From contig CALVCA010000008.1 of assembly GCA_944325895.1 (NCBI GenBank), positions 1 through 64,000 on the forward strand: a stretch of DNA of 64,000 nucleotides, given 5' to 3'. The notes under the pieces are model-generated. The model made no database searches. It was not told the origin of the DNA and saw nothing but the letters and a program-made list of their open reading frames with translations. Source of the stretch: Candidatus Gastranaerophilales bacterium (GTDB lineage Bacteria > Cyanobacteriota > Vampirovibrionia > Gastranaerophilales > Gastranaerophilaceae). The position numbers and the translations under genes were made by a program. How positions within the stretch are numbered: position 1 is the first letter of the stretch; each line of letters begins with the position of its first letter. Below are positions 1 to 64,000 of this stretch, one piece after another.

Positions 1-1390
1 TGCCATCTGCTTTATATTTTGTTCCTGTTAACTGTGAATAGTCGTCGATGTAATCTATCGTCTTGCCATCTGCTTTAAAATTTATTTCTTTTAATAATTC
101 CCCTGTTTCAGGTGAATATTCTTTAATGCGAATCTTCCTGCCATCTACATCGAAATCTGTCTCTTTGAATAATTCCTCTGTTTCAGATAAATATTCTGCA
201 GTTTGATTTAGCCATATTAAGGTATCATAAAAATTTGTATCTTTGAATAATTCCCTTATTATAGGTGAATATTTTGCAGTGTCATCTAGCCTATCTACGG
301 AATAATGAAAACATGTCTTTTTTAATAATTTCCCTGTTTTTGGTGAATAGTCTTCAATGCGATCTATCCTCTCGCCATCAGCTTTGAATTTTGTTACTTT
401 TAGTAATTTCCCTGTCTTCTGTGAATATACTTCAGCGGAATCTAGCTTTTCTCTGAAATAATAAAATTCTGTATATTTTATCTTTTCCCCTGTTTTTGGT
501 GAATAGTTTTCAACACAATCCTTCCTGCCATCTGCATCAAATTTTGTTACTTTTAAGATTTTCCCTGTTTTTGGTGAATAGTCTTCAATGCGATCTATCC
601 TCTCGCCATCAGCTTTGAATTTTGTTACTTTTAGTAATTTCCCTGTCTTCTGTGAATATTCTTCAGCGGAATCTAGCTTTTCTCCGAAATAACAAAATTT
701 TGTATATTTTATCTTTTCCCCTGTTTTTGGTGAATAGTCTTCAAAACTAGCTATCCTCTTGCCATCTGATTTAAAGCGTGTGGTCATTAATTTTTTCCCT
801 GTTTCAGGTGAATAGTCTTCAATACTAGCTATCCTCTTGCCATCTGATTTAAAGCGTATGGTTGTTAATTTTTTCCCTGTTTCAGGTGAATAGTCTTCAA
901 TATAATCTGTCTTCTCGCCATCAGGTTGGAATTTTGTTGCTTTTAAGATTTTTCCTGTTTCAGGTGAATAGTCTTTAACCCAACTTAGCGTCTTGCCATC
1001 TGCTTGAAAACCTATTTCGTATAATAATTTTCCTGTTTCAGGTGAATATTCTTTAACCCAACTTAGCGTTTTACCATCTGCTTGAAAACATGTTTCTTTT
1101 AATAATTTCCCTGTCTTCGGTGAATATTCTTCAATACTGGATACAGTCTTACCATCTTTTTGTAAGTGTGTAGTTGTTAATTTTAATTTTTTCCCTGCTA
1201 ATGTATAATATTCTGTAACATTTAAAGAACTGTCTTTCTTTATACCGGCTGCTATTTCTCCGGCTAATATCTCTGCTCCTATCATATCATCCATAAATCG
1301 CTCTTTTATACTGTTATCTTTATCGCCTGAAAATTTTATCGGTTTTGGCAACCGGTTAACTCCTACATAATTACTCAATGTTACTAACAT
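1..1390 (-). CDS. MORN-like tandem-repeat protein, 5' part (runs off the left edge)
   Basis: The gene reads leftwards from an ATG at 1390, preceded by GGAGAAAATA as ribosome binding site, and stays open to base 1, so about 463 residues of the N-terminal part are visible. After a head of about 60 residues containing K-F-S-G near residue 20, it consists of about 16 repeats of roughly 26 residues with the pattern (D/E)YSPxTGKLLKxTxFxxDGKxIxxIE. This resembles the MORN_2/YwqK repeat type; that family assignment is moderate. There is no signal peptide or membrane segment. The DNA period is 78 bp, with one 75-bp unit, and a block of three units is itself duplicated 231 bp apart (from about 431 and 662). 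Function is unknown. Such repeats usually form solenoid surfaces for protein contact. Confidence 0.85.
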   Translation of the reverse strand, partial: MLVTLSNYVGVNRLPKPIKFSGDKDNSIKERFMDDMIGAEILAGEIAAGIKKDSSLNVTEYYTLAGKKLKLTTTHLQKDGKTVSSIEEYSPKTGKLLKETCFQADGKTLSWVKEYSPETGKLLYEIGFQADGKTLSWVKDYSPETGKILKATKFQPDGEKTDYIEDYSPETGKKLTTIRFKSDGKRIASIEDYSPETGKKLMTTRFKSDGKRIASFEDYSPKTGEKIKYTKFCYFGEKLDSAEEYSQKTGKLLKVTKFKADGERIDRIEDYSPKTGKILKVTKFDADGRKDCVENYSPKTGEKIKYTEFYYFREKLDSAEVYSQKTGKLLKVTKFKADGERIDRIEDYSPKTGKLLKKTCFHYSVDRLDDTAKYSPIIRELFKDTNFYDTLIWLNQTAEYLSETEELFKETDFDVDGRKIRIKEYSPETGELLKEINFKADGKTIDYIDDYSQLTGTKYKADG

Positions 1391-1552
1391 TATTTTCTCC
1401 TTTTTTTTGCGTATTATTTTAAGTCGTAAAAAATAATATATTTGCTACCTTTATATAATCCGTTTTACATTTCGTTACGTTTAATGCATAAGTGAAAAAT
1501 AAAATTTATTAGTATTTTTTATAATCAACTCAATTAACTGCAGCTTTTATGT

Positions 1553-1558
1553 TATAAT
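1553..1558 (+). promoter_or_regulatory. -10 box of a leaderless promoter (VWA gene)
   Basis: TATAAT lies exactly 6 nt before the GTG start at 1565. No Shine-Dalgarno sequence is present, so transcription should start at or within a base of the start codon. No convincing -35 is visible. Confidence 0.55.
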
Positions 1559-1564
1559 TTTATT

Positions 1565-2464
1565 GTGAAAAAATTATTGATATCAGTATTGCTCATAGTT
1601 TTTTGTGCACAATATTCTTTTGCTGCAGTAAAATATAAAGTTAACACAGGCGGCAAAGTCATATCACCCACCGGTGCAATACAGCAAAATTCCAGCATGG
1701 TAAAAAACCTTTATAACAATTATTATGCTCCAAATTATGTTTCACAAAAAATAGCCACATCAAACTCTGTCAGCACAATTGATATAATTATGGACTATTC
1801 CGGAAGTATGGCATACTGGATTGAAGCAGCAGAAAATTCAATGTCTGCAATTGTTTCTCAACTGCCGTCATCAACGAAAGTAGGTTTACGTGTCTTTGGA
1901 AACGATAACGGGAATAACCCCTATACACCAATTGTCAATATGGTAAAATCAATTAAAAAAGACAAAAACGGTAAATACAAAGTTCAAACACAAGCTTCAT
2001 CCTATCTCGGAACTACTTCCGGCTCTTGTTCCGCTACATCCAATATTGTTCCCGTTATACCGTATGATGCACAAAAACTCATTAACGGAATGCACTCGGT
2101 ATATGTAGGAGGCTCAACTCCGCTAACATTAGCACTTGAACAAGCTGTTACATTAGATTTTGCGGGGTTATCAACAGCATTCAAGAAAAAAATCATTTTA
2201 ATAACTGACGGCGGAGAAAATTGCGGCGGAGATCCATGTGCGTTTGCAAGAGCACTTGTCGCCAAACGAAAAGATATAATTATTGACGTTGTCCTGGTTT
2301 CAGCTGATTCTACCGCCTTAAAATGTCTTGCTGATTACACAAACGGAACATTTTACAATACTGATGATATTTCAAGCTTTGTAAAAATACTGCAAGAATC
2401 CTTACAAAATGCACCTGCTGAAAATACACAGCCTTCTCAAAAATACGAATTTATAGGCAATTAA
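1565..2464 (+). CDS. Secreted von Willebrand factor A (VWA) domain protein
   Basis: A 299-residue protein with a clear signal peptide (K-K-L-L start, hydrophobic core, cleavage near F-A-A, residues 19-21) and one VWA domain. The MIDAS metal site is visible as D-Y-S-G-S near residue 78, with a second acidic motif ITDGGEN near residue 217. A Cys-rich insert (GSCSATSN, GGENCGGDPC) suggests disulfides in an exported protein. VWA domains bind protein ligands through a metal ion, so a role in cell-surface or periplasmic recognition is likely. Translation starts at GTG directly behind a -10 box. The 3' end overlaps tail to tail by 4 bp with the zinc-ribbon TonB-like gene, whose operon contains another VWA protein, so the two units may act together (inference). 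Confidence 0.85.
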   Translation: MKKLLISVLLIVFCAQYSFAAVKYKVNTGGKVISPTGAIQQNSSMVKNLYNNYYAPNYVSQKIATSNSVSTIDIIMDYSGSMAYWIEAAENSMSAIVSQLPSSTKVGLRVFGNDNGNNPYTPIVNMVKSIKKDKNGKYKVQTQASSYLGTTSGSCSATSNIVPVIPYDAQKLINGMHSVYVGGSTPLTLALEQAVTLDFAGLSTAFKKKIILITDGGENCGGDPCAFARALVAKRKDIIIDVVLVSADSTALKCLADYTNGTFYNTDDISSFVKILQESLQNAPAENTQPSQKYEFIGN

Positions 2465-3306
2465 TTCAAACTCACCTCAAAATTACCGCCATACATTTTG
2501 ACGGAAAGAGTAAATGTTTCACCTTTATAGCCTTTTGGCGGGCGTTGAAATCCGGGATTTTGTATCATTGCAGAATACACTACGTCATTTAAGCTGTTAT
2601 TATTTGATTGTATTGAAAATTTCCTGTCAATAAGATTACCTGAAGAATCAACCTTGAACGTTACCGCACAGTTGCCGTCGCCTATAACTCTTGCAAAGTC
2701 AATATTTGAAGCTATTTTATTCCTTAACGCAATTTTATACGACACTAATTCCCGACGCAAAGCCGCTTCATCAACTACAGAAACCGGCTTTTTTACATCA
2801 TTTGAAGGTGTCGTTAATCTTTCTACCAATTTTTTCTTTTGTTCTTCCGTCATAGTATTTTGTACAGGTTTTGTTTCTCTTTTTATTGAAGGGGCTGGGG
2901 TTGTTTTTGCCGGTTTTGTTGATTGTATCGGTTTTACAACCTTTTTAGGCTCCACTGTAATTTTCGGAACAAAATTTTGAGTCTGTTTCTCCGTACTTTT
3001 TATATTGTTTTCTTTCCACAATTCGTTAATTGGAGGAATTTCTACATGCTCTTTTGGCTTCTCTGAATGTTCTGCGGCATCCTCTCCATTACCAATAAAA
3101 ATCCATACAAAAATCGACAAAATAATACAAAGCCCAAATATAATCCACGATAAAATATCAAATTTTATATTTGATTTTGTTTGTTTAAATTTAACGGCTC
3201 TTTTTACTTTTTTCTCTGCAATAATTTCTTCAAAAATATTATTACCGCAGTCACAATATTCGGGTTTTGTATCAAATTCTTGTCCGCAATCAGTGCATTT
3301 ATACAT
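2461..3306 (-). CDS. Zinc-ribbon / single-TM / TonB-C-terminal-like protein
   Basis: A 281-residue protein in three parts. Residues 1-25 hold four cysteines (CTDCG and CDCG), typical of a small zinc ribbon. A hydrophobic segment at about 52-72 follows. Next is a long Lys/Pro/Thr-rich linker, then a C-terminal domain (about 190-281) with the TonB_C pattern VTFKVDSSGNLIDRKF followed by a helix and two strands. TonB-family proteins transmit force or contacts from the inner to the outer membrane. Here the zinc ribbon would sit in the cytoplasm and the TonB domain in the periplasm. It is the last gene of a tight operon, 2 bp after its neighbour, which has a related C-terminal domain. The domain calls are by eye; the energising partner is not in this window. 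Confidence 0.75.
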   Translation of the reverse strand: MYKCTDCGQEFDTKPEYCDCGNNIFEEIIAEKKVKRAVKFKQTKSNIKFDILSWIIFGLCIILSIFVWIFIGNGEDAAEHSEKPKEHVEIPPINELWKENNIKSTEKQTQNFVPKITVEPKKVVKPIQSTKPAKTTPAPSIKRETKPVQNTMTEEQKKKLVERLTTPSNDVKKPVSVVDEAALRRELVSYKIALRNKIASNIDFARVIGDGNCAVTFKVDSSGNLIDRKFSIQSNNNSLNDVVYSAMIQNPGFQRPPKGYKGETFTLSVKMYGGNFEVSLN

Positions 3307-3308
3307 TT

Positions 3309-4058
3309 TTAATTCCTGTTCAATATTTTTTCTGTGTCGCTATAATCATCGGGAGTACTGAATTTTGCCGTTTTCGAAATTTTCCAGCCGCCTTCAAATA
3401 ACGTGCTGAACCTGGTTGAGCCTTGCGGAAAATTCAAAATGTCGTGTCCCTGATAGCTTCTTATAACAGGTGCTATATATTGAATTGCATAAGGAGTATA
3501 CGCAGGAGACAGCGACCATGTTTGTATATTACTTATTTTACCATACTTGTCAACATTAAACGAAAATTTAAAAATTGTTCCTTCGGGTACTATTGGTAAT
3601 TTTACATCCTGCATAATCCTGTTCTGTAAATTTGACCGCCATTCATTCCATAAAATAACTTCCTGCTGAGCTTTTTCTTCTTCCGTCATCTGTTTTGTCG
3701 CAAACGCAGTTTCTTCACTTTCCTGCTGAACAGTATTCGTCAACAGCTTTTCTATTCGGTTTGAAAGTTTCTCAACCGTTTTTTCTCCGGCAGGTTCATT
3801 TGTTTTATAAACTTTAACTTGTTCAACATTTTCGATTTTTTTAACTTTTTCAACTTTCTCAACCTTTTTCGTGTTTAAAGTTGTTGATAAAGGTTTATTA
3901 TCCGTAGTTGACAAATTTTTATCCGGTTCAACCTCTTGAACTGTATATTCATGATTATACATTACTAAAGCCTTATGCATCTTAGGCTGAAAAATTCCTG
4001 CACACAAAGTAAACAGTAATATTATTAAAACTATTAAACTAAAAAATATTTTATACAA
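3309..4058 (-). CDS. TonB-like envelope protein
   Basis: A 249-residue protein with an N-terminal membrane anchor (about residues 4-24), a charged Lys/Glu/Val-rich linker, and a C-terminal domain with the TonB_C signature FSFNVDKYGKISNIQTWSL at about residues 165-185. Just after the anchor it has the motif Q-P-K-M-H-K, which recurs in the 59-residue protein at 7340-7519; the two look like paralogues of very different length. It lies 2 bp from each neighbour and is surely co-transcribed with them. A trans-envelope contact role is inferred from the architecture. No TonB-dependent receptor or ExbB/ExbD gene is present in the window, so classical siderophore-type transport is not supported. Confidence 0.75.
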   Translation of the reverse strand: MYKIFFSLIVLIILLFTLCAGIFQPKMHKALVMYNHEYTVQEVEPDKNLSTTDNKPLSTTLNTKKVEKVEKVKKIENVEQVKVYKTNEPAGEKTVEKLSNRIEKLLTNTVQQESEETAFATKQMTEEEKAQQEVILWNEWRSNLQNRIMQDVKLPIVPEGTIFKFSFNVDKYGKISNIQTWSLSPAYTPYAIQYIAPVIRSYQGHDILNFPQGSTRFSTLFEGGWKISKTAKFSTPDDYSDTEKILNRN

Positions 4059-4060
4059 AA

Positions 4061-5653
4061 CTAATCTCTATCCAATTTAGCTAACAATTCATCACAAGCG
4101 TAAATATCAAATTTAGTTTGACTGAGCATATAAGTTTCAGCAATCAAAAGTGCTGTCGGAACCATTGCGGCAACAGAGCTTAAAAACATTCCGCCTAAAT
4201 CACCGCCCATTTCCTGCATAAAATAAGATATATTCATTGAAAACTCTATAAATATTATACAAAGCCCAATAATAAATGAACGCTGCATATCGGTATTCAA
4301 TTTTTTTACGCCTTGCAATCCGTATATTTCAACACCATGCTTAAAATAATTACTAAATCCGTCATTTTTCAAAACATTTGAAGCTTGAATTTTTTTGTTG
4401 CAGAAAAATGCATTAACAAATGCAAAAAATGCAAATATAATCATAAATGTCGCAAGAACCAAAAATACAGGTGAAAATCTTAAACCGGAAATTCTGACCC
4501 AACCTGCTGCTTCAGGAAAACACATTGCCAAAGTGTTTGAAACACCATATGCCAAAAACGGTGCCGTCAATATTCCTAAACAAATTTCCCCGACAGATTT
4601 TAACTGCAGCATAAATAATTTGTCTTTAATGTTTCTTATCTTTGAATTACTCAAATTATTTATATATCGTTCTATCCAATTTTGATATTCTTTTACAACA
4701 ATCTCAAAATCTTCTCTATATTCATATTTACTCAATTCTTTTGATAACTCAACTTTTGCACTTTTAAAATATCCGCAAGCTGCAGCAAGCACAACACAAG
4801 TTCCCGTAAAAAACAACGACATAAATATCGCAAAAAATGTCATTGACCCGGGTGCTAAATAATACAGTAAATTTATAAAATATATAGCTCCGTAAAATAA
4901 TACGGATAAAATTATCATGATTTTTTCAGCAGCTTTACCTGATAAAGAAATTTCATCAAGTTTATTTTGCAAAAACAGATAAACTCCCTGTTTTGTAATA
5001 AGACCTACTCCATATATTATAAGCGAATACATTAAAACTATCTTCATATTAACAGGCATTTGAATAATACTACCGGCATCTTTTAAAGATAACCCCGTTA
5101 AATAATTTGCAACACCGAATGCCAAAACAATAGAAGCTACAAACAAAGTAATATGCATTACGATACCAGCTTTTGAATTCATTGAAATTTTACTTCTTAA
5201 ATCATTTATTGAATAAGCAACCTGTTTGGTTATACTAACCCTTGCTTCTTCTAATTCCGACTTTCTTTTTTCTATTTTTAACCTTACAGAAGCGTTAACT
5301 TCTTCACCATACAAATCTTTTAAATCTTCTTCCGTTAAATTTTCAGGAGAAATTTTTGTACTTCCCTGCATAACTTTTATACTGATAAACTCATCGGAAT
5401 CTTTCACCATAATTTTACAAGCCTTATCTATTTCCAATCTTTGCGGCAAAGGCTGTCCCTTAAATAAAAATTCTTGACAGTTAAACTGATTTAAAAGAAT
5501 ATATCTGTTGGTTTCCTTACTAAATTCAACCGTCAGCATAAAATCAAACCCTAAATCTATTTTATAATCATATCCGTCACGAGAAGATATATTTACCAAT
5601 TCTTTGTCGGCAAAAGTCTTTTCATTATTTTTTGTTATTACAGTAAAAGTCAT
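4061..5653 (-). CDS. 8-TM membrane protein with FHA-like N-terminal domain
   Basis: A 530-residue protein not assigned to a known family. Residues 1-95 are beta-rich and end in FKGQPLPQRLEIDKACKIMV, resembling the last strands of an FHA fold; the canonical phosphothreonine-binding residues are not evident. Residues 105-150 are charged and probably helical. About eight hydrophobic segments follow (near 164-186, 203-228, 243-266, 270-296, 355-380, 392-417, 461-481 and 488-512), with a cytosolic or periplasmic loop between the fourth and fifth. It sits mid-operon between a membrane VWA protein and a TonB-like protein and is the obvious membrane core of that set. Whether it is a channel, motor or scaffold cannot be told. 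Confidence 0.7.
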   Translation of the reverse strand: MTFTVITKNNEKTFADKELVNISSRDGYDYKIDLGFDFMLTVEFSKETNRYILLNQFNCQEFLFKGQPLPQRLEIDKACKIMVKDSDEFISIKVMQGSTKISPENLTEEDLKDLYGEEVNASVRLKIEKRKSELEEARVSITKQVAYSINDLRSKISMNSKAGIVMHITLFVASIVLAFGVANYLTGLSLKDAGSIIQMPVNMKIVLMYSLIIYGVGLITKQGVYLFLQNKLDEISLSGKAAEKIMIILSVLFYGAIYFINLLYYLAPGSMTFFAIFMSLFFTGTCVVLAAACGYFKSAKVELSKELSKYEYREDFEIVVKEYQNWIERYINNLSNSKIRNIKDKLFMLQLKSVGEICLGILTAPFLAYGVSNTLAMCFPEAAGWVRISGLRFSPVFLVLATFMIIFAFFAFVNAFFCNKKIQASNVLKNDGFSNYFKHGVEIYGLQGVKKLNTDMQRSFIIGLCIIFIEFSMNISYFMQEMGGDLGGMFLSSVAAMVPTALLIAETYMLSQTKFDIYACDELLAKLDRD

Positions 5654-5662
5654 TTAATTCTC

Positions 5663-6331
5663 CTATCTTCCGATTGCTTCTAAAAGTTTACGCTGTGATT
5701 TTGCAGCGGTATGTTCATTTACAATAATCAATTTTTTTTCACCTAAAACAGGTGTTAATTTCATTTTAACCAAATCCAATTTTTCAGGATGTGCATATGC
5801 AAATAACATTGATATTTCAGGTATATATTTTTTTATATTTTCAACGTTTTGCGGCAATGTTTTCCAGTCAATCTGCTTTGAAATGTCCCCTTCATTTTCT
5901 AAATCTCCGATTACAACAATTGAAGGTATATACCCTTCTTTCTTCATTGTCAAAGCATGTTCAAATGCTTTTTTAAGAGCTTCACCGTATGCCGTACCGT
6001 AATCCGACGCATCAAGTTTTGTAAAATCTTCTAAACTTGCATTTATTGAAGATCCGTCTGTTGGAGCACCTTCATATATCAAATAAGATTTTTCCGAAAC
6101 TTTTAAAATTTTTATTTTATCTTCAGGATCCAAAATTGAACAAATTGACCTTAAATATTTAATTTCCTCATCTAATTTCGCTTGATTTGAGGCTGAAGAA
6201 TCTATCGCAAATATCACAGCCGCCGGATGAAATTCATCAAATTTTATATTTTTTACGGCTGAAAATAAAAGTTTCCCGACTACACTTATAATTAAAATTA
6301 AAAAACCAATAATTATCAATCTTTTGTTCAT
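5663..6331 (-). CDS. Membrane-anchored VWA-domain protein
   Basis: A 222-residue protein with an N-terminal membrane anchor (about 5-25) and a VWA domain. The metal-binding motif D-S-S-A-S lies near residue 44 and a second acidic motif GDLENE near residue 143, so the MIDAS site looks largely intact. The anchor places the domain in the periplasm. It lies 10 bp upstream of the 8-TM gene and 11 bp after the glycine-zipper gene. It is one of two VWA proteins at this locus; the other, at 1565-2464, is secreted and transcribed in the opposite direction. Ligand unknown. Confidence 0.75.
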   Translation of the reverse strand: MNKRLIIIGFLILIISVVGKLLFSAVKNIKFDEFHPAAVIFAIDSSASNQAKLDEEIKYLRSICSILDPEDKIKILKVSEKSYLIYEGAPTDGSSINASLEDFTKLDASDYGTAYGEALKKAFEHALTMKKEGYIPSIVVIGDLENEGDISKQIDWKTLPQNVENIKKYIPEISMLFAYAHPEKLDLVKMKLTPVLGEKKLIIVNEHTAAKSQRKLLEAIGR

Positions 6332-6341
6332 ATCGTTTCCC

Positions 6342-7343
6342 CTAATAATTCAATATAACTTTAACATCCTCGTCAATAACTACTTGTAATTCTGTGTAAG
6401 AAGGGATTTCTGCATCAACACCTTTAGATGCTGCAGATGTCATAAGAGCAACACCGCCTGCAACACCCGCACCAATTGCTGCACCTCTCCCGATATAATC
6501 ACCGCTTCCTAACAATGAAAGCAATATTCCGGCAACTGCTCCTATTGCTGTTGCCGTTGCAACTTTTTTTAATGATGAAGTAACTTGCCCTTCATTAGTC
6601 ACATCAAAATCTATTTTTTGAGTCACTAATTTGTATGTTTTTCCATCTGGTGTCACCAATTTATTAAAATCGATTTCAACACCACCGTTACGCATCCCCA
6701 TACGTGCATGATTTGCCTCGGTCAGACTTCCGTATAAAATACTGCCTTGAGGTGCAATTACATGAGAATCTTCCATCCAATTACTTTTTAATACAGCAAC
6801 AACATTATCACCAACATTTGCCGTTGCGGTATTAATAGCATGCTGCAAATATACATCCAAGACTGTTCCACGTCCGACTTTTTTTACTGAACCCTGTAAC
6901 ACCTTTGGATTAGACAAAGTAGTTTTAACAGGTTTCTGAAATGAATATGTGGTTGACTCACCACTCAAAACTTTTCGGGCTGTTTCTGAAAAATAAGCAA
7001 AATGAGTAGCATTTTCATATTCATTATAGTCAATATTTTGTTTTTTAAGACTTTTTAAAATTGCTTTGTTGAGCTTTTTTTCGGTAGTATCTGCATAATA
7101 ATAAATGTCTTGTCCGTTCGGTTGGACGACAATAACGGCATAATCCGCACTGTTTTCATTTGATATGGCATAAAAAGGATTTTCTTTTTTCAATGTATAA
7201 TCTTTTTCTGCAAAAACTGTTTTTATAGTGTTTGAAATTGTATTTATATTAATATTTTTTAAATAATACATTTCGGCTGCATAACAAAAATCAAAAGAAA
7301 ACAAATAAACAAAAGTGATTAAAAACGCAATAAATTTTCTCAT
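6342..7343 (-). CDS. Exported glycine-zipper envelope protein (TrbI/VirB10-like C-terminal half)
   Basis: A 333-residue protein with a signal peptide (about 1-22, ending FCYAAE). The N-terminal half (about 25-130) is an unassigned alpha/beta region. The C-terminal half has the pattern APQGSILYGSLTEANHARMG, then RNGGVEIDFNKLVTPDGKTY. It ends with an Ala/Gly-rich amphipathic segment (about 265-310) of glycine-zipper type and a final beta motif (YTELQVVIDEDVKVIL). This arrangement is seen in exported beta-barrel domains related to the TrbI/VirB10 fold, some of which span or dock to the outer membrane; that link is by pattern only. Its start overlaps the stop of the 59-residue gene by 4 bp (ATGA), so the two are translationally coupled. 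Confidence 0.7.
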   Translation of the reverse strand: MRKFIAFLITFVYLFSFDFCYAAEMYYLKNININTISNTIKTVFAEKDYTLKKENPFYAISNENSADYAVIVVQPNGQDIYYYADTTEKKLNKAILKSLKKQNIDYNEYENATHFAYFSETARKVLSGESTTYSFQKPVKTTLSNPKVLQGSVKKVGRGTVLDVYLQHAINTATANVGDNVVAVLKSNWMEDSHVIAPQGSILYGSLTEANHARMGMRNGGVEIDFNKLVTPDGKTYKLVTQKIDFDVTNEGQVTSSLKKVATATAIGAVAGILLSLLGSGDYIGRGAAIGAGVAGGVALMTSAASKGVDAEIPSYTELQVVIDEDVKVILNY

Positions 7344-7519
7344 TTCTTCACCTCGCTTGTAATGCTCTTTATTGTCGTAACACTGCCGTCTTTATTAATT
7401 TTTAAAATATATTCAATAATATTTAATTGAAAAGGTTTATGCATTTTAGGCTGAATAACGCAAAATAAAACAGTTAAAACTAAAAAAATTATTCCAACTA
7501 AACAAACTTTAATCTTCAT
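7340..7519 (-). CDS. 59-residue mini TonB-like membrane protein
   Basis: A small gene that opens the operon: ATG at 7519, stop TGA at 7342-7340 overlapping the next start. The product has one hydrophobic segment (about residues 5-22), then Q-P-K-M-H-K, then a short strand-turn-strand ending INKDGSVTTIKSITS. The Q-P-K-M-H-K motif right after the membrane segment is shared with the 249-residue TonB-like protein of the same operon, and the tail resembles the first TonB_C hairpin (NVDKYGKISNIQ). This argues that it is a real, shortened paralogue and not noise. A -10 box lies 8 nt upstream. Confidence 0.7.
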   Translation of the reverse strand: MKIKVCLVGIIFLVLTVLFCVIQPKMHKPFQLNIIEYILKINKDGSVTTIKSITSEVKK

Positions 7520-7527
7520 ACCATTAA

Positions 7528-7533
7528 ATTATA
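7528..7533 (-). promoter_or_regulatory. -10 box for the VWA/TonB-like operon
   Basis: TATAAT on the minus strand lies 8 nt before the ATG at 7519, so the leader would be about 1-2 nt. No Shine-Dalgarno sequence and no good -35 are visible. Confidence 0.45.
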
Positions 7534-7558
7534 CTATAAAAACCTTAAAATACCCAGC

Positions 7559-7617
7559 TTTTTTAGAAATCAAATACGAAATTGTTACAACACAACAATT
7601 TGGTATTTTCTAAAAAA
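7559..7617 (-). terminator. Long imperfect hairpin behind the AsmA-like gene
   Basis: TTTTTTAG (7559-7566) pairs with CTAAAAAA (7610-7617). Inside, AAATAC pairs with GTATTT and AAATTGTT with AACAATTT. It lies between the stop of the minus-strand AsmA-like gene (7636) and the next operon, so it probably ends that transcript. It lacks a clean U-tail outside the stem. Confidence 0.4.
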
Positions 7618-7635
7618 CATATTATAAAACACAGC

Positions 7636-10410
7636 TCACTTAATTTTTTTCAAAGAAGAAATAAAGTTATTGCTTACAATATCACCGTCGACTTTTGTCA
7701 AAAATACCTGGCAATCTTTTTCATCAGCATCAATCGGCGGTAATTGCTCTAACTCGGAAGCATAATAATGTGCGTCATTTCTGCTGCTTAACGGCATTCT
7801 GTTCGCAAGACTGTTAAGTGAAAAATTACGCAAAGCCCCTGCAAAACCTTTATTTACACTACTAAATTTTGTATATATTCTTAAAATCGCATCACCGTTT
7901 TCAATATTATACCGACCAATAATAAAACTGCTCAGTTGAGATGCCGACGATTTAATTTTAAGCAGCTCAACCACGTTATTTTTCAAATATAATTCACCCG
8001 TAATTTTATCAAAATTACCTTCAGGGATATTAACCATATCAGAAATAGTTGCAGGACTAATCATTGCAACAGGGTTTCTGAATACTGCCGCAAATTTCAG
8101 TATATATTCTATCAATCCGACTTTTTGTATTGTACCGTTTTGGGCTATAAATTTAATTGTGCCGTTTAACTTTAAAGAATCATCCGTGTTCAATTCAATC
8201 AAACCACTTGCTTTACCTGAAATCTCTCTCGGTAAATTCAATAAAGATGTTGACATCAAGTCTGAATTAACATCTTTTATTCCTAAAGCAACGGTATATT
8301 TGTGTTTTTTTAAATCACAACGAACTTTAACCGATGAAATGCCTTCCGCTATATCAAATCTGTTAGATTTTAATTCCAAAATATTATCTTTATTCAGAGT
8401 CAAATTAGCCTTTAAGTTCCCGAAATTAATATCTTTATATTTACCGTTATCAAGTCTTAAAATACATCTTTCTATAATTAAATTGTTAACATCAAATGCA
8501 ACAGCATTCGTATCTGCATCTTCATTATAATTTTCATAATCATAGTCAACATTTTCAACGACTTTTTGTTTTTGAGCAGCGGTATTCTGCTGATTAAAAG
8601 ATTTCATAACCCGCTCTACATCAATTTTGTCAATGCCAAAATCAATATCTTTGACTATAACGGGGAATTTAACGGCATTAGCAATAGTCCCTGAAAAATC
8701 ATATTTGGAACGTTTGTACCAGCCTTCGGATTTTATATGAATATTATTTTTATCGGTATAAAATTCACCGCTTTTTATAAATACACGCTGAGAGGGAATG
8801 ATGATTTTTTCAGCATTTAATTTTCCGTCTATTAGAGGACAATTACCGTCATTAACCATTGAAACAGTACCATAGAATTTACCGCCTTTAAATAATTTTT
8901 GTCCGATAAGTACATTTAAAAACTCACTTGGCAAAGGATTTGGAATTTCAAAGCCTAATGTACTTACAAAAGGTATCGGCTTTGAGAAATCAATATTACC
9001 ATTCAAAGTCAAAACAGGTTTTACTTTGCTGCCTTTCACAATTTGAGATGCTATATAATAACTTATGTCATTTATGTTTAAAATATTATTTTCAAAATGC
9101 AATTTTGCCTGAACCGCTCTGTCATAACCCGCAGGTGTCAAAGAAGCTCCGTCAACCAAAATATCATCACCTTTTGCAAGCTTTGATGCCCATACAATAT
9201 CAATTTTGTTATAAATTGATTTTATATCAATCTTTGTACCGGCCTTGCCTATAATTTCAAAAGGGAAACCTACCATTTTAGACAAATAATTTTTTGCAAA
9301 TTCATTTGTTGCGACTGTATTAACAGTAACTGATGTATCACAGGATTTTGTATAATCTTTTATTATACCGGCCAGTTTTACCATATTAGTTCTTTTTGTT
9401 CCGTAATATCCGACAAAATCTTTAAAAGTTATATCTTTTGAAGTTAAAATAATTTGACCTTTTTGAACAGTTATCGGTAAATCCGCTACAGGGACTACCT
9501 TCAAACTCAATGTATTCATATTAATTATACCGTTCAAATCATTTTTTGTCAGAATAATATCAAAATCAAAATTTCCTTTGATATCTTTAAAATAAGAAAG
9601 TATTTCACTTCCGTTACTTATCAACAAATTTGACCCCGCAATGGCTATGATATCATCAATATTGAATTTTTTTGAGGTCAAATTCAATTTAAAGCCGTCT
9701 TTTTTAGATGCGGCAGCATTTATATGTACATCGGATTTATTAATATTGAAAACACAATCCTTTACATATAATTTTTTCTCTTTAATAAATACTTTATTTT
9801 TATCCGCAATTGCAAAATATAAAACTTTATCTGCTTTTGTAACAGTTGTTTCCAAATTAAAATGTACAAAGCGTTCATATTTTTTTGTATTATTTACAAA
9901 CAAGTTTTTAGCACGAAGTTTTACTTTAGTATCAGGTGTCATATCATATAAAATAACAGCTTCTTTTAAGCCAAGTATTGAATCGTATAAATCAAAACTC
10001 CAATCACTCTTTTTTGCAGAAGATTGTTTTTCCCCGCCAAGAGTCATTAATTTATTTACATCTGCAAAAATATATTTAACTAAAAATTTATCCAAAATAA
10101 TTCTTTTTGAAAAAATCTCATTAAAAGAAATTTTTATATCTAAATCTTCTATTTTGAACATTTCATAACCGTCTTTTGAAACACTTATTTCATCAGCATT
10201 AAAAGATATTGCTCTTGAAAAACCTGTTTTCAAAATCGGTGATTTTAAAACTAAATCAACTCCAATAATATTCTTTGCTTCTTTTTCTATAAAATTAACA
10301 ATGTAATTATTAGAAACTATAAAGGGTAAAACCAATAAGTAAAACAGCAATAACAAAGCTGTAAAAAAAGTAACCGTACAAGAAATAATAACTAATAATT
10401 TTTTATTCAT
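7636..10410 (-). CDS. AsmA/YhdP-like envelope protein
   Basis: A roughly 924-residue protein with one N-terminal membrane anchor (about residues 5-28) followed by a very long, beta-rich periplasmic region. The C-terminal part (about 680-850) has the AsmA_2/DUF3971-like pattern: repressed-strand repeats, GKASGLIELNTDD, then KVGLIEYILKFAAVFRNP. The family (AsmA, TamB, YhdP, YdbH) forms hydrophobic grooves that carry phospholipid between inner and outer membrane. ATG at 10410 is chosen as start. TATAAT at 10426-10421 would place a leaderless start at the in-frame GTG 10413, three bases earlier, so that is an equal candidate. A second AsmA-like gene follows at 12815 and an MlaD gene at 16971. Confidence 0.8.
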   Translation of the reverse strand: MNKKLLVIISCTVTFFTALLLLFYLLVLPFIVSNNYIVNFIEKEAKNIIGVDLVLKSPILKTGFSRAISFNADEISVSKDGYEMFKIEDLDIKISFNEIFSKRIILDKFLVKYIFADVNKLMTLGGEKQSSAKKSDWSFDLYDSILGLKEAVILYDMTPDTKVKLRAKNLFVNNTKKYERFVHFNLETTVTKADKVLYFAIADKNKVFIKEKKLYVKDCVFNINKSDVHINAAASKKDGFKLNLTSKKFNIDDIIAIAGSNLLISNGSEILSYFKDIKGNFDFDIILTKNDLNGIINMNTLSLKVVPVADLPITVQKGQIILTSKDITFKDFVGYYGTKRTNMVKLAGIIKDYTKSCDTSVTVNTVATNEFAKNYLSKMVGFPFEIIGKAGTKIDIKSIYNKIDIVWASKLAKGDDILVDGASLTPAGYDRAVQAKLHFENNILNINDISYYIASQIVKGSKVKPVLTLNGNIDFSKPIPFVSTLGFEIPNPLPSEFLNVLIGQKLFKGGKFYGTVSMVNDGNCPLIDGKLNAEKIIIPSQRVFIKSGEFYTDKNNIHIKSEGWYKRSKYDFSGTIANAVKFPVIVKDIDFGIDKIDVERVMKSFNQQNTAAQKQKVVENVDYDYENYNEDADTNAVAFDVNNLIIERCILRLDNGKYKDINFGNLKANLTLNKDNILELKSNRFDIAEGISSVKVRCDLKKHKYTVALGIKDVNSDLMSTSLLNLPREISGKASGLIELNTDDSLKLNGTIKFIAQNGTIQKVGLIEYILKFAAVFRNPVAMISPATISDMVNIPEGNFDKITGELYLKNNVVELLKIKSSASQLSSFIIGRYNIENGDAILRIYTKFSSVNKGFAGALRNFSLNSLANRMPLSSRNDAHYYASELEQLPPIDADEKDCQVFLTKVDGDIVSNNFISSLKKIK

Positions 10411-10420
10411 CACATTCAAA

Positions 10421-10455
10421 ATTATAACATAATAAATTTTATGTTATTATATAAT
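10421..10455. promoter_or_regulatory. Divergent leaderless promoters
   Basis: In 46 bp between two start codons, the minus strand carries TATAAT (10426-10421), 7 nt before GTG 10413. The plus strand carries TATTAT (10445-10450), 6 nt before ATG 10457, overlapping a second TATAAT at 10450-10455. Neither gene has a Shine-Dalgarno sequence. Confidence 0.5.
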
Positions 10456-10456
10456 T

Positions 10457-11359
10457 ATGAAAAAACTTTTAATTTTATTAATATCAATTCTTTTCATACA
10501 AGGATATGCGATTGCTTTAACCGGAAAAGTTACGGAAAATGTTACGGTAAATAATTCAAAAGTTTTTTCCCAAGACAATCTCTTTGGTTTAAAAAAAGAT
10601 AACGGGGATATAATAATTGAACCGATATACAAAAAAATGATACGACTCGGAGAACATTCTTTTCTTGTTCAAAAGAAAAGCAAATTCGGACTAATAGATT
10701 ATAACGGCGACATTCTTGTTCCGATAAAATATACACACGCTGAAAGAATTTTAGGGAAATATTTAAAAATAGGAAACGGAAATAAATACGCATTATATAA
10801 TGAATACGGCACAGAACTTCTTCCGAGAGAATATTCTTCAATTGATTTAATGTTCGGGGATATGTTTTTAACAAGGAAAAACTTTAAATACGGAATTATT
10901 GATACAAAAGGAAGAACTATTTTAGGAAACGAATTTGACGATATATATATGCCAAAGCCTAATATTTTACGAATCAACCACGCAGGACAATGGTACGAAA
11001 TTGAACAGGTACGAGGCGAAAAATTTACTTTACCTCAAGACATACAAAACATAAAAGGAGATGAAAATTTTAAAATTTCGGAATTAATTACAAAACCGGG
11101 CACGGCAACAGGATATTCCGTTGTAACATTTACCGACTATTTGTTAAAATTATTTTCTTCAATCTCTCCGGCACATGAACAAACTATTGATGAACTTATG
11201 CTATCACAAGGTGCCGAAACCGTTTCTATTTTCATTAAATTAACCTGGCTGCCAAAGTATCCTTTCACTTACGCAAGGAACTATTTTAACACCGTCAGGA
11301 CTCCAAATAACGGTCCTTTGTCAGATGTAAAATATGACTTAAAACGTCAGCTTCAATAA
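10457..11359 (+). CDS. Exported WG-repeat protein
   Basis: A 300-residue protein with a signal peptide (about 1-20) and about four WG/KWG-type repeats between residues 35 and 175. These are recognisable as LFGLKKDNGDIIIEPIYKKM, KFGLIDYNGDILVPIKYTHA, KYALYNEYGTELLPREYSSI and KYGIIDTKGRTILGNEFDDI. Such repeats form beta-propeller-like or solenoid surfaces used for binding at the cell envelope. The C-terminal 110 residues are not recognisable. It is followed after 12 bp by glutaredoxin with its own strong ribosome site, so the two may share a transcript. The start follows a -10 box without a Shine-Dalgarno sequence. Confidence 0.8.
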   Translation: MKKLLILLISILFIQGYAIALTGKVTENVTVNNSKVFSQDNLFGLKKDNGDIIIEPIYKKMIRLGEHSFLVQKKSKFGLIDYNGDILVPIKYTHAERILGKYLKIGNGNKYALYNEYGTELLPREYSSIDLMFGDMFLTRKNFKYGIIDTKGRTILGNEFDDIYMPKPNILRINHAGQWYEIEQVRGEKFTLPQDIQNIKGDENFKISELITKPGTATGYSVVTFTDYLLKLFSSISPAHEQTIDELMLSQGAETVSIFIKLTWLPKYPFTYARNYFNTVRTPNNGPLSDVKYDLKRQLQ

Positions 11360-11371
11360 AAGGAGGAATAA

Positions 11372-11632
11372 ATGAACAAAATCGAAATTTACACATCACA
11401 AACTTGCCCGTACTGTATCAAAGCAAAAAAGCTGCTAAAAACACTTGGTTTGGAATATCAAGAAACAGATGTTACAGACAATTTTGATGAAATGGCACAA
11501 GATATTGAAAAACGTTTTAACAAAAAAATTATGACAATTCCTCAAATAGTTATCAATGATAAATATGTAGGAGGATTTGACGATTTAAACGAATTGTATA
11601 AATCAAACAAACTCAACGAATATTTAGTATAA
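11372..11632 (+). CDS. grxC: Glutaredoxin
   Basis: An 86-residue dithiol glutaredoxin of normal length. The active site C-P-Y-C lies at residues 12-15, the cis-proline motif T-I-P-Q near residue 60, and the glutathione-binding G-G-F-D-D near residue 70. It reduces disulfides and glutathione-mixed disulfides in the cytoplasm, normally with glutathione as electron donor. The start is fixed by AAAGGAGGAATAA. It sits 12 bp after the WG-repeat gene and ends 2 bp before the convergent flavoprotein gene. Confidence 0.93.
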   Translation: MNKIEIYTSQTCPYCIKAKKLLKTLGLEYQETDVTDNFDEMAQDIEKRFNKKIMTIPQIVINDKYVGGFDDLNELYKSNKLNEYLV

Positions 11633-11633
11633 A

Positions 11634-12260
11634 TTATCTGATAAAATTAGTCATTATTTTATTTTCAGGAGCAGGATGCTTAATTCCTGCTTTTTTGGCA
11701 GTTTCAATACATTTTAAAATCCAAGCCATATTTTGTCCTAAAATTTTCATAATCTGCATACCTTCTTTGTCCAGTAAAACTTCTTCAGGAGTGTTACCGT
11801 GCACCATATTCCAATAATTAGAAGATATAACAGGCATTTGATTTATAGTAAAATGTTTCATAATAGCATCAATTGAAGCTGTTGTACCTGCACGTCTTGC
11901 AGAAACCACAACCGCCCCCGGTTTGTAAGCCAATGCACTGCCGCCGGCATAGCTAACCCTATCCAACAATGACAATAATCTGCCGCTTGGATGTGCATAA
12001 TATACAGGTGAACCAAAAACAAAACCGTCAGATGTTTTTGCTTTTTCTATAATTTCATTAACAATATCATCATCATAAATGCATTTTCCACCGTTACTTC
12101 TGCACCAGCAGCAGCCTGTACAATCACGAACCGGACTATTTCCTATTTGAATAATTTCAGTATCTATTCCTTCTGCCTTAAGAACTTTTTCAACCTCACT
12201 TAAAGCAGTAAAAGTACAACCGTCTTTTTTATGACTACCGTTAATTAATAAAACTTTCAT
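11634..12260 (-). CDS. Flavodoxin-fold FMN reductase (iron-sulfur flavoprotein type)
   Basis: A 208-residue protein of the NADPH-dependent FMN reductase / ISF family. The FMN phosphate loop is GSHKKDGCT at residues 8-16. A cysteine cluster C-T-G-C-C-W-C lies near residues 47-53, where ISF-type members hold an Fe-S cluster; the spacing here is compact, so cluster binding is possible and unproven. The substrate-side motif is GSPVYYAHPSG near residue 84. It probably reduces quinones, flavins or small electrophiles. It is the third gene of an AsmA-like/acetyltransferase/flavoprotein operon, with a 1-bp gap to the acetyltransferase. Confidence 0.85.
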   Translation of the reverse strand: MKVLLINGSHKKDGCTFTALSEVEKVLKAEGIDTEIIQIGNSPVRDCTGCCWCRSNGGKCIYDDDIVNEIIEKAKTSDGFVFGSPVYYAHPSGRLLSLLDRVSYAGGSALAYKPGAVVVSARRAGTTASIDAIMKHFTINQMPVISSNYWNMVHGNTPEEVLLDKEGMQIMKILGQNMAWILKCIETAKKAGIKHPAPENKIMTNFIR

Positions 12261-12261
12261 A

Positions 12262-12813
12262 TTATAACCTCCTTATCACTTTACACGGATTTCCTGCAGC
12301 AACAACATTATCAGGAATATCTTTTACAACAACACTGCCGGCACCTATCACACAGTTATCACCTATTGAAACTCCTGGCATTACGCAGACATTGCCGCCA
12401 ACCCATACGTTATTGCCTACTGAAATAGGTTTTGCATATTCCAAGCCGCTATTCCGTGTTTTATAATCCAAAGGATGTGCCGCCGTATAAAAACCGCAAT
12501 TAGGACCGATAAATACATTATCACCAAACGTTACTTTTGCACAATCTAAAATTACAAGATTATGATTAGAATAAAAATTTTCACCTATTTCAATATTATA
12601 ACCGTAATCACAATAAAATACCGGTTCAATCTGAAAAGACACTTTGGTCTTTCCTAAAATTTTCCGCATAATTTTATTCATTTCATCACGTTCTTCAAAG
12701 GGTGTATTATTATATTCAAAACATAATTTTTTACACTTTAATCTTTCCTGAACCAAACATTCATCTGCGGAATTATACAATTGACCGCTTAACATATTTG
12801 TACGTTCATCCAC
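12262..12813 (-). CDS. Maltose/galactoside O-acetyltransferase family protein
   Basis: A 183-residue left-handed beta-helix acetyltransferase (Maa/LacA/NodL type). The N-terminal helical cap (mac domain) spans about residues 6-60. The hexapeptide repeats run from about 70 to 175. The catalytic His is in F-Y-T-A-A-H-P-L near residue 113, and the acetyl-CoA loop is GNNVWVGGNVCVMPGVSIGD. It transfers acetyl groups from acetyl-CoA to a sugar hydroxyl; the sugar is not predictable. The start is GTG at 12813, only 1 bp after the stop of the AsmA-like gene. An ATG at 12809 is out of frame. Confidence 0.88.
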   Translation of the reverse strand: MDERTNMLSGQLYNSADECLVQERLKCKKLCFEYNNTPFEERDEMNKIMRKILGKTKVSFQIEPVFYCDYGYNIEIGENFYSNHNLVILDCAKVTFGDNVFIGPNCGFYTAAHPLDYKTRNSGLEYAKPISVGNNVWVGGNVCVMPGVSIGDNCVIGAGSVVVKDIPDNVVAAGNPCKVIRRL

Positions 12814-12814
12814 T

Positions 12815-15800
12815 TTATTTTTCCCTTTTGAAAAATTCTTTTATTTTCCTAATTCCCTTTTGGAAAATATTTTCATTGGCAATTCTTTCAGCTTCAGCCT
12901 GAGCTGCCAATAATTCTTCCAAAGTAGCGTTAGGATTTTCAGGATCCGTTGGCGGCAATGTTTCTACAAAATGTTGAGCGTTTTCAATTTCAGCAGAAGT
13001 AGCCAGCCATTTAAATGATTTTATCAAAGACAACGGTTTTGTTGTATCGCCACGGAGAACTACCTGAAAATTAGTTGTGCTTAATTTATTAAAATCTTCT
13101 CTGAATTCGGGAATAGCAGCCATTTCTTCGGGTGTAATCTGCTCAGTAAAAATAGAGAACATTTTAGCGGCAGCAACATTTAACCCCGGTGTAGCTTTCA
13201 CAAGGTTAATAGGATTAACTGCGGCAATAGGTCCTAACATATCGGCAATTTTAGAACCTAACCTTGCACGGAGTTTCATATCAGCCTCGTTAGTCAAAAG
13301 ATTCATGTCACCCGAAATATTCATGCACATAACAGGTCCGACAGAAGCTATAGGACTAAGTGTTGCAATTCCGTTATTCATCTTAATATCACCATTCAAA
13401 ACATAGAAATGAGATGTTTGAATTGAAGTTAAAGAATTTATAACACCGCCCAAAGCTGTTTGGAAAAATTCCGACTCACGTATGTTTTCAGCTAAAATTA
13501 AATTTTCCAGTTTGCCAAACGGTCCAAGCTGACCGTCAATTATTTGGAAATTAACGTCACCGCTGATTCCTTTCATCTGCTCTTGCTGAGTTTTTGCAGC
13601 ACCGTTAATCTGAAGATCTGTATTAAACGACATCGTGCCTGAAAGCGTATCTTTCATATTCATTAACTGCAAAAATGTTCTTTCGACATTGAAATTTGTA
13701 CCGTGCAATTGTGCACCTATTAACATTGAAAGCAAATTAGCGGATATTCTGCCTGTAACACTTGCACCAAGAGTCGAAGTGTTCAAATTATTTAACAAAA
13801 ATACGTTATCAGCCAATGAAATATTACCGGTTGTATTATTCAATAACACCGGAGGTGATGATATGCGTTCAAAATTAATGGTTCCTGTTTTCAAAACAAG
13901 AGGAATATCTGCCGGCTCAGCATTAGGTTTTGCCGGCGGCACGTATTTCATAGCTGCTTCTGAAACCGCCATAAGTTTTTCCACATCAATATTTTCAGAT
14001 TTTACATCCAAATTATTTACAACAAAGACCTGTGACGGCTCTAAAGCAGCGTTACCTGCAGCCTGTATATCAGATCCGTTAAGGAATAAATCTTCCAGTG
14101 TTATATAAAGAGTTTTTGCAACGAATTTCAAATTTAAATTTTTCATTGTAACAAACAAATCCGGAATAGACAAATCCCAAACACTGAATTCGCCTCTATA
14201 TTTTGGCGAAAGAGCCTGTCCGAATACTAACAGATTCCCGCCAAAATTCAATGAAGAATTTTCAAACGCACAGATATGCATTTTCAAAGCTTCAGGAATA
14301 GTTATTCGAATTTGATTTATAAACGGCTTTGGAGTATCAAGTTTCACAATAGTGCCTGATACATCAGCAATAGTTTCAGCACCTTGCAAATTAGCCTCAA
14401 AATCATCAGTAAACAAAGTTGGAACAGCTTTTGCATATATACCGGTATCACGTATATTCAATCTGTTACCCTTAAAGTTTATTTTTGCCTGAAGAATACT
14501 TTGCTGTCTGTTAAGTGATTCAACATCCACAGGAGTTATATAATTGAGATTATCGGCTTTCATCTGAAATATGAGATTTTGGCGTTTATCATCACCGCTT
14601 AATGCTAATTTAAAAGGTAAAACACCTTTTGCCGCAATAAATTTATCCAAATCTTTACCTAATATTTGTTTTAAATCAAGTGCATATAAATCTCCTGCAG
14701 CAGTGAAATTTACAATAGGATTTTTCATATATTCCAAAATACTTCCTGAAATATTTATGACAGAAGATTTATTAACATTAAAGATTAAAGGATTAATTGT
14801 GATATTTTCTTCGTCAATATTTATATCAAGCTTTGGATTTGAAATAACCGAACTTGTATCAGGCAGCAATAATTTAAGATTTACATTTGAAATATTGCCT
14901 AAAATATTCTTAAAATCACTCTTAAATTCAGCATTAAATTTTTCATCCACAATTCTTAATGAATTATCTTTTGTGGAAATATCCAAATCACTTAAAACTA
15001 ATTTTATTTCAGATAAAGCTTTTTTCAGTTCACCAAAAAGCTTAACATCCAAAAATAAAGAACCTGAATTAACTTTATATGCTTGTTTTAAATCTACCGG
15101 AGCAAATGCTGCAAACAATCCCGGTAAAGGCAGCTTTTCCGCATATATAGAAATATCTGCTACAGATTTTTCATCAATTTTACCTTCAGCTTTTAAAATT
15201 GAATTATTAATAAACAGATGAGTATCTGCTAATTTTAAAGTTTTATCTTCAAAAAGTATATTTGCGTTCATATCTTTGAAAAGCAAACCTATTTTAGAAT
15301 TAGAAATATTACCGTTACGGATAATAATTCCGCCTTGAGATCTAAGCTTTTTAAAATTAGTCTTTATATGAGCATTAGCGGCAATAAAGCCGGCACCTTT
15401 CATAAATTCCAAATCATTTTTGATTTGTAATGTATCCATAAAAGCTTTTGTCAAAATTATCAAATCATTAAAATAAATTCTTTTGGAGTTTATATTAAGG
15501 TTCATATTAGGATGTTTTCCGTAATGAATATTACCGTTTAACATAATATTTTGGTTTTCGGCGACATTCAAATTAGTATCCAAATCAACAGAATTTCCAT
15601 TAAATTCTGCACGCAAATAGCTTTTTGGAAGTTGATAACCCGACAAATTCATTGTCAAATCTTCGACATCGCAAAATCCATGTAACACAATATTTCCGTG
15701 GTGATTAGAACGAATTTTAAGTTTAGTGTTTACGTTTGTTTGCAAATCGTAATTTCTATACATTAAAACCGGATTAACAAAATCCATATCCGCTCTGTAA

Positions 15801-16525
15801 TCCGGATCATCTTCTTCATCCAATTCGGCTGCCGGCGGAATAAAAGAATTTATATCAATATTTGCTTTTATTTTCAAATCTTTATCACTGAAAATTTCAG
15901 CATTTGTTCTGATTTTAAAAGTTTTTCCGTTATTATATGCCGCAAAAAGATTGTCACCGTGAAGCTTCAAAAAATGTTTTGATTGCAGATCATTAATTTT
16001 TAACGCATAATTAACAACATTTACGTTAGGAATTTTAATTTTTATCCATGCAGGATTAAACGCAAATTTACCTTCCTCTTTTACAGCAGTTTCCTGTTTT
16101 CTTTTTTGTTCATTAATAATTGTTTGAACAATATCCATAATTTTATATTGAGAACCGTCTTGAGCAATATCAATATTGATTATCGGATTTTCAACAGACA
16201 CTTCTGAAACTCTGACTGTCAATAGAAATAAATTGGGAAGAGAAATTTTGGCTTTTGCATTATCTACATTAACCAAATCGGAATCATCCGGCAATTTTAT
16301 ATTCAAACCTTCAATCTTAACCCCTGTTTCAAGAGCCGGGGTTGTGTATAAGCTTATATTTTTAAAGTCAAGCTTTAAATGAGCTTGTTCAGATACAATT
16401 TTTTGAACGTCTTTTTTAAACACGTTCAAATCAACCTTTCTCGGTAATACAAATAAAAATAACAAATATAAAATAACAATAACAGTTAATATAAAAATCC
16501 CGAATACTTTTAAAAATCTTTTCAC
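12815..16525 (-). CDS. Giant AsmA-like envelope protein (1236 aa)
   Basis: The protein has one N-terminal membrane anchor (about residues 5-27) and about 1150 residues of beta-rich periplasmic sequence. The N-terminal AsmA-like section includes ALETGVKIEGLNIKLPDDSD. The C-terminal AsmA_2 section (about 980-1180) includes LSGTMSFNTDLQINGAAKTQ and GQLGPFGKLENLI, which is the G-x-x-x-x-G-x-L-E-x-L pattern seen in the 1475-aa homologue at 52736. Near the end it has the motif VVLRGDTTKPLSLIKSFKWL, shared in shorter form with that homologue. By family it is a candidate lipid-transfer bridge to the outer membrane. The start is GTG at 16525 behind AAAAGGAGTATATC. The last 50 residues are charged and helical, an unusual tail for the family. 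Confidence 0.83.
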   Translation of the reverse strand: MKRFLKVFGIFILTVIVILYLLFLFVLPRKVDLNVFKKDVQKIVSEQAHLKLDFKNISLYTTPALETGVKIEGLNIKLPDDSDLVNVDNAKAKISLPNLFLLTVRVSEVSVENPIINIDIAQDGSQYKIMDIVQTIINEQKRKQETAVKEEGKFAFNPAWIKIKIPNVNVVNYALKINDLQSKHFLKLHGDNLFAAYNNGKTFKIRTNAEIFSDKDLKIKANIDINSFIPPAAELDEEDDPDYRADMDFVNPVLMYRNYDLQTNVNTKLKIRSNHHGNIVLHGFCDVEDLTMNLSGYQLPKSYLRAEFNGNSVDLDTNLNVAENQNIMLNGNIHYGKHPNMNLNINSKRIYFNDLIILTKAFMDTLQIKNDLEFMKGAGFIAANAHIKTNFKKLRSQGGIIIRNGNISNSKIGLLFKDMNANILFEDKTLKLADTHLFINNSILKAEGKIDEKSVADISIYAEKLPLPGLFAAFAPVDLKQAYKVNSGSLFLDVKLFGELKKALSEIKLVLSDLDISTKDNSLRIVDEKFNAEFKSDFKNILGNISNVNLKLLLPDTSSVISNPKLDINIDEENITINPLIFNVNKSSVINISGSILEYMKNPIVNFTAAGDLYALDLKQILGKDLDKFIAAKGVLPFKLALSGDDKRQNLIFQMKADNLNYITPVDVESLNRQQSILQAKINFKGNRLNIRDTGIYAKAVPTLFTDDFEANLQGAETIADVSGTIVKLDTPKPFINQIRITIPEALKMHICAFENSSLNFGGNLLVFGQALSPKYRGEFSVWDLSIPDLFVTMKNLNLKFVAKTLYITLEDLFLNGSDIQAAGNAALEPSQVFVVNNLDVKSENIDVEKLMAVSEAAMKYVPPAKPNAEPADIPLVLKTGTINFERISSPPVLLNNTTGNISLADNVFLLNNLNTSTLGASVTGRISANLLSMLIGAQLHGTNFNVERTFLQLMNMKDTLSGTMSFNTDLQINGAAKTQQEQMKGISGDVNFQIIDGQLGPFGKLENLILAENIRESEFFQTALGGVINSLTSIQTSHFYVLNGDIKMNNGIATLSPIASVGPVMCMNISGDMNLLTNEADMKLRARLGSKIADMLGPIAAVNPINLVKATPGLNVAAAKMFSIFTEQITPEEMAAIPEFREDFNKLSTTNFQVVLRGDTTKPLSLIKSFKWLATSAEIENAQHFVETLPPTDPENPNATLEELLAAQAEAERIANENIFQKGIRKIKEFFKREK

Positions 16526-16649
16526 GATATACTCCTTTTATAAAACATTATTAAATAATAAAAAAAATAAATAAAGGATATTTAAATTTTTGTTTACATG
16601 AATACTTGATTAAGTAAAAGCCAAAAACAATTACGATATTGAAAACTTT

Positions 16650-16835
16650 ATGATTGCCCAATCATTGTTAGATAAAGAAAAATTACTTATTTGCACGAAT
16701 AAAACTAAATTTATTACCAAATATACAAAATATAAAATTCTTTCAAATATTTTATTCGGCAAAAAACGCCAATACTATAAAAATAAAGGAATAAAATTTA
16801 AACAATATATGGATATAATAAAACACGCAAAATGA
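16650..16835 (+). CDS. Small basic protein (61 aa), unknown
   Basis: In a 445-bp gap between divergent genes lies a 61-residue frame rich in Lys, Tyr and Ile, with no membrane segment and no recognised domain. Its reality is supported by a perfect intrinsic hairpin whose stem begins inside its last codons and stop. No Shine-Dalgarno sequence is visible. TATTGA lies 7 nt before the ATG, in keeping with the leaderless pattern of its neighbours but a weak match. Upstream, 16526-16649 holds only AT-rich DNA where I see no feature. Confidence 0.45.
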   Translation: MIAQSLLDKEKLLICTNKTKFITKYTKYKILSNILFGKKRQYYKNKGIKFKQYMDIIKHAK

Positions 16836-16853
16836 GCCAAAAAGGCTCATTTT
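16829..16853 (+). terminator. Intrinsic terminator behind the 61-aa gene
   Basis: AAAATGAGCC (16829-16838), loop AAAAA, GGCTCATTTT (16844-16853): a perfect 10-bp stem ending in a T-run. The stop codon TGA (16833-16835) lies in the left arm. Confidence 0.75.
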
Positions 16854-16958
16854 AGCGGAAGTATGGAGGAATTAAACATGACCGTACTTTTGCAATAATC
16901 TATATGACCTAATTTGAATAACACATTCAGGTAATGGATATAATTTGAAATCTTTTTA

Positions 16959-16964
16959 TAAAAT
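16959..16964 (+). promoter_or_regulatory. -10 box of a leaderless promoter (mlaD)
   Basis: TAAAAT lies exactly 6 nt before the ATG at 16971. No Shine-Dalgarno sequence is present. Confidence 0.5.
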
Positions 16965-16970
16965 ATTTGC

Positions 16971-17882
16971 ATGGAGAAATTTTTAAGCATATTTAAACAA
17001 AAAATATTTTGGCGGCAAATATTTATATTATTTTTACTATTTTGCCTTTACGTAGCAATAAAAATCCTGACAAATATATACATTACAGTACAATTTGACG
17101 AACTGGCACCGTTTGAATCAAACATGCCGGTATATTATAAAGGATTTAAAGTAGGACATGCAAGGAACATAAAACCTAGCAAAGATTTCAAACATACTCT
17201 TGTAAATATAGTGATAACATATAAAAATCTGCGTCTGCCCAAAAACACAATTGCTTCGGTAAAAAAAATAAAAAGAAGCGAACGAGAAGGAGATTTTGAT
17301 TATATAGATCTTGAATATCCCGATTCGCCTTCAATTTATTATCTGAAAACCGGTTCTGTAATTAAAGGAAAAACATCTTTAAGCTGGGATACACTAATAG
17401 CACAACAAGCCGACAAAGGAACTCTTGATGACATAGCAGGCAGCATTGATGAACTTTTGGCAAGTTTAAAGGATACAACTGATGCTTTAGAAACTGTTTT
17501 TGTCACAATTAATGAAATTTTAACGGAAAACAGACCAAATCTTTTAGCTTCATCTAAAAATCTTTCAACCACTACAGCTAATTTACAATCGGTTTCTTTA
17601 AAAATGAATAACTCTCTTTCTCAGGAAAGGCTTGATAATACAACATCCGGATTTGAAGGTTCATCAAGAAATATTGACGAAACGACAAAAAATCTTAAAG
17701 ATATAAGCAAAAATATAAATGATATGATGCCGTACATTGATGCCACAATTATTGATGCAAATTCAACTGTATGCAACGTTAATCAAATATCTGCAGGTAT
17801 ACTTGAAACATTGCAAAAACGTTTAGGACTAATGAAACTTCTTTTAGGTAAACCTGTTGATAAGAAAAAATGCTGTCCGTAA
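16971..17882 (+). CDS. MlaD/MCE-family lipid transport protein
   Basis: A 303-residue protein with one N-terminal membrane segment (about residues 17-37). An MCE/MlaD domain follows at about 40-125, recognisable from YITVQFDELAPFESNMPVYY and KGFKVGHARNIKP. The remainder is long and helical with low-complexity Thr/Asn/Ser repeats (NLTTTTANL-like stretches), as in many single-MCE proteins. MCE proteins form hexameric rings that pass lipids between inner and outer membrane with an MlaE/MlaF-type transporter. No permease or ATPase of that type is in the window. The family name is secure. The role in outer-membrane lipid asymmetry is inferred from the family and from the nearby AsmA-like genes. 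Confidence 0.82.
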   Translation: MEKFLSIFKQKIFWRQIFILFLLFCLYVAIKILTNIYITVQFDELAPFESNMPVYYKGFKVGHARNIKPSKDFKHTLVNIVITYKNLRLPKNTIASVKKIKRSEREGDFDYIDLEYPDSPSIYYLKTGSVIKGKTSLSWDTLIAQQADKGTLDDIAGSIDELLASLKDTTDALETVFVTINEILTENRPNLLASSKNLSTTTANLQSVSLKMNNSLSQERLDNTTSGFEGSSRNIDETTKNLKDISKNINDMMPYIDATIIDANSTVCNVNQISAGILETLQKRLGLMKLLLGKPVDKKKCCP

Positions 17883-17905
17883 GTTTTTATGTTATGCTAA
17901 AAACT

Positions 17906-19204
17906 ATGGAAATTTTATTTAACCCTGTAATCATATCAGTAATTTTATTATGTTTGTTATGTCTTGCTAAAATAAATGTTTTACTGGCATTAATGATATC
18001 GGCAATAGCAGCAGGATTTGCAGCACAAATGCCAATATCAGACATAATGACAACGTTCATAAACGGTATGGGAGGAAATTCAGAAACTGCCCTGAGCTAT
18101 ATATTACTTGGAGCCTTTGCCGCTTCTATGACTCACACCGGCTTGGCACCGCTTTTGGCTAAAAAAATTTCTTCTGTTATTAAATCAAATAAATACCTTT
18201 TATTAGGAATTTTAACATTAATAGCAATCTGTTCTCAAAACATCATACCTGTTCATATTGCTTTTATTCCGATAATAATACCGCCCTTATTACATTTGAT
18301 GGATAAATTAAAACTTGACAGAAGATCCGTTGCATGTGCACTTGCCTATGGTTTAAAAACTCCATATATAGTAATACCTGCAGGATTTGGACTTATATTT
18401 CAAGGGCTTTTGGCAGACAATATAACACAAAACGGAATTCACGTTCTCAAATCCGACATATGGCATTACACGTGGTTTTTAGGAATTGCAATGACATTAG
18501 GATTGTTATGTGCCGTTTTCATTTCCTACAGAAAACCGAGAGAATATGTCGACATTGAATTAAAAACCGAACAATCCGATGAAAAATTCAATAAAAATCA
18601 CTATATAACAATATTTGCGGCCTTTGTAACACTTATAGTGCAACTGATAACCAATTCTTTACCTTTAGGAGCTCTAGTAGGGTTAGGAATAATATTTGGC
18701 ACAAAAGCGGTCGATCATGATAAAATGGATAAACTTATTAATGAAGGTGTCGGCATGATGGGTTACGTTGCATTTGTAATGCTTGTTGCAGCCGGATTTG
18801 CCATGGTATTAAAATCTACAGGAAGTATAGACTCCCTTGTGAATTCAATGCTGCCTTTTATGGCGGGAAGTAAACTGTTAGCTGCCGCAATTATGCTTTT
18901 TGTAGGCTTATTTATCACAATGGGAATAGGAACGTCATTCGGTACAATCCCGATACTTGCGGTGTTATATGTACCTGTTTGTATAAATTTAGAATTCAGT
19001 ACAGCTGCAACAATAATCGTCATAGCTGCTGCTGCAGCTTTGGGTGATGCCGGTTCCCCTGCTTCCGATACAACACTCGGACCTACCTCAGGATTAGACG
19101 CTGACGGACAGCATAACCACATTACCGATACCTGTATACCGACGTTTTTGCATTACAATATACCGTTAATCCTGTTTGCATTACTTGCGGTTTTAATATT
19201 TTAA
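17906..19204 (+). CDS. Na+/H+ antiporter (NhaC-like) / YuiF-type amino-acid transporter
   Basis: A 432-residue integral membrane protein with about 11-12 hydrophobic segments. Its typical final motif is AAAAALGDAGSPASDTTLG followed by GLDADGQHNHITDT, characteristic of the PF03553 branch that includes Bacillus YuiF (a proposed histidine transporter). It probably moves an amino acid or Na+ against protons across the inner membrane; the substrate is not readable. I place the start at ATG 17906. An upstream in-frame ATG at 17870 lies inside the mlaD gene, whereas TATGCT (17893-17898) sits 7 nt before 17906. It follows mlaD by 23 bp. Confidence 0.8.
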   Translation: MEILFNPVIISVILLCLLCLAKINVLLALMISAIAAGFAAQMPISDIMTTFINGMGGNSETALSYILLGAFAASMTHTGLAPLLAKKISSVIKSNKYLLLGILTLIAICSQNIIPVHIAFIPIIIPPLLHLMDKLKLDRRSVACALAYGLKTPYIVIPAGFGLIFQGLLADNITQNGIHVLKSDIWHYTWFLGIAMTLGLLCAVFISYRKPREYVDIELKTEQSDEKFNKNHYITIFAAFVTLIVQLITNSLPLGALVGLGIIFGTKAVDHDKMDKLINEGVGMMGYVAFVMLVAAGFAMVLKSTGSIDSLVNSMLPFMAGSKLLAAAIMLFVGLFITMGIGTSFGTIPILAVLYVPVCINLEFSTAATIIVIAAAAALGDAGSPASDTTLGPTSGLDADGQHNHITDTCIPTFLHYNIPLILFALLAVLIF

Positions 19205-19281
19205 ACAATTTTTAACAATATATCGTTTAAAAAGCAGCAATAAAAAAATTTATGATATAATTAAAATAAAGGAGTATATAT

Positions 19282-20007
19282 ATGTTTGAAAAGTTAGAAA
19301 AATATCAACTTGTTTTATTTGCACTAATTTTGGCCTTCGGATTATTTTTTACAACAAAATATGCCGTAAACTCTCTGTCAAGAGAAGGTATTTCCGTAAC
19401 AGGTTCTGCATATGAGATAGTAAAATCCGATTCGGGACGTTTATCAATCGATATAAATACACAAGCCAAAACAAAAGCTGCCGCTTATCAAATTATGAAA
19501 AAACAAATGCCTGTAGTTATAAAATATCTGACCGACAAAGGCATTGAAAATATAGAAGTTAAAAACTATAACGGCTATTACTCATACAAATATAATCAGG
19601 CAACCGGAAATTACACCAATGAAGTTGATTATTTTAAGCTCTCACAGCCTTTGGAAATAACATCAAACGATGTTAATAAAATAAAAGAAATTTCATTAGA
19701 TATCCAAAGCCTCTTAGATCAAGGCATTGATATAAACGTACGGCAAACTTCCTATTTCTATTCCAAACTTTCGGACTTAAAAGTAAAACTTCTTGAAGCC
19801 GCAACTGACGATGCCAAACAGCGTGCAGATGCAATGCTAAAAGCTACTCACAATAAAGTAGGGAAAATCCAATCGGTAAAAATGGGTGTTTTCCAAATAA
19901 CAGAAGTTGATTCCACAAGTGTTTCTGATATGGGAATAAATGACACATCAACTATAGACAAAAAAGTTACAGCAGTTGCAAATGTTGTATTTAAAATAAC
20001 GAGGTAA
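19282..20007 (+). CDS. SIMPL (DUF541) domain periplasmic protein
   Basis: A 241-residue protein with an N-terminal membrane segment (about 10-30) and a SIMPL/DUF541 domain. The start of the domain is GISVTGSAYEIVKSDSGRLS, and the usual C-terminal block AATDDAKQRADAMLKATHNK is near residue 175. In other bacteria such proteins (BP26, YggE) are periplasmic and linked to oxidative or envelope stress, with no known enzymatic activity. The start is set by AAAGGAGTATAT, with TATAAT further upstream at about 19254-19259, so unlike its neighbours it has a normal leader. The next gene follows after 2 bp. Confidence 0.85.
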   Translation: MFEKLEKYQLVLFALILAFGLFFTTKYAVNSLSREGISVTGSAYEIVKSDSGRLSIDINTQAKTKAAAYQIMKKQMPVVIKYLTDKGIENIEVKNYNGYYSYKYNQATGNYTNEVDYFKLSQPLEITSNDVNKIKEISLDIQSLLDQGIDINVRQTSYFYSKLSDLKVKLLEAATDDAKQRADAMLKATHNKVGKIQSVKMGVFQITEVDSTSVSDMGINDTSTIDKKVTAVANVVFKITR

Positions 20008-20009
20008 GT

Positions 20010-20342
20010 ATGAAAAAATTTTTAGCAATAATAACATTGACTTTAATAACCTGCCAAATTGTAAACGCATATCCGGCACCTGATGTCACAACAGGCGGTA
20101 TGCCTTTTCAATTAATTCAGCAGCAAAATTTTCAAAAAATGGAAATGAATAATTTCAGACGCTTTACAGATGCATATAACAATCCTGTAGAAGACAGAAT
20201 GGAAGATCCGGCTGAAATTCAGGCTGAATACGAAAAGATTAACAATATGAAAAAACCGACCAAAATAGAATTAGGGCAGCCTAAAGATATGGAACTTATT
20301 CAAAATAACGGTCAAATACACATAAAACATACAGAATATTAA
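20010..20342 (+). CDS. Small exported protein, unknown
   Basis: A 110-residue protein with a clear signal peptide (about 1-21, ending in V-N-A-Y) and a mature part that is polar, Gln/Asn/Met-rich and probably disordered. No family is recognised. It follows the SIMPL gene by 2 bp with GAGGTAAGT as ribosome site, so the two are one operon and both products are exported. A joint envelope role is a guess from context. Confidence 0.65.
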   Translation: MKKFLAIITLTLITCQIVNAYPAPDVTTGGMPFQLIQQQNFQKMEMNNFRRFTDAYNNPVEDRMEDPAEIQAEYEKINNMKKPTKIELGQPKDMELIQNNGQIHIKHTEY

Positions 20343-20404
20343 TAATTCCGGCAATTAAAATTTTATTGCGATGTGTTATTCTGTAAACACATAAGGAGAA
20401 CACT

Positions 20405-20734
20405 ATGTCAATAATTTTAAGATGGTTATGTTATGCACTTGCAATAATTTTTGTATCATGGGTAATACCCGGAATTGAAGTATCCAGTTTCTTAAATGCA
20501 ATGTTTGCTGTTATAATTATTGCACTTATAAATACATTTATAAAGCCTCTGCTGCAAATTATAACATTACCGGTTAATATATTAACTTTAGGACTTTTCA
20601 GCTTAGTTATAAACGCACTACTTTTAATGTTAGCCGGTTATATCACTCCAGGATTTGAAGTTGAAGGCTTTTTAAGTGCTTTGTTCGGCTCAATTTTAAT
20701 GTCTTTATTCACACTTGGGATAAGCAGAATTTAA
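20405..20734 (+). CDS. YvlD-type four-TM membrane protein (phage_holin_4_2 family)
   Basis: A 109-residue protein made almost entirely of four hydrophobic helices, with the family patterns VSWVIPGIEVSSFLNAMFAV and NTFIKPLLQIITLPVNILTLG. Despite the Pfam name Phage_holin_4_2, these proteins are common chromosomal inner-membrane proteins (YvlD in Bacillus) with no demonstrated lysis role. No phage genes surround it. The start is fixed by AAGGAGAACACT. It is a stand-alone gene between the exported-protein pair and the nucleotidase. Confidence 0.85.
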   Translation: MSIILRWLCYALAIIFVSWVIPGIEVSSFLNAMFAVIIIALINTFIKPLLQIITLPVNILTLGLFSLVINALLLMLAGYITPGFEVEGFLSALFGSILMSLFTLGISRI

Positions 20735-20778
20735 ATAATTTATTAGCAAAAAAATTTTTGTTAGGATATTATAATAAT

Positions 20779-22473
20779 ATGCTTACAAAAATAAATAATA
20801 CTCCTAATTTTAAATCAGCACAGGTTAACATTTTGGCGACATCTGATAATCACGGTAATGTCCATAGCATGCCGCTTTTAATGGAAACCATTAAAAATAA
20901 CCAAAAAGATATTTTTATAAAAGCTGATGAAAAAAGCACTTTAAATATTTTTGCAATAGACGGCGACTTTTTTATAAACCCGTCAAAAAAAGGGTATTTA
21001 ACAAAGCCGCAATTAACTAACGGAGATATACAACACCAGTTTTTGAAACGTGTTATCAGATACGTTAATGAACAAGCCGGCAAAAACTCTAATTTTGATA
21101 CTGTTTTTAATATCGGGAACCACGATTTGGACGGCGGGGACAAATTTTTATATAAAATAATGAAAAATACTGATATGAAAACCCTCATTACCAATGTCGA
21201 CATCAAGAATTCCCCCGGCATTCAAAAAGTTATGGCAAAAACCAATAATGTTGTAAAATCTATTGTATACGAAATCCCTGATAATAAAAATCCTGATATG
21301 CTGCATAAAATATTATTTTTAGGTGTAACAATACCGAGTATGCAGTTTTATAATCCGGGATTACTTAAAGAAATGACTGTTTATGATAACTGTGTCAAAA
21401 AAGATGCTGATTTAACCGAAGAAAATTTAACCAATACAATAAAAGTATTAAAAGAAGAAATTAAAGCATTCAAAAAAGAGAACCCTAAAGGAGCAGTTGT
21501 ATTACTCTCCCATACCGGCGGCAGCATATCAAAAATGATATTAAACAAAGTACCCAAAATAGATATAGTTCTTAACGGGCATGACCATAAAAACCTTACT
21601 ACCATAAAAGGAAAATCCAATATAAATTCTTTAGGTAAGGACAATCAAATAATAAAATCACTAAATTTAAAATTTGATGATAACGGCGATTTAGAGAGTA
21701 CGGATATAAACACTTTTTACAGCAAAACAACAGTACGTGACAATTTACCTACAAATCCAATACAAATATTTTTGGAAGAAAGCTTCAGCAAAGATATGAA
21801 ACCTCTAATAAGCCTAAAAGACATATCCGGTCAAAAAACCGAACTTGATTACGGAGAAATCATACGATATCAAAACAGTTATTTAGCGAACTTCTTAACT
21901 AGTGCCGTTAAATCAAGTTTAAGCAAAATATGTAAAAATCCTGATATAATTGTCGGAATACAGTCATCAATAATAAGAGGACGCTTAAAAGACGGCTCAA
22001 ATAACCTTGATATAATGAAAGTTTTTGACGGAGGCAGCGAAGATTTATCAAATGTCCACATCGGTACTGTAAGCGGAAGTGAACTTGCCGGACTGATTTT
22101 TGAAAATATAAAAGACAATTTAAAAGCTCCAAAAAGGCATACAATCATACAATGGTCTGATATCCAAGTAGATAGAACTTTAATCTCAGACATTTTATCC
22201 GGAAAATCAAACAAAAATGCATTTGATGCCATAAAAATCAGAAACGGCGAAACAAATGATTATGAACCGCTGGACGTTGATAAAAAATACACAATAGCAA
22301 TCGGAGAAAAATATTTATTAAAAGATGACATTATTTGGCCTTCCAAAATTCGTAACAGATTCAAGCCGCTGAACAAAACCTACGATCAGCTTTTCAGAAG
22401 TTATTTGGCATCCGATGATATAAATTACCAGCTAAAAGTTACGCAAAAAACCTTAGAGCAAAGAATTCTCTAA
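20779..22473 (+). CDS. 5'-nucleotidase/UshA-type metallophosphoesterase without signal peptide
   Basis: A 564-residue protein with both halves of the 5'-nucleotidase family. The metallophosphatase domain has ATSDNHGN, IDGDFF, GNHDLDGG, LLSHTGG and NGHDHKN, so all metal ligands are present. The C-terminal specificity domain (about 345-560) includes YQNSYLANFLTSAVKSSL and V-S-G-S-E-L-A-G. It hydrolyses nucleotides or related phosphoesters. The family is normally exported, but no signal peptide is seen: the protein starts with an Asn-rich stretch ending in N-F-K-S (residues 10-13). The start is ATG 20779, 6 nt after TATTAT (20767-20772). The in-frame TTG at 20758 lies upstream of that box. Confidence 0.85.
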   Translation: MLTKINNTPNFKSAQVNILATSDNHGNVHSMPLLMETIKNNQKDIFIKADEKSTLNIFAIDGDFFINPSKKGYLTKPQLTNGDIQHQFLKRVIRYVNEQAGKNSNFDTVFNIGNHDLDGGDKFLYKIMKNTDMKTLITNVDIKNSPGIQKVMAKTNNVVKSIVYEIPDNKNPDMLHKILFLGVTIPSMQFYNPGLLKEMTVYDNCVKKDADLTEENLTNTIKVLKEEIKAFKKENPKGAVVLLSHTGGSISKMILNKVPKIDIVLNGHDHKNLTTIKGKSNINSLGKDNQIIKSLNLKFDDNGDLESTDINTFYSKTTVRDNLPTNPIQIFLEESFSKDMKPLISLKDISGQKTELDYGEIIRYQNSYLANFLTSAVKSSLSKICKNPDIIVGIQSSIIRGRLKDGSNNLDIMKVFDGGSEDLSNVHIGTVSGSELAGLIFENIKDNLKAPKRHTIIQWSDIQVDRTLISDILSGKSNKNAFDAIKIRNGETNDYEPLDVDKKYTIAIGEKYLLKDDIIWPSKIRNRFKPLNKTYDQLFRSYLASDDINYQLKVTQKTLEQRIL

Positions 22474-22733
22474 CCTATTTCCGGAACTTTATAATCAGAT
22501 TTCGGCATATCGTTTTGATCTCTTGTCATAGGTTTTTTAATAACCGGCGGCTTTGAGGGTAAGACTTTTTTAGGAGCCGTTTTTTCAACTGCAGGTGTAA
22601 TATGTACCGGCGTATTTTTTTCTTCTATTACCGCATTATTAAAATTTAAAAATACTAAGCACAAAACAACCAGCAAAATTATGCTTACCAAAAGAACAAT
22701 ATGTTTAATTAAATGCAATAATTTATCTCTCAT
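22470..22733 (-). CDS. Single-TM protein with Pro/Lys-rich periplasmic tail
   Basis: About 87 residues: a basic start (MRDKLLHLIKH), one strong hydrophobic segment (about 10-30), then a Lys/Pro-rich tail with E-K-T-A-P-K-K-V-L-P-S-K-P-P. This is the N-terminal half of a TonB-type protein without the C-terminal domain. I choose ATG 22733; an earlier in-frame ATG at 22802 would add 23 residues that overlap the promoter. On the minus strand, TTGACT (22772-22767) is 16 nt from TAAAAT (22750-22745), and TATATA lies 6 nt before the ATG. Its 3' end overlaps the nucleotidase gene by 4 bp. Function unknown. Confidence 0.55.
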   Translation of the reverse strand: MRDKLLHLIKHIVLLVSIILLVVLCLVFLNFNNAVIEEKNTPVHITPAVEKTAPKKVLPSKPPVIKKPMTRDQNDMPKSDYKVPEIG

Positions 22734-22802
22734 CTTTAATATATATTTTAACAGATGATTGTTTTGAGTCAAGAAAAATTTACCACCTTGCATATATCTC
22801 AT

Positions 22803-23068
22803 CTTTGCTTAAATCAAGATAATCCATATTCCTATGAAATCCATATAATTCTAAGGGTAATGAGAATCTCTGCAAGAATGAATGCGACACAGCAATTGTT
22901 ATCAAACGTACTTACGTGCGTAGCACCGTCATCCTGAACTTATTTGACTACTTTTACCAAAAATCTTTGATTTCGTGAAATAGTATGAAACACCTAACTA
23001 CGTGCGTAGCAGCTTCGCACTGAATGGCGTGTTGATGTAATTAAAATTGAACTTTTTATCTTTAGCGA
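22803..23068. repeat. Intergenic repeat island 1
   Basis: This non-coding stretch holds two copies of the decamer TACGTGCGTA (about 22914 and 23002), the element GTCATCCTGAACTT (about 22928), and AGAATCTC (about 22864). The same pieces, in other orders and orientations, occur in the island at 35750-36166. They look like a dispersed short repeat family of this genome. No gene, tRNA or transposase is visible. Confidence 0.6.
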
Positions 23069-23575
23069 TCAGACATACTGTTTCATAATCTCGGAATTTA
23101 TTTTCAGTCGTTCATTTTCTGCTTGCTTTAAAGCTTCATTTTCTTTTAAAAGACCTTTTTTCAATAAAAATAAATCGTCATGATAATTAAAATATTTTGT
23201 AGGATCTTCACTGAACAATCTTTTCCAAAAACTATTTTTTACAGGATTAGTTTTTTGCGGATTTGTAATTTTTGCAATAAAATCTAAAGGTTTAATATCA
23301 GCATATGTACCAAACATACGTGACGAAAACCACATAGATTTTTTAGTTGTCAGTTTTTCAAAATCAACAATATCTAAAATCAAAAGATGCGAAGACATGC
23401 CGCATTGATTTTTCGGAATAAATCTTGCAAATACATCCTCTTTTTCAGATAAAGATTTAATATAAGCATTATTACAAATAGCGTTTTTTATTTCAGGCGT
23501 AACATTAAGTTTTGGTTTAGCAGGAAAATATAACGCCTTCATTGATAAACCATTATTAATTTGATTAATTTTCAT
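23069..23575 (-). CDS. Lineage-specific protein with Asn-rich N-terminus, unknown
   Basis: A 168-residue soluble protein with no recognised domain. The first 24 residues (MKINQINNGLS..., then Y-F-P-A-K) follow the pattern seen in several other proteins of the window: Asn-rich start, then F-x-A/G. The middle is mixed alpha/beta and the end is charged and helical (ENEALKQAENERLKINSEI). No ribosome site of note. It stands alone between the repeat island and a stretch of remnant DNA. Confidence 0.65.
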   Translation of the reverse strand: MKINQINNGLSMKALYFPAKPKLNVTPEIKNAICNNAYIKSLSEKEDVFARFIPKNQCGMSSHLLILDIVDFEKLTTKKSMWFSSRMFGTYADIKPLDFIAKITNPQKTNPVKNSFWKRLFSEDPTKYFNYHDDLFLLKKGLLKENEALKQAENERLKINSEIMKQYV

Positions 23576-23666
23576 AAAACAACCATTCTAACGGGAATAT
23601 AGTATCAAATAAAATTGCATAGTGCAAGTATTGTTGCAGTAAATGTAAATTTTTCCTAAAAAAAAT

Positions 23667-23692
23667 AATACGATAACTTTTGTTATCGTATT
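23667..23692 (-). terminator. Intrinsic terminator (minus strand)
   Basis: AATACGATAAC (23667-23677), loop TTTT, GTTATCGTATT (23682-23692). Read on the minus strand, the stem is followed by a T-rich run (TATTTTTTTT), so it ends leftward transcription, probably of the 135-aa membrane protein gene. Confidence 0.65.
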
Positions 23693-23714
23693 AATTGTCG
23701 ATAAGCTCCCGAAT

Positions 23715-23831
23715 ATGGAACCTTTTGGCTACAGTACAAAAACATTATATAGTGAATTAATATCAATTACGAAACAGTCAAATCAAGAATATTATAATAT
23801 GAGAAATATTTTGGGGTTAGACAGTGTCTAA
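23715..23831 (+). pseudogene. Possible gene remnant ending in a palindrome
   Basis: An open frame runs in phase from 23649 to the TAA at 23829-23831. From the ATG at 23715 it encodes 38 residues with protein-like composition (MEPFGYSTKTLYSELISITK and on). No ribosome site is present, and the frame upstream passes through a terminator hairpin, so it looks like the tail of a lost gene. The last codons form a perfect 9-bp palindrome around one base, GGTTAGACA-G-TGTCTAACC (23815-23833). The origin of the fragment is not recognised. Confidence 0.25.
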
Positions 23832-23839
23832 CCAACTCG

Positions 23840-24247
23840 CTATGCATTTTTTTTATTCAAAATATTATTAATTATAAGTAGAATCAAATATGCAACTAAC
23901 GTTATTAAAATAGGATAGAATGATAGCACATAAATAATCAGCATTAAACAAAGTAGTATTTTCCCTAATAAACATATAAATTTATTTTCGTAAATTTTAT
24001 ATTCTTTGTCAAAAAAATATAATGTTAATACCCTATTTTTGTTATATGTAACAAATAAATAATATGCTAGTGGTATTGCTAAAACATATATTGAAATCAG
24101 CATAACTAACAATGGTACAATCCAACCTACCATTCCCCAATCATTGCAAACGAATACATAAGCAAAACTTAAAATAAATGACACTAAAACAGTAAGCCAA
24201 CTCCAAAAAGCATACATTTGTAAGAATTTAATACAGTTATTATGCAT
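23840..24247 (-). CDS. Four-TM membrane protein, unknown
   Basis: A 135-residue protein with about four hydrophobic helices (near 12-33, 40-65, 90-110 and 112-130) and a short polar loop Y-N-K-N-R-V-L-T-L-Y-F-F-D-K-E. No family recognised. It is very AT-rich, with Ile/Leu/Tyr-heavy codons, and lies between a remnant-rich stretch and tRNA-Leu, a setting typical of recent acquisition or decay. The minus-strand terminator at 23667-23692 lies downstream. Confidence 0.6.
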   Translation of the reverse strand: MHNNCIKFLQMYAFWSWLTVLVSFILSFAYVFVCNDWGMVGWIVPLLVMLISIYVLAIPLAYYLFVTYNKNRVLTLYFFDKEYKIYENKFICLLGKILLCLMLIIYVLSFYPILITLVAYLILLIINNILNKKNA

Positions 24248-24295
24248 TGTTATTATTTAATCACCTCAGATATATCTAATTAAATTTACATAATT

Positions 24296-24376
24296 TGTCG
24301 AAGGAGGGACTTGAACCCTCACGAATTACTTCATACGCACCTGAAACGCACGTGTCTACCATTCCACCACTCCGAC
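24296..24376 (-). tRNA. tRNA-Leu (CAG)
   Basis: Class II tRNA of about 81 nt on the minus strand. The acceptor GTCGGAG (24376-24370) pairs with CTTCGAC (24303-24297). The D-arm is TGGTGGAATGGTAGACAC, the anticodon loop TTCAGGT has anticodon CAG (24343-24341), and a short variable arm precedes the T-arm GAGGGTTCAAGTCCCTC. The 3' CCA is not encoded. Confidence 0.93.
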
Positions 24377-24475
24377 TCTCATTTTTAATTATAACACAAA
24401 AAAATAACCTTCAACAAAAAATATTTATACATATAATGTTTTTGATTTATAATAAATAAAAAAGGACAAACCACA

Positions 24476-24946
24476 ATGAAAATAGCTATTTATCCGGGAA
24501 GTTTTGACCCGATTACAAACGGACATTTGGATGTACTAAAAACAAGTGCCGGAATCTTTGATAAAGTAATTATTGCAGTTGCTAAAAATTCTGAAAAGCA
24601 TGCCTTTCTTACGGTAGAAGAACGTGTAAATCTCATAAGAGAAAGTATTTTACATATCAAAAATGTCGAAGTTGACACATTCGACGGCCTGACCATTGAA
24701 TATGCAAGAAAAAAATCCGCACAAGTATTGATAAGAGGTTTAAGAGCCGTATCAGACTTTGAATATGAAATGCAGCTTTCACAAACAAACAGTGCCTTGG
24801 CTCCTGATATTCAAACTGTATTTTTAATAACAAAGCCTGAATATAACTTTATTTCCTCAAGTACCGTGAGAGAAATTTTACTAAACAAAGGCGACATTTC
24901 AAAGTTTGTGCCTCAACCGGTTTTTGAATATTTGAATAAACGTTAA
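24476..24946 (+). CDS. coaD: Phosphopantetheine adenylyltransferase
   Basis: A 156-residue enzyme of normal length that makes dephospho-CoA from 4'-phosphopantetheine and ATP, the penultimate step of coenzyme A synthesis. The nucleotidyltransferase motif PGSFDPITNGHLD is at residues 7-19 (T/H-x-G-H), the substrate loop RGLRAVSDFEYE is near 90, and the second ATP motif ISSSTVRE is near 128. The start is supported by AAAAGGACAAACCACA. It is a single gene, divergent from tRNA-Leu. Confidence 0.95.
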   Translation: MKIAIYPGSFDPITNGHLDVLKTSAGIFDKVIIAVAKNSEKHAFLTVEERVNLIRESILHIKNVEVDTFDGLTIEYARKKSAQVLIRGLRAVSDFEYEMQLSQTNSALAPDIQTVFLITKPEYNFISSSTVREILLNKGDISKFVPQPVFEYLNKR

Positions 24947-24984
24947 ATTTGTTAAAATATATTTTTTAAACTTTGCTTAATTAT

Positions 24985-25014
24985 TTGACAATTGTATTTT
25001 ACTCGGGGTAGAAT
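24985..25014 (+). promoter_or_regulatory. Consensus sigma-70 promoter
   Basis: TTGACA (24985-24990), an 18-nt spacer and TAGAAT (25009-25014) drive the coiled-coil gene at 25038. The transcript would carry a short leader with the ribosome site GAAAGG. Confidence 0.7.
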
Positions 25015-25037
25015 TTTTAATATAGAAAGGTTAAGTC

Positions 25038-25619
25038 ATGCAACAAAACGGAGTATACGATTTACTGAAAATGTTAGAAATTTCTTTGGAAGAAGGTTTT
25101 CCTATTATTCCGAGGAAATATACAATTGTAAAGACAAGAGAAATAGAAACTCTAATAGATAGAATTTATGCATCATTGCCTGTAGAAGTTCAAGAAGCAC
25201 GTGCTTTCTTACGTCGCAGAGATGAATTACAAATAGAAGCACAGCAAAAAGCTGAAAAAATTATCAGCGATGCACAAAAAGAAGCTGACAGAAAATTATC
25301 CGAAGCTGATTTTATAAAAGCACTTGAACGAGAAGGCAACAGAATAAGAGCACAAGTTCAAGAAGAATGTGAAGAAATAAAACGCAAAGCTTTTGAAGAA
25401 GCTGAAAACATGCGTCATCAGGCAAGAGAAGAAGCAATGAAAACTCGTGAAGGTGCAGAATTATATGTTGAACAAGTTCTGACGAATTTAGAAGGCAATC
25501 TGACACAATTACAACAAGTTGTTAAAAACGGTCAAGTATATATGGAAAAATTAAGAACCGATTCTTTAGGTGCTTATGACATGCCAAAATATTCAGAAAG
25601 AAGACCCGTTGAATTTTAA
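25038..25619 (+). CDS. Coiled-coil protein, DivIVA/ATP-synthase-b-like
   Basis: A 193-residue soluble protein. Residues 1-55 form a short conserved head (YDLLKMLEISLEEGFPIIPR, then TIVKTREIETLIDRIYASLP). Residues 60-150 are a continuous Glu/Arg/Ala-rich coiled coil, and the tail is polar. The layout of short head plus long coiled coil resembles DivIVA-type cell-pole/division proteins and the conserved cyanobacterial b-subunit-like proteins; the exact family cannot be fixed by eye. It has its own consensus promoter and lies just upstream of the translation/secretion block, separated by a strong hairpin. Confidence 0.7.
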   Translation: MQQNGVYDLLKMLEISLEEGFPIIPRKYTIVKTREIETLIDRIYASLPVEVQEARAFLRRRDELQIEAQQKAEKIISDAQKEADRKLSEADFIKALEREGNRIRAQVQEECEEIKRKAFEEAENMRHQAREEAMKTREGAELYVEQVLTNLEGNLTQLQQVVKNGQVYMEKLRTDSLGAYDMPKYSERRPVEF

Positions 25620-25681
25620 ACTTTTATTTACAAATTGTTTGCTTTTTATTTTGTTTGTTTTATTATAAATATATAAGCCGA

Positions 25682-25714
25682 AAAATAGAATGTGAAGTTG
25701 TCACATTCTATTTT
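25682..25714 (+). terminator. Strong hairpin between the coiled-coil gene and rpmG
   Basis: AAAATAGAATGTGA (25682-25695), loop AGTTG, TCACATTCTATTTT (25701-25714): a perfect 14-bp stem ending in TTTT. It most likely terminates the coiled-coil transcript. A TATAAA-like box just upstream (about 25665-25677) leaves open that it sits in the rpmG leader as an attenuator. Confidence 0.65.
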
Positions 25715-25739
25715 AAATAGAATATAAGGAAACAAAACA

Positions 25740-25907
25740 ATGGGTATCAAAGGAAAAAATGACAGAATGGTAGTATTAGCTTGTGAAGATTGCAAGGAAA
25801 GAAACTACACAACAGTAAAAAACAAAAAGAATACAAAAGACAGATTGGAATTATCAAAATATTGTCCGACCTGTAAAAAACACACCAACCACAAGGAAAC
25901 AAAATAA
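25740..25907 (+). CDS. rpmG: Ribosomal protein L33
   Basis: A 55-residue 50S ribosomal protein. Two cysteine pairs, C-E-D-C (15-18) and C-P-T-C (42-45), make it the zinc-binding (C+) form. The family block [20 protein letters not shown] lies between them. The start at 25740 follows ATAAGGAAACAAAACA. It heads the conserved rpmG/tRNA-Trp/secE/nusG/rplK/rplA block. Confidence 0.95.
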
Positions 25908-25929
25908 CCCCGCACATTTTGCGGGACTT

Positions 25930-26002
25930 GCGTCCTTAGTTCAGTTGGTAGAACGTCGGTCTCCAAAACCGGATGTCGAGGGTTCAAGTCCTTCAGGGCG
26001 CG
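25930..26002 (+). tRNA. tRNA-Trp (CCA)
   Basis: A 73-nt tRNA. The acceptor GCGTCCT (25930-25936) pairs with AGGGCGC (25995-26001). The D-arm is AGTTCAGTTGGTAGAAC, the anticodon loop CTCCAAA has anticodon CCA at 25963-25965, and the T-arm is CGAGGGTTCAAGTCCTTCA. CCA is not encoded. Its place between rpmG and secE is the classical arrangement. Confidence 0.95.
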
Positions 26003-26026
26003 AATTATTAATAAGAGGAAATACAA

Positions 26027-26218
26027 ATGGATAAATTTATAAATTCAGTACAAACATACTTTCGAGGCGTAAAAACCGAATGGGGTAAAATCAGCTGGCC
26101 TGAACGCAGACAGGTTGTTACTGAAACTGTTTTTGTTATAATTATCGTATTTGTATTTACCGTATCAATATACTTAATGGATATAATATTTAAAGGACTG
26201 TTCGGTCTTATAAAATAA
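26027..26218 (+). CDS. secE: Preprotein translocase subunit SecE
   Basis: A 63-residue SecE of the short, single-membrane-helix type. The conserved amphipathic helix GVKTEWGKISWPERRQVVTE (residues 14-33) is followed by one membrane helix (about 36-56). With SecY and SecG it forms the inner-membrane protein channel. Start after AGAGGAAATACAA. nusG follows after 9 bp. Confidence 0.95.
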   Translation: MDKFINSVQTYFRGVKTEWGKISWPERRQVVTETVFVIIIVFVFTVSIYLMDIIFKGLFGLIK

Positions 26219-26227
26219 GGGTGGCTT

Positions 26228-26848
26228 ATGACGAAAAAAGAAAAATCAATGGAAGAACAACTAAACGAAGATTTGCAGGCTGAACAAGCAGCCGAAGCAG
26301 CCAAATCGGAAGAAAAAAAGAAAAATAAAAAACGTTGGTACATTGTTCACACATATTCAGGTCACGAAAACAAGGTAAAAGTAAATCTTGAAAAACGTAT
26401 TGAATATATGAATATGGGTGAAAAAATATTCAGGGTAGAAGTTCCCCAAAAAACCGTAACTCAAATGAAAGGCGGTAAAAAACAGGAACGTGAAGAAAAG
26501 ATATTCCCCGGATACGTATTAGTTGAAATGATAATGGATGAAGACAGCTGGTATGTTGTAAGACACACAGCCGGTGTAACAAAGTTCGTCGGGTCAGCCA
26601 AAAAACCAATTCCTGCCCGTGACAGCGAAATCAAAAAAATTATTCACCGTTCATCTTCTCAAACAGAAAAAATTGAACTTGATGTTAAAGCAGGTGATAA
26701 AGTCAGAATTATATCAGGACCGTTTGCAGACTTTATTGCGGATATCATTGAAGTTTATCCCGATAAATCGAAACTTAGAGCAAATGTTTCGATATTTGGT
26801 CGTGAAACACCTGTAGAATTAGAATACAAACAAATTAATAAACTTTAA
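26228..26848 (+). CDS. nusG: Transcription antitermination protein NusG
   Basis: A 206-residue protein. After a charged extension of about 35 residues (Glu/Lys/Ala-rich), it has the NGN domain, with KRWYIVHTYSGHENKVK near 36 and EEKIFPGYVLVEM near 92, and a C-terminal KOW domain (GDKVRIISGPFADFIADIIE). It binds RNA polymerase and couples it to Rho or the ribosome. The acidic/basic N-terminal extension is longer than in E. coli but common in other phyla. Start GTG-gap ATG at 26228 after AGGGTGGCTT. Confidence 0.94.
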   Translation: MTKKEKSMEEQLNEDLQAEQAAEAAKSEEKKKNKKRWYIVHTYSGHENKVKVNLEKRIEYMNMGEKIFRVEVPQKTVTQMKGGKKQEREEKIFPGYVLVEMIMDEDSWYVVRHTAGVTKFVGSAKKPIPARDSEIKKIIHRSSSQTEKIELDVKAGDKVRIISGPFADFIADIIEVYPDKSKLRANVSIFGRETPVELEYKQINKL

Positions 26849-26870
26849 TATTTATGTTAGTACAAAAAAT

Positions 26871-26915
26871 GTGGAAGGATATTTAGGACAAAAGTCCGAA
26901 AACCGTTAGAACCAC
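26871..26915 (+). promoter_or_regulatory. L1-type mRNA leader hairpin upstream of rplK
   Basis: GTGG (26871-26874) pairs with CCAC (26912-26915). An inner hairpin GGAC-AAAA-GTCC (26886-26897) is separated by unpaired AAGGATATTTA and GAAAACCGTTAGAA. The same arrangement recurs before rplA. In many bacteria ribosomal protein L1 represses the rplKA mRNA by binding such a mimic of its 23S rRNA site, so autoregulation is likely. Confidence 0.65.
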
Positions 26916-26929
26916 AAAAGGAGAAAAAA

Positions 26930-27358
26930 ATGGCAAAAAAAGTAGTAGGAAAAATCAAACTTCAAATTGAAGCCGGAAAAGCAAATCCGTCACCTCCGGT
27001 TGGACCTGCACTAGGTCAACATGGTGTAAACATTATGGATTTTTGCAAACAATTCAATGCAAAAACAGAATCTCAAGCAGGCTATATCATTCCTGTAGTT
27101 ATTGATGTATATGAAGACAGAAGTTTTTCATTCATCGTAAAATCACCGCCGGCACCGGTTTTGATTAAAAAAGCTCTTAATATTTCAAAAGGTTCAGCTG
27201 CTCCAAATAAAGATAAAGTAGCTGAAATAACAAGAGAACAACTTGAAGAAATCGCTAAGATAAAAATGAATGACTTGAATGCAACAACTTTAGATGCTGC
27301 TGTAGAAATGATTAAAGGTTCTTGCAGAGCTATGGGTGTTACAGTAAAAGAAGCGTAG
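26930..27358 (+). CDS. rplK: Ribosomal protein L11
   Basis: A 142-residue 50S protein of the GTPase-associated centre. The N-terminal block is [20 protein letters not shown], followed by [16 protein letters not shown]. The C-terminal RNA-binding domain includes [20 protein letters not shown] and GSCRAMGV. Start after AAAGGAGAAAAAA. Length and order match the rplK-rplA operon in most bacteria. Confidence 0.96.
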
Positions 27359-27366
27359 CGAAAATG

Positions 27367-27396
27367 TATGGAAGGACATTAGTCCGTTAATACCAC
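27367..27396 (+). promoter_or_regulatory. Second L1-type hairpin upstream of rplA
   Basis: TGG (27369-27371) pairs with CCA (27393-27395) around an inner hairpin GGAC-ATTA-GTCC (27374-27385), followed by GTTAATACCACGAAAGGA. It matches the rplK leader in plan and in the unpaired AAGGA and CCGTTA...ACCAC segments. Confidence 0.6.
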
Positions 27397-27411
27397 GAAA
27401 GGAAAAACAAA

Positions 27412-28137
27412 ATGTCAAAATTAACTAAAAAACAAAAGAAAATGCAGGAAATGCTTGAAGGTTTTGTACAACCTTCTACAGCAGTAGATGCAATTAAAAA
27501 ATTACAGGAAATTTCAAAAGAAGTTTCAAAATTCAATGAAACAGTAGAATGTCATATGAGATTAGGTATAGACGTAAGACAAGCTGATCAACAAATCAGA
27601 TCAACTGTAGTTTTACCTGCAGGCTTGGGCAAAGAAGTCAAAGTTTGCGTTGTAGCAAAAGGTGCAAAAGCAACCGAAGCAAAAGAAGCAGGAGCTGATT
27701 TTGCAGGAGCCGAAGAAATTATTGAAAAAATTGAAGGCGGCTGGTTTGATTTTGATACTTTGATTGCAACACCTGATTGCATGGGCATGTTAGGTAAATT
27801 AGGACGTGTTTTAGGTCCAAAAGGTTTGATGCCGAACCCTAAAACAGGTACTGTTACAATGGATATAGCTTCTGCAGTTAAAGACGCTAAAGCTGGTAAA
27901 GTTGAATATAGAGCCGACAAACAAGGTATGATTCACTGCCCTATAGGCAAAGTTCAATTCGCTGAAAGTGATTTGATTAAAAACTATGCTACATTGGCAG
28001 ATGCAATTTTGAGAGCAAAACCGTCATCAGCAAAAGGTACATTTATTAAATCAGTTTACCTTTCAACAACAATGGGACCTGGACTCAAAATTGATCCGAA
28101 AAACTTTGCTGCTGAAGTTAAAGAACTTATGGCTTAA
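27412..28137 (+). CDS. rplA: Ribosomal protein L1
   Basis: A 241-residue 50S protein of the L1 stalk. Recognisable blocks include [39 protein letters not shown] near residue 125, and [20 protein letters not shown] near 205. It binds 23S rRNA and, as translational repressor, its own mRNA; two matching hairpins lie before rplK and rplA. Start after GAAAGGAAAAACAAA. A strong terminator follows 13 bp after the stop. Confidence 0.96.
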
Positions 28138-28150
28138 TGAATTAATAAAT

Positions 28151-28182
28151 AAAAAAACACTTCCTTTTGGAAGTGTTTTTTT
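28151..28182. terminator. Bidirectional intrinsic terminator
   Basis: AAAAAAACACTTCC (28151-28164), loop TTTT, GGAAGTGTTTTTTT (28169-28182). The stem has A- and T-runs at both ends, so it serves both rplA and the convergent pilin-like gene, whose stop codon (28183-28181) lies in its edge. Confidence 0.9.
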
Positions 28183-28927
28183 ATTCTTTATCTCCGCCTA
28201 GTTCATAGTCAATTATATTCGGATCAAAGTCATTATGTTTCATAATATAATCAATATTCCCCGTGCCACCGGTGCTGTATAATTGATATTTATCTTTTAA
28301 TACGCTAAAGCGGAAGGCATCTTTTCCGTATTGGTTAGGTTCTTTTTTACCGTTAACATCAATAAAAATATCCGCACAGGTTTCAAGTGTAGATGGTTTT
28401 GTTATAGCATTTCCATTTTCATCCCTTGCAATTGTTCCATCAGGATTATAAACATACACCTCTCCATGTCTTATACACCCATCATATGTAAATTTTTCAA
28501 GTCCTACAATCATTCCGCTTGCAGTTTGAAAATTTCTTGCAGGCATGGCTTCCCCATCATCATATTTATTTGGATCATTATGATTTTCACCGGGCCGCAT
28601 ATTTTTAATCTTATAAGTTCCTACCCTCAATTTTGTAGTTTTAAAATATTTTGAAAAAAGCACAAAAGCATCATCTTTAGATGTTGAGGGGGCAAAAACT
28701 TCCGAAGAGATATAAGATAATCCGGGAGAATCCAATTTTATTTTATTTAATGCATTTATAATTAAAGAATATGCTTGTTTATTTTGATTGATTAAAAGTT
28801 TTTTTTGATAATTAGCAACTAAATTAGGAATTGTCAAAGCGGCTACAACACCGATAATTCCAAGGGTAATTAGAACCTCTGCAAGGGTAAATGCGGCTTT
28901 ATTGTCATTTACTGTCGTATAATTCAT
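28181..28927 (-). CDS. Type IV pilin-like protein
   Basis: A 248-residue protein with a prepilin signal: A-A-F-T-L-A-E-V-L-I-T-L-G at residues 12-24, with the usual Glu five residues after the cleavage site, then a hydrophobic helix and an alpha/beta globular part. The end carries DIFIDVNGKKEPNQYGKDAF, a D-x-N-G metal-loop-like motif shared with the broken pilin at 36167. Prepilin peptidase would cleave before F-T-L and the product would join a pilus or pseudopilus. I choose ATG 28927: longer in-frame starts up to 29077 lie upstream of a good promoter. No other pilus genes are in the window. Confidence 0.85.
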   Translation of the reverse strand: MNYTTVNDNKAAFTLAEVLITLGIIGVVAALTIPNLVANYQKKLLINQNKQAYSLIINALNKIKLDSPGLSYISSEVFAPSTSKDDAFVLFSKYFKTTKLRVGTYKIKNMRPGENHNDPNKYDDGEAMPARNFQTASGMIVGLEKFTYDGCIRHGEVYVYNPDGTIARDENGNAITKPSTLETCADIFIDVNGKKEPNQYGKDAFRFSVLKDKYQLYSTGGTGNIDYIMKHNDFDPNIIDYELGGDKE

Positions 28928-28936
28928 AATACTAGA

Positions 28937-28965
28937 ATTATAGTTAGATGTTAAGTTTAAGTCAA
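28937..28965 (-). promoter_or_regulatory. Sigma-70 promoter of the pilin-like gene
   Basis: On the minus strand: TTGACT (28965-28960), a 17-nt spacer, TATAAT (28942-28937), then 9 nt to the ATG. Transcription would start about 2-3 nt before the start codon. Confidence 0.7.
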
Positions 28966-29121
28966 ACATTTTACATAATTTTCCATCCATAACTGCCTCA
29001 CAATAAATATCCAATATAATTCTTATTATCCTAATATTATTCATTTTATAAGAATTATATTTCAATAAATATAGCATATCATGGGTATTAATATATTGTC
29101 AAATTTACTAAAATAACAACT

Positions 29122-29340
29122 ATGGAAACAATTTTAAAAACCGTTGCGGATAACATAAGACTTGAACGTTTAAGATGCCGCTTGTCACAAGAAAAACTTG
29201 CGGAGATGGTTGATATTTCGACAAAATACCTTAATATGATAGAAAATCGCAAAGCAAACCCGACAATTGTAATTGTAATACGTATATGCAAAGCTTTAGG
29301 GATAGATTTAAATACAATTTATCCTATTTGCAAGAGCTAA
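29122..29340 (+). CDS. Small HTH (Cro/CI-type) regulator
   Basis: A 72-residue protein consisting of one XRE-type helix-turn-helix: NIRLERLRCRLSQEKLAEMV then DISTKYLNMIENRKANPT. It is DNA-binding and probably dimeric; the target is unknown. TAAAAT (29109-29114) lies 7 nt before the ATG, with no Shine-Dalgarno sequence. The last 33 bp overlap the convergent Fe-S gene. It is divergent from the pilin-like gene (start codons 195 bp apart), which makes that gene a plausible target (inference). Confidence 0.85.
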   Translation: METILKTVADNIRLERLRCRLSQEKLAEMVDISTKYLNMIENRKANPTIVIVIRICKALGIDLNTIYPICKS

Positions 29341-30354
29341 AAATTCGACAATATTCATAATTTTAGGATGTTTTTTCCCTAAAAAACCCATATTTATTCC
29401 GATAATACAAGCAGGACAAGCCGTTAATATAATATCAGCATTAGTTGCTGCGAGATTTGAAGCCTTTTGTTGTGTCATCATTAAAGAAATTTTCGGATTT
29501 TTCAAGGCAAATTCGCCGGCAAAACCGCAGCATTCATCGTAGTCTTTTGCTTCTATATATTCTACATTTTCGCATTTATTCAATAAAGGTTTTAAAAACG
29601 CATCTGACTTTAAATGACATGGTTTATGAAAAGTCACTTTTAACGGCTTGTCAAAAACGAACTTTTTATTTTGAGAGGCTAAAAATTGACAAATGTTTAT
29701 GACATTCAATTCATCAGAATAGTCAGCCAAGGCACTTTGACAGCTTGCACAATCTGTCACAATATAATCATAATCGCCTTGTAAAAGTTCAAGATTTTTT
29801 CTTTTTACTTCTTCGTACCGTTCAAGACAGAGCGGGACTCCGCAGCATTCAAAATCTTTTTCAACCAAATCAACATCAAAATAAGGCAAAATTTTTTTTA
29901 AAGCATTTTCTGATTTGGGATAAAATTTATTGGCACAACCTTTAAAATACAATAACTTAACAGAACCTGAAGTTTTTATTTTATGTCGTCTAAATAATTT
30001 TCCCAAACCTAAAAATTCATTAAAAACCTTATCAGACTGCAAGAATTTTATAATTTCCCCGAAAAAACTGTCTTTTGAATATTCATATTTAACAGCTTTA
30101 AAAATTTTACACACATCAATATCAGAAGGACAAAATTCTCTGCATTTACCGCATTTAAGACATAAATCCACATATTTTTCTATTGTTTTAGTGAGTCTTA
30201 AATCGCCTTTTAAAACGCCTTGCAGCATAATAAATTTACCCTTAGACACAGCACAATCATTTTTAGTCAACTTAAAAACCGGACAAACTTCCTGACATTT
30301 GCCGCATTTGGAACATTTATTTATATCATCGGAAAAATCAGCCAGCCTTTTCAT
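29308..30354 (-). CDS. GlpC/GlcF-type Fe-S oxidoreductase subunit
   Basis: A 348-residue protein with two 4Fe-4S ferredoxin motifs (CSKCGKCQEVCP near residue 15 and CLKCGKCREFCP near 68). Two CCG domains follow (DFECCGVPLC near 170 and YDECCGFAGE near 272), each of which can carry a cysteine-rich cluster. The family (GlpC, GlcF, LutA, HdrB-like) passes electrons from a flavin dehydrogenase (glycerol-3-phosphate, glycolate, lactate) to quinones. No flavin partner is adjacent; nagA lies 6 bp upstream in the same direction, so the pairing is unusual. The substrate cannot be named. Confidence 0.85.
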   Translation of the reverse strand: MKRLADFSDDINKCSKCGKCQEVCPVFKLTKNDCAVSKGKFIMLQGVLKGDLRLTKTIEKYVDLCLKCGKCREFCPSDIDVCKIFKAVKYEYSKDSFFGEIIKFLQSDKVFNEFLGLGKLFRRHKIKTSGSVKLLYFKGCANKFYPKSENALKKILPYFDVDLVEKDFECCGVPLCLERYEEVKRKNLELLQGDYDYIVTDCASCQSALADYSDELNVINICQFLASQNKKFVFDKPLKVTFHKPCHLKSDAFLKPLLNKCENVEYIEAKDYDECCGFAGEFALKNPKISLMMTQQKASNLAATNADIILTACPACIIGINMGFLGKKHPKIMNIVEFLALANRINCI

Positions 30355-30360
30355 TAATAT

Positions 30361-31269
30361 TTACCTTATAACATTTATAATATTAAAATTTTCATCCCAA
30401 ACGACTTCGCCGTCGAGATTAATGTTATGATATTTATAAACATTTTCAATAAGTTGTGGTTTAAAAAGTCCCATAAGACCCAAACGTTTTATTATATCAG
30501 GCAAAAGTTTTGTACTGCCTGCAATAGTACCTTCTTTTGACGTAGCCTTTTCACCGTCAAAGTATATAGTTTCCCCGGCAAATTCCATTTGTTTGAGATT
30601 ACTTTTCGTAATAGGCAGAGAATCAGATACAAGTATAATTTTATCTTGAGGTTTTACTTTAAATACAAGCCGTATAATTGAATCCGAAACATGTACGCCG
30701 TCAGCAATAATTTCAGTAAAAATACTATCATCCGTCAAGGCAGTTAAAGCTGTCGAAGTTCCTCTTTGTACAATACCTGACATGGCATTAAATAAATGCG
30801 TAGCCCCGTCACAGTAGGATAAATCACCGCCAACACAATGACCGGCCTGAATTTTCACATCTTTTGTCAATAAATATTTGGCAAGTGAATATTCTTCATC
30901 CAGTTCCGGTGCATAAGTAAGAATTTTTATAAAATCATCTTCAATAAGTTTATAATTATCAACAGAAGGCTTTAAAAATAAAGATTGGTCATGGATACCT
31001 TTTTTTTCAGGGTTTAAAAATATACCCTCAAGATGCACACCCAAAATTTTAGCCATTTTTGGAGTCTGCAAACCTGCTGCCTGTTTTATAATTTCGACTT
31101 GCTTTTTAATATTTTCAACAGAATCTGTGGCAAGTGTCGGAAAAATTCCGCCTATACCATATTTAACAATTTCTTTTGATAATTCCAATACATCATCCAC
31201 ACTGCAATCGTTAAAATTTATTCCGAATGCTCCGTGGAAATGTTGTTCAATTATTAACTTCGTTTTCAT
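30361..31269 (-). CDS. nagA: N-acetylglucosamine-6-phosphate deacetylase, short form
   Basis: A 302-residue amidohydrolase. Family motifs: H-F-H-G near residue 10, GVHLEGIFLNP near 86, AGHCVGG near 148, THLFNAMSG near 161, IADGVHVSD near 187, and the catalytic Asp in LVSDSLP near 213. It releases acetate from GlcNAc-6-P in amino-sugar or cell-wall recycling. It lacks the roughly 50-residue N-terminal beta-domain strands of typical NagA (about 380 aa) and starts straight at the metal-site strand. The chosen ATG is supported by TATAAT exactly 6 nt upstream. The Fe-S gene follows after 6 bp. Confidence 0.83.
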   Translation of the reverse strand: MKTKLIIEQHFHGAFGINFNDCSVDDVLELSKEIVKYGIGGIFPTLATDSVENIKKQVEIIKQAAGLQTPKMAKILGVHLEGIFLNPEKKGIHDQSLFLKPSVDNYKLIEDDFIKILTYAPELDEEYSLAKYLLTKDVKIQAGHCVGGDLSYCDGATHLFNAMSGIVQRGTSTALTALTDDSIFTEIIADGVHVSDSIIRLVFKVKPQDKIILVSDSLPITKSNLKQMEFAGETIYFDGEKATSKEGTIAGSTKLLPDIIKRLGLMGLFKPQLIENVYKYHNINLDGEVVWDENFNIINVIR

Positions 31270-31275
31270 AATTTT

Positions 31276-31345
31276 ATTATAACACTAATATAACTAATAA
31301 TTTTATTAATCAAATAAGATGTCCAATAAATTTTTGTAATATAAT
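31276..31345. promoter_or_regulatory. Divergent leaderless promoters, nagA and dxr
   Basis: Minus strand: TATAAT (31281-31276), 6 nt, ATG of nagA. Plus strand: TATAAT (31340-31345), 6 nt, ATG of dxr. Neither gene has a Shine-Dalgarno sequence. Confidence 0.6.
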
Positions 31346-31351
31346 AAACAT

Positions 31352-32437
31352 ATGAAAAAGATAAGTATAATAGGCTCAACAGGTTCTATCGGAACACAGG
31401 CATTAGAGGTTTTAGAAAAACTACAGGATAAATTTGAAATTATAGCACTTGCAGGCGGTCATAATAAAGAACTTTTAAAAGCACAGACGAAAAAATTCAA
31501 ACCGAAATATACTGTTTTAGGCGAGCAAGGGCTGGAAAAAATTTGTTCTGATAAAGAAAATGATATCATTTTAATGGCATGTTCAGGCAAAATCGGATTA
31601 CGTCCGACACTAACAGCTATAAAAAACGGCATAAATATTGCACTGGCGAACAAAGAAACACTGGTTATGGCAGGTGATATTGTCATGAAGGAAGCAAAAG
31701 CCAACAATGTAAAAATCATTCCAGTTGACAGTGAACACTGTGCAATACACCAATGTATAAAAGACATATCACAGGTAAATAAACTCATAATAACTGCATC
31801 AGGCGGTCCATTTTTACGCAAATCGACAGAAGATATGAAAAATGCAACGGTAAAAGAAACTTTAGCACATCCGAAATGGCATATGGGTAAAAAAATCACA
31901 GTTGACAGTGCTACTTTAATGAATAAAGGATTAGAAATCATAGAAGCACATCATCTTTTCGGAATTGACTATGATAATATTGAAGTAGTAATTCATCCGC
32001 AAAGCATTGTACATTCGGCCATTGAATATAAAGACGGGAGTGTAATAGCTCAATTAGGTTTACCGAGTATGCATATACCTATTCAATATGCAATATCATA
32101 TCCTGAAAGATATGAAGGTATAAAATCAAAAAGTTTCAGTTTTTCAGAAATTGCACGGCTTGACTTTGAAAAGCCTGATTTTGAAAAATTCCCGGCACTC
32201 AAACTAGCCTATAGTGCCGGCAGAACAGGAGGAACAGCAACAGTATGCCTAAATGCAGCAAATGAAGAAGCTGTTTTTGCATTTTTAGAAGGCAGAATAA
32301 AACTTTATCAAATCTATGAAACAGTTAAAAAAATCACGTCTGAACACAATGTAATCCAAAATCCGACTATTGACGAAATATTTGAAGCAGATAAAGAAAT
32401 CCGTGAAAAAACGAAAAAAATGATAACAAATTTATAA
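31352..32437 (+). CDS. dxr: 1-deoxy-D-xylulose 5-phosphate reductoisomerase
   Basis: A 361-residue enzyme of the MEP isoprenoid pathway, converting DXP to MEP with NADPH. The NADPH loop is GSTGSIG (residues 7-13). The metal and substrate motifs are VDSEHCAIHQ near 128, ITASGGPF near 149, and MNKGLEIIEAHHLF near 190. The C-terminal domain contains LNAANEEAV. The length is slightly shorter than E. coli Dxr (398). It overlaps the convergent priA gene by 6 bp. Confidence 0.95.
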   Translation: MKKISIIGSTGSIGTQALEVLEKLQDKFEIIALAGGHNKELLKAQTKKFKPKYTVLGEQGLEKICSDKENDIILMACSGKIGLRPTLTAIKNGINIALANKETLVMAGDIVMKEAKANNVKIIPVDSEHCAIHQCIKDISQVNKLIITASGGPFLRKSTEDMKNATVKETLAHPKWHMGKKITVDSATLMNKGLEIIEAHHLFGIDYDNIEVVIHPQSIVHSAIEYKDGSVIAQLGLPSMHIPIQYAISYPERYEGIKSKSFSFSEIARLDFEKPDFEKFPALKLAYSAGRTGGTATVCLNAANEEAVFAFLEGRIKLYQIYETVKKITSEHNVIQNPTIDEIFEADKEIREKTKKMITNL

Positions 32438-34624
32438 AATATCTAAAGGATCAACATCTATTGTAAGCTTAATATCTTTTGGCATGGTAATTTTACTCAA
32501 AAAACTTGAAATAAACCTGTGTCCTTTTTCATCCAATTTATTTTTAATAATAATCTGAAATCTGTAATGTCCACCAATACGTTCAATAACACAACTGGTC
32601 GGACCAAGTACTATAATTCTTTCGGAAATTCCATACTTTTCAATCATGGTACAAAGTCTGAGAGCAATTTCCTGAGCGGATTTTTCAGCTCTGAAGTTAT
32701 TTTCTGACGACAGAATAAGCCTTACTATTTGACTAAAAGGCGGATAGTCAAATTCTTCACGGGCGACAATTTCTTTTGAATAAAACTCCGTATAATTTTG
32801 AGCTTTGGCACTGGCAAGAGCATAATATTCAGGGTTATAAGTTTGGAAGAACACCCTGCCTGAAAAATCGCCACGTCCTGCACGACCTGCGACCTGAGTC
32901 AACAGTTGAAAACCTCGTTCAGATGCTCTAAAATCCGGCAGATTAAAACTTGCATCTGCTGAAATCACACCTACAAGCGTTACATTTGGATTATCTAAGC
33001 CTTTCGCAATCATCTGAGTTCCGACTAAAATATCTATTTCTTTTTTTTGAAATCTTTCTAAAAGCCTGATATGTTCACCTTTTCTGACTAAAATATCACT
33101 GTCAATACGTTCAACAATTTTATCGGGATAAAGTTCTTTTATATATTGCTCAATTTTCTGAGTTCCGGTGCCGCTGTTTTTTAGAGCATCAGAACCGCAT
33201 TGGGGACAAAAATCGGGAAAATATTCAGAATGATTACAATAATGGCATTTCAAACGCTTATCTTTTGCATGCCAAATCATCGGGATGGCACAATTCGGAC
33301 ATTCAATTACATGACCGCATGCCTGACATTGCGTAAATGTAGAAAATCCGCGGCGATTAATTAATAAAATGACCTGCTGATTTTTTTCAAGAGTTTCAAT
33401 AATAGCGGTCTGCAAAGGTTTGGAAATAATACTTCGATAAGCGGCACGACCGTATTCTTGCATATTTATTACGGACACATGCGGAATTTTTGCATCATTA
33501 TATCTGTTTTTTAATTCAAAAAGATTACCTGAATTAAGAGCCTTGTAATAGAGTGAAATATCTGGTGTTGCAGAGCCTGACAAAAGAGAACAGCCGTGGA
33601 ATTCAGCAAGTTTTTTAGCAACAATTCTCGCATCATATCTTGGGGCAGGACTTGTCTGTTTATAAGCACTTTCATGTTCTTCATCAATAATAATAAGACC
33701 TATATTCTGAAGAGGTGCAAAAATCGCTGAACGTGCTCCAGCGAGTATTTTTATTTCGTTTTTATAAAGTTTCTGCCAAACATCATAACGCTCGCCGTCA
33801 GATATACTGCTGTGCCAAATTGCAACATCTCGTGTTCCGAATTTTTTTGCTAATCTTTTTGTTAATTGAGAAGCAAGTGCAATTTCAGGAGCCAAAAATA
33901 AAACATTTTTACCTGATTTTATCGTATCATCAATTAATTTAAAATAAACCTCAGTCTTACCGCTTGCTGTAACACCATGAAGAAGTATCGGTTTATTACT
34001 GCACAACTTTTCTTTAATACCTTCATAGACTTTTTGCTGTTCAGGTGAAAGCTCAAATAAAGGCTCTGTTTCCGTAATATTTAAAATATCAAGCGGATTG
34101 CGATACAATTCTTCAGCGGTAATCTTTACACATCCGATACTTTCAAGTTTTTTTACTGTTAAACGGGTAGTTTTTGCCTGTTTTTCAAACATGACTAAAG
34201 GCATTTTGCCGGATTTTTGCAAAATTTCCAAAACTTCTCTTTGCCGTTTTGTTGCCCCGTCAAATGTAATAAATTCAACATTCTGCTCGACTTTTGAAGC
34301 TTTTTCAATCAATTTTAAAGGTATAGCAGCATTCAAAACCGTTACCAAATCGCAGCAATAATAATTTGCGACCCATTCAAGAAGTTTTAAATAATCAATA
34401 GAAAATAAAGGTTTTTCATCAAGAATTTTGCTTATTTTTTTTACCTTAAAATCACCCGGCAAATAATCGGAAAACCCAACACAAAAAGCATTAACCAGCC
34501 CTTGCCTGCCAAAAGGCACAAGAATAGCCTGACCGATTTGAACATTCATACCGTCAGGGATTAAATAACTGAAAGTTTTTACCCCCAGCCCTTTTATGTT
34601 AACAAGAGCAAGAGCGTATTTCAT
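32432..34624 (-). CDS. priA: Primosomal replication protein N' (helicase PriA)
   Basis: A 730-residue superfamily 2 helicase that restarts stalled replication forks. Walker A is GVTASGKTEV near residue 215, the DEEH box is IIDEEHESAYKQ near 312, and the zinc-binding cysteine sets lie between about 433 and 475 (CQACGHVIECPNC, CHYC, CPQCG). The C-terminal helicase part includes LVGTQMIAKGLDNPNV. The length matches the family. The start codon overlaps the stop of the small PC4-like gene (TAATG). Confidence 0.95.
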   Translation of the reverse strand: MKYALALVNIKGLGVKTFSYLIPDGMNVQIGQAILVPFGRQGLVNAFCVGFSDYLPGDFKVKKISKILDEKPLFSIDYLKLLEWVANYYCCDLVTVLNAAIPLKLIEKASKVEQNVEFITFDGATKRQREVLEILQKSGKMPLVMFEKQAKTTRLTVKKLESIGCVKITAEELYRNPLDILNITETEPLFELSPEQQKVYEGIKEKLCSNKPILLHGVTASGKTEVYFKLIDDTIKSGKNVLFLAPEIALASQLTKRLAKKFGTRDVAIWHSSISDGERYDVWQKLYKNEIKILAGARSAIFAPLQNIGLIIIDEEHESAYKQTSPAPRYDARIVAKKLAEFHGCSLLSGSATPDISLYYKALNSGNLFELKNRYNDAKIPHVSVINMQEYGRAAYRSIISKPLQTAIIETLEKNQQVILLINRRGFSTFTQCQACGHVIECPNCAIPMIWHAKDKRLKCHYCNHSEYFPDFCPQCGSDALKNSGTGTQKIEQYIKELYPDKIVERIDSDILVRKGEHIRLLERFQKKEIDILVGTQMIAKGLDNPNVTLVGVISADASFNLPDFRASERGFQLLTQVAGRAGRGDFSGRVFFQTYNPEYYALASAKAQNYTEFYSKEIVAREEFDYPPFSQIVRLILSSENNFRAEKSAQEIALRLCTMIEKYGISERIIVLGPTSCVIERIGGHYRFQIIIKNKLDEKGHRFISSFLSKITMPKDIKLTIDVDPLDIL

Positions 34625-34857
34625 TATTCCTCAGCCATAAATTCTTTACGTGCATCTTGGATAGCTTCTTCCAAAATATCAAGCTGATCAGGGCTGAAAG
34701 TTACACCTTTTTTTGTAGGCAGCCAGCTTGAACCGCCGTCTGTTGTGTAAAATATTCTCATATTAAGGTAACTTTTACCCTTATATTCACTTACCGAAAT
34801 TTGTAATTGTTCAGTATCAGTTCTTTCAATTGTAGCTAAAATTTTTGCATCTGCCAT
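34624..34857 (-). CDS. PC4/YdbC-like ssDNA-binding protein
   Basis: A 77-residue protein of the transcriptional coactivator p15 (PC4) fold: NMRIFYTTDGGSSWLPTKKG near residue 32, followed by a C-terminal helix. Bacterial members (YdbC) bind single-stranded DNA, and eukaryotic PC4 acts in transcription. Translational coupling to priA (TAATG) suggests a role in replication or repair at ssDNA. Start after AGGAGAAAATC. Confidence 0.82.
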   Translation of the reverse strand: MADAKILATIERTDTEQLQISVSEYKGKSYLNMRIFYTTDGGSSWLPTKKGVTFSPDQLDILEEAIQDARKEFMAEE

Positions 34858-34926
34858 GATTTTCTCCTTTTTAATAAATATAATAACACAAATTTTTATG
34901 ATAAAATTAAAAAAAAGGAGAAATTT

Positions 34927-35679
34927 ATGATAAAAGTAGCAGTATGCGGTGCACTGGGAAAAATGGGAAAAGAAGTTGTAAATACAATACTTGAAAACCC
35001 TGATACCGAGCTTGCGGCGAAAATTGATATTATACCTGCAGAAGATGTTTTTACATCCATTGACGAAGCCTTAAAAAAATGTAAATTTGACGTTGTAATA
35101 GATTTTACACAACCTGCATCAATTTTTGAAAATGCCAAATACTGCCTTAATAACGGGATAAAAATAATAATCGGAACAACAGGATTGTCGGAGCAACAGA
35201 TTAATGAATTAGAGAACCTTTCAAAAACGAATAATACCGGCTGTTTTATTGCACCTAACTTTTCAACCGGAGCAGTTTTGATGATGAAATGTGCAGAGCT
35301 TTGTGCTAAATACTTTGATAATGCTGAAATTATTGAACTTCACCACAATCAAAAAAAAGATGCACCATCAGGCACTGCTATCAAAACTGCACTTATGATG
35401 TCTAAGGCTAATGAAAACTTTTCAACCGGCAATTGTGCCGAAACGGAAACAATAAAAGGTTCAAGAGGCGGGAATGCGTACTCAAACATCCATATACATT
35501 CCGTCAGAATTCCGGGTTTTATGGCATCACAAGAAGTTATATTCGGTTCTATGGGACAAACATTAACAATAAGACATGATTCGACTGACAGGAAATGTTA
35601 TATGCCGGGTATTATACTTGCATTAAAACACGTTCTAGAATATAATGATTTTATATATGGTTTGGATAAAATATTATAA
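34927..35679 (+). CDS. dapB: 4-hydroxy-tetrahydrodipicolinate reductase
   Basis: A 250-residue enzyme of lysine and meso-diaminopimelate synthesis. The nucleotide loop is VCGALGKMGKEV (residues 5-16), followed by GTTGL near 84, APNFSTGAV near 107, and the catalytic block ELHHNQKKDAPSGTA near 138. It reduces HTPA to tetrahydrodipicolinate with NAD(P)H. Together with the DNPR-type MurE nearby it supports meso-DAP peptidoglycan. Start after AAAAGGAGAAATTT. Confidence 0.95.
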   Translation: MIKVAVCGALGKMGKEVVNTILENPDTELAAKIDIIPAEDVFTSIDEALKKCKFDVVIDFTQPASIFENAKYCLNNGIKIIIGTTGLSEQQINELENLSKTNNTGCFIAPNFSTGAVLMMKCAELCAKYFDNAEIIELHHNQKKDAPSGTAIKTALMMSKANENFSTGNCAETETIKGSRGGNAYSNIHIHSVRIPGFMASQEVIFGSMGQTLTIRHDSTDRKCYMPGIILALKHVLEYNDFIYGLDKIL

Positions 35680-35690
35680 GGAGATAAATT

Positions 35691-35744
35691 ATGAAAAACG
35701 AATCAGCGGATAAGATAGTCGCCCCCCCCCTACGGCATGCTTGA
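35691..35744 (+). pseudogene. Truncated gene start with a poly-C tract
   Basis: Eleven bp after dapB, a good ribosome site (AAGGAGATAAATT) leads to an ATG and 17 codons (MKNESADKIVAPPLRHA), ending in TGA. The frame contains a run of nine C (35722-35730) and then enters the repeat island. It looks like the 5' end of a dapB-operon gene cut off by repeat insertion. With one extra C the frame would instead run on into the following frame that ends in the pilin-like start at 36167. Confidence 0.4.
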
Positions 35745-35751
35745 TTAGTGC

Positions 35752-36166
35752 CTTTCGGGCTGTTTTTGGAAGTTTATTTCACTCTATACATCATTTTAAA
35801 AATTATTCTACACGTCATTCTGAGCAAAGAAAAGAATCTCTTAATGAGATCCTTCGGCTAAAGCCTCAGGGTGCTACGCACGTAGGGACGTTTGACGACA
35901 ATCATCATGCTGCATTCACTTTAGCAGAAGGTGCTACGCAGCGGATTTGTACAAGAGTGAGCGAAGCGAAACTCGTCCCGAAAACCACGCTTTTGCGAGC
36001 CCTACAAATCCAAGACAGTAGACACATTAGGTTTTGTATAGCATTTAACAGTTGCAAGATCCTGAAACAAGTTCAGGATGACAGTACTACGTACTACGTA
36101 GACACATTAGGTTTGTCTTCTACACGTCATCCTGAGGCTTTAGCCGAAGGTGCTACGCACGTAGGT
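35752..36166. repeat. Intergenic repeat island 2 with inverted and direct copies
   Basis: The island contains CCTTCGGCTAAAGCCTCAGG (about 35851-35870) and its exact reverse complement (36130-36149), each followed by TGCTACGCACGTAGG. It also has GTCATTCTGAGC and GTCATCCTGAGG, a direct 17-mer GTAGACACATTAGGTTT at 36018-36034 and 36098-36114, and an ATCCTGAA/TTCAGGAT hairpin (36059-36079). A segment at about 35886-35935 reads T-F-D-D-N-H-H-A-A-F-T-L-A-E, a copy of the pilin start that follows. It is open in one frame (35741-36334), which I regard as accidental. Confidence 0.65.
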
Positions 36167-36966
36167 ATGTTTGACAACAATCGTCGTGCCGCTTTCACTT
36201 TGGCAGAGGTTCTTATCACCCTCGGGATTATCGGGGTCGTTGCCGCTTTGACTATCCCGAATTTGATTTCTAAATACAATGAGTTTGTTACTATTATTCA
36301 ACTAAAAAAACATATGCAGAACTTCTGCAGGTAATTAAATTATCCGAAGTCGACAACGGACCGCTTCAACAATGGGCTTGGCCATCCGATAATAGTCCTA
36401 CTAGCACCGAAAATTTTACAGAAAAATATATTATTCCGTATATGAACCCAAAACCGCAAAAGTGTAAATCCCGTCGCCCTTGTTTTGGTGATGAGTATGA
36501 TCCTATTTCCTTGAACGGTAATAGCGTCGTCGATGGTGTGCATACCATTAGTCCACATTACAAGTGGGGATATAAAACCTTGTTAATATATGTAAACTAT
36601 AATGATTGCACACCTTCAGGAGGAATCAAATATTGTACACCGATTAGATATGCTGAGATTTTTGTGGATATTAACGGTGACAGAGGCGATTCCATTGTCG
36701 GCAAAGATGTATTTATGTTTACATTATTTAATTATACATATAAAACAGGAAATTGGTCTACTTCTCAAAGATGTCCTAACGGTGAACATTACGGATTGTA
36801 CCAAGGCTCTATTGCCGGCTATTGGGGCGGTTATTGCAGAAATTTAGAAGATATGTTCAGCGGCAATCCCGGAAATTGCAGAATAGACGATAATGGTCAG
36901 GACTGCGGACTTGCTATTAAAAAAAACGGATGGAAAATCCCTGAGCAATATCCAATTAAATTTTAA
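36167..36966 (+). pseudogene. Type IV pilin-like gene with one frameshift
   Basis: ATG at 36167 starts MFDNNRRAAFTLAEVLI, a prepilin signal like that of the gene at 28181, followed by V-A-A-L-T-I-P-N. The frame is lost at a run of seven A (36304-36310). With eight A it would continue as LKKTYAELLQVIKLSE and join the downstream frame that carries the conserved EIFVDINGDRGDSIVGKDVF end at about 36655-36715. The repaired product would be about 266 residues. It is either a pseudogene, a phase-variable gene or a sequencing error. The rest of the coding sequence is intact, which argues for a recent or reversible event. Confidence 0.75.
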
Positions 36967-37003
36967 AATTTGAATTATAACTATAATGATTATCAATAAA
37001 TAA

Positions 37004-38470
37004 CTAAACCACGTCAAACACTTTTTTAGCTTCTTCACGGTCATCAAAATGAATCGTACGATCTTTTAGTATTTGATAATCTTCATGACCTTTACCGGCA
37101 ATAACAATTACATCATTGTTATTAGAAATAGTTTTTAATAATTCAATAGCTCTGCCTCTGTCAGGTTCAACCGTAACTTTTTCCGGATTAGTAGATTTCA
37201 AACCGGCAATTATATCGGTTATAATCTGCTGAGGATCTTCGCTGCGTGGATTATCTGAAGTTATTACAATTTTATCAGCAATTTGTTCGGCAATAGCACC
37301 CATTTTAGGACGTTTCGTTGCATCACGGTCACCGCCGCAGCCAAAAAGACAAATCAAATGCCCGTCTTTCGGAGTTATTTCCCTTGCTGATTTAAGAACA
37401 TTTTCCAAACCGTCCGGAGTATGAGCATAATCAACTATAACCAGCGGTTTTTTTGTAATTACTTCAAACCGACCGGCAACACCTTTTACATTTTCTAAAG
37501 CTTTCAATGCAGTTTTTACATCAATATTTTCGGCAATAGCTGTAGTTACTGCAGCCAAAACGTTATATACACTGAACATGCCATTCATATGAAGGCTTAC
37601 TTTATATTCACCTTTTGTCGTTACAAGGACAAACTCTGCACCATTCAATGAAAACTCAATGTCTTTTGCCATTACGTCAGCTCTGTTTTTTATCCCGTAA
37701 GTATATTTTTTAACGCCTTCAGGCACAACATTTAAAAACTTATCACCGTATTCATCATCAATATTTATAACGGCAAAACAGCCTTCCTTAAGATTTTTAA
37801 ACAAAATAGCCTTTGCATTAAAATAATTTTCCATTGTTACATGGTAGTCCAAATGATCCTGAGTTAAATTCGTAAACACAGCACCGTCAAAACGACAGCC
37901 CCCTACACGATTTTGTTCAAGAGCGTGCGAGCTGACTTCCATTACCACATTATCTATTTTTTCAACATCTTTAATCATCCTGAGTGTTGCCTGCAGTTCA
38001 GGTGCCTGCGGAGTGGTATGTTTTGCATCACGGTATTCTCCGTTTGAAGACAATTTATAACCTAAAGTTCCTATCAAAGCACATTTTTGATTATTCTCTT
38101 CAAAAATTTTCTGTATCAAATGAGTCACAGTGGTTTTTCCGTTAGTGCCGGTTATTCCGATTAAATTCAAACCCAAAGACGGTCTTGAATAAAATCTGTC
38201 TGCAATATCTGCAATTTTATGTCTTGTACAAGAAACAACCACCTGAGGAATTTTAATATCTAACGGACGTTCCACCAAAAGTGCAACCGCACCGTTATCA
38301 ATAGCCATTTGAGCAAATTTGTGTCCGTCAGTGTGTTCGCCGACAAGGCATACAAAAATATCACCTTTTTTAGTTGTTTGAGAATTGTATGAAATACCCG
38401 AAACTTCCACACTTTTAAAATTAACCAAATCTTTATAATCTAAATATTCAATAAGTTCTTCAAGTTTCAT
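37004..38470 (-). CDS. murE: UDP-MurNAc-tripeptide synthetase (meso-DAP adding)
   Basis: A 488-residue Mur ligase. The ATP loop is GITGTNGKTTVTH near residue 110, substrate motifs include TTPQAPELQ near 156, and the specificity motif D-N-P-R lies in TSDNPRSEDP near 407, diagnostic for meso-diaminopimelate (Lys-adding enzymes differ here). The C-terminal GKGHEDYQ is present. It acts in the cytoplasm on UDP-MurNAc-L-Ala-D-Glu. Its ATG overlaps the stop of the transpeptidase gene by 4 bp (ATGA), a normal division/cell-wall order. Confidence 0.95.
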   Translation of the reverse strand: MKLEELIEYLDYKDLVNFKSVEVSGISYNSQTTKKGDIFVCLVGEHTDGHKFAQMAIDNGAVALLVERPLDIKIPQVVVSCTRHKIADIADRFYSRPSLGLNLIGITGTNGKTTVTHLIQKIFEENNQKCALIGTLGYKLSSNGEYRDAKHTTPQAPELQATLRMIKDVEKIDNVVMEVSSHALEQNRVGGCRFDGAVFTNLTQDHLDYHVTMENYFNAKAILFKNLKEGCFAVINIDDEYGDKFLNVVPEGVKKYTYGIKNRADVMAKDIEFSLNGAEFVLVTTKGEYKVSLHMNGMFSVYNVLAAVTTAIAENIDVKTALKALENVKGVAGRFEVITKKPLVIVDYAHTPDGLENVLKSAREITPKDGHLICLFGCGGDRDATKRPKMGAIAEQIADKIVITSDNPRSEDPQQIITDIIAGLKSTNPEKVTVEPDRGRAIELLKTISNNNDVIVIAGKGHEDYQILKDRTIHFDDREEAKKVFDVV

Positions 38471-40194
38471 TCCGTGACCTCTTTCGTTTTATCAGGTTTA
38501 ATATTTAAAATTCTGGCTGTCTGTTCAGCTACTTCATGAAATACAGGTCCTGCTACCGTATTTCCCCATACTGCACCGACTTTGGCACTATCTATCATCA
38601 CATAAATCAATACTTGAGGATCTGATGCAGGTAAATAGCCTATAGTTGATGTGTATGAAAGTCCTGTATATCCTGAGCCGCCTTCTTTAGGTTTATTCGA
38701 AGTACCCGTTTTAGCAGCGACATTGTATTTTTTCATTTTTATAGTAGATTTACCATTATTTACGCTAGCTGCAAGAAGTTTTGTGATAGTTTTTGCGGTT
38801 TCAGGAGAAACAACCTGAGTATAATGGATTTTTTGGTCATATTCTTCCTGCGGATATTTTATAATATGCGGTGTTACCCTAATACCGTTATTTGCCAAGG
38901 CAGCCATTGCCGTTACCATTTGCATTGCAGAAACAGACGTCCCGTATCCGTAAGCCATTGTTGCATGAATACCTTTATCCCATTTGTGCCAAACCGGCAA
39001 TAATCCTGCTGATTCTCCGGGTAAATCTATCCCTGATTTTTGTCCGAAACCGAATTTCTTCAACATATCATAAAACTCTTTAGAGGACATAGTTTTTGCA
39101 ACATTTATGGAACCTATATTGCTTGAATGCTCAAATAAGTATTCCAATGAAATCATACCCGGATAAGGGTGGACATTATAATCATAATTTTTAATTTCCC
39201 ACTTCCCGATTGAAGTTTTTCCCGTATCTAAAATTTGTGTATACTCATTAATTTTTCCTAAATCCATTGCACTTGCAACTGTTACAGCCTTAAATGTAGA
39301 TCCCGGCGGGAATACATCTGTTAAAGGCCAATTTTTTATTTCCAGTTCACCAGCTTTTCTGTAATTATTTGGATCATAAGTCGGATAAACAGCATATGCT
39401 AAGATTTCCCCGTTTTTAGGATTCATTACAATTACGGTGCCACGAAGTGCTTCTTTTTCTTTAATCATTTTTTGCAGCTCTTTTTCACAAACATGCTGTA
39501 TAGCCGCATCAATCGTCAATGTAATATCCTGACCTTTTGGAGGTGTTGTCGTTGCTACAGGATCTGTCATAAAATCATATATAATTTTTCCGTCACGGGT
39601 TCTTTGATAACGCACCGCATGCTCTACATGTTCAAGCTTATCTTTTGCTGTATATTCTACTCCGTTTGCAATATCCGCATCAAAATTATAATAACCCAAT
39701 ACATGTGCCGCTAAATCTCCCTGCGGATATGTACGGGTATTTTTTTTGCCCATGCTGATTTCTCTTAAATGAAGCTTTGCTATTTCTTTTGCGGTATTTT
39801 TATCAATGTCTTTTTTAATCGTTATAACAGGACCCGGTTTTTTCAACAATTCTAATAATTGATTATATGGCATATTTAAAATAGGAGAAAGTTTTTTCGC
39901 CAAATCTTCAGGGGACGAATCATAATTTTCAGGATGTGCATAAACATCTGAATAAACCTTATCAGTTGCAAGTTTTATACCGTTTCTGTCATAAATGTCA
40001 CCACGCATTACAAACGAACGGTTAATCCTTTGATTTCGTGCTCTTACACGATATTTTCCGGTATCAATAATCTGAATGACAAAAAGATATATTGACAAAA
40101 GTATTGCAAAAATGATAAAACAAAATTGCAAAAAACCGAGAATTCTGTCAAAATCTCTTATTCTCTTTTCTTTATCATTATCTTTCTTCCGCAA
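38467..40194 (-). CDS. ftsI: Penicillin-binding protein 2 / FtsI-type transpeptidase
   Basis: A 575-residue bifunctional-fold PBP with an N-terminal membrane anchor (about 20-40), a dimerisation domain starting NQRINRSFVMRGDIYDRNG, and a transpeptidase domain. The three active-site motifs are S-T-F-K near residue 297, S-S-N near 359 and K-T-G near 491. It cross-links septal peptidoglycan. The start is TTG at 40194, supported by AAAAGGAGAGGCG. It directly precedes murE, as in many dcw clusters, although the rest of that cluster is absent here. Confidence 0.92.
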   Translation of the reverse strand: MRKKDNDKEKRIRDFDRILGFLQFCFIIFAILLSIYLFVIQIIDTGKYRVRARNQRINRSFVMRGDIYDRNGIKLATDKVYSDVYAHPENYDSSPEDLAKKLSPILNMPYNQLLELLKKPGPVITIKKDIDKNTAKEIAKLHLREISMGKKNTRTYPQGDLAAHVLGYYNFDADIANGVEYTAKDKLEHVEHAVRYQRTRDGKIIYDFMTDPVATTTPPKGQDITLTIDAAIQHVCEKELQKMIKEKEALRGTVIVMNPKNGEILAYAVYPTYDPNNYRKAGELEIKNWPLTDVFPPGSTFKAVTVASAMDLGKINEYTQILDTGKTSIGKWEIKNYDYNVHPYPGMISLEYLFEHSSNIGSINVAKTMSSKEFYDMLKKFGFGQKSGIDLPGESAGLLPVWHKWDKGIHATMAYGYGTSVSAMQMVTAMAALANNGIRVTPHIIKYPQEEYDQKIHYTQVVSPETAKTITKLLAASVNNGKSTIKMKKYNVAAKTGTSNKPKEGGSGYTGLSYTSTIGYLPASDPQVLIYVMIDSAKVGAVWGNTVAGPVFHEVAEQTARILNIKPDKTKEVTE

Positions 40195-40268
40195 AATTTC
40201 GCCTCTCCTTTTATAATTTTAGCATAAGAAGCGTTAAAATATAAAAATATTAAATAAAATTACAAAAA

Positions 40269-40297
40269 TTTATAAATTAGTAATAATGAAGTAAAAT
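40269..40297 (+). promoter_or_regulatory. Leaderless promoter of the amidase gene
   Basis: TTTATA (40269-40274), a 17-nt spacer, TAAAAT (40292-40297), then exactly 6 nt to the ATG at 40304. Confidence 0.55.
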
Positions 40298-40303
40298 ATA
40301 AAT

Positions 40304-41665
40304 ATGAATAAAATTTTACCATTATTACTTTTATTTTTTGCCTTTAATTCTAAAGTGTTTGCATTTAATATTGTCTATCCGGCACACTCAAACGTAACCA
40401 TAAATTCGCCATCTACATTTTTTATAGGTTCGGCAAAATCAAAATTAAGTATAAACGGCGAACACGTAAAAATACATCATTCCGGAGGATTTGCTCATGT
40501 TGTAAAACTTAATGAAGGTGAAAATCGTTTTATTATAAAATCAAAAAACGATGAAAAAACCTTTATTATAAACCGCCCCAAAATTAAACCTTTTGTATCA
40601 AACAACCTCCCTGGACTCATAGAATATTCATCGAAAAAAGAATTTATAACCTCATCGGATAATGTTCCGCTGCGTTCAACTCCAATAAATTCAGGTGTAA
40701 ACAGGATTGCACATTATCCAAAAAATATACCGCTTACTATAGATGGCGAAAAAAATGAATTTTATAGAGTATTTTTATGCCCTGAAAAAAATGCCTGGGT
40801 TTCAAAATCTGATGTTAAAAGTTTTACATCTTATCAACCTGCCTCTTTAAACGGCTATGACTTTGTGGATGATGATGAATTTTACACATTTATTTTCCAC
40901 CTGAACAAAAAAGTTCCTTTTGAGATAACAGAAGGAGAAATTTTTAATCTTAAATTTTATAACGTAAAAGATAATCCGCAAAATATATACAGTTTTGATT
41001 TCCCATACTATGAAAAAAGCGGAGTTAAAAAGCTTTTCGGATATAACGGTCAATACATCGGAAACGACTTTGTTTTTAAAGTAAGAAAACCGCCTGTTAT
41101 CGACAAAAAACATCCGCTAAAAAATATTACGATTACGGTTGATGCAGGGCATGGGGGAAAAGAATTTGGTGCTATAGGATGTTTAGGTAATAAAGAAAAG
41201 GATATTAACCTCAATATTGCAAAATATTTAGAAAAAGAACTCAAAAAACACGGGGCTAATGTCTTAATGACCAGAACTGATGATAGCTATATAAGTTTAA
41301 ATGATAGAATTACCGTTGCAAATAAAAACAATTCAATGTTTTTATTAAGTATCCACGCTAATTCCCTGCCTGACAGTGCAAATCCGAATGAACATCAAGG
41401 AACAAGTGTCTATTATTACTACAATCAAGCTAAATTGTTAGCTGCAAACATTTTAGTATCAATAAATACCAATGCAGGAACAAAAAACGACAAAATTAGA
41501 CAAGCAAGCCTTGCTCTTGTAAGAAATACCGATGCCTTGAGTATTTTAATCGAAATAGCATATTTGATTAATCCCGCAGACAATTCAATGATTACAAATG
41601 AACATTTCCAAAAACGTTGTGCTATAGCTATCACTGATGCAATTCAAAAATTTTTAACAGAATAA
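40304..41665 (+). CDS. Exported N-acetylmuramoyl-L-alanine amidase (Amidase_3)
   Basis: A 453-residue protein with a signal peptide (about 1-20). N-terminal beta domains follow: an SPSTFFIGSAK block near 37, and an SH3-like block with DNVPLRSTPINSG near 124. The C-terminal zinc amidase domain (about 270-453) has the metal ligands in DAGHGGKEFGA near 280, SIHANS near 349 and the Glu in EIAYL near 416. It cleaves the MurNAc-L-Ala bond, usually during septum splitting. It stands divergent from ftsI-murE, a fitting neighbourhood. Translation is predicted to be leaderless. Confidence 0.92.
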   Translation: MNKILPLLLLFFAFNSKVFAFNIVYPAHSNVTINSPSTFFIGSAKSKLSINGEHVKIHHSGGFAHVVKLNEGENRFIIKSKNDEKTFIINRPKIKPFVSNNLPGLIEYSSKKEFITSSDNVPLRSTPINSGVNRIAHYPKNIPLTIDGEKNEFYRVFLCPEKNAWVSKSDVKSFTSYQPASLNGYDFVDDDEFYTFIFHLNKKVPFEITEGEIFNLKFYNVKDNPQNIYSFDFPYYEKSGVKKLFGYNGQYIGNDFVFKVRKPPVIDKKHPLKNITITVDAGHGGKEFGAIGCLGNKEKDINLNIAKYLEKELKKHGANVLMTRTDDSYISLNDRITVANKNNSMFLLSIHANSLPDSANPNEHQGTSVYYYYNQAKLLAANILVSINTNAGTKNDKIRQASLALVRNTDALSILIEIAYLINPADNSMITNEHFQKRCAIAITDAIQKFLTE

Positions 41666-41667
41666 AT

Positions 41668-42225
41668 CTATTTTATGGCTTTTTTAACACAATCAAACAT
41701 GGAATTTACAAGTGCGGCGTTTGAATATATATTCATACCGTTTATTTCCAAAATTTGACGCATTCTTTTTTCCCATAAACCGTAAATATCTTCTTTTGTC
41801 AAATCCAAAACCTGCCCTATCATTGATAATTCTTTGTAGTCAATAGGCAGCGGCATGGTTCCTCTTAATATATCCACTATATCCAATCTTTTTTTACGAG
41901 GAAATGCTTTTAAAAAATTCACCACCGACATTTTTTTTGACTTTAAAATATCTTTTATAAACTGCACCGAATCATCAATCAAAACAGGTTCCTGCGGGAT
42001 TTTATATTCTTCAAATTCTTCCGGCTCTATGTCCATAACTGTTGCAATTCGTTCCAAAGTCGTACCCCTTGTTGAAAACGGTATAGTTTCATCAATTAAA
42101 TTATAAACGTATGACAACGTCACACCTATCATTTCAGCAAAATCTTTTTTATGTAATGAATTTGTTTCCAAAAATTTTGCAACCTTCTGTGAACTTTTTT
42201 CTTGTATAATTTGTTTATTTTTCAT
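41668..42225 (-). CDS. HTH protein with two helix-turn-helix-like units
   Basis: A 185-residue soluble protein. Residues 15-75 form an XRE-type HTH (KKDFAEMIGVTLSYVYNLID), and residues 95-155 look like a second, more diverged unit (KSKKMSVVNFLKAFPRKKRL, then YKELSMIGQVLDLTKEDIYG). Double-HTH regulators are uncommon, and the second unit might serve dimerisation instead. It lies tail to tail with the amidase gene, 2 bp apart, and divergent from pth. Start after GAGGATAAAATT. Target unknown. Confidence 0.75.
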   Translation of the reverse strand: MKNKQIIQEKSSQKVAKFLETNSLHKKDFAEMIGVTLSYVYNLIDETIPFSTRGTTLERIATVMDIEPEEFEEYKIPQEPVLIDDSVQFIKDILKSKKMSVVNFLKAFPRKKRLDIVDILRGTMPLPIDYKELSMIGQVLDLTKEDIYGLWEKRMRQILEINGMNIYSNAALVNSMFDCVKKAIK

Positions 42226-42349
42226 AATTTTATCCTCATATTTACACTTAAAATAAGTTTATTTTATCGATTTGTTAAGCGAAACATCGGTAAATCGACA
42301 CGGTAATATTTATTTACGTTAAAATAATAAATATAAAAGGTTAAATAAA

Positions 42350-42913
42350 ATGAAATTAATAACTGGTTTAGGCAACATAGGAGAAAAATACTGCTTTACA
42401 CGTCATAATACGGGTTTTATGGTCGTTGATAAATTTGCTATACAAAACAATTTAACGTTTAAAGAAGATAAAAACTTAAAATGTCTTATTACAAAATTCA
42501 ACGATATAATAATAACTAAACCTACGACTTATATGAATCTTTCAGGTGAATCCGTTATTGCCGTAATGAATTATTATAAAATTGATATAAAAGACATCTT
42601 AATAATATATGATGATTTGGCAATAGATTTAGGAACTTTGAGATTTAAAAAAAATGGTTCTGACGGCGGGCATAATGGAATTAAATCAATAATTACACAT
42701 CTTAAAACAAAAGATTTTAACAGACTAAAAGTTGGAATAGGTCCTCAGCCGCCAATTCCTGCTGAAAATTTTGTACTGCAAAATTTTTCAAAAGAACAAA
42801 TTGAAATTTTAAAACCGACACTTTCTGAAGCTGTCAGTGCAGTAGAATATTATCTTACCGACGGAATTGAAAAAGCACAAAATATTTTTAATAATAAAAC
42901 AATAAAGGAGTAA
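42350..42913 (+). CDS. pth: Peptidyl-tRNA hydrolase
   Basis: A 187-residue enzyme that recycles peptidyl-tRNA. It starts with GLGNIGEKYCFTRHNTGFMV, containing the catalytic His near residue 20. TYMNLSGESV lies near 62, the Asp of YDDLAIDLG near 89, and the GSDGGHNGIKSI block near 104. All catalytic residues are present. The TPR gene follows after 2 bp, so the two are co-transcribed. Confidence 0.95.
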   Translation: MKLITGLGNIGEKYCFTRHNTGFMVVDKFAIQNNLTFKEDKNLKCLITKFNDIIITKPTTYMNLSGESVIAVMNYYKIDIKDILIIYDDLAIDLGTLRFKKNGSDGGHNGIKSIITHLKTKDFNRLKVGIGPQPPIPAENFVLQNFSKEQIEILKPTLSEAVSAVEYYLTDGIEKAQNIFNNKTIKE

Positions 42914-42915
42914 TC

Positions 42916-44304
42916 ATGAGTATTCAAACAGCAGAACAATATGAAATGAACGAACAATACGAACTAGCGTTTGCCGAATATAAAAAAGAATTTGAAAGAC
43001 GTCCTTCAGATCTTCAAGTTTTAGAAAGACTGGGACATTTGGCTATGATGCTTAATAAAAAAGACGAAGCCGCTGACTATTATGCTAAAATTCTTGAAAA
43101 AGATATGACAAATACTCTTTGTTATGAACAGCTTATGGATATTTACGTCGATAAAGACAGATACAAATATTATATATATCGTGGTAACCTCCATTCAGTC
43201 GAACAAAAATATGAACAGGCAATCAATGATTTTAAAAAAGCACTCGCAAATACTGATAATGAAACAGAAATTGTTATGACTCGTTTCACTATTGCTAATC
43301 TTTATGCTCAGACCGGCAATATTAATAAAGCTATTGATGAATATTTAAAAACTCTTGATTATGAAGAAACTCCTCAAGATGTTTTTCTTAAACTTGCAGA
43401 TTTATATATAAAAGAAGATATTATTCCAAGTGCTATAGATATACTTGAACGTGCTAAAAAACGTTTTGACACCACTCAGATAAATGAACAGCTTGCAAAA
43501 TTATATCTGAAAAATAATGAACCTCAAAAAGCAAAAGATTTAACACAAGATGAACTTTTTCAAATAAAATGCATGATGGAATGCAATGAAGATGTTTTTG
43601 AAAAATTATGCAATCTTGAAGATAAATACAAAAATAATGCTGAATTTTATGCATTAAAAGCACAATATCATTATATGAAAAATGAATATGATGAAGCCTT
43701 AAAATGTGTTGAAAAATACAATGAACTCAATCGAAATTCAGCACTGGTATACCAAATGCGTGCTCTTATATATGAAAATAAAAAAGATGATTACAATGCA
43801 CATTTAAACTGGGGCAAATATAATTTAGTAAGAGGTAATAAAGATATTGCAGTAAATGAATTTTTAAATGCCTACCAGCTTAATGACAAAGATATTGAGC
43901 TTATGAACACTCTTGCAATCTTACTTGAAGAAACAGGCGACAAAAACCACGCAATAGAATTTTGGGAAAAAATTTCTTTGGAAGAACCTTCAAATAAAAA
44001 AGCTTTGGAAAAACTTGCCGATTTTAGAGAAAGCATAGGTGATACAAGAATGCAGTGCGAATATTTAGAAAAAATATATGAACTGGACAAACGCAATGCT
44101 ATGATTGTCAAAAAATTAGCTCAAATTTATGAAAAATTAAAAAACAAACCTGCTGCAATTGAATTTTATAAAAAATATATATCACTTGCTCAGAATGCAA
44201 ATGATTACACGGCAATAAAAAATAAAATTACCAAACTGGAAAACGTAAATATGGAAGAAGACGAAGGACTTTTGGATAAGATAATGCGTTTTTTCAATAA
44301 ATAA
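42916..44304 (+). CDS. Tetratricopeptide-repeat protein
   Basis: A 462-residue soluble protein composed almost entirely of TPR units (about 11-12 helix pairs). Clear examples are KYEQAINDFKKALANTDNET, NINKAIDEYLKTLDYEETPQ and NKPAAIEFYKKYISLAQNAN. No signal peptide or membrane segment, and no catalytic domain. It is a scaffold for protein contacts; the partners are unknown. It starts 2 bp after pth with AAAGGAGTAATC, and a perfect terminator follows. Confidence 0.88.
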   Translation: MSIQTAEQYEMNEQYELAFAEYKKEFERRPSDLQVLERLGHLAMMLNKKDEAADYYAKILEKDMTNTLCYEQLMDIYVDKDRYKYYIYRGNLHSVEQKYEQAINDFKKALANTDNETEIVMTRFTIANLYAQTGNINKAIDEYLKTLDYEETPQDVFLKLADLYIKEDIIPSAIDILERAKKRFDTTQINEQLAKLYLKNNEPQKAKDLTQDELFQIKCMMECNEDVFEKLCNLEDKYKNNAEFYALKAQYHYMKNEYDEALKCVEKYNELNRNSALVYQMRALIYENKKDDYNAHLNWGKYNLVRGNKDIAVNEFLNAYQLNDKDIELMNTLAILLEETGDKNHAIEFWEKISLEEPSNKKALEKLADFRESIGDTRMQCEYLEKIYELDKRNAMIVKKLAQIYEKLKNKPAAIEFYKKYISLAQNANDYTAIKNKITKLENVNMEEDEGLLDKIMRFFNK

Positions 44305-44322
44305 TGTAAAATTTTATTAATC

Positions 44323-44363
44323 AATCCGGCAAAACTAGCAAATTAAATTTTGCCGGATTTTAT
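44323..44363 (+). terminator. Intrinsic terminator behind the TPR gene
   Basis: AATCCGGCAAAA (44323-44334) pairs perfectly with TTTTGCCGGATT (44348-44359), followed by TTAT. The next start codon (44370) lies only 7 bp further on. Confidence 0.8.
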
Positions 44364-44369
44364 ATTGGT

Positions 44370-44750
44370 ATGAAAATAACACCAGCTACATATACAAATT
44401 TTTGTGCAAAAATTCCTACAAGAGATTTTATCGGTCTTTTATGCGAAATGCCTACTGTCGAAAAACCGGGTGATTTATATGAAAAATGTATTACAACACT
44501 TACAAACGGCAAATTGCCTGTCAAAAATATTCAAATAAATACTTTATTTAAAAATATAAACAATATAAAAACAAGAGTAATGAACAGATATCCTGATTTA
44601 TATTTAGCATCAAAAGAAGTTGATGCAGTTGCAGAAGATGCAATAATAAAATCCTCAAATGCAGTAAAATATTACGCTAAAGTTAATGCCAAATTAGCAG
44701 AAATAGAAGAAAAATTCGGTAAAGAATTGGACATAAAAGATTTTGAATAA
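44370..44750 (+). CDS. Lineage-specific protein with N-terminal F-C-A motif, unknown
   Basis: A 126-residue soluble, mostly helical protein with no known domain. It begins MKITPATYTNFCAKIPTRD, fitting the polar-start-then-F-x-A/G pattern of several neighbours. No Shine-Dalgarno sequence. The start codon lies right behind a terminator, with TATATT 3 nt and TTTTAT 6 nt upstream as possible -10 boxes. The next gene, also of this type, follows after 12 bp. Confidence 0.6.
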   Translation: MKITPATYTNFCAKIPTRDFIGLLCEMPTVEKPGDLYEKCITTLTNGKLPVKNIQINTLFKNINNIKTRVMNRYPDLYLASKEVDAVAEDAIIKSSNAVKYYAKVNAKLAEIEEKFGKELDIKDFE

Positions 44751-44762
44751 AAGGAGAAAAAC

Positions 44763-45041
44763 ATGAATATTTCAAATACTAATTTCAAAGGATTATTACA
44801 AGTCAATTACCCAACAGGCAGATCAACTGTTTACAATACAGATCACATTAAATATATCAATTGTAACCCAAATTCTAAACATGGTCCTAAACTACTTGGT
44901 TCGACAATTAACGTTAATGATGAAGTAATACCTTTAGATATTCCAGCCGATGAACTTCTAACAGCTTTTCGTAATGCACATTTGAACAACCAATTAGTTA
45001 CAGTAAGTGAAGGTGCACCAAAAACTGATTTTTACGCATAA
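44763..45041 (+). CDS. Small lineage-specific protein with N-terminal N-F-K-G motif
   Basis: A 92-residue soluble beta-rich protein beginning MNISNTNFKGLLQVNYPTG. The first ten residues are the clearest example in the window of the Asn-rich start followed by F-K-G. No domain recognised. Start after AAAGGAGAAAAAC, 12 bp behind the preceding gene, so the two form an operon. Confidence 0.65.
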   Translation: MNISNTNFKGLLQVNYPTGRSTVYNTDHIKYINCNPNSKHGPKLLGSTINVNDEVIPLDIPADELLTAFRNAHLNNQLVTVSEGAPKTDFYA

Positions 45042-45059
45042 AAACTTTTGTAGTAAAAT
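45031..45059 (+). promoter_or_regulatory. Leaderless promoter of bioF
   Basis: TTTACG (45031-45036), a 17-nt spacer, TAAAAT (45054-45059), then exactly 6 nt to the ATG at 45066. Confidence 0.6.
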
Positions 45060-45065
45060 TGAGTT

Positions 45066-46175
45066 ATGCATGAAACATACTCGCAAATTCTAACTTCTTT
45101 GGAGGAAAATTTAGAGTTTCGTTCTGTTAAAAATTTTTCCAAAAAAGATGAAAAATATGTTTATTTTGGAGAAAAACGATTACTAAACCTTTCATCAAAC
45201 AACTATTTAGGATTTGCAGATAACAGACGTATTACAGAAGAATTTATGAAGCAAACCGGCGGCAAATACTCATTTGGCAGTGCTTCTGCCAGGTTGTTAA
45301 CCGGAACACTGCCTGTATATAACGATTTGGAACATATTTTAGCAGAATTATATGATAAAGAATCCGCTCTTATATTTAACAGCGGCTACCACGCAAATGT
45401 CGGTATCACAAGCTCATTAGCACAAAAAGGTGATGTAATATTTTCAGACAAACTGAATCATGCCAGTATAATTGACGGAATGAAGCTTTCAAACGGCAAA
45501 TTTTTCAGATATATGCATAATGACATGCAAAGCCTCGAAAATTTACTTAAAAGGGAACGCAGCAATTACAATAATGCCGTTATTGTCACTGAAACAGTTT
45601 TCAGCATGGACGGTGATATTGCGGATTTGAAAAAAATAATTGAACTTAAACAAAAATACAACTGCATCCTTGTAAGTGATGAAGCACATGCTTTTGGAGT
45701 ATTCGGACAAAAAGGACTTGGAATTTGCGAAAAACTCAATTTAATTGATGACATTGATCTTATAATCGGAACCTTCGGCAAAGCAATCGGATCTATGGGA
45801 GCTTTTGCCGTAGGCGACAAAATATTAATTGATTTTTTGATTAATAAAGCTCGCTCTTTTATCTTTTCAACTGCATTACCGCCTATAAATATCGCCTTTA
45901 CAAAATGGATTATTGAAAAAAAACTTCCATATACATATGAAAAACGCCAAAGACTTCTCACACTATCTCAAAAACTTGGCGGTTCAAGCCATATAATCCC
46001 TTTACATACAAACGATAATGAAAAAACTGTTAAAATGTGCGAAATTCTTTATAAAAACGGTTATTTTACGCTTCCAATAAGAAAACCTACCGTACCAACA
46101 CCTAGAATAAGATTATCACTTACTACAGAAATATCAGAACAGGATTTGGAAAATTTATGCAGTATTATTGGTTAA
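45066..46175 (+). CDS. bioF: 8-amino-7-oxononanoate synthase (AONS family)
   Basis: A 369-residue PLP enzyme of the alpha-oxoamine synthase family. Motifs: LNLSSNNYLGFADN near residue 43, GTLPVYNDLEHILAELY near 89, VSDEAHAFGVFGQKGLG near 204, and the PLP lysine in TFGKAIGSMGAF near 236. The family also includes 2-amino-3-ketobutyrate CoA ligase, but the following bioG and bioC genes make the biotin role firm. It condenses pimeloyl-ACP/CoA with alanine. It overlaps bioG by 19 bp. Confidence 0.92.
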   Translation: MHETYSQILTSLEENLEFRSVKNFSKKDEKYVYFGEKRLLNLSSNNYLGFADNRRITEEFMKQTGGKYSFGSASARLLTGTLPVYNDLEHILAELYDKESALIFNSGYHANVGITSSLAQKGDVIFSDKLNHASIIDGMKLSNGKFFRYMHNDMQSLENLLKRERSNYNNAVIVTETVFSMDGDIADLKKIIELKQKYNCILVSDEAHAFGVFGQKGLGICEKLNLIDDIDLIIGTFGKAIGSMGAFAVGDKILIDFLINKARSFIFSTALPPINIAFTKWIIEKKLPYTYEKRQRLLTLSQKLGGSSHIIPLHTNDNEKTVKMCEILYKNGYFTLPIRKPTVPTPRIRLSLTTEISEQDLENLCSIIG

Positions 46176-46810
46176 AAAATAATAACAAAAACAAATTAAT
46201 AGTATTCTTTGCAGGCTGGAGTTTTGATTATTTTCCGTTTTTAAATATCAATTCTTTTGATTATGATGTTTTAATGTTTTATGATTACAGCGATTTAAAT
46301 TTACCGGTTACTATCGGCGAATACGATGAAAAAATTCTTATAACCTGGTCTATGGGAGTATTCATAGCATATTACATAAAAAATTTACTGCCGGATTTTA
46401 ATAAAAAAATTGCTGTTAACGGTACGCCGTTTCCGGTTGACGACCGGCTCGGAATTCCAAAAAGGACTTTTGATTTAACCCTCAAATATGCTGAAACAGG
46501 TTTAAAAGGGAAATTTTATGAAAACGTTTTTTCAAACGAAAATTTATTAAACATTTATCTAAAAACTCCTGTTCAACGTACAATTGAAAATCGTGTTAAT
46601 GAACTGATTAAACTTGACGACTTCATTAAAAATATTGAAATCAACTATGACGGACAGTTCTATGATACTGCAATTATCGGTAAAAATGATAAAATTATTC
46701 CTGCAAAAAACCAGTTAAATATGTGGGGTAACATTGCAAAAATCCTTGATTGCGGACATTTCCCGTTTTATAATTACAACAGCTGGGATGAAATATGCAG
46801 ACAAATTTAG
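46157..46810 (+). CDS. bioG: Pimeloyl-ACP methyl ester esterase, BioG type
   Basis: A 217-residue alpha/beta hydrolase of the DUF452/BioG family: LIVFFAGWSFDYFPF near residue 14, the nucleophile in ITWSMGVFIAYY near 75, and the catalytic His in DCGHFPFY near 208. It removes the methyl group from pimeloyl-ACP methyl ester, the job done by BioH in E. coli. It overlaps bioF at its start and bioC at its end (16 bp), so the three are translationally coupled. Confidence 0.9.
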   Translation: MQYYWLKNNNKNKLIVFFAGWSFDYFPFLNINSFDYDVLMFYDYSDLNLPVTIGEYDEKILITWSMGVFIAYYIKNLLPDFNKKIAVNGTPFPVDDRLGIPKRTFDLTLKYAETGLKGKFYENVFSNENLLNIYLKTPVQRTIENRVNELIKLDDFIKNIEINYDGQFYDTAIIGKNDKIIPAKNQLNMWGNIAKILDCGHFPFYNYNSWDEICRQI

Positions 46811-47526
46811 TAAAAAATTGTTTTGAAAAAAGTTTTGATAAATATGATGAAAATGCCTTTGTTCAAAAAATTTTAGCAGAAAATTTATCCGAACAAATAT
46901 TTGCCGCCAAAAACAGCTTTGATACTGTTTTCGAAATAGGATGCGGTACAGGATTATTAACACGCTGTATAAATAATAAAATAACTTTTAAAAAATATTT
47001 TGCAAATGATTTAACGGAAAAATCAAAAAATTATATTGCAAAAATCTTGCCTGAATTTACATTTATCTACGGTAATGCTCAAAAAATAAAACCGCCGCAT
47101 AACATTGATTTGTTGACCGCTAACGCAGTTTTTCAATGGTTTAACAATTTGGATAAATTCATTAATTACTATAAACCTTATTTAAACAAAAATGCTATTT
47201 TGGCATTTTCAACTTTTGGAAAAGATAATTTTTCTGAAATTCAAAACATTACAGGTTTGGGCTTAAATTATTTGTCACAACAAGAAATTATTAATATACT
47301 AAAACCGGATTTTGACATTCTTTATACAAATGAATACAAATATAAACTAGATTTTAACACTCCTTTAGAACTTTTGGCACATATGAAAAACACCGGTGTT
47401 AATTCCTTAAAAAAGAAAATTTGGTCTTTTAAAAATGTTAAAGATTTCTGTACGGATTATATGGAAAAATATGAAAATATTACTCTTACGTACAATCCTA
47501 TTATTATCACGGCTAAATTCAAATAA
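46795..47526 (+). CDS. bioC: Malonyl-ACP O-methyltransferase
   Basis: A 243-residue SAM-dependent methyltransferase. The SAM loop is FEIGCGTGLLTRCI near residue 46. The BioC-like acidic and hydrophobic motifs are LLTANAVFQWFNNLDKFI near 103 and FSTFGKDNFSEIQ near 142. It starts biotin synthesis by methylating malonyl-ACP, so that fatty-acid synthesis can build the pimeloyl chain. bioA, bioD and bioB are not in the window. Confidence 0.9.
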   Translation: MQTNLVKNCFEKSFDKYDENAFVQKILAENLSEQIFAAKNSFDTVFEIGCGTGLLTRCINNKITFKKYFANDLTEKSKNYIAKILPEFTFIYGNAQKIKPPHNIDLLTANAVFQWFNNLDKFINYYKPYLNKNAILAFSTFGKDNFSEIQNITGLGLNYLSQQEIINILKPDFDILYTNEYKYKLDFNTPLELLAHMKNTGVNSLKKKIWSFKNVKDFCTDYMEKYENITLTYNPIIITAKFK

Positions 47527-47649
47527 CTGTTAAAATAAAAATTTAAATAAATACACACTTGCATGTATTCCATTTTGTAAAAAATAATATTATAATCTTT
47601 ACATAAAAACATGTTTATTATTAAAATAAGATAACAGAAGGTAAAAATA

Positions 47650-48294
47650 TTGTTTAATAATTACGAAAATTTTGATAATTCAGAAACATCTGCAAGAAAA
47701 TCTTCAGTAATACAGGAAAGAGTAAATCTTGTTTCTGCACATATGTATAAACAGTTTTTAGATTATCAGCATGCCACTGTTAATACAAATGAAATATTTA
47801 TAAGAATGATTGATAATCTGCAAGCAGTAGCAGAAACTTTAAAACAATCTTTTTCATCAAGAGGGATAACTACCCAAAATATATATGTTGACACTGATAC
47901 ACAAAAATCAGTTGCCATTATAAATATTCTATGGCACAAAATAAGCTTTACAACCCGCTGCAATTATCAGCCGCAGGCTCTATACAGAGAAGACGGACAG
48001 CACCTTTTTTCCGGACGTATTATGGCTATAAGAGGCAACTATAATGAAATTATGCAAGGTGTTAAAAACCATGATGATGAAATGGGCAGATTGCTAGAAA
48101 ATGAGGTTGCTTCTCTTTTTGTACCGGCAGAAAAAAACCAAAACTCTATTTTAAAAATCAAACATTTATCAAACAGAGAATTTTATCTCAACCAGCTTGA
48201 TGCACCAAGAGAATTTGTATTAAAGGTTGTAGAAACGATTTGCGGCGGCGGTTTCTATCACGAAGAAGGAGCAAGAAAACAGTTTAATATCTAG
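47650..48294 (+). CDS. Conserved-looking protein, unknown (214 aa)
   Basis: A 214-residue soluble alpha/beta protein without a recognised domain. Notable stretches are NIYVDTDTQKSVAIINILWH near residue 78 and NREFYLNQLDAPREFVLKVV near 175. It begins with TTG at 47650, supported by GAAGG 9 nt upstream. A promoter TTTACA (47598-47603), an 18-nt spacer and TAAAAT (47622-47627) precede it, so it has a normal short leader. The first residues (MFNNYENFDNSE) are Asn-rich but lack the F-x-G ending. Confidence 0.65.
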   Translation: MFNNYENFDNSETSARKSSVIQERVNLVSAHMYKQFLDYQHATVNTNEIFIRMIDNLQAVAETLKQSFSSRGITTQNIYVDTDTQKSVAIINILWHKISFTTRCNYQPQALYREDGQHLFSGRIMAIRGNYNEIMQGVKNHDDEMGRLLENEVASLFVPAEKNQNSILKIKHLSNREFYLNQLDAPREFVLKVVETICGGGFYHEEGARKQFNI

Positions 48295-48343
48295 CTGTTG
48301 ACTTTTATTATAAAATGACTATTATATAAGTATGTAGGTGGAT

Positions 48344-48595
48344 ATGCGTTTAATAGAGAAGTTAAAAGAATTTGAAAATCAATATATGTTTATAAGATGG
48401 GCAACAGGCGGGGAATACGGTAAACTTGTATATGCCGGTGATGACTTTGTGGAATTTGAAGTCATTGATGTCGACACAATGGAATACAGTGAAACCGTGC
48501 TTATCCATAGTCCTTTAATTTTGGAAGTCTGTATCGGAGGCTCCGATGTAGCAAGAATTCTTGCTGAAATTTCATCAAAAATTTCTTTGGAATAA
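48344..48595 (+). CDS. Small soluble protein, unknown (about 83 aa)
   Basis: A beta-rich small protein: MFIRWATGGEYGKLVYAGDD, then FVEFEVIDVDTMEYSETVLI. It looks like a small Sm/SH3-type barrel, but no family is recognised. The start is uncertain between GTG 48338 and ATG 48344. TTGACT lies at 48298-48303 with TTATAT/TATAAG boxes about 20 nt downstream, so the leader would be only a few bases. Confidence 0.65.
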   Translation: MRLIEKLKEFENQYMFIRWATGGEYGKLVYAGDDFVEFEVIDVDTMEYSETVLIHSPLILEVCIGGSDVARILAEISSKISLE

Positions 48596-48626
48596 TGCGA
48601 GATTGATTTGCAATATAAAAATTCGC

Positions 48627-48693
48627 AAAAAAAAAGCCACATCTTTTTGTGACTTTGAACAATAATCTTGGGAGGAGATTTGGGGATAGTTGT
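48627..48693 (-). ncRNA. Candidate C-rich small RNA with anti-Shine-Dalgarno motif
   Basis: On the minus strand, a stretch reading ...TATCCCCAAATCTCCTCCCAAG... is followed by a hairpin AAAGTCACA / TGTGGCTTT (48656-48633) and a run of nine T (48635-48627). The stem is fully paired, with one G-U pair, only as minus-strand RNA; on the plus strand it has a C-A mismatch and no T-run. This indicates a real minus-strand terminator although no protein gene lies upstream on that strand. CUCCUCCC could pair with ribosome binding sites. The 5' end and promoter are not clear. Confidence 0.4.
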
Positions 48694-48755
48694 ACATGCA
48701 TGATAATGCAAGCATGGAAAATTTGTTACATGTGTAGGACAAAAATTAATAAATC

Positions 48756-48784
48756 TTTACATTTACTTGATTTTGTGGTATAAT
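48756..48784 (+). promoter_or_regulatory. Leaderless sigma-70 promoter of aroQ
   Basis: TTTACA (48756-48761), a 17-nt spacer ending in TGG (extended -10), TATAAT (48779-48784), then exactly 6 nt to the ATG at 48791. This is the best example of the pattern. Confidence 0.75.
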
Positions 48785-48790
48785 ATATGC

Positions 48791-49243
48791 ATGAGAAAAA
48801 GCATGAGAATTTTAATAATTAACGGTGTAAACCTTAATATGCTGGGCTTTAGAGAACCTAAATATTACGGAACACTAACTTTAAAAGAACTTGAAAAAGA
48901 ACTACACGCATATTCTTTTTCTTTGGGAATTGACATTGAAACATTTCAAAGCAACATTGAAGGGGAAATCGTCGAAAGAATACAAACAGCCCGTGAGCAT
49001 TTTGACGGTATAGTATTAAATGCCGGAGCATATACCCATACAAGTATTGCAATACGGGATGCAATAACTGCAGCAGCTATGCCTGTTGTTGAAATTCATA
49101 TGTCAAATATATATGACAGAGAAGATTTCCGCCATAATTCTGTCATAGCTCCCGTTTGTATAGGACAAATTTCCGGCTTCAAAGCGGACAGCTATAAATT
49201 AGGGCTTAAAGGTCTAGTAAACTATCTAAGCGAAAAATTATAA
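48791..49243 (+). CDS. aroQ: 3-dehydroquinate dehydratase, type II
   Basis: About 150 residues, the normal length. Active-site motifs: INGVNLNMLGFREPKYYG with the catalytic Tyr, VLNAGAYTHTSIAIRDA near residue 78, and VEIHMSNIYDREDFRHNS with the catalytic His near 100. It dehydrates 3-dehydroquinate in the shikimate pathway. I choose ATG 48791; a longer in-frame TTG at 48767 lies inside the promoter. The 3' end overlaps the convergent 105-aa gene by 6 bp. Confidence 0.94.
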   Translation: MRKSMRILIINGVNLNMLGFREPKYYGTLTLKELEKELHAYSFSLGIDIETFQSNIEGEIVERIQTAREHFDGIVLNAGAYTHTSIAIRDAITAAAMPVVEIHMSNIYDREDFRHNSVIAPVCIGQISGFKADSYKLGLKGLVNYLSEKL

Positions 49244-49555
49244 AAAGAATTCTTTAGCAAAACCGCCCATCAATGCAGCAGCTTTAGTCGGCGGAACGCC
49301 GTATGCTTCGCAAGCTTCAAAAAACTCCAGTGATTTCTGCACTACCTCAGGATTACTAAACAAAGGTTCTAAATCCTTTTCTAATGCAGACTTAGATACT
49401 TGAGAACGACCTATAACTTCTGAAGGCATTTTGCTTAAATCAGTTACATCCGCAGAATCAACAACCGGCATTTCTTCAGGAGTACCGGCATTTTTAGACA
49501 TCCCTTGAAAATTTACATTGTTCAGATTTGTTGAATTGTTGTTTATTTCTCTCAT
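49238..49555 (-). CDS. Lineage-specific protein with N-terminal N-F-Q-G motif
   Basis: A 105-residue soluble protein. It starts MREINNNSTNLNNVNFQGMS, a clear case of the Asn-rich start followed by F-x-G; the rest is acidic and helical. No domain recognised. ATG 49555 is chosen because AAAAGGTGATAGTT precedes it; the GTG at 49564 overlaps the ribosome site. It is convergent with aroQ. Confidence 0.65.
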   Translation of the reverse strand: MREINNNSTNLNNVNFQGMSKNAGTPEEMPVVDSADVTDLSKMPSEVIGRSQVSKSALEKDLEPLFSNPEVVQKSLEFFEACEAYGVPPTKAAALMGGFAKEFFL

Positions 49556-49695
49556 AACTATCACCTTTTCTCATATAAAACATAAAAATTAATTTTTTTG
49601 CTAGTTAACATTAAAAAAAATTACAAAAATTAATATATTAAATATTCGTAATATTTTTTTATGTTATTATATATTATATAATAATAAAGGAACTA

Positions 49696-50844
49696 ATGCA
49701 AATTATGAATTTAGGTAATGTATTAAAAGATTTTTTTTACGGATTAAACCTTAGAAGAATAGTAAAAAACTTACCCGATGCAGTTTTAATTGTTACGCAA
49801 AGCGGAAGAATATCCTGGGTTAATGATAAAACAACTACAGTTTTTGAAGCGGGTAAAAGATTAATCAAAAGTTATAATTTCGATGACTTAGTAGATAAAG
49901 GTAAAGAAAAAATTGAAAAATCTATTGCGACAAGAATGCCTGTAATAGCCGGAGCGTTCACACCGTCAGCAAAAGAATTTTTTATTGAATTAAATGCAAA
50001 AAATTATCGCGGCTACTTTATTGTTACAATACGTGATATAACTGCAATGACAAATGTTTTAAGCAATGTTGAACAAACTAACCAATTTAATAAAGAAAAA
50101 AACGCAATGCTTGTTAAATTGGAAAATGAAATCAAATCTCCCATTAATTCAATAGTAGGTTTTTCACAAGCTTTACTTGACGGTTTGGGCGGAGAAATCA
50201 CTGAAAAACAAGACAAATACGTCAAAATTATTAATAAAAATTCTAAAGACTTGTTATATTTTATAGAAAAATTTATTGAATTTGCATATGCCGAATCAAC
50301 ACTTTATGAATATGACTATCAAATATTTGATGTTGTAAATGCAGTCCAAAACATCATAAGAAGTAATGATTTAGCTGTTTCTGCCAAAAATCTTACAGTT
50401 AATTTTGATTACGAAGAACTTGCCAAACGTGCTATTTATTCAGACGAAAAAACCTTAAAAACAATATTACAAAACCTGTTTGAAGCATCAATAAAATTGA
50501 CTGATACAGGTTCAATTTCATTCAGAATATTTTATCCTGATGAAGACTTAGTAAAAAGTTTAAAAGTTTTTGACAATTATAAAGAAAATTCTTTACTGCA
50601 AATTTCAATAACCGACACAGGAATAGGGTTGCAAGAAACGGAACTGGACGGTTTATTTGAGCCATACACACAACTTGACAAAACAAACAAGAAAAACATC
50701 GTAAGATCCATAAGCTTAGGTACTGCAAATATTTTAGCTAAAAGGCTTCATGGTATTGTATGGGCTGAATCAGAGGTCATGAAAGGTACAACTTTTAATA
50801 TAATAATCCCTATAGAAAAGGATTTTCTGTTAAAACATGAGTAA
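49696..50844 (+). CDS. PAS / histidine-kinase-like protein lacking the phospho-accepting His
   Basis: A 382-residue protein without membrane segments. A PAS-like domain (about 20-110, NLPDAVLIVTQSGRISWVND) is followed by a HisKA-like helix pair and an HATPase domain. In the H-box the usual H-E-L-R-T-P is N-E-I-K-S-P, so the phosphorylatable His is Asn144. In the N-box (QNLFEASIKLT) the Mg-binding Asn is Ala264. The G1 box D-T-G-I-G-L is intact. It is thus probably a pseudokinase or an ATP-binding sensor. Start ATG 49696 after AAAGGAACTA. Its last 8 bp overlap the ABC ATPase gene, so the two are coupled; no response regulator is nearby. Confidence 0.85.
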   Translation: MQIMNLGNVLKDFFYGLNLRRIVKNLPDAVLIVTQSGRISWVNDKTTTVFEAGKRLIKSYNFDDLVDKGKEKIEKSIATRMPVIAGAFTPSAKEFFIELNAKNYRGYFIVTIRDITAMTNVLSNVEQTNQFNKEKNAMLVKLENEIKSPINSIVGFSQALLDGLGGEITEKQDKYVKIINKNSKDLLYFIEKFIEFAYAESTLYEYDYQIFDVVNAVQNIIRSNDLAVSAKNLTVNFDYEELAKRAIYSDEKTLKTILQNLFEASIKLTDTGSISFRIFYPDEDLVKSLKVFDNYKENSLLQISITDTGIGLQETELDGLFEPYTQLDKTNKKNIVRSISLGTANILAKRLHGIVWAESEVMKGTTFNIIIPIEKDFLLKHE

Positions 50845-51829
50845 TGTTATTTTAAAAAATGTCAGAAAATTATATGACCAAAATACGGTTATTAATGATA
50901 TAAATTTAGAAATAAAAGATAAAGAATTTATAGTTCTTGTCGGTGCATCAGGCTGCGGAAAATCAACCATTTTAAGAATGATAGCAGGATTGGAAGATAT
51001 TTCATCAGGTGAAATTTTCATTGACGATAAAAAAGTTAATGATGTACCACCTAAAGACCGTGACATAGCTTTTGTTTTTCAAAGTTATGCACTCTATCCG
51101 CATATGACTGTAAGAGAAAATATTGCTTTCGGATTAAAAATGCGAAAAGTGGATAAAAAAATTATAGAAGAAAAAGTTTTTGAAGCGGCACAAATTTTGG
51201 ATTTAACAAAATATTTAGACAGAAAACCAAGACAGTTATCCGGCGGACAAAGGCAAAGGGTTGCACTGGGCAGAGCAATTGTCAGAAACCCAAAAGTCTT
51301 TTTAATGGATGAACCACTATCAAATTTAGATGCAAAACTGCGTGTTCAAATGCGTTCAGAAATAAAAAAATTACACGAAAGACTTCAGACAACATTTATC
51401 TATGTTACGCATGATCAAACAGAAGCATTGACTATGGGAGATAGAATAGTTGTATTAGATAAAGGTGTTATACAACAGCTGGACACCCCTGAAAAAATTT
51501 ATAACGATCCGGCAAACGTTTTTGTTGCAGGCTTCATTGGGTCGCCGCAAATGAATTTTATTGACGGAAATGAATTAGGTTTGGATGAAAACATATTATA
51601 TGGAATCAGACCTGAAAAAATGATTTCAAACGGCAATATCAAAAAAACGGTCAATATAGACATTACAGAACTTTTAGGAAGCGAAAAAATAGCTTACTTT
51701 AATATAGGCAACAGAAAATGCAGTGCAAAATTACCGTCTGACTTTTATATTGACAAAAACCTTGAAATAAGCTTAAGAGAAGAAGATTTATTTAAATTTG
51801 ATAAAACATCAGGCAAAAGAATTTATTGA
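50837..51829 (+). CDS. msmX: Sugar ABC transporter ATPase (MsmX/UgpC/MalK type)
   Basis: A 330-residue ATPase. Walker A is GASGCGKST near residue 36, the Q-loop AFVFQSYALYPHMTV near 76, the signature LSGGQRQR near 134, Walker B VFLMDEPLSNLDAKL near 155, and the H-loop YVTHDQTEALTM near 188. The C-terminal regulatory (TOBE) domain is short but present (GIRPEKM near 256). It energises uptake of oligosaccharides or glycerol-3-phosphate. No permease or binding protein is adjacent, as is usual for shared MsmX-type ATPases. Coupled to the kinase-like gene upstream. Confidence 0.92.
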   Translation: MSNVILKNVRKLYDQNTVINDINLEIKDKEFIVLVGASGCGKSTILRMIAGLEDISSGEIFIDDKKVNDVPPKDRDIAFVFQSYALYPHMTVRENIAFGLKMRKVDKKIIEEKVFEAAQILDLTKYLDRKPRQLSGGQRQRVALGRAIVRNPKVFLMDEPLSNLDAKLRVQMRSEIKKLHERLQTTFIYVTHDQTEALTMGDRIVVLDKGVIQQLDTPEKIYNDPANVFVAGFIGSPQMNFIDGNELGLDENILYGIRPEKMISNGNIKKTVNIDITELLGSEKIAYFNIGNRKCSAKLPSDFYIDKNLEISLREEDLFKFDKTSGKRIY

Positions 51830-51966
51830 TTATCTTCGACCCAAATTATTGTTATATTAATAGGCTGAACAAACGGATTTGCTTCTTTAAAAAAATCTAT
51901 TTTAGCAATTTCATCATAATATGCAATTTGTTCTGCCAATTTTTTTGTATACGATAATAAATTCAT
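51823..51966 (-). CDS. Small protein (47 aa), unknown
   Basis: An ATG at 51966, preceded by GGAAGGTGTTT, opens a 47-residue frame on the minus strand: an N-terminal helix with KKLAEQIAYYDEIAK, then FFKEANPFVQPINITIIWVE. Composition and ribosome site look genuine. It ends 7 bp inside the convergent ABC ATPase gene. No family recognised; the N-terminal half could dimerise as a helix. The 158 bp upstream, to the rubrerythrin gene, show nothing clear beyond an AT-rich promoter-like stretch. Confidence 0.5.
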   Translation of the reverse strand: MNLLSYTKKLAEQIAYYDEIAKIDFFKEANPFVQPINITIIWVEDNQ

Positions 51967-52124
51967 AAACACCTTCCTGACTATTACTCTTATATTATGC
52001 AATTTTAAAAGATTTAAATAATCCCCAAAAAGTAGCGTATTTCAAATAAGTCTTTCGGCTAATACAACTTTCCAATTGAAAAAGTTCAATACAAAATTTA
52101 TCCTTTTGATAAAAGGAGAAAAGA

Positions 52125-52697
52125 ATGAAAAAGCTTAGAGGCACTAAAACAGAACAAAATCTTATAAATGCATTTGCAGGAGAATCACAAGCAAGAAACC
52201 GTTACACATATTATGCTAAAATCGCAAAAAAAGAAGGCTATGAACAAATATCAGCAATATTTTTAGAAACAGCAGAAAACGAAAAAGAACATGCCAAATT
52301 ATTTTACGAACACATAGGCGACACAATAGGACATGTAAATGCGGCATATCCGTTTGAACTAGGAACAACAAAAGAAAATTTACAAAGTGCAATAGAAGGT
52401 GAACATGAAGAATGGTCACTGCTATATGCAGAAGGGGAAAAGATTGCAAAAGAAGAAGGATTTGATGATATTGCACAAACATTTCACAACATAATAAACT
52501 CAGAAAAACATCACGAAAATCGTTACAAAAAACTTTTAGAAAACATCCAAAATGATACTGTTTTTCAAAAAGAAAAAGACGTAATTTGGATGTGCAGAAA
52601 ATGCGGATATCTTCATAAAGCAAAATCAGCACCTTTAAAATGCCCGAACTGTCATCACCCGCAAGCATATTTTGAAGTACTTAATGAAAATTACTAG
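52125..52697 (+). CDS. rbr: Rubrerythrin
   Basis: A 190-residue non-haem iron peroxidase. The four-helix ferritin-like domain carries the di-iron ligands in FAGESQARNRYTYYA near 16, ETAENEKEHAKLFYEH near 48 and NSEKHHENRY near 127. A C-terminal rubredoxin-type centre has CRKCG near 153 and CPNCHHP near 169. It detoxifies hydrogen peroxide in anaerobes and microaerophiles, matching a gut lifestyle. Start after AAAAGGAGAAAAGA. Confidence 0.95.
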   Translation: MKKLRGTKTEQNLINAFAGESQARNRYTYYAKIAKKEGYEQISAIFLETAENEKEHAKLFYEHIGDTIGHVNAAYPFELGTTKENLQSAIEGEHEEWSLLYAEGEKIAKEEGFDDIAQTFHNIINSEKHHENRYKKLLENIQNDTVFQKEKDVIWMCRKCGYLHKAKSAPLKCPNCHHPQAYFEVLNENY

Positions 52698-52737
52698 TTG
52701 CCATATTCCCTGCTGTTATATATAATAAAAAGGGAAT
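52698..52737 (+). promoter_or_regulatory. Promoter with inverted repeat over the start of the 1475-aa gene
   Basis: TTGCCA (52698-52703), a 17-nt spacer, TATAAT (52721-52726), then 9 nt to the ATG at 52736. ATTCCCT (52705-52711) and AGGGAAT (52731-52737) form an inverted repeat that would cover the AGGG ribosome site and the start codon in any transcript reading through from rubrerythrin. Confidence 0.55.
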
Positions 52738-55700
52738 GAATAACATAAGAAAATCATTTATAACAATTGCAATTTTAACATTCTTTTACGGGGTTTATTT
52801 TTGGGGAATTCCTGCAGCAATAAATATAGAAAAAAGAATTGATTTTTTTGAAAAATACCTGAAAGACTCAACCGGTTATAATATTTCCGTTGAAAAACCG
52901 CATATAAAAATGGGGCTTCTGCCGGCTGTATGGTTTATGGCAGAAGATGTTTCTTTGCTGAATAATGATAAGTCAAAAGTATTCAACATGACTCACTCAG
53001 CAATAAAGCTCAATTTATTACCGCTAATTTTCGGGAAAATTCAAGTGGCAAATTTTTCTGCAGATAAAATTACTGCTGATTTTATTTATACGAAAAATTC
53101 TGAGCTTAAACTGGGGCAATATCCGCTGCATAAACTTCCCTCATCCAAAATGACACTAAGTAAAGCCTATTTCCGAATAGGAAATTACCAAATAAAATTA
53201 AATGACTTAAAACAAAATAAACAAATCTTGCTTAACGGAAACTATTTTAATTTAGATGAATTTAAAAGAAACAAACGAATTAAATTATCTACGTCATCAG
53301 TACTTTCTATCGGCAATAAAAATTCACAACTTATGGCAGATATAGATATAAAATTGCCTATTAATAAAATTACTGAAGACCAGTTTAAAATAAAAGGAAC
53401 AATTAACAACTTGGATTTAAGTGATTTTTCCGATTATGCAAAAGCAATTCCAAATAGTAATATCACATCACTTTCAGGGATAATCAATCTGATAACCGAT
53501 ACAACAACAAAAAATGACAAACATAAAAATATTTTTACAAAATTAACTATTGAAAATTTAAAAATTATACAAAAAGAAACTGCCCGCTCAATTTATTGTA
53601 ACAATAAAATTGAAATTAAAACTGACATAGACACTATTAAAAACGGATTGAATATCCGGAATATGAAAATATTATCAAATGGAATTGACATTTCTTTATT
53701 TGGAAAAGCAACAAAATTAGAATCAAAAACTCCTTATGTAGATTTTAATATATCCATTAACAATTCAAGAACTGAAAAATTTATACCGCTTTTACCGGGG
53801 GAAGAAAATTTAATAGAAGCAGTCAATTTTTACGCTTTAAAAAAGAACCTTTTCTATGGCGACATAAATGGTAATTTAAAAGTAAAAGGGAAATTTAATA
53901 CACCTGATATAAACGGTAAAATTCTTGTAAAAGAAGGTTATTTAAATAAACCCTTGCCTAATAACACTGAAAAAGCCGTTATTAAACTAACCTTCAAAGA
54001 CACAAAAATGTACATGGATGTAATTGTTCCTGCCTCATTAAAAGAAACTGTATGGGTAAAGGGCAATGTAGACTTATACGGTAATAAATATGCCGATTTG
54101 TATATAAAAAGCACTAAAAATGTCGATTTAAACATCGCTGAAACTGTTTTAAATCCGTTACACGAAATTTTAAAATTTGATTTAGGTCCTGTTCCGATTA
54201 TGGATATACAAGGTAAAGGTGATATAAATTTACATGTAACAGGAAACCGAAAAGACCCGCATGCCTGGGGAACATTTAATTTTAGAGAAACCACTGCATC
54301 TTTTCTTGATATAAAAAATATGACATTAAAAAATGGTGAAGGGAAACTGCTGTTTGACGATCAAAATACATTTTTCAAAACCAAAAAAGCATTTTTAAAC
54401 AACAAACCTGTAGAAGTAAGTGGTAATTGCACTTTGAAAGGGGTTTTAGACTTTAAAATTTCAGCAAAACAGCAGAATTTAGGGGATTTACTAAAAATAA
54501 TCAAAACTTCACCTATGCTTATCGATATACAAAAACTACTGCAGCCGGTCACTGCAGCAAAAGGTTTAACAGATATTTCAATAAATTTGACAGGTACGGT
54601 TATTGACGTAAATAATGTTGTTTTTAATAAAAATATTTTTGCAAAAGGCACATTAGACCTGTATTCAAATACTGTTGTATTGCAAGGAATACCTTTATCA
54701 AATGTCAAAGGAAAAATCAACTTTAATAATCTTAATACATATTTTGATTTAAAATCCGATTTAAAAAATTCACAAATTAAAATTAACGGTAAAGCAGATG
54801 ATAAAAATGCTGATGTAAAAATAATATCAGATAAATTTGTATTAAAAGATGCAATTGATATTCTGAAATTACGTATCCCGTTTAAAGAAGATATCGGACA
54901 AATTAATACAAGCTTCTACATACGCTACAATGGGAACATAAATAAAATAAACTCCGAAAAACTGAATGCTCAAGGGAAAATTTATCAATCTTACGGCAAG
55001 AATATAAGTATCAATAATGCGGATTTTAATATTAACAACGGGAATTTTAAAATATCAACATTAAAAGGTAAATTTAAAAATACACCATATTTTATAAATT
55101 TATATGCTACTAAAATTTTGACACCTCAACAGTCAATAAACGGTAGTTTTGGTTTAAATGAATTTAACTTATCAAATTTAAATGAACTTCGACCGTACTT
55201 TCCTAATATATTTAAAATAATTAATAATTTGGACGGTAAAATCAAACTTAACGGTTATATAAAAAACAATGAAATTTATGCAGACACAGTTTTAAATAAT
55301 ATCAATCTAACATATATACCGGAAAATTTACCGTTAAAAATTCTGAATGGAAAAATACAGTTGAAAAAAAATGATGTTGTACTTGCAAATATTAACACAT
55401 TAATAGGTCAAATGCCTTTCTTTGTTAACGGTAAAATATATAACTTTAACACAAAACCATTACTAAATTTATATATAAATGCCAAACCGACACAAGAATT
55501 CATAGACCAATTTTTCAATAAAAAAGCAGTTTATCCTCTAAAAATTAAAGGTGATATAAATTTATCATCAACAATATCAGGTTCTTTAAATGCATTAAAA
55601 AACAAAACAATATTAAAATTATCTGAAAATGCCAGCATTTACTATATGGGTGCAACTCTTGGAAGTATTTTATCAAATACAAACCAAACTCCGGTAGATA

Positions 55701-57163
55701 TTACAATAGATAATATTATTTATCAAAACGGAATAAGAATTAATAATTTTCAATATAATAAACTGATTTACTCGCAAAACGGTAAACTCTACCCCAAACC
55801 CCAGCTCAGTGCCTCCGGTAATATAAATATTTTAAAAAATAATGATTTGAAATTTACAAACTTTAAAATAAAAACCGAAGAAGCTACTGATGCCAAGATA
55901 TTCAATATAATATTCAGAAAACCGCTTATGAAACAAGGTGTTTTCACATCAGATATAACTTTAAACGGTAAAGCTTCCGCCCCTATTATATTCGGGAAAT
56001 TAAATATAAACAGCATTGATATGCCGTTGTTTGATGCAACTATCAAAGATATAAATTTTGATTTCAGAAAAGATATGTTATATCTTAATGCAGGTGGAGC
56101 AGTTTTAACAAACAATTTAAACATATGGGCAGCTATGCAAAACAACCCAAATCCACCCTTTATCTTTGAAAATATAAAAGTTAATCTTGAAAACCTGGAT
56201 TTAAATAAAATCACAACAGCATTACGGGATTACGATGCAGATGTTTCAAGAAACTTAACCGCAACATCTGTACAAAATAACAATCTTGATTTAAGCAATA
56301 TTATCATAAAAAAATCAGAATTATCCGCCCAAAATATTAAAATTAAAAACCTGAATGCAACGAATTTTTACTCAAATATAACACTCAATAATAAAATGAT
56401 TTTGGACGTTAATAACTACAAATTCAATGTAGCAGAAGGCACTGTTAAAGGTAACATAAAATATAATTTACTTAGTAATAATGTAAAATTAGAAATGAAT
56501 GTAGATAATGCAAATGCACAAAGCATTGCAGAAACTTTATTTGATTTAAAAGGACAAATATACGGCTCAATTAACGGAAATGTAACTTTATTTTGCAATG
56601 GAAGCTCACAGGACAATTGCACCAAAAGTCTTGGCGGAAATGGCAAATTTATAGTAGCAAACGGTAAAATGCCCAAACTGGGGTCATTAGAATATCTTTT
56701 AAAAGCAGGGAATTTAGTAAAAGGAGGTCTGACAGGACTTTCCATTAATGGTATTATTGACTTGATAACACCTTATAAGACAGGTGATTTTGATAGCATA
56801 AGCGGCAACTTCCATATAGGAAACGGTATAGCGGATGATATTCAGATATTTTCAGCAGGTAAAGATTTAAATATGTACATGAAAGGCTCTTACAATTTCA
56901 CTAATCTTATTGCCGATTTACAAATATTCGGAGCTTTAACAAAGAATTTTTCAACACTTTTCGGCAAAATAGGAAATGCATCTTTAAACACCCTATTTAA
57001 TACAATTCCCGGAATTAATGTATCAGAAGCCCCGTCTGTTGTAACAGAAGATATTAAAAAAATTCCGAATTCAGCAGAAAACACTGCTCGAGTATTTAAT
57101 GCTGAAATTTACGGAGATATTAACGGTGATGATTACGTAAAAAGCTTTAAATGGGTTAAATAA
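52736..57163 (+). CDS. Giant AsmA/TamB-like envelope protein (1475 aa)
   Basis: One N-terminal membrane segment (about 8-27) is followed by more than 1400 residues of beta-rich repeats. The N-terminal AsmA-like part has NISVEKPHIKMGLLPAVWFM near 50, a very long middle is built of strand repeats, and a C-terminal AsmA_2 domain (about 1280-1475) has GKMPKLGSLEYLLKAGNLVK near 1315. It ends in EIYGDINGDDYVKSFKWVK, like the 1236-aa homologue. By family it should form a hydrophobic groove spanning the periplasm for lipid transfer. It is the longest of three such proteins here. It overlaps the convergent gene by 8 bp. Confidence 0.83.
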   Translation: MNNIRKSFITIAILTFFYGVYFWGIPAAINIEKRIDFFEKYLKDSTGYNISVEKPHIKMGLLPAVWFMAEDVSLLNNDKSKVFNMTHSAIKLNLLPLIFGKIQVANFSADKITADFIYTKNSELKLGQYPLHKLPSSKMTLSKAYFRIGNYQIKLNDLKQNKQILLNGNYFNLDEFKRNKRIKLSTSSVLSIGNKNSQLMADIDIKLPINKITEDQFKIKGTINNLDLSDFSDYAKAIPNSNITSLSGIINLITDTTTKNDKHKNIFTKLTIENLKIIQKETARSIYCNNKIEIKTDIDTIKNGLNIRNMKILSNGIDISLFGKATKLESKTPYVDFNISINNSRTEKFIPLLPGEENLIEAVNFYALKKNLFYGDINGNLKVKGKFNTPDINGKILVKEGYLNKPLPNNTEKAVIKLTFKDTKMYMDVIVPASLKETVWVKGNVDLYGNKYADLYIKSTKNVDLNIAETVLNPLHEILKFDLGPVPIMDIQGKGDINLHVTGNRKDPHAWGTFNFRETTASFLDIKNMTLKNGEGKLLFDDQNTFFKTKKAFLNNKPVEVSGNCTLKGVLDFKISAKQQNLGDLLKIIKTSPMLIDIQKLLQPVTAAKGLTDISINLTGTVIDVNNVVFNKNIFAKGTLDLYSNTVVLQGIPLSNVKGKINFNNLNTYFDLKSDLKNSQIKINGKADDKNADVKIISDKFVLKDAIDILKLRIPFKEDIGQINTSFYIRYNGNINKINSEKLNAQGKIYQSYGKNISINNADFNINNGNFKISTLKGKFKNTPYFINLYATKILTPQQSINGSFGLNEFNLSNLNELRPYFPNIFKIINNLDGKIKLNGYIKNNEIYADTVLNNINLTYIPENLPLKILNGKIQLKKNDVVLANINTLIGQMPFFVNGKIYNFNTKPLLNLYINAKPTQEFIDQFFNKKAVYPLKIKGDINLSSTISGSLNALKNKTILKLSENASIYYMGATLGSILSNTNQTPVDITIDNIIYQNGIRINNFQYNKLIYSQNGKLYPKPQLSASGNINILKNNDLKFTNFKIKTEEATDAKIFNIIFRKPLMKQGVFTSDITLNGKASAPIIFGKLNINSIDMPLFDATIKDINFDFRKDMLYLNAGGAVLTNNLNIWAAMQNNPNPPFIFENIKVNLENLDLNKITTALRDYDADVSRNLTATSVQNNNLDLSNIIIKKSELSAQNIKIKNLNATNFYSNITLNNKMILDVNNYKFNVAEGTVKGNIKYNLLSNNVKLEMNVDNANAQSIAETLFDLKGQIYGSINGNVTLFCNGSSQDNCTKSLGGNGKFIVANGKMPKLGSLEYLLKAGNLVKGGLTGLSINGIIDLITPYKTGDFDSISGNFHIGNGIADDIQIFSAGKDLNMYMKGSYNFTNLIADLQIFGALTKNFSTLFGKIGNASLNTLFNTIPGINVSEAPSVVTEDIKKIPNSAENTARVFNAEIYGDINGDDYVKSFKWVK

Positions 57164-58718
57164 CTTTTTCATCTGTTTTTTTATCTTCGGGATACTCTGT
57201 CACACCCGGGAATTTATCAGAACCGGTAGTAACTTTTGTAATCCAATATTGAATTTTCGGAATTATTGTAGACAGGAACAGGGCAGAAATACCAAATGCA
57301 ACTGTCCAATTAAGACTGTTTTTAAACATATTATTTTTATAAGCTTTTTCAAGCGTTTTTGAATCAATTTCTTTACCCTGTTTAACAGCTTTTTTAATAA
57401 CACCGTTAACATAATTTTTAACATTATCAATAATACCGTCCAAATCCTTTTGAGCGATAAATCTAAACGGATTTTTATGATTAGCAATGCCTTTATTAGT
57501 CGCATCGACAAATGATTTATCAAAGCCTTTTTCAACTGTAAATACTTCATCCCAAAATTCAGGTTTATTCAGGCAGCCGCCTTCAAATATAGCTTTAACC
57601 TGACTTTTTGCCAATAATGTAACGCCATCATTTTTAGGCTGCAATTTTGACATTCTCTTAGCTAAATCGGAATATTTTTCAAACTCTTCCGGCGAAACTT
57701 CTTTTTCTAATACTTTTAAGAAGTTATCCAGCTTTATGGCACCATTTTCAAATTTGAATTTAGGCAGTATTTTTTCAGCCTTAGATGCATCACCCAACAT
57801 TAAAGCTTTAAATGCTTCAGGTTTCATTCCGTTTTTCATAACCTGATTCATATAATCAGTAACCTGTCTTGCTCCTACAGGATTTAATCTTGACTTATTC
57901 TTTTGACCTTGTATTCCGTTCAACAATTTGTTAACCAAAGGCATACTGAACATATAGAAAAATATAGAAATCAAATCACGCCACAAGACTTCAATTCTTT
58001 CAGGAGTATTTCTTGCACTTATTGTTCTGCCTGCAGTAATACCAGCATCTGTTGATAATAATTGGTAATATGTATTGTTTTCAAAATTATATGCTAATTT
58101 CAAAAGATTTTCGGAAAAATTACCGGTAAAGGACACGCCTTTTTTAGAATTTGTAAATTGATTAATATTCTTAACAGGCAGCAATCCTGTAAACTTAGGT
58201 TGATTTTCAGCTTTATCGGGATTTTTTGCCCTGTATGCTCTTGTTATTGCCTGATTAATTTTCGGAACAACAAAACCTACCAAAGCATTGGCAAGTATAA
58301 TACTTGTGGCAACTTTTGTAAATTTAAATACCCCAATTTTAGATTGTGAAATACTATGTCCTTCTTTTTTAGTCCAAGACATATAATTAGCAAGAGGATT
58401 ACGTATTGCATCTTTTTGAGTATCAAAGTTTGTATTTTTTAATTTTAATAAATGTCTTAAAAGATAATCATTTATCTTGTTAAATACTTTTACACCGGCA
58501 AACCAAAACAAAGCCCCGATTGATTCTTCCGTGAATCTTTCTCTCGCTTCAATAAAACCCCCTCTTTTATATGCCTGTAAAGTTCTGCCGCCTGTTACAA
58601 AACATTCAAGCAAAATCAAAGGACCTAACCCCCTGCTTTCCATGCCTCTGACAAATCTTTGTGCCGGGGTAAAGTCTTTTATTGTTCTAATATTATTGTT
58701 ATAATTTATTGGATCCAT
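57156..58718 (-). CDS. Lineage-specific membrane-associated protein (about 520 aa), unknown
   Basis: About 520 residues without a known domain. The N-terminus is Asn-rich (MDPINYNNNIRTIKDFTPAQ). Hydrophobic segments lie near 33-48, 68-83, 133-152, 245-262 and 480-500, and there is an internal KKGVSFTGNF (about 195) resembling the N-terminal motif of other proteins here. A large soluble helical part (about 290-470) lies between. ATG 58718 is chosen, preceded by AAAGAAGTG; the GTG at 58724 is an alternative. It faces away from a smaller membrane protein at 58901 with a similar flavour, so the two may be functionally linked. Confidence 0.65.
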   Translation of the reverse strand: MDPINYNNNIRTIKDFTPAQRFVRGMESRGLGPLILLECFVTGGRTLQAYKRGGFIEARERFTEESIGALFWFAGVKVFNKINDYLLRHLLKLKNTNFDTQKDAIRNPLANYMSWTKKEGHSISQSKIGVFKFTKVATSIILANALVGFVVPKINQAITRAYRAKNPDKAENQPKFTGLLPVKNINQFTNSKKGVSFTGNFSENLLKLAYNFENNTYYQLLSTDAGITAGRTISARNTPERIEVLWRDLISIFFYMFSMPLVNKLLNGIQGQKNKSRLNPVGARQVTDYMNQVMKNGMKPEAFKALMLGDASKAEKILPKFKFENGAIKLDNFLKVLEKEVSPEEFEKYSDLAKRMSKLQPKNDGVTLLAKSQVKAIFEGGCLNKPEFWDEVFTVEKGFDKSFVDATNKGIANHKNPFRFIAQKDLDGIIDNVKNYVNGVIKKAVKQGKEIDSKTLEKAYKNNMFKNSLNWTVAFGISALFLSTIIPKIQYWITKVTTGSDKFPGVTEYPEDKKTDEKVI

Positions 58719-58886
58719 AAACACTTCTTTGCATGTATAAGTTATGTCAAAAAAAAATTTGCTTTAATAATCCATATGTTTAATAATTTGTTACAAATTA
58801 AGTGTATATCAAACAGTCATTAAGTTATGTTAAAATTACACTAAAATATCAAAAAAAGTTAGCAATAGTTTTTTTTACATGTTTTT

Positions 58887-58894
58887 GCTAAAAT
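58887..58894 (+). promoter_or_regulatory. Extended -10 box of a leaderless promoter
   Basis: TGC-TAAAAT, with the hexamer at 58889-58894, lies exactly 6 nt before the ATG at 58901. No Shine-Dalgarno sequence. Confidence 0.55.
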
Positions 58895-58900
58895 GAAGCT

Positions 58901-59719
58901 ATGAATATAAATTCCGTAAATTTAATTAACAGACCTCAAAAATACAGCATGACAAATGCTCAAAATTCTAATCCTAAATTTTCAGGTGCTCAAAACCGAG
59001 AAAAACGTAATAAAGCAGCGGTTATCGGCACCATAATAGGTACCGGTACGGCATTGGCAATGATAGCAAAACGTCAAGGCTTTTCATTAAATCCGTTGAC
59101 AATCAAAAAAACACCCATAAAAGATTGGGCAATATTTAAAATTGCAAACAGAAAAGAACCTGACAGAAAGCTTTTAGAATTAGAAGAAAAAGAAATTTTA
59201 GCACTTGCCGGAGGCTCAGTAATCGGTGGATTCACAGCCGGTGCGATAGCAGATCGAGAAAATATAAAAGCAAAAGGTCGTGAAGCCTTAAATCAAATTT
59301 TAGGTAACGTTTTAATTCCTGTTGGCTTTGTAGGAGGTACTTCAAAACTTTATAAACGTTATGAACAACAAATTAAATCAGCTATGCCGCAATTTACGGA
59401 AACTGGCAAAAAACATTTAGAACACGCAAATAAATTTATCAGGAATTTACCTGCAGTAGGTTTGACAGCTGCAGCACTATATCTTGGAATAAAAACAGGC
59501 AACAAAGTTACAAACTATATTAACGAAAAACTATTCGGACAAAAGAAAGAAAGGGAATTAAAGACAAGTGATTTTGCTCCGCATGTTGATGACTTATCAT
59601 TGGCTGTAACACTTATGGGGTCTAAAAATTCACCTGTAACAAGCTGCATAACAAGAATTGTTCCGTTATTTTTAGCTATACCTGGATATCAAGTCGGCAA
59701 AGCAAAAGAAAATGCTTAA
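58901..59719 (+). CDS. Lineage-specific membrane protein with N-terminal F-S-G motif
   Basis: A 272-residue protein. The first 35 residues are polar and Asn-rich, ending N-S-N-P-K-F-S-G. The remainder has glycine-rich hydrophobic stretches (near 40-56, 100-115, 135-148, 185-200 and 250-265), suggesting several membrane or membrane-associated helices. No family recognised. Start ATG 58901, 6 nt after a -10 box. The 3' end overlaps the convergent GH77 gene by 4 bp. It is divergent from the 520-aa protein, 183 bp apart. Confidence 0.65.
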   Translation: MNINSVNLINRPQKYSMTNAQNSNPKFSGAQNREKRNKAAVIGTIIGTGTALAMIAKRQGFSLNPLTIKKTPIKDWAIFKIANRKEPDRKLLELEEKEILALAGGSVIGGFTAGAIADRENIKAKGREALNQILGNVLIPVGFVGGTSKLYKRYEQQIKSAMPQFTETGKKHLEHANKFIRNLPAVGLTAAALYLGIKTGNKVTNYINEKLFGQKKERELKTSDFAPHVDDLSLAVTLMGSKNSPVTSCITRIVPLFLAIPGYQVGKAKENA

Positions 59720-61644
59720 TTTTCTTTTAAAATTTCTGCATACTTATCCAGTTCGTCTAGCAAAGGTTTATTTTGCTTTTCCAAATCTTTTCTCATTATA
59801 TCGGCTTCCTGCGGATTTTCATCATTCAACTTTGCGACAAGCATATCAATCTTAGCTCGAACAGCCATTGCTATAACTTCAGGCATATTAATAGCTGTCG
59901 GATTTTTGCTTTGTAAGTTTTTATGATAAGTATCCTCAAAATCATTATTCAAACGCAGTTTCCAATTAGATTTATTTTTTTGTCCGCCGTAATTATAAAC
60001 TTTATCAATACCAAAAAAATCAGAAAAACTTATTTGTATATTTTTGGAAGTTCTAAACAATTCAGCAAATTTAGCTTTAAGTAACTCTGTCGGATTCTGT
60101 TGAATTTTTCTTTTAAAAATTTCTTTTTGTTCAGCATGCTTAGGATCAGCATTTAAAAATCCTGCTAAATAATCGGTATTCCAGGCAGCATTTGTTTTGT
60201 CCATATGTATAGCCGGAATAGAATCATGTGAACCAACTAAAGCCCAATAATTAAACGGTGTATACTCACCCCTTCGCCATTCAAGCTGGGTAATACCGGG
60301 AAGATTAAGCTCGTCATAAAATATATCTGAAAACACAGAAGTTTTAGTACATAAATCCTCCCATACGGCATCTTGCGGATTTAAACCGTGCTTTTCCATT
60401 ATAGGAATAACTACTTCTTTTAATATTTTTTTATAATTTCCTGATGGATCTATTTCAGGTAAATTTGAAATATTATCAGCTTCCAATTTATCTCTTTGAA
60501 CAACTTTATTAATTATTACAACTGAATCTTCTTTACAAATATATGGATCTACCAATCCTAAAACATGATCGACCCTGATATTATCAAAATATTTTAAAGC
60601 ATAATCAATTTTATCACTCAAAAGTTGTCCGGCAATTCCTAAAGATCCATCCTCGTTAAACAATTTTTTAGGATCTAAAACAGGAATTTCCCATACTTGA
60701 GGGCCGTTGCCATAACCTCCGTAAGGGCAGCCTAATTTATAACCTTTAAGAAAAGCACGCTGATTTGCCCATAATTCACTGTTTGAAAATCCGACAAGTA
60801 AATCATTAATATACTTAAAATTAAGTTCTTCACGCTGCTTTGTTTTTTCTTGTATCTGTTTATCTGCTAAAAATTGTATAAAACTGTTTTTTTCAATCTT
60901 GTTTCCTGAACGTTTTACAATAAAATCAAGCCTTTTTTGTGCAGCAGGATCTCCTTCTTGAATTTTTCCAATCAAATCCCTGTCAATTTTACTGTCCCAT
61001 TTTTCAAACTCCTCGGTTTTGTATATATTAGACAAAACTTTAAATACACCGTCAAAAAATAATCTATTGCCATTTTCTGCTTTAAACTTTATAAATTCAT
61101 CATTTAACCTCAATGCATCAGAATTTTCAGCTTTTAATAAAGATTTAAATTTAAAATAAGCTTCATTAAGAGCAATATCATAGTTTTCAAAAGCTTCATA
61201 AAAATTAGTCATATTGTAATTGGCATTTTTTATTGAATTTATATAAGTTACATTATTATAAGTTTCCGGCGATAATATACACGCATACTCTTTTTGAGTA
61301 AGATCATATAAGTCAATAAATAAATTATTTTTTGAAAAAACCTTACTTTCATATGGTGAAAAATCTTTATTGCTTATTTTGCCTACAGGTCCAAGCTGAT
61401 TAGAATTAAATCCATGCAATTTTTCAAATTCAATAAGCTTAAATGCCCCGGCAGAATATGGCGAACCGATATTTGAATCACGTCCCAAAGATGGATAACA
61501 CGACCCGTGTATAATCATTGCAACATTTTCTACCCCTAAAAATTCTTTTCCTTGTTGTAATGCTTTTTTATATGGTTCTTTTTCATTATCTTTCAATTTA
61601 CGGTGAAAGCTTAGATTATAATTTTGTATACTCCTTATTAACAA
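59716..61644 (-). CDS. malQ: GH77 4-alpha-glucanotransferase-like enzyme
   Basis: A 642-residue protein of the amylomaltase family, longer than most bacterial MalQ (about 500-550). It keeps the early motifs GRDSNIGSPYSAGAFKLIEF and QLGPVGKI...FSPYESKVF. All three catalytic acids are present: the nucleophile in IRVDHVLGLVDPY near 355, the acid/base Glu in VWEDLCT near 426, and the Asp in VGSHDS near 472. It moves glucan segments in glycogen or maltodextrin metabolism. The N-terminus is MLIRSIQNYNLSFHRKL, an added polar segment. The start is TTG 61644, with GGAG 8 nt upstream inside the preceding gene. Confidence 0.85.
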   Translation of the reverse strand: MLIRSIQNYNLSFHRKLKDNEKEPYKKALQQGKEFLGVENVAMIIHGSCYPSLGRDSNIGSPYSAGAFKLIEFEKLHGFNSNQLGPVGKISNKDFSPYESKVFSKNNLFIDLYDLTQKEYACILSPETYNNVTYINSIKNANYNMTNFYEAFENYDIALNEAYFKFKSLLKAENSDALRLNDEFIKFKAENGNRLFFDGVFKVLSNIYKTEEFEKWDSKIDRDLIGKIQEGDPAAQKRLDFIVKRSGNKIEKNSFIQFLADKQIQEKTKQREELNFKYINDLLVGFSNSELWANQRAFLKGYKLGCPYGGYGNGPQVWEIPVLDPKKLFNEDGSLGIAGQLLSDKIDYALKYFDNIRVDHVLGLVDPYICKEDSVVIINKVVQRDKLEADNISNLPEIDPSGNYKKILKEVVIPIMEKHGLNPQDAVWEDLCTKTSVFSDIFYDELNLPGITQLEWRRGEYTPFNYWALVGSHDSIPAIHMDKTNAAWNTDYLAGFLNADPKHAEQKEIFKRKIQQNPTELLKAKFAELFRTSKNIQISFSDFFGIDKVYNYGGQKNKSNWKLRLNNDFEDTYHKNLQSKNPTAINMPEVIAMAVRAKIDMLVAKLNDENPQEADIMRKDLEKQNKPLLDELDKYAEILKEN

Positions 61645-63111
61645 TTATATTTCTCCAAGAATTTCCAACTTAAAATCACACCCTATTTCTTCACCGGCTA
61701 AAACAACAATGTTGTTGATATAAAGGGAAAGTAACCCGTAAAATACCTGCCTGAAATCCATTGGAACAAGCAATTTTGGAGTATCAATATCACATTTTTT
61801 TGCCAATCTTAATATTTTATTTGCCATTTTTTCTGCAAATTCACCATCAATTTTTACAATTGCATCCTCGCCGTCTTCCAAATATAATAACAAATCATCC
61901 AATGTTTTATCCGACAATTCAATAACACCTATGACACCTTCATTATTTGCGTATTTTTTACAAATTTGACGTGACAAAGCAAGCCGGAGTTTTTTTAATA
62001 AATCAGATTTAGTACTGTCTTCCGCATAATCATTAATTTTTTCAAAAATATATGTGATATCTTTGATTGAAACTTTTTCACGAATTAAACTTGTTAAAAT
62101 AAACTTCAATTCAGATAATGATAAATAATCAGGAATTATATTTTCGACAAGAAACGGATTATTATTATTGACAACTTCAATATATTTATCCAAGTCATCA
62201 TAATCCAATAAATCATCTGCGTATTTTACGGCAATAAATTCCAAAGCTTTTGCGATATATTCAGTTCCGGTAAGCCCGTGATACCAAAAATCTTTTGTTT
62301 TTTCTTTTTCAATCCAAACAGTTTTTTTACCGGTAATCTTATCAATGCCATAAACGGAATTTTTAATTTTCTTTTCCAATTTTAACTCATCGGCATAAAA
62401 CATCAAGTAATCCGGATAGATTAATGCCCTAAAGACTTCATCGCCACGGACTTTAATACAAAATTCAAACGGATTTAAATTTTCATCATCACGGAACACA
62501 ATTTTAGGAATAACATAACCGATTTCTTCCGTCAGTTTAAGTCTTGATTTAACTGTTTCAGCTATTAATTCTTCCTCTTGCGAATCTCTATCGGAATCAA
62601 CATATCCCAAAAGTTCTTCACTCAATGCTATACAAAGTTTATCTTCATTTAGTTTTGAAAACATAACATCAGGAGAAGTTTCCTTTGCTAATTTAAGCTT
62701 TAAATCGTCCAATTCTTTTAATCCGGCAGAAATTTTATCATTAAGTTTTTTTCTGCCTGCAGGATCAGCTCCGTCAAGTTCCATCTTAATTTTAGCTATT
62801 TTATCTTTTTGCTGCCTGATTTTCGTTTGAAGATCTAAACAATTTTCATAAGGTGTTAACTTTGGAGAAAGCATTTTTTCCATTTGGCTTTTAAATGTAG
62901 AGATGTTGATTTCGTCAGCATTTTCTATATTATTTTTAGCATCCGTCATAAAAATACAATTATAGACAATACCGTCATTTGATTCGACTTCTTGCATACT
63001 GTACAGTTCCCAGCCGTTCATAGACATTTCATTCAACAAATTTTGCAATTCCTGAACATCTTCTCCGGAGCATGTTTTAACAACATATTTAGTTTTATTT
63101 TTATTATACAT
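61645..63111 (-). CDS. Soluble FlhA/SctV cytosolic-domain-like protein with DUF4177-like head
   Basis: A roughly 488-residue protein without any membrane segment. Residues 8-60 resemble DUF4177 (LNEMSMNGWELYSMQEVE). Residues 90-150 are coiled coil. From about 155 to the end it follows the cytosolic part of FHIPEP export-gate proteins: LCIALSEELLGYVD, RLKLTEEIGYVIPKIVFRDD, TVWIEKEKTKDFWYHG, IPDYLSLSELKFILTSLIRE, KVSIKDITYIFEKINDYAE, ALSRQICKKYA. In flagellar and type III secretion systems this domain receives substrates and chaperones, but it is normally attached to eight membrane helices that are absent here. ATG 63111 follows TAGGATAGG. It lies between uridine phosphorylase and the GH77 gene in one operon. 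Confidence 0.78.
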   Translation of the reverse strand: MYNKNKTKYVVKTCSGEDVQELQNLLNEMSMNGWELYSMQEVESNDGIVYNCIFMTDAKNNIENADEINISTFKSQMEKMLSPKLTPYENCLDLQTKIRQQKDKIAKIKMELDGADPAGRKKLNDKISAGLKELDDLKLKLAKETSPDVMFSKLNEDKLCIALSEELLGYVDSDRDSQEEELIAETVKSRLKLTEEIGYVIPKIVFRDDENLNPFEFCIKVRGDEVFRALIYPDYLMFYADELKLEKKIKNSVYGIDKITGKKTVWIEKEKTKDFWYHGLTGTEYIAKALEFIAVKYADDLLDYDDLDKYIEVVNNNNPFLVENIIPDYLSLSELKFILTSLIREKVSIKDITYIFEKINDYAEDSTKSDLLKKLRLALSRQICKKYANNEGVIGVIELSDKTLDDLLLYLEDGEDAIVKIDGEFAEKMANKILRLAKKCDIDTPKLLVPMDFRQVFYGLLSLYINNIVVLAGEEIGCDFKLEILGEI

Positions 63112-63117
63112 AAACAC

Positions 63118-63876
63118 CTATCCTATAAGAATTTTCAATGCTTCTATTGCGGTTTTTATAGCTTTGTCAGTATCATGAACAACCGGATTGTTTAAACCGA
63201 GTTTTTCTCTTTCCTGATTAGCAACAGTTAAAAAAACTGATCCTATTTTTACCTTTAAAAAACTTGCAACTACAAATAATGCCGCCGACTCCATTTCAGA
63301 TGCAAGACATCCCAAACGTTTCCAGGCTTCCCATTTATTTGTTAATTCATAGCTAACAGGCATTATAGAAGGACTATGCTGACCATAAAAAGAATCTTTA
63401 CATTGAACAATACCTGTATGGGACTTATAACCCAAATTTTTGACAGCAGAATTTAAAGCATTAACTACATCTATATTGGCAACTGCCGGAAATTCAACAG
63501 GAGCATACTCTTTACTGGTGCCTTCCATTCTCACGGCTCCGGTTGCAATAACAATATCACCGCTTTCCACATCAACATCAATACCGCCACAGGTACCGAC
63601 TCTTATAAAAGTTTTAGCACCTATTTTCACCAATTCTTCTAAAGCAATGGCTGCGGACGGACCGCCGATGCCGGTTGATGTTACACTGACCTTTACTCCG
63701 TTTAGATAACCTGTATATGTTGTATATTCTCGTTTATCTGCTATCAATTTAGCATCATCAAAATACTCCGCAATTTTTTGGCATCTTTTCGGATCGCCGG
63801 GCAATATAACATATTCTCCGACATCACCTTCTTTTAAACCTATATGATATTGTGTACCGTCCTGTGAATATTTCAT
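63118..63876 (-). CDS. udp: Uridine phosphorylase
   Basis: A 252-residue nucleoside phosphorylase of the NP-I (Udp/DeoD) family. It shows the phosphate-binding [10 protein letters not shown] near residue 23, [13 protein letters not shown] near 90, and the ribose-binding [10 protein letters not shown] near 193. CKDSFYGQH near 160 fits uridine phosphorylase better than purine phosphorylase; substrate preference is inferred. It cleaves uridine to uracil and ribose-1-phosphate. Start after AAGGAGCAGTTA. The FlhA-like gene starts 6 bp beyond its stop. Confidence 0.9.
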
Positions 63877-63886
63877 TAACTGCTCC

Positions 63887-64000
63887 TTAGTATTTTCCGT
63901 TTTTTAATTTTTGAATAACCAAATCAGTTACATCCAATCCGCCGACAAAAATTACTCTGTCTGAAAGAATAGCGTCGAGTTTTTGCTCTACCATAACATC
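63887..64000 (-). CDS. OmpH/Skp-like protein, C-terminal 37 residues (runs off the right edge)
   Basis: The frame on the minus strand ends with TAA at 63889-63887. The visible part contains [20 protein letters not shown] followed by L-V-I-Q-K-L. The ending D-V-T-D-x-x-I-x-K-L after a strand is typical of the OmpH/Skp chaperone family, which escorts outer-membrane proteins through the periplasm. Only the tail is visible, so the assignment is tentative. It lies 11 bp upstream of uridine phosphorylase. Confidence 0.5.

Follow-up and report, generated by a model that had tools for sequence, protein, structure and literature searches.

FlhX of Helicobacter is a homologue of the FlhB C-domain that is encoded separately, beside the full-length gene. 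Buchnera carries flagellar basal bodies without a filament, the reduced flagellum of one lineage. One report describes short SctQ/SpaO isoforms of injectisomes in which the C-terminal part is made separately (PMC13059759). Another presents the cytosolic domain of FlhA (FlhA-C) as a docking platform for chaperone-substrate complexes (PMC5932034). In Salmonella FlhA, the residues D456, F459 and T490 form the chaperone dock, and the linker residues E351, W354 and D356 bind the domains D1 and D3 of the neighbouring subunit and stabilise the ring (PMC8166844). In both FlhA and SctV, a groove on the adjacent protomer takes up the linker (PMC8213127), and domain motion of FlhA needs G368 of the GYXLI motif (PMC9431611). 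Flagellin-less gene sets have been described in earlier work as incomplete flagella (PMC3787301, PMC4040986, PMC5877343).

A soluble paralog of the FlhA cytosolic domain

The window, the whole stretch of 64,000 nucleotides analysed, is part of a Gastranaerophilales genome (G000; 1.69 Mb, 47 contigs, 99.8% complete). It encodes a stand-alone FlhA-C paralog, labelled SA, with the following features and neighbours:

61645..63117, minus strand: SA gene, 490 aa from GTG at 63117 or 488 aa from ATG at 63111, stop codon 61645-61647
62932..63111, minus strand: SA head domain, residues 1-60, DUF4177-like beta-alpha-beta-beta (model and profile matches)
62677..62853, minus strand: SA coiled-coil hairpin, residues 87-145 (AlphaFold2 model)
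62653..62676, minus strand: SA FlhA-linker (FlhAL) motif SPDVMFSK, residues 146-153 (alignment)
61648..62652, minus strand: SA FlhA-C domains D1-D4, residues 154-488 (profile, PDB matches, model)
62332..62334, minus strand: codon of SA T260, at the position of the lost chaperone-dock residue F459 of FlhA
62248..62250, minus strand: codon of SA K288, at the position of the lost chaperone-dock residue T490 of FlhA
59716..61644, minus strand: malQ, 4-alpha-glucanotransferase-like, directly downstream of SA (named by eye)
63118..63876, minus strand: udp, uridine-phosphorylase-like, directly upstream of SA (named by eye)

The genes udp, SA and malQ are packed without gaps. The Pfam family FHIPEP (PF00771) matched SA with E 4.2e-49 and 168 bits, far above the cut-off of 29.1, and identifies the protein as a homolog; the equivalog TIGR01398 scored 156 bits, below its cut-off of 772. 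Residues 143-477 of SA correspond to positions 317-653 of the 657 profile positions, and since the match begins at position 317, SA covers the cytosolic half only. Solved FlhA-C structures in the PDB were matched by sequence with E values down to 2e-24. An AlphaFold2 model of SA had a mean pLDDT of 81, and its residues 153-488 aligned to the nonameric FlhA 7amy with Z 30.4 and rmsd 2.6 over 329 residues; the D1-D4 fold of the FlhA cytosolic domain is thus present in the predicted single chain. No transmembrane helix was detected in SA, with a highest 19-residue hydropathy of 1.41 versus 3.03 in the full-length FlhA that G000 also encodes. The membrane half with the FHIPEP loop is absent, and a DUF4177-like head and a coiled-coil hairpin (predicted helices 87-112 and 117-144 in the AlphaFold2 model) take its place. 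Judged by its sequence, SA is a soluble, acidic protein. The sequence-only reading had claimed a C-terminal FlhA/SctV cytosolic domain, a missing membrane part and a head of its own, and had suggested structure prediction as a check; these claims held, and it is firmly supported that SA is a real, conserved and soluble FlhA-C paralog.

Taken singly, SA matched DUF4177 (PF13783) weakly (E 0.055, under the curated cut-off), as did its head alone (18.3 bits, curated cut-off 25 bits). The family matched 29 of 30 orthologous heads, again weakly, with a best E of 3.4e-5. A structure search of the PDB with the head gave nothing at E 0.001 or better, and the best matches in a viral structure library were small DUF1737/DUF4177-type proteins (weak, E 1e-3 to 1e-1). 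The head domain was found nowhere else in the G000 genome. Across 49 orthologs the head carries 10 of the 33 invariant columns, and it is the region with the lowest nonsynonymous distance.

A filament-less export gene set in the same genome

None of the matches of the genome to FliP, FlhB, FliI, rod proteins or flagellin falls inside the window, as had been noticed beforehand. Elsewhere in G000 a flagellar-type export set, labelled machine B, was located:

C15:14769-20535: full-length FlhA, in a fliE-fliF-(333 aa)-fliH-flhA operon
C6:101173-105000: FliN-type, FliO, FliP, FliQ, FliR
C43:231-2441: FlgB, FlgC, two FlgG-type genes
C25:14304-16399: FliJ-, FliK-, FlgE-like genes
C5:62525-63871: FliI
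C3:131648-132673: FlhB

The export gate and the rod proteins are complete, though their genes are scattered, and no flagellin was found in the genome. This complete gate without flagellin agrees with the link to a remodelled export apparatus that the sequence-only reading had suggested. The genome search that it had proposed turned up a full-length FlhA as well, which SA does not replace. With the full FlhA and the whole gate encoded elsewhere in G000, SA is an extra paralog. A recent gene split is ruled out: no membrane half is adjacent, the neighbours are udp and malQ, the full FlhA lies on another contig and the architecture is order-wide.

For comparison, 58 Gastranaerophilales genomes with any FHIPEP protein were used, belonging to seven families (f1 and f7 among them); the FlhA-A, FlhA-B and SA genes per genome were counted by eye from the match table. 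Full-length FlhA falls into two classes, FlhA-A with about 860-890 bits in 26 genomes and FlhA-B with about 670-730 bits in 54 genomes; the four genomes lacking FlhA-B are at most 88% complete. FliP splits into the same two classes. Flagellin was present in all 26 genomes with FlhA-A. Genomes with FlhA-B only had no flagellin, except G042, G051 and one weak match in G014; in G042 and G051, FlhA-A may be missing from the assembly. Flagellin in the relatives tracks FlhA-A, not FlhA-B, and in many genomes machine B coexists with a separate true flagellar set. A decayed flagellum was rejected as the whole story of machine B, because flagellated relatives carry both sets.

Several proteins encoded at or near the machine-B loci deserve mention. 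The 333-aa protein between fliF and fliH (G000:C15:16755-17753, locus L113) matched no family above cut-off and is possibly a FliG-like replacement. Between fliQ and fliR, a 120-aa protein (G000:C6:103859-104221, locus L134) has a signal-peptide-like start and resembles T2SS-T3SS_pil_N (PF13629) with E 9e-5, just under the cut-off; it could be an envelope partner of machine B. A 580-aa protein at the same locus (G000:C6:99245-100987, minus strand) is divergent from the fliN-fliR genes and starts with MGLSASQARLLTITAR, somewhat like the start of a protein at locus L130, MGIAANKFRLLFLKAH; the two proteins may possibly represent a family of export substrates. In this flagellin-less genome a gene for a Sigma-70-family, FliA-like sigma factor adjoins FliI (G000:C5:61492-62337, minus strand, locus L143) and could control machine B. 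A short F-x-G/K motif was seen near the N-terminus of several proteins (PKFSGAQ, QNFEGKR, VSFKANP, YFVSFGKN), encoded in the window at 58901-59719 and elsewhere at the loci L113, L134 and L148. It may be a lineage-specific targeting signal.

Descent, distribution and selection

In a phylogenetic tree, FlhA-A and the reference FlhAs were separated from FlhA-B, SA and one other paralog with a split support of 100/100; SA formed one group and FlhA-B another (93/96). SA shares 30-32% identity with FlhA-B over 375 aa and 20-25% with FlhA-A. A linker motif NP/SPxxMY is common to FlhA-B, SA and a paralog of genome G028 and is absent from FlhA-A. In the alignment, SPDVMFSK of SA corresponds to NPNRMYER of the machine-B FlhA; this match of the anchors, SPxxMY to NPxxMY, is one of sequence only. 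Tree, identity and linker motif make it less likely that SA is a paralog of the flagellar FlhA. SA is likely the sister of FlhA-B, a relation held at this strength because the tree was rooted with three outside FlhAs only and has long branches, that of SA included. By descent and co-occurrence, the affiliation of SA to machine B is well supported.

SA was found in 55 of the 58 genomes and was missing from G017, G018 and G055. Most of the 29 flagellin-less genomes, in which machine B alone is left, carry it. The architecture of head, hairpin and FlhA-C is common to the SA proteins of all seven families; those from families other than f1 are 35-40% identical to the SA of the window. In 145 genomes sampled around a different order of this class, full-length SA occurred only in f1 among the matches listed; for the families f8-f15 no SA was among the matches listed, though several have B-like FlhAs. 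In the class as sampled, SA was seen solely where full-length FHIPEP genes exist. The near-complete genomes G017 and G018 kept machine B without SA; hence SA is dispensable. Contig C62 of G007 carries two SA copies, at 37575 and 65959.

The nonsynonymous distance among SA genes was about 0.08-0.14, with synonymous sites near saturation, and these sequence comparisons indicate that SA is under strong purifying selection. A pseudogene is ruled out by this selection and by the lack of stop codons. SA evolved several times faster than FlhA-B.

Conserved and lost residues

The residues of 26 SA orthologs were compared in Salmonella FlhA numbering. Phenylalanine 459 is lost, mostly to T or S, and T490 is replaced by variable residues. 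D456, kept in 25 of the 26 orthologs, is the only dock residue retained. The glycine of the GYXLI hinge motif (G368) is a serine and D2 has a three-residue deletion in all 26. Both full-length FlhA classes conserve F459, T490 and the GYXLI glycine. SA lost 33 of 58 FlhA-conserved positions, including much of D4. Retained were the linker P and M/F, R391, W465, R579 and R655, together with most conserved D3 positions.

Four sibling FlhA-C paralogs were detected in other genomes:

G028:C9:81041-82822: FlhA-C paralog, L144
G048:C24:101971-102978: FlhA-C paralog, L145
G033:C23:22423-23061: FlhA-C paralog, L146
G027:C21:34182-34862: FlhA-C paralog, L147

All four keep the linker region, D1 and D3. 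Of the approximately 50 residues of D2 just 6-16 are left, and D4 is also missing from three. At its N-terminus the G028 paralog resembles the 333-aa protein encoded between fliF and fliH in the machine-B operon (24% over 188 aa, pairwise E 4e-10), and a hydrophobic segment follows this stretch. Extra FlhA-type matches were also obtained in other genomes of the same genus as G028.

The sequence-only reading had proposed a stand-alone receiver for export substrates. Such a soluble receiver of substrates or chaperones, passing cargo to the gate with an altered dock, could draw on the known docking function of FlhA-C (PMC5932034), on the retained D456 and on a head and coiled coil that could bind a substrate. 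It is unlikely, with F459, T490 and the GYXLI glycine lost and D2 shortened in the orthologs compared and D2 dropped altogether by the siblings. The loss of the dock, the kept D1/D3 core and the D2-less siblings point to a non-docking accessory subunit rather than a receiver. SA is probably such a soluble accessory subunit of machine B, with a mechanism that we infer. A non-docking ring subunit is favoured mainly by the pattern common to SA and its siblings, a packing core kept and a dock lost.

Gene neighbourhood and proposed role

In the f1 relatives the order rsmI-bamA-skp-udp-SA(-malQ) is nearly fixed, being found with most f1 orthologs; skp/ompH, bamA and rsmI, named by eye, precede udp, and malQ adjoins SA in most cases. 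This order would suit an SA that has quit secretion for another task, e.g., in envelope assembly or carbohydrate metabolism, as would the many lost FlhA-conserved positions. However, the neighbours of SA differ in the other families, SA is confined to genomes with full-length FHIPEP genes in the class as sampled, and one sibling paralog is joined to a machine-B-like part, which makes a departure from secretion quite improbable.

SA and the machine-B genes are not clustered together. Family f7 is the sole family with export genes adjoining SA, a fliJ-fliK-flgD-flgE series directly after it. These are probably hook genes of the true flagellum; they look flagellar because their FliJ is unlike that of machine B. 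A link between SA and export by neighbourhood was not adopted, for it is present in f7 only and could arise by chance. The adjacency to fliJ-fliK would also fit a cytosolic regulator acting apart from any ring, which titrates export components (e.g., FliJ/FliH or substrates) or senses a cytosolic signal via the DUF4177 head; the invariant, slowly evolving head and the soluble, acidic nature of the protein are consistent with this function. We consider it improbable, as a linker anchor retained by sequence, together with the D1/D3 core, hints at packing, and the adjacency concerns one family of seven, with no export genes beside SA elsewhere.

Our preferred reading, with a probability of roughly 0.45, is that SA is an order-specific, membrane-free FlhA-C paralog that serves as a cytosolic, non-docking ring subunit of machine B. 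SA would pack against or into the FlhA ring via the linker-groove contact, or alternatively might build its own ring. It would hold the DUF4177 head on a stalk toward a partner and may tune which substrates reach the gate, without receiving chaperone-bound cargo itself. More speculatively, the FlhA cytosolic ring of Gastranaerophilales may include soluble FlhA-C paralogs without a dock as building blocks or as a cap, a modular and exchangeable ring of a conserved non-motility export machine; as part of the same tentative picture, SA would occupy it nearly everywhere and the D2-less paralogs in some lineages.

SA would show, across a whole order, the FlhA/SctV cytosolic domain in use away from the gate, and nature would here have separated the packing of a ring from the docking of cargo. 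The results point to a second, motility-independent flagellar-type export machine, one that nearly every member of this common group of gut bacteria carries. Through its substrates, uncultured gut Melainabacteria would be able to act on their surroundings.

Comparison with known systems

The open-access literature searched contained no description of SA and nothing relevant on FHIPEP combined with DUF4177 or on a soluble FlhA; a modular, exchangeable cytosolic ring was not described there for flagella or injectisomes. SA shares with the cytosolic domain of FlhA/SctV the predicted D1-D4 fold and, by sequence, a putative linker anchor. Unlike these proteins, it lacks the membrane half with the FHIPEP loop, the chaperone dock and the GYXLI glycine, bears a DUF4177-like head and a coiled coil, and coexists with a full-length FlhA. 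FlhX is similar in that a gene of its own encodes just the cytosolic half of an export-gate protein, but it corresponds to a different gate protein and has no extra head domain. The short SctQ/SpaO forms likewise represent the C-terminal part of an export component as a separate protein; in contrast to SA, SctQ/SpaO is a sorting-platform protein and the short form is an isoform of one gene, not a diverged paralog. Machine B, known here from its genes, resembles the Buchnera basal bodies as a flagellar-type gate with a rod and without flagellin, but differs in being a paralogous second set found alongside true flagella.
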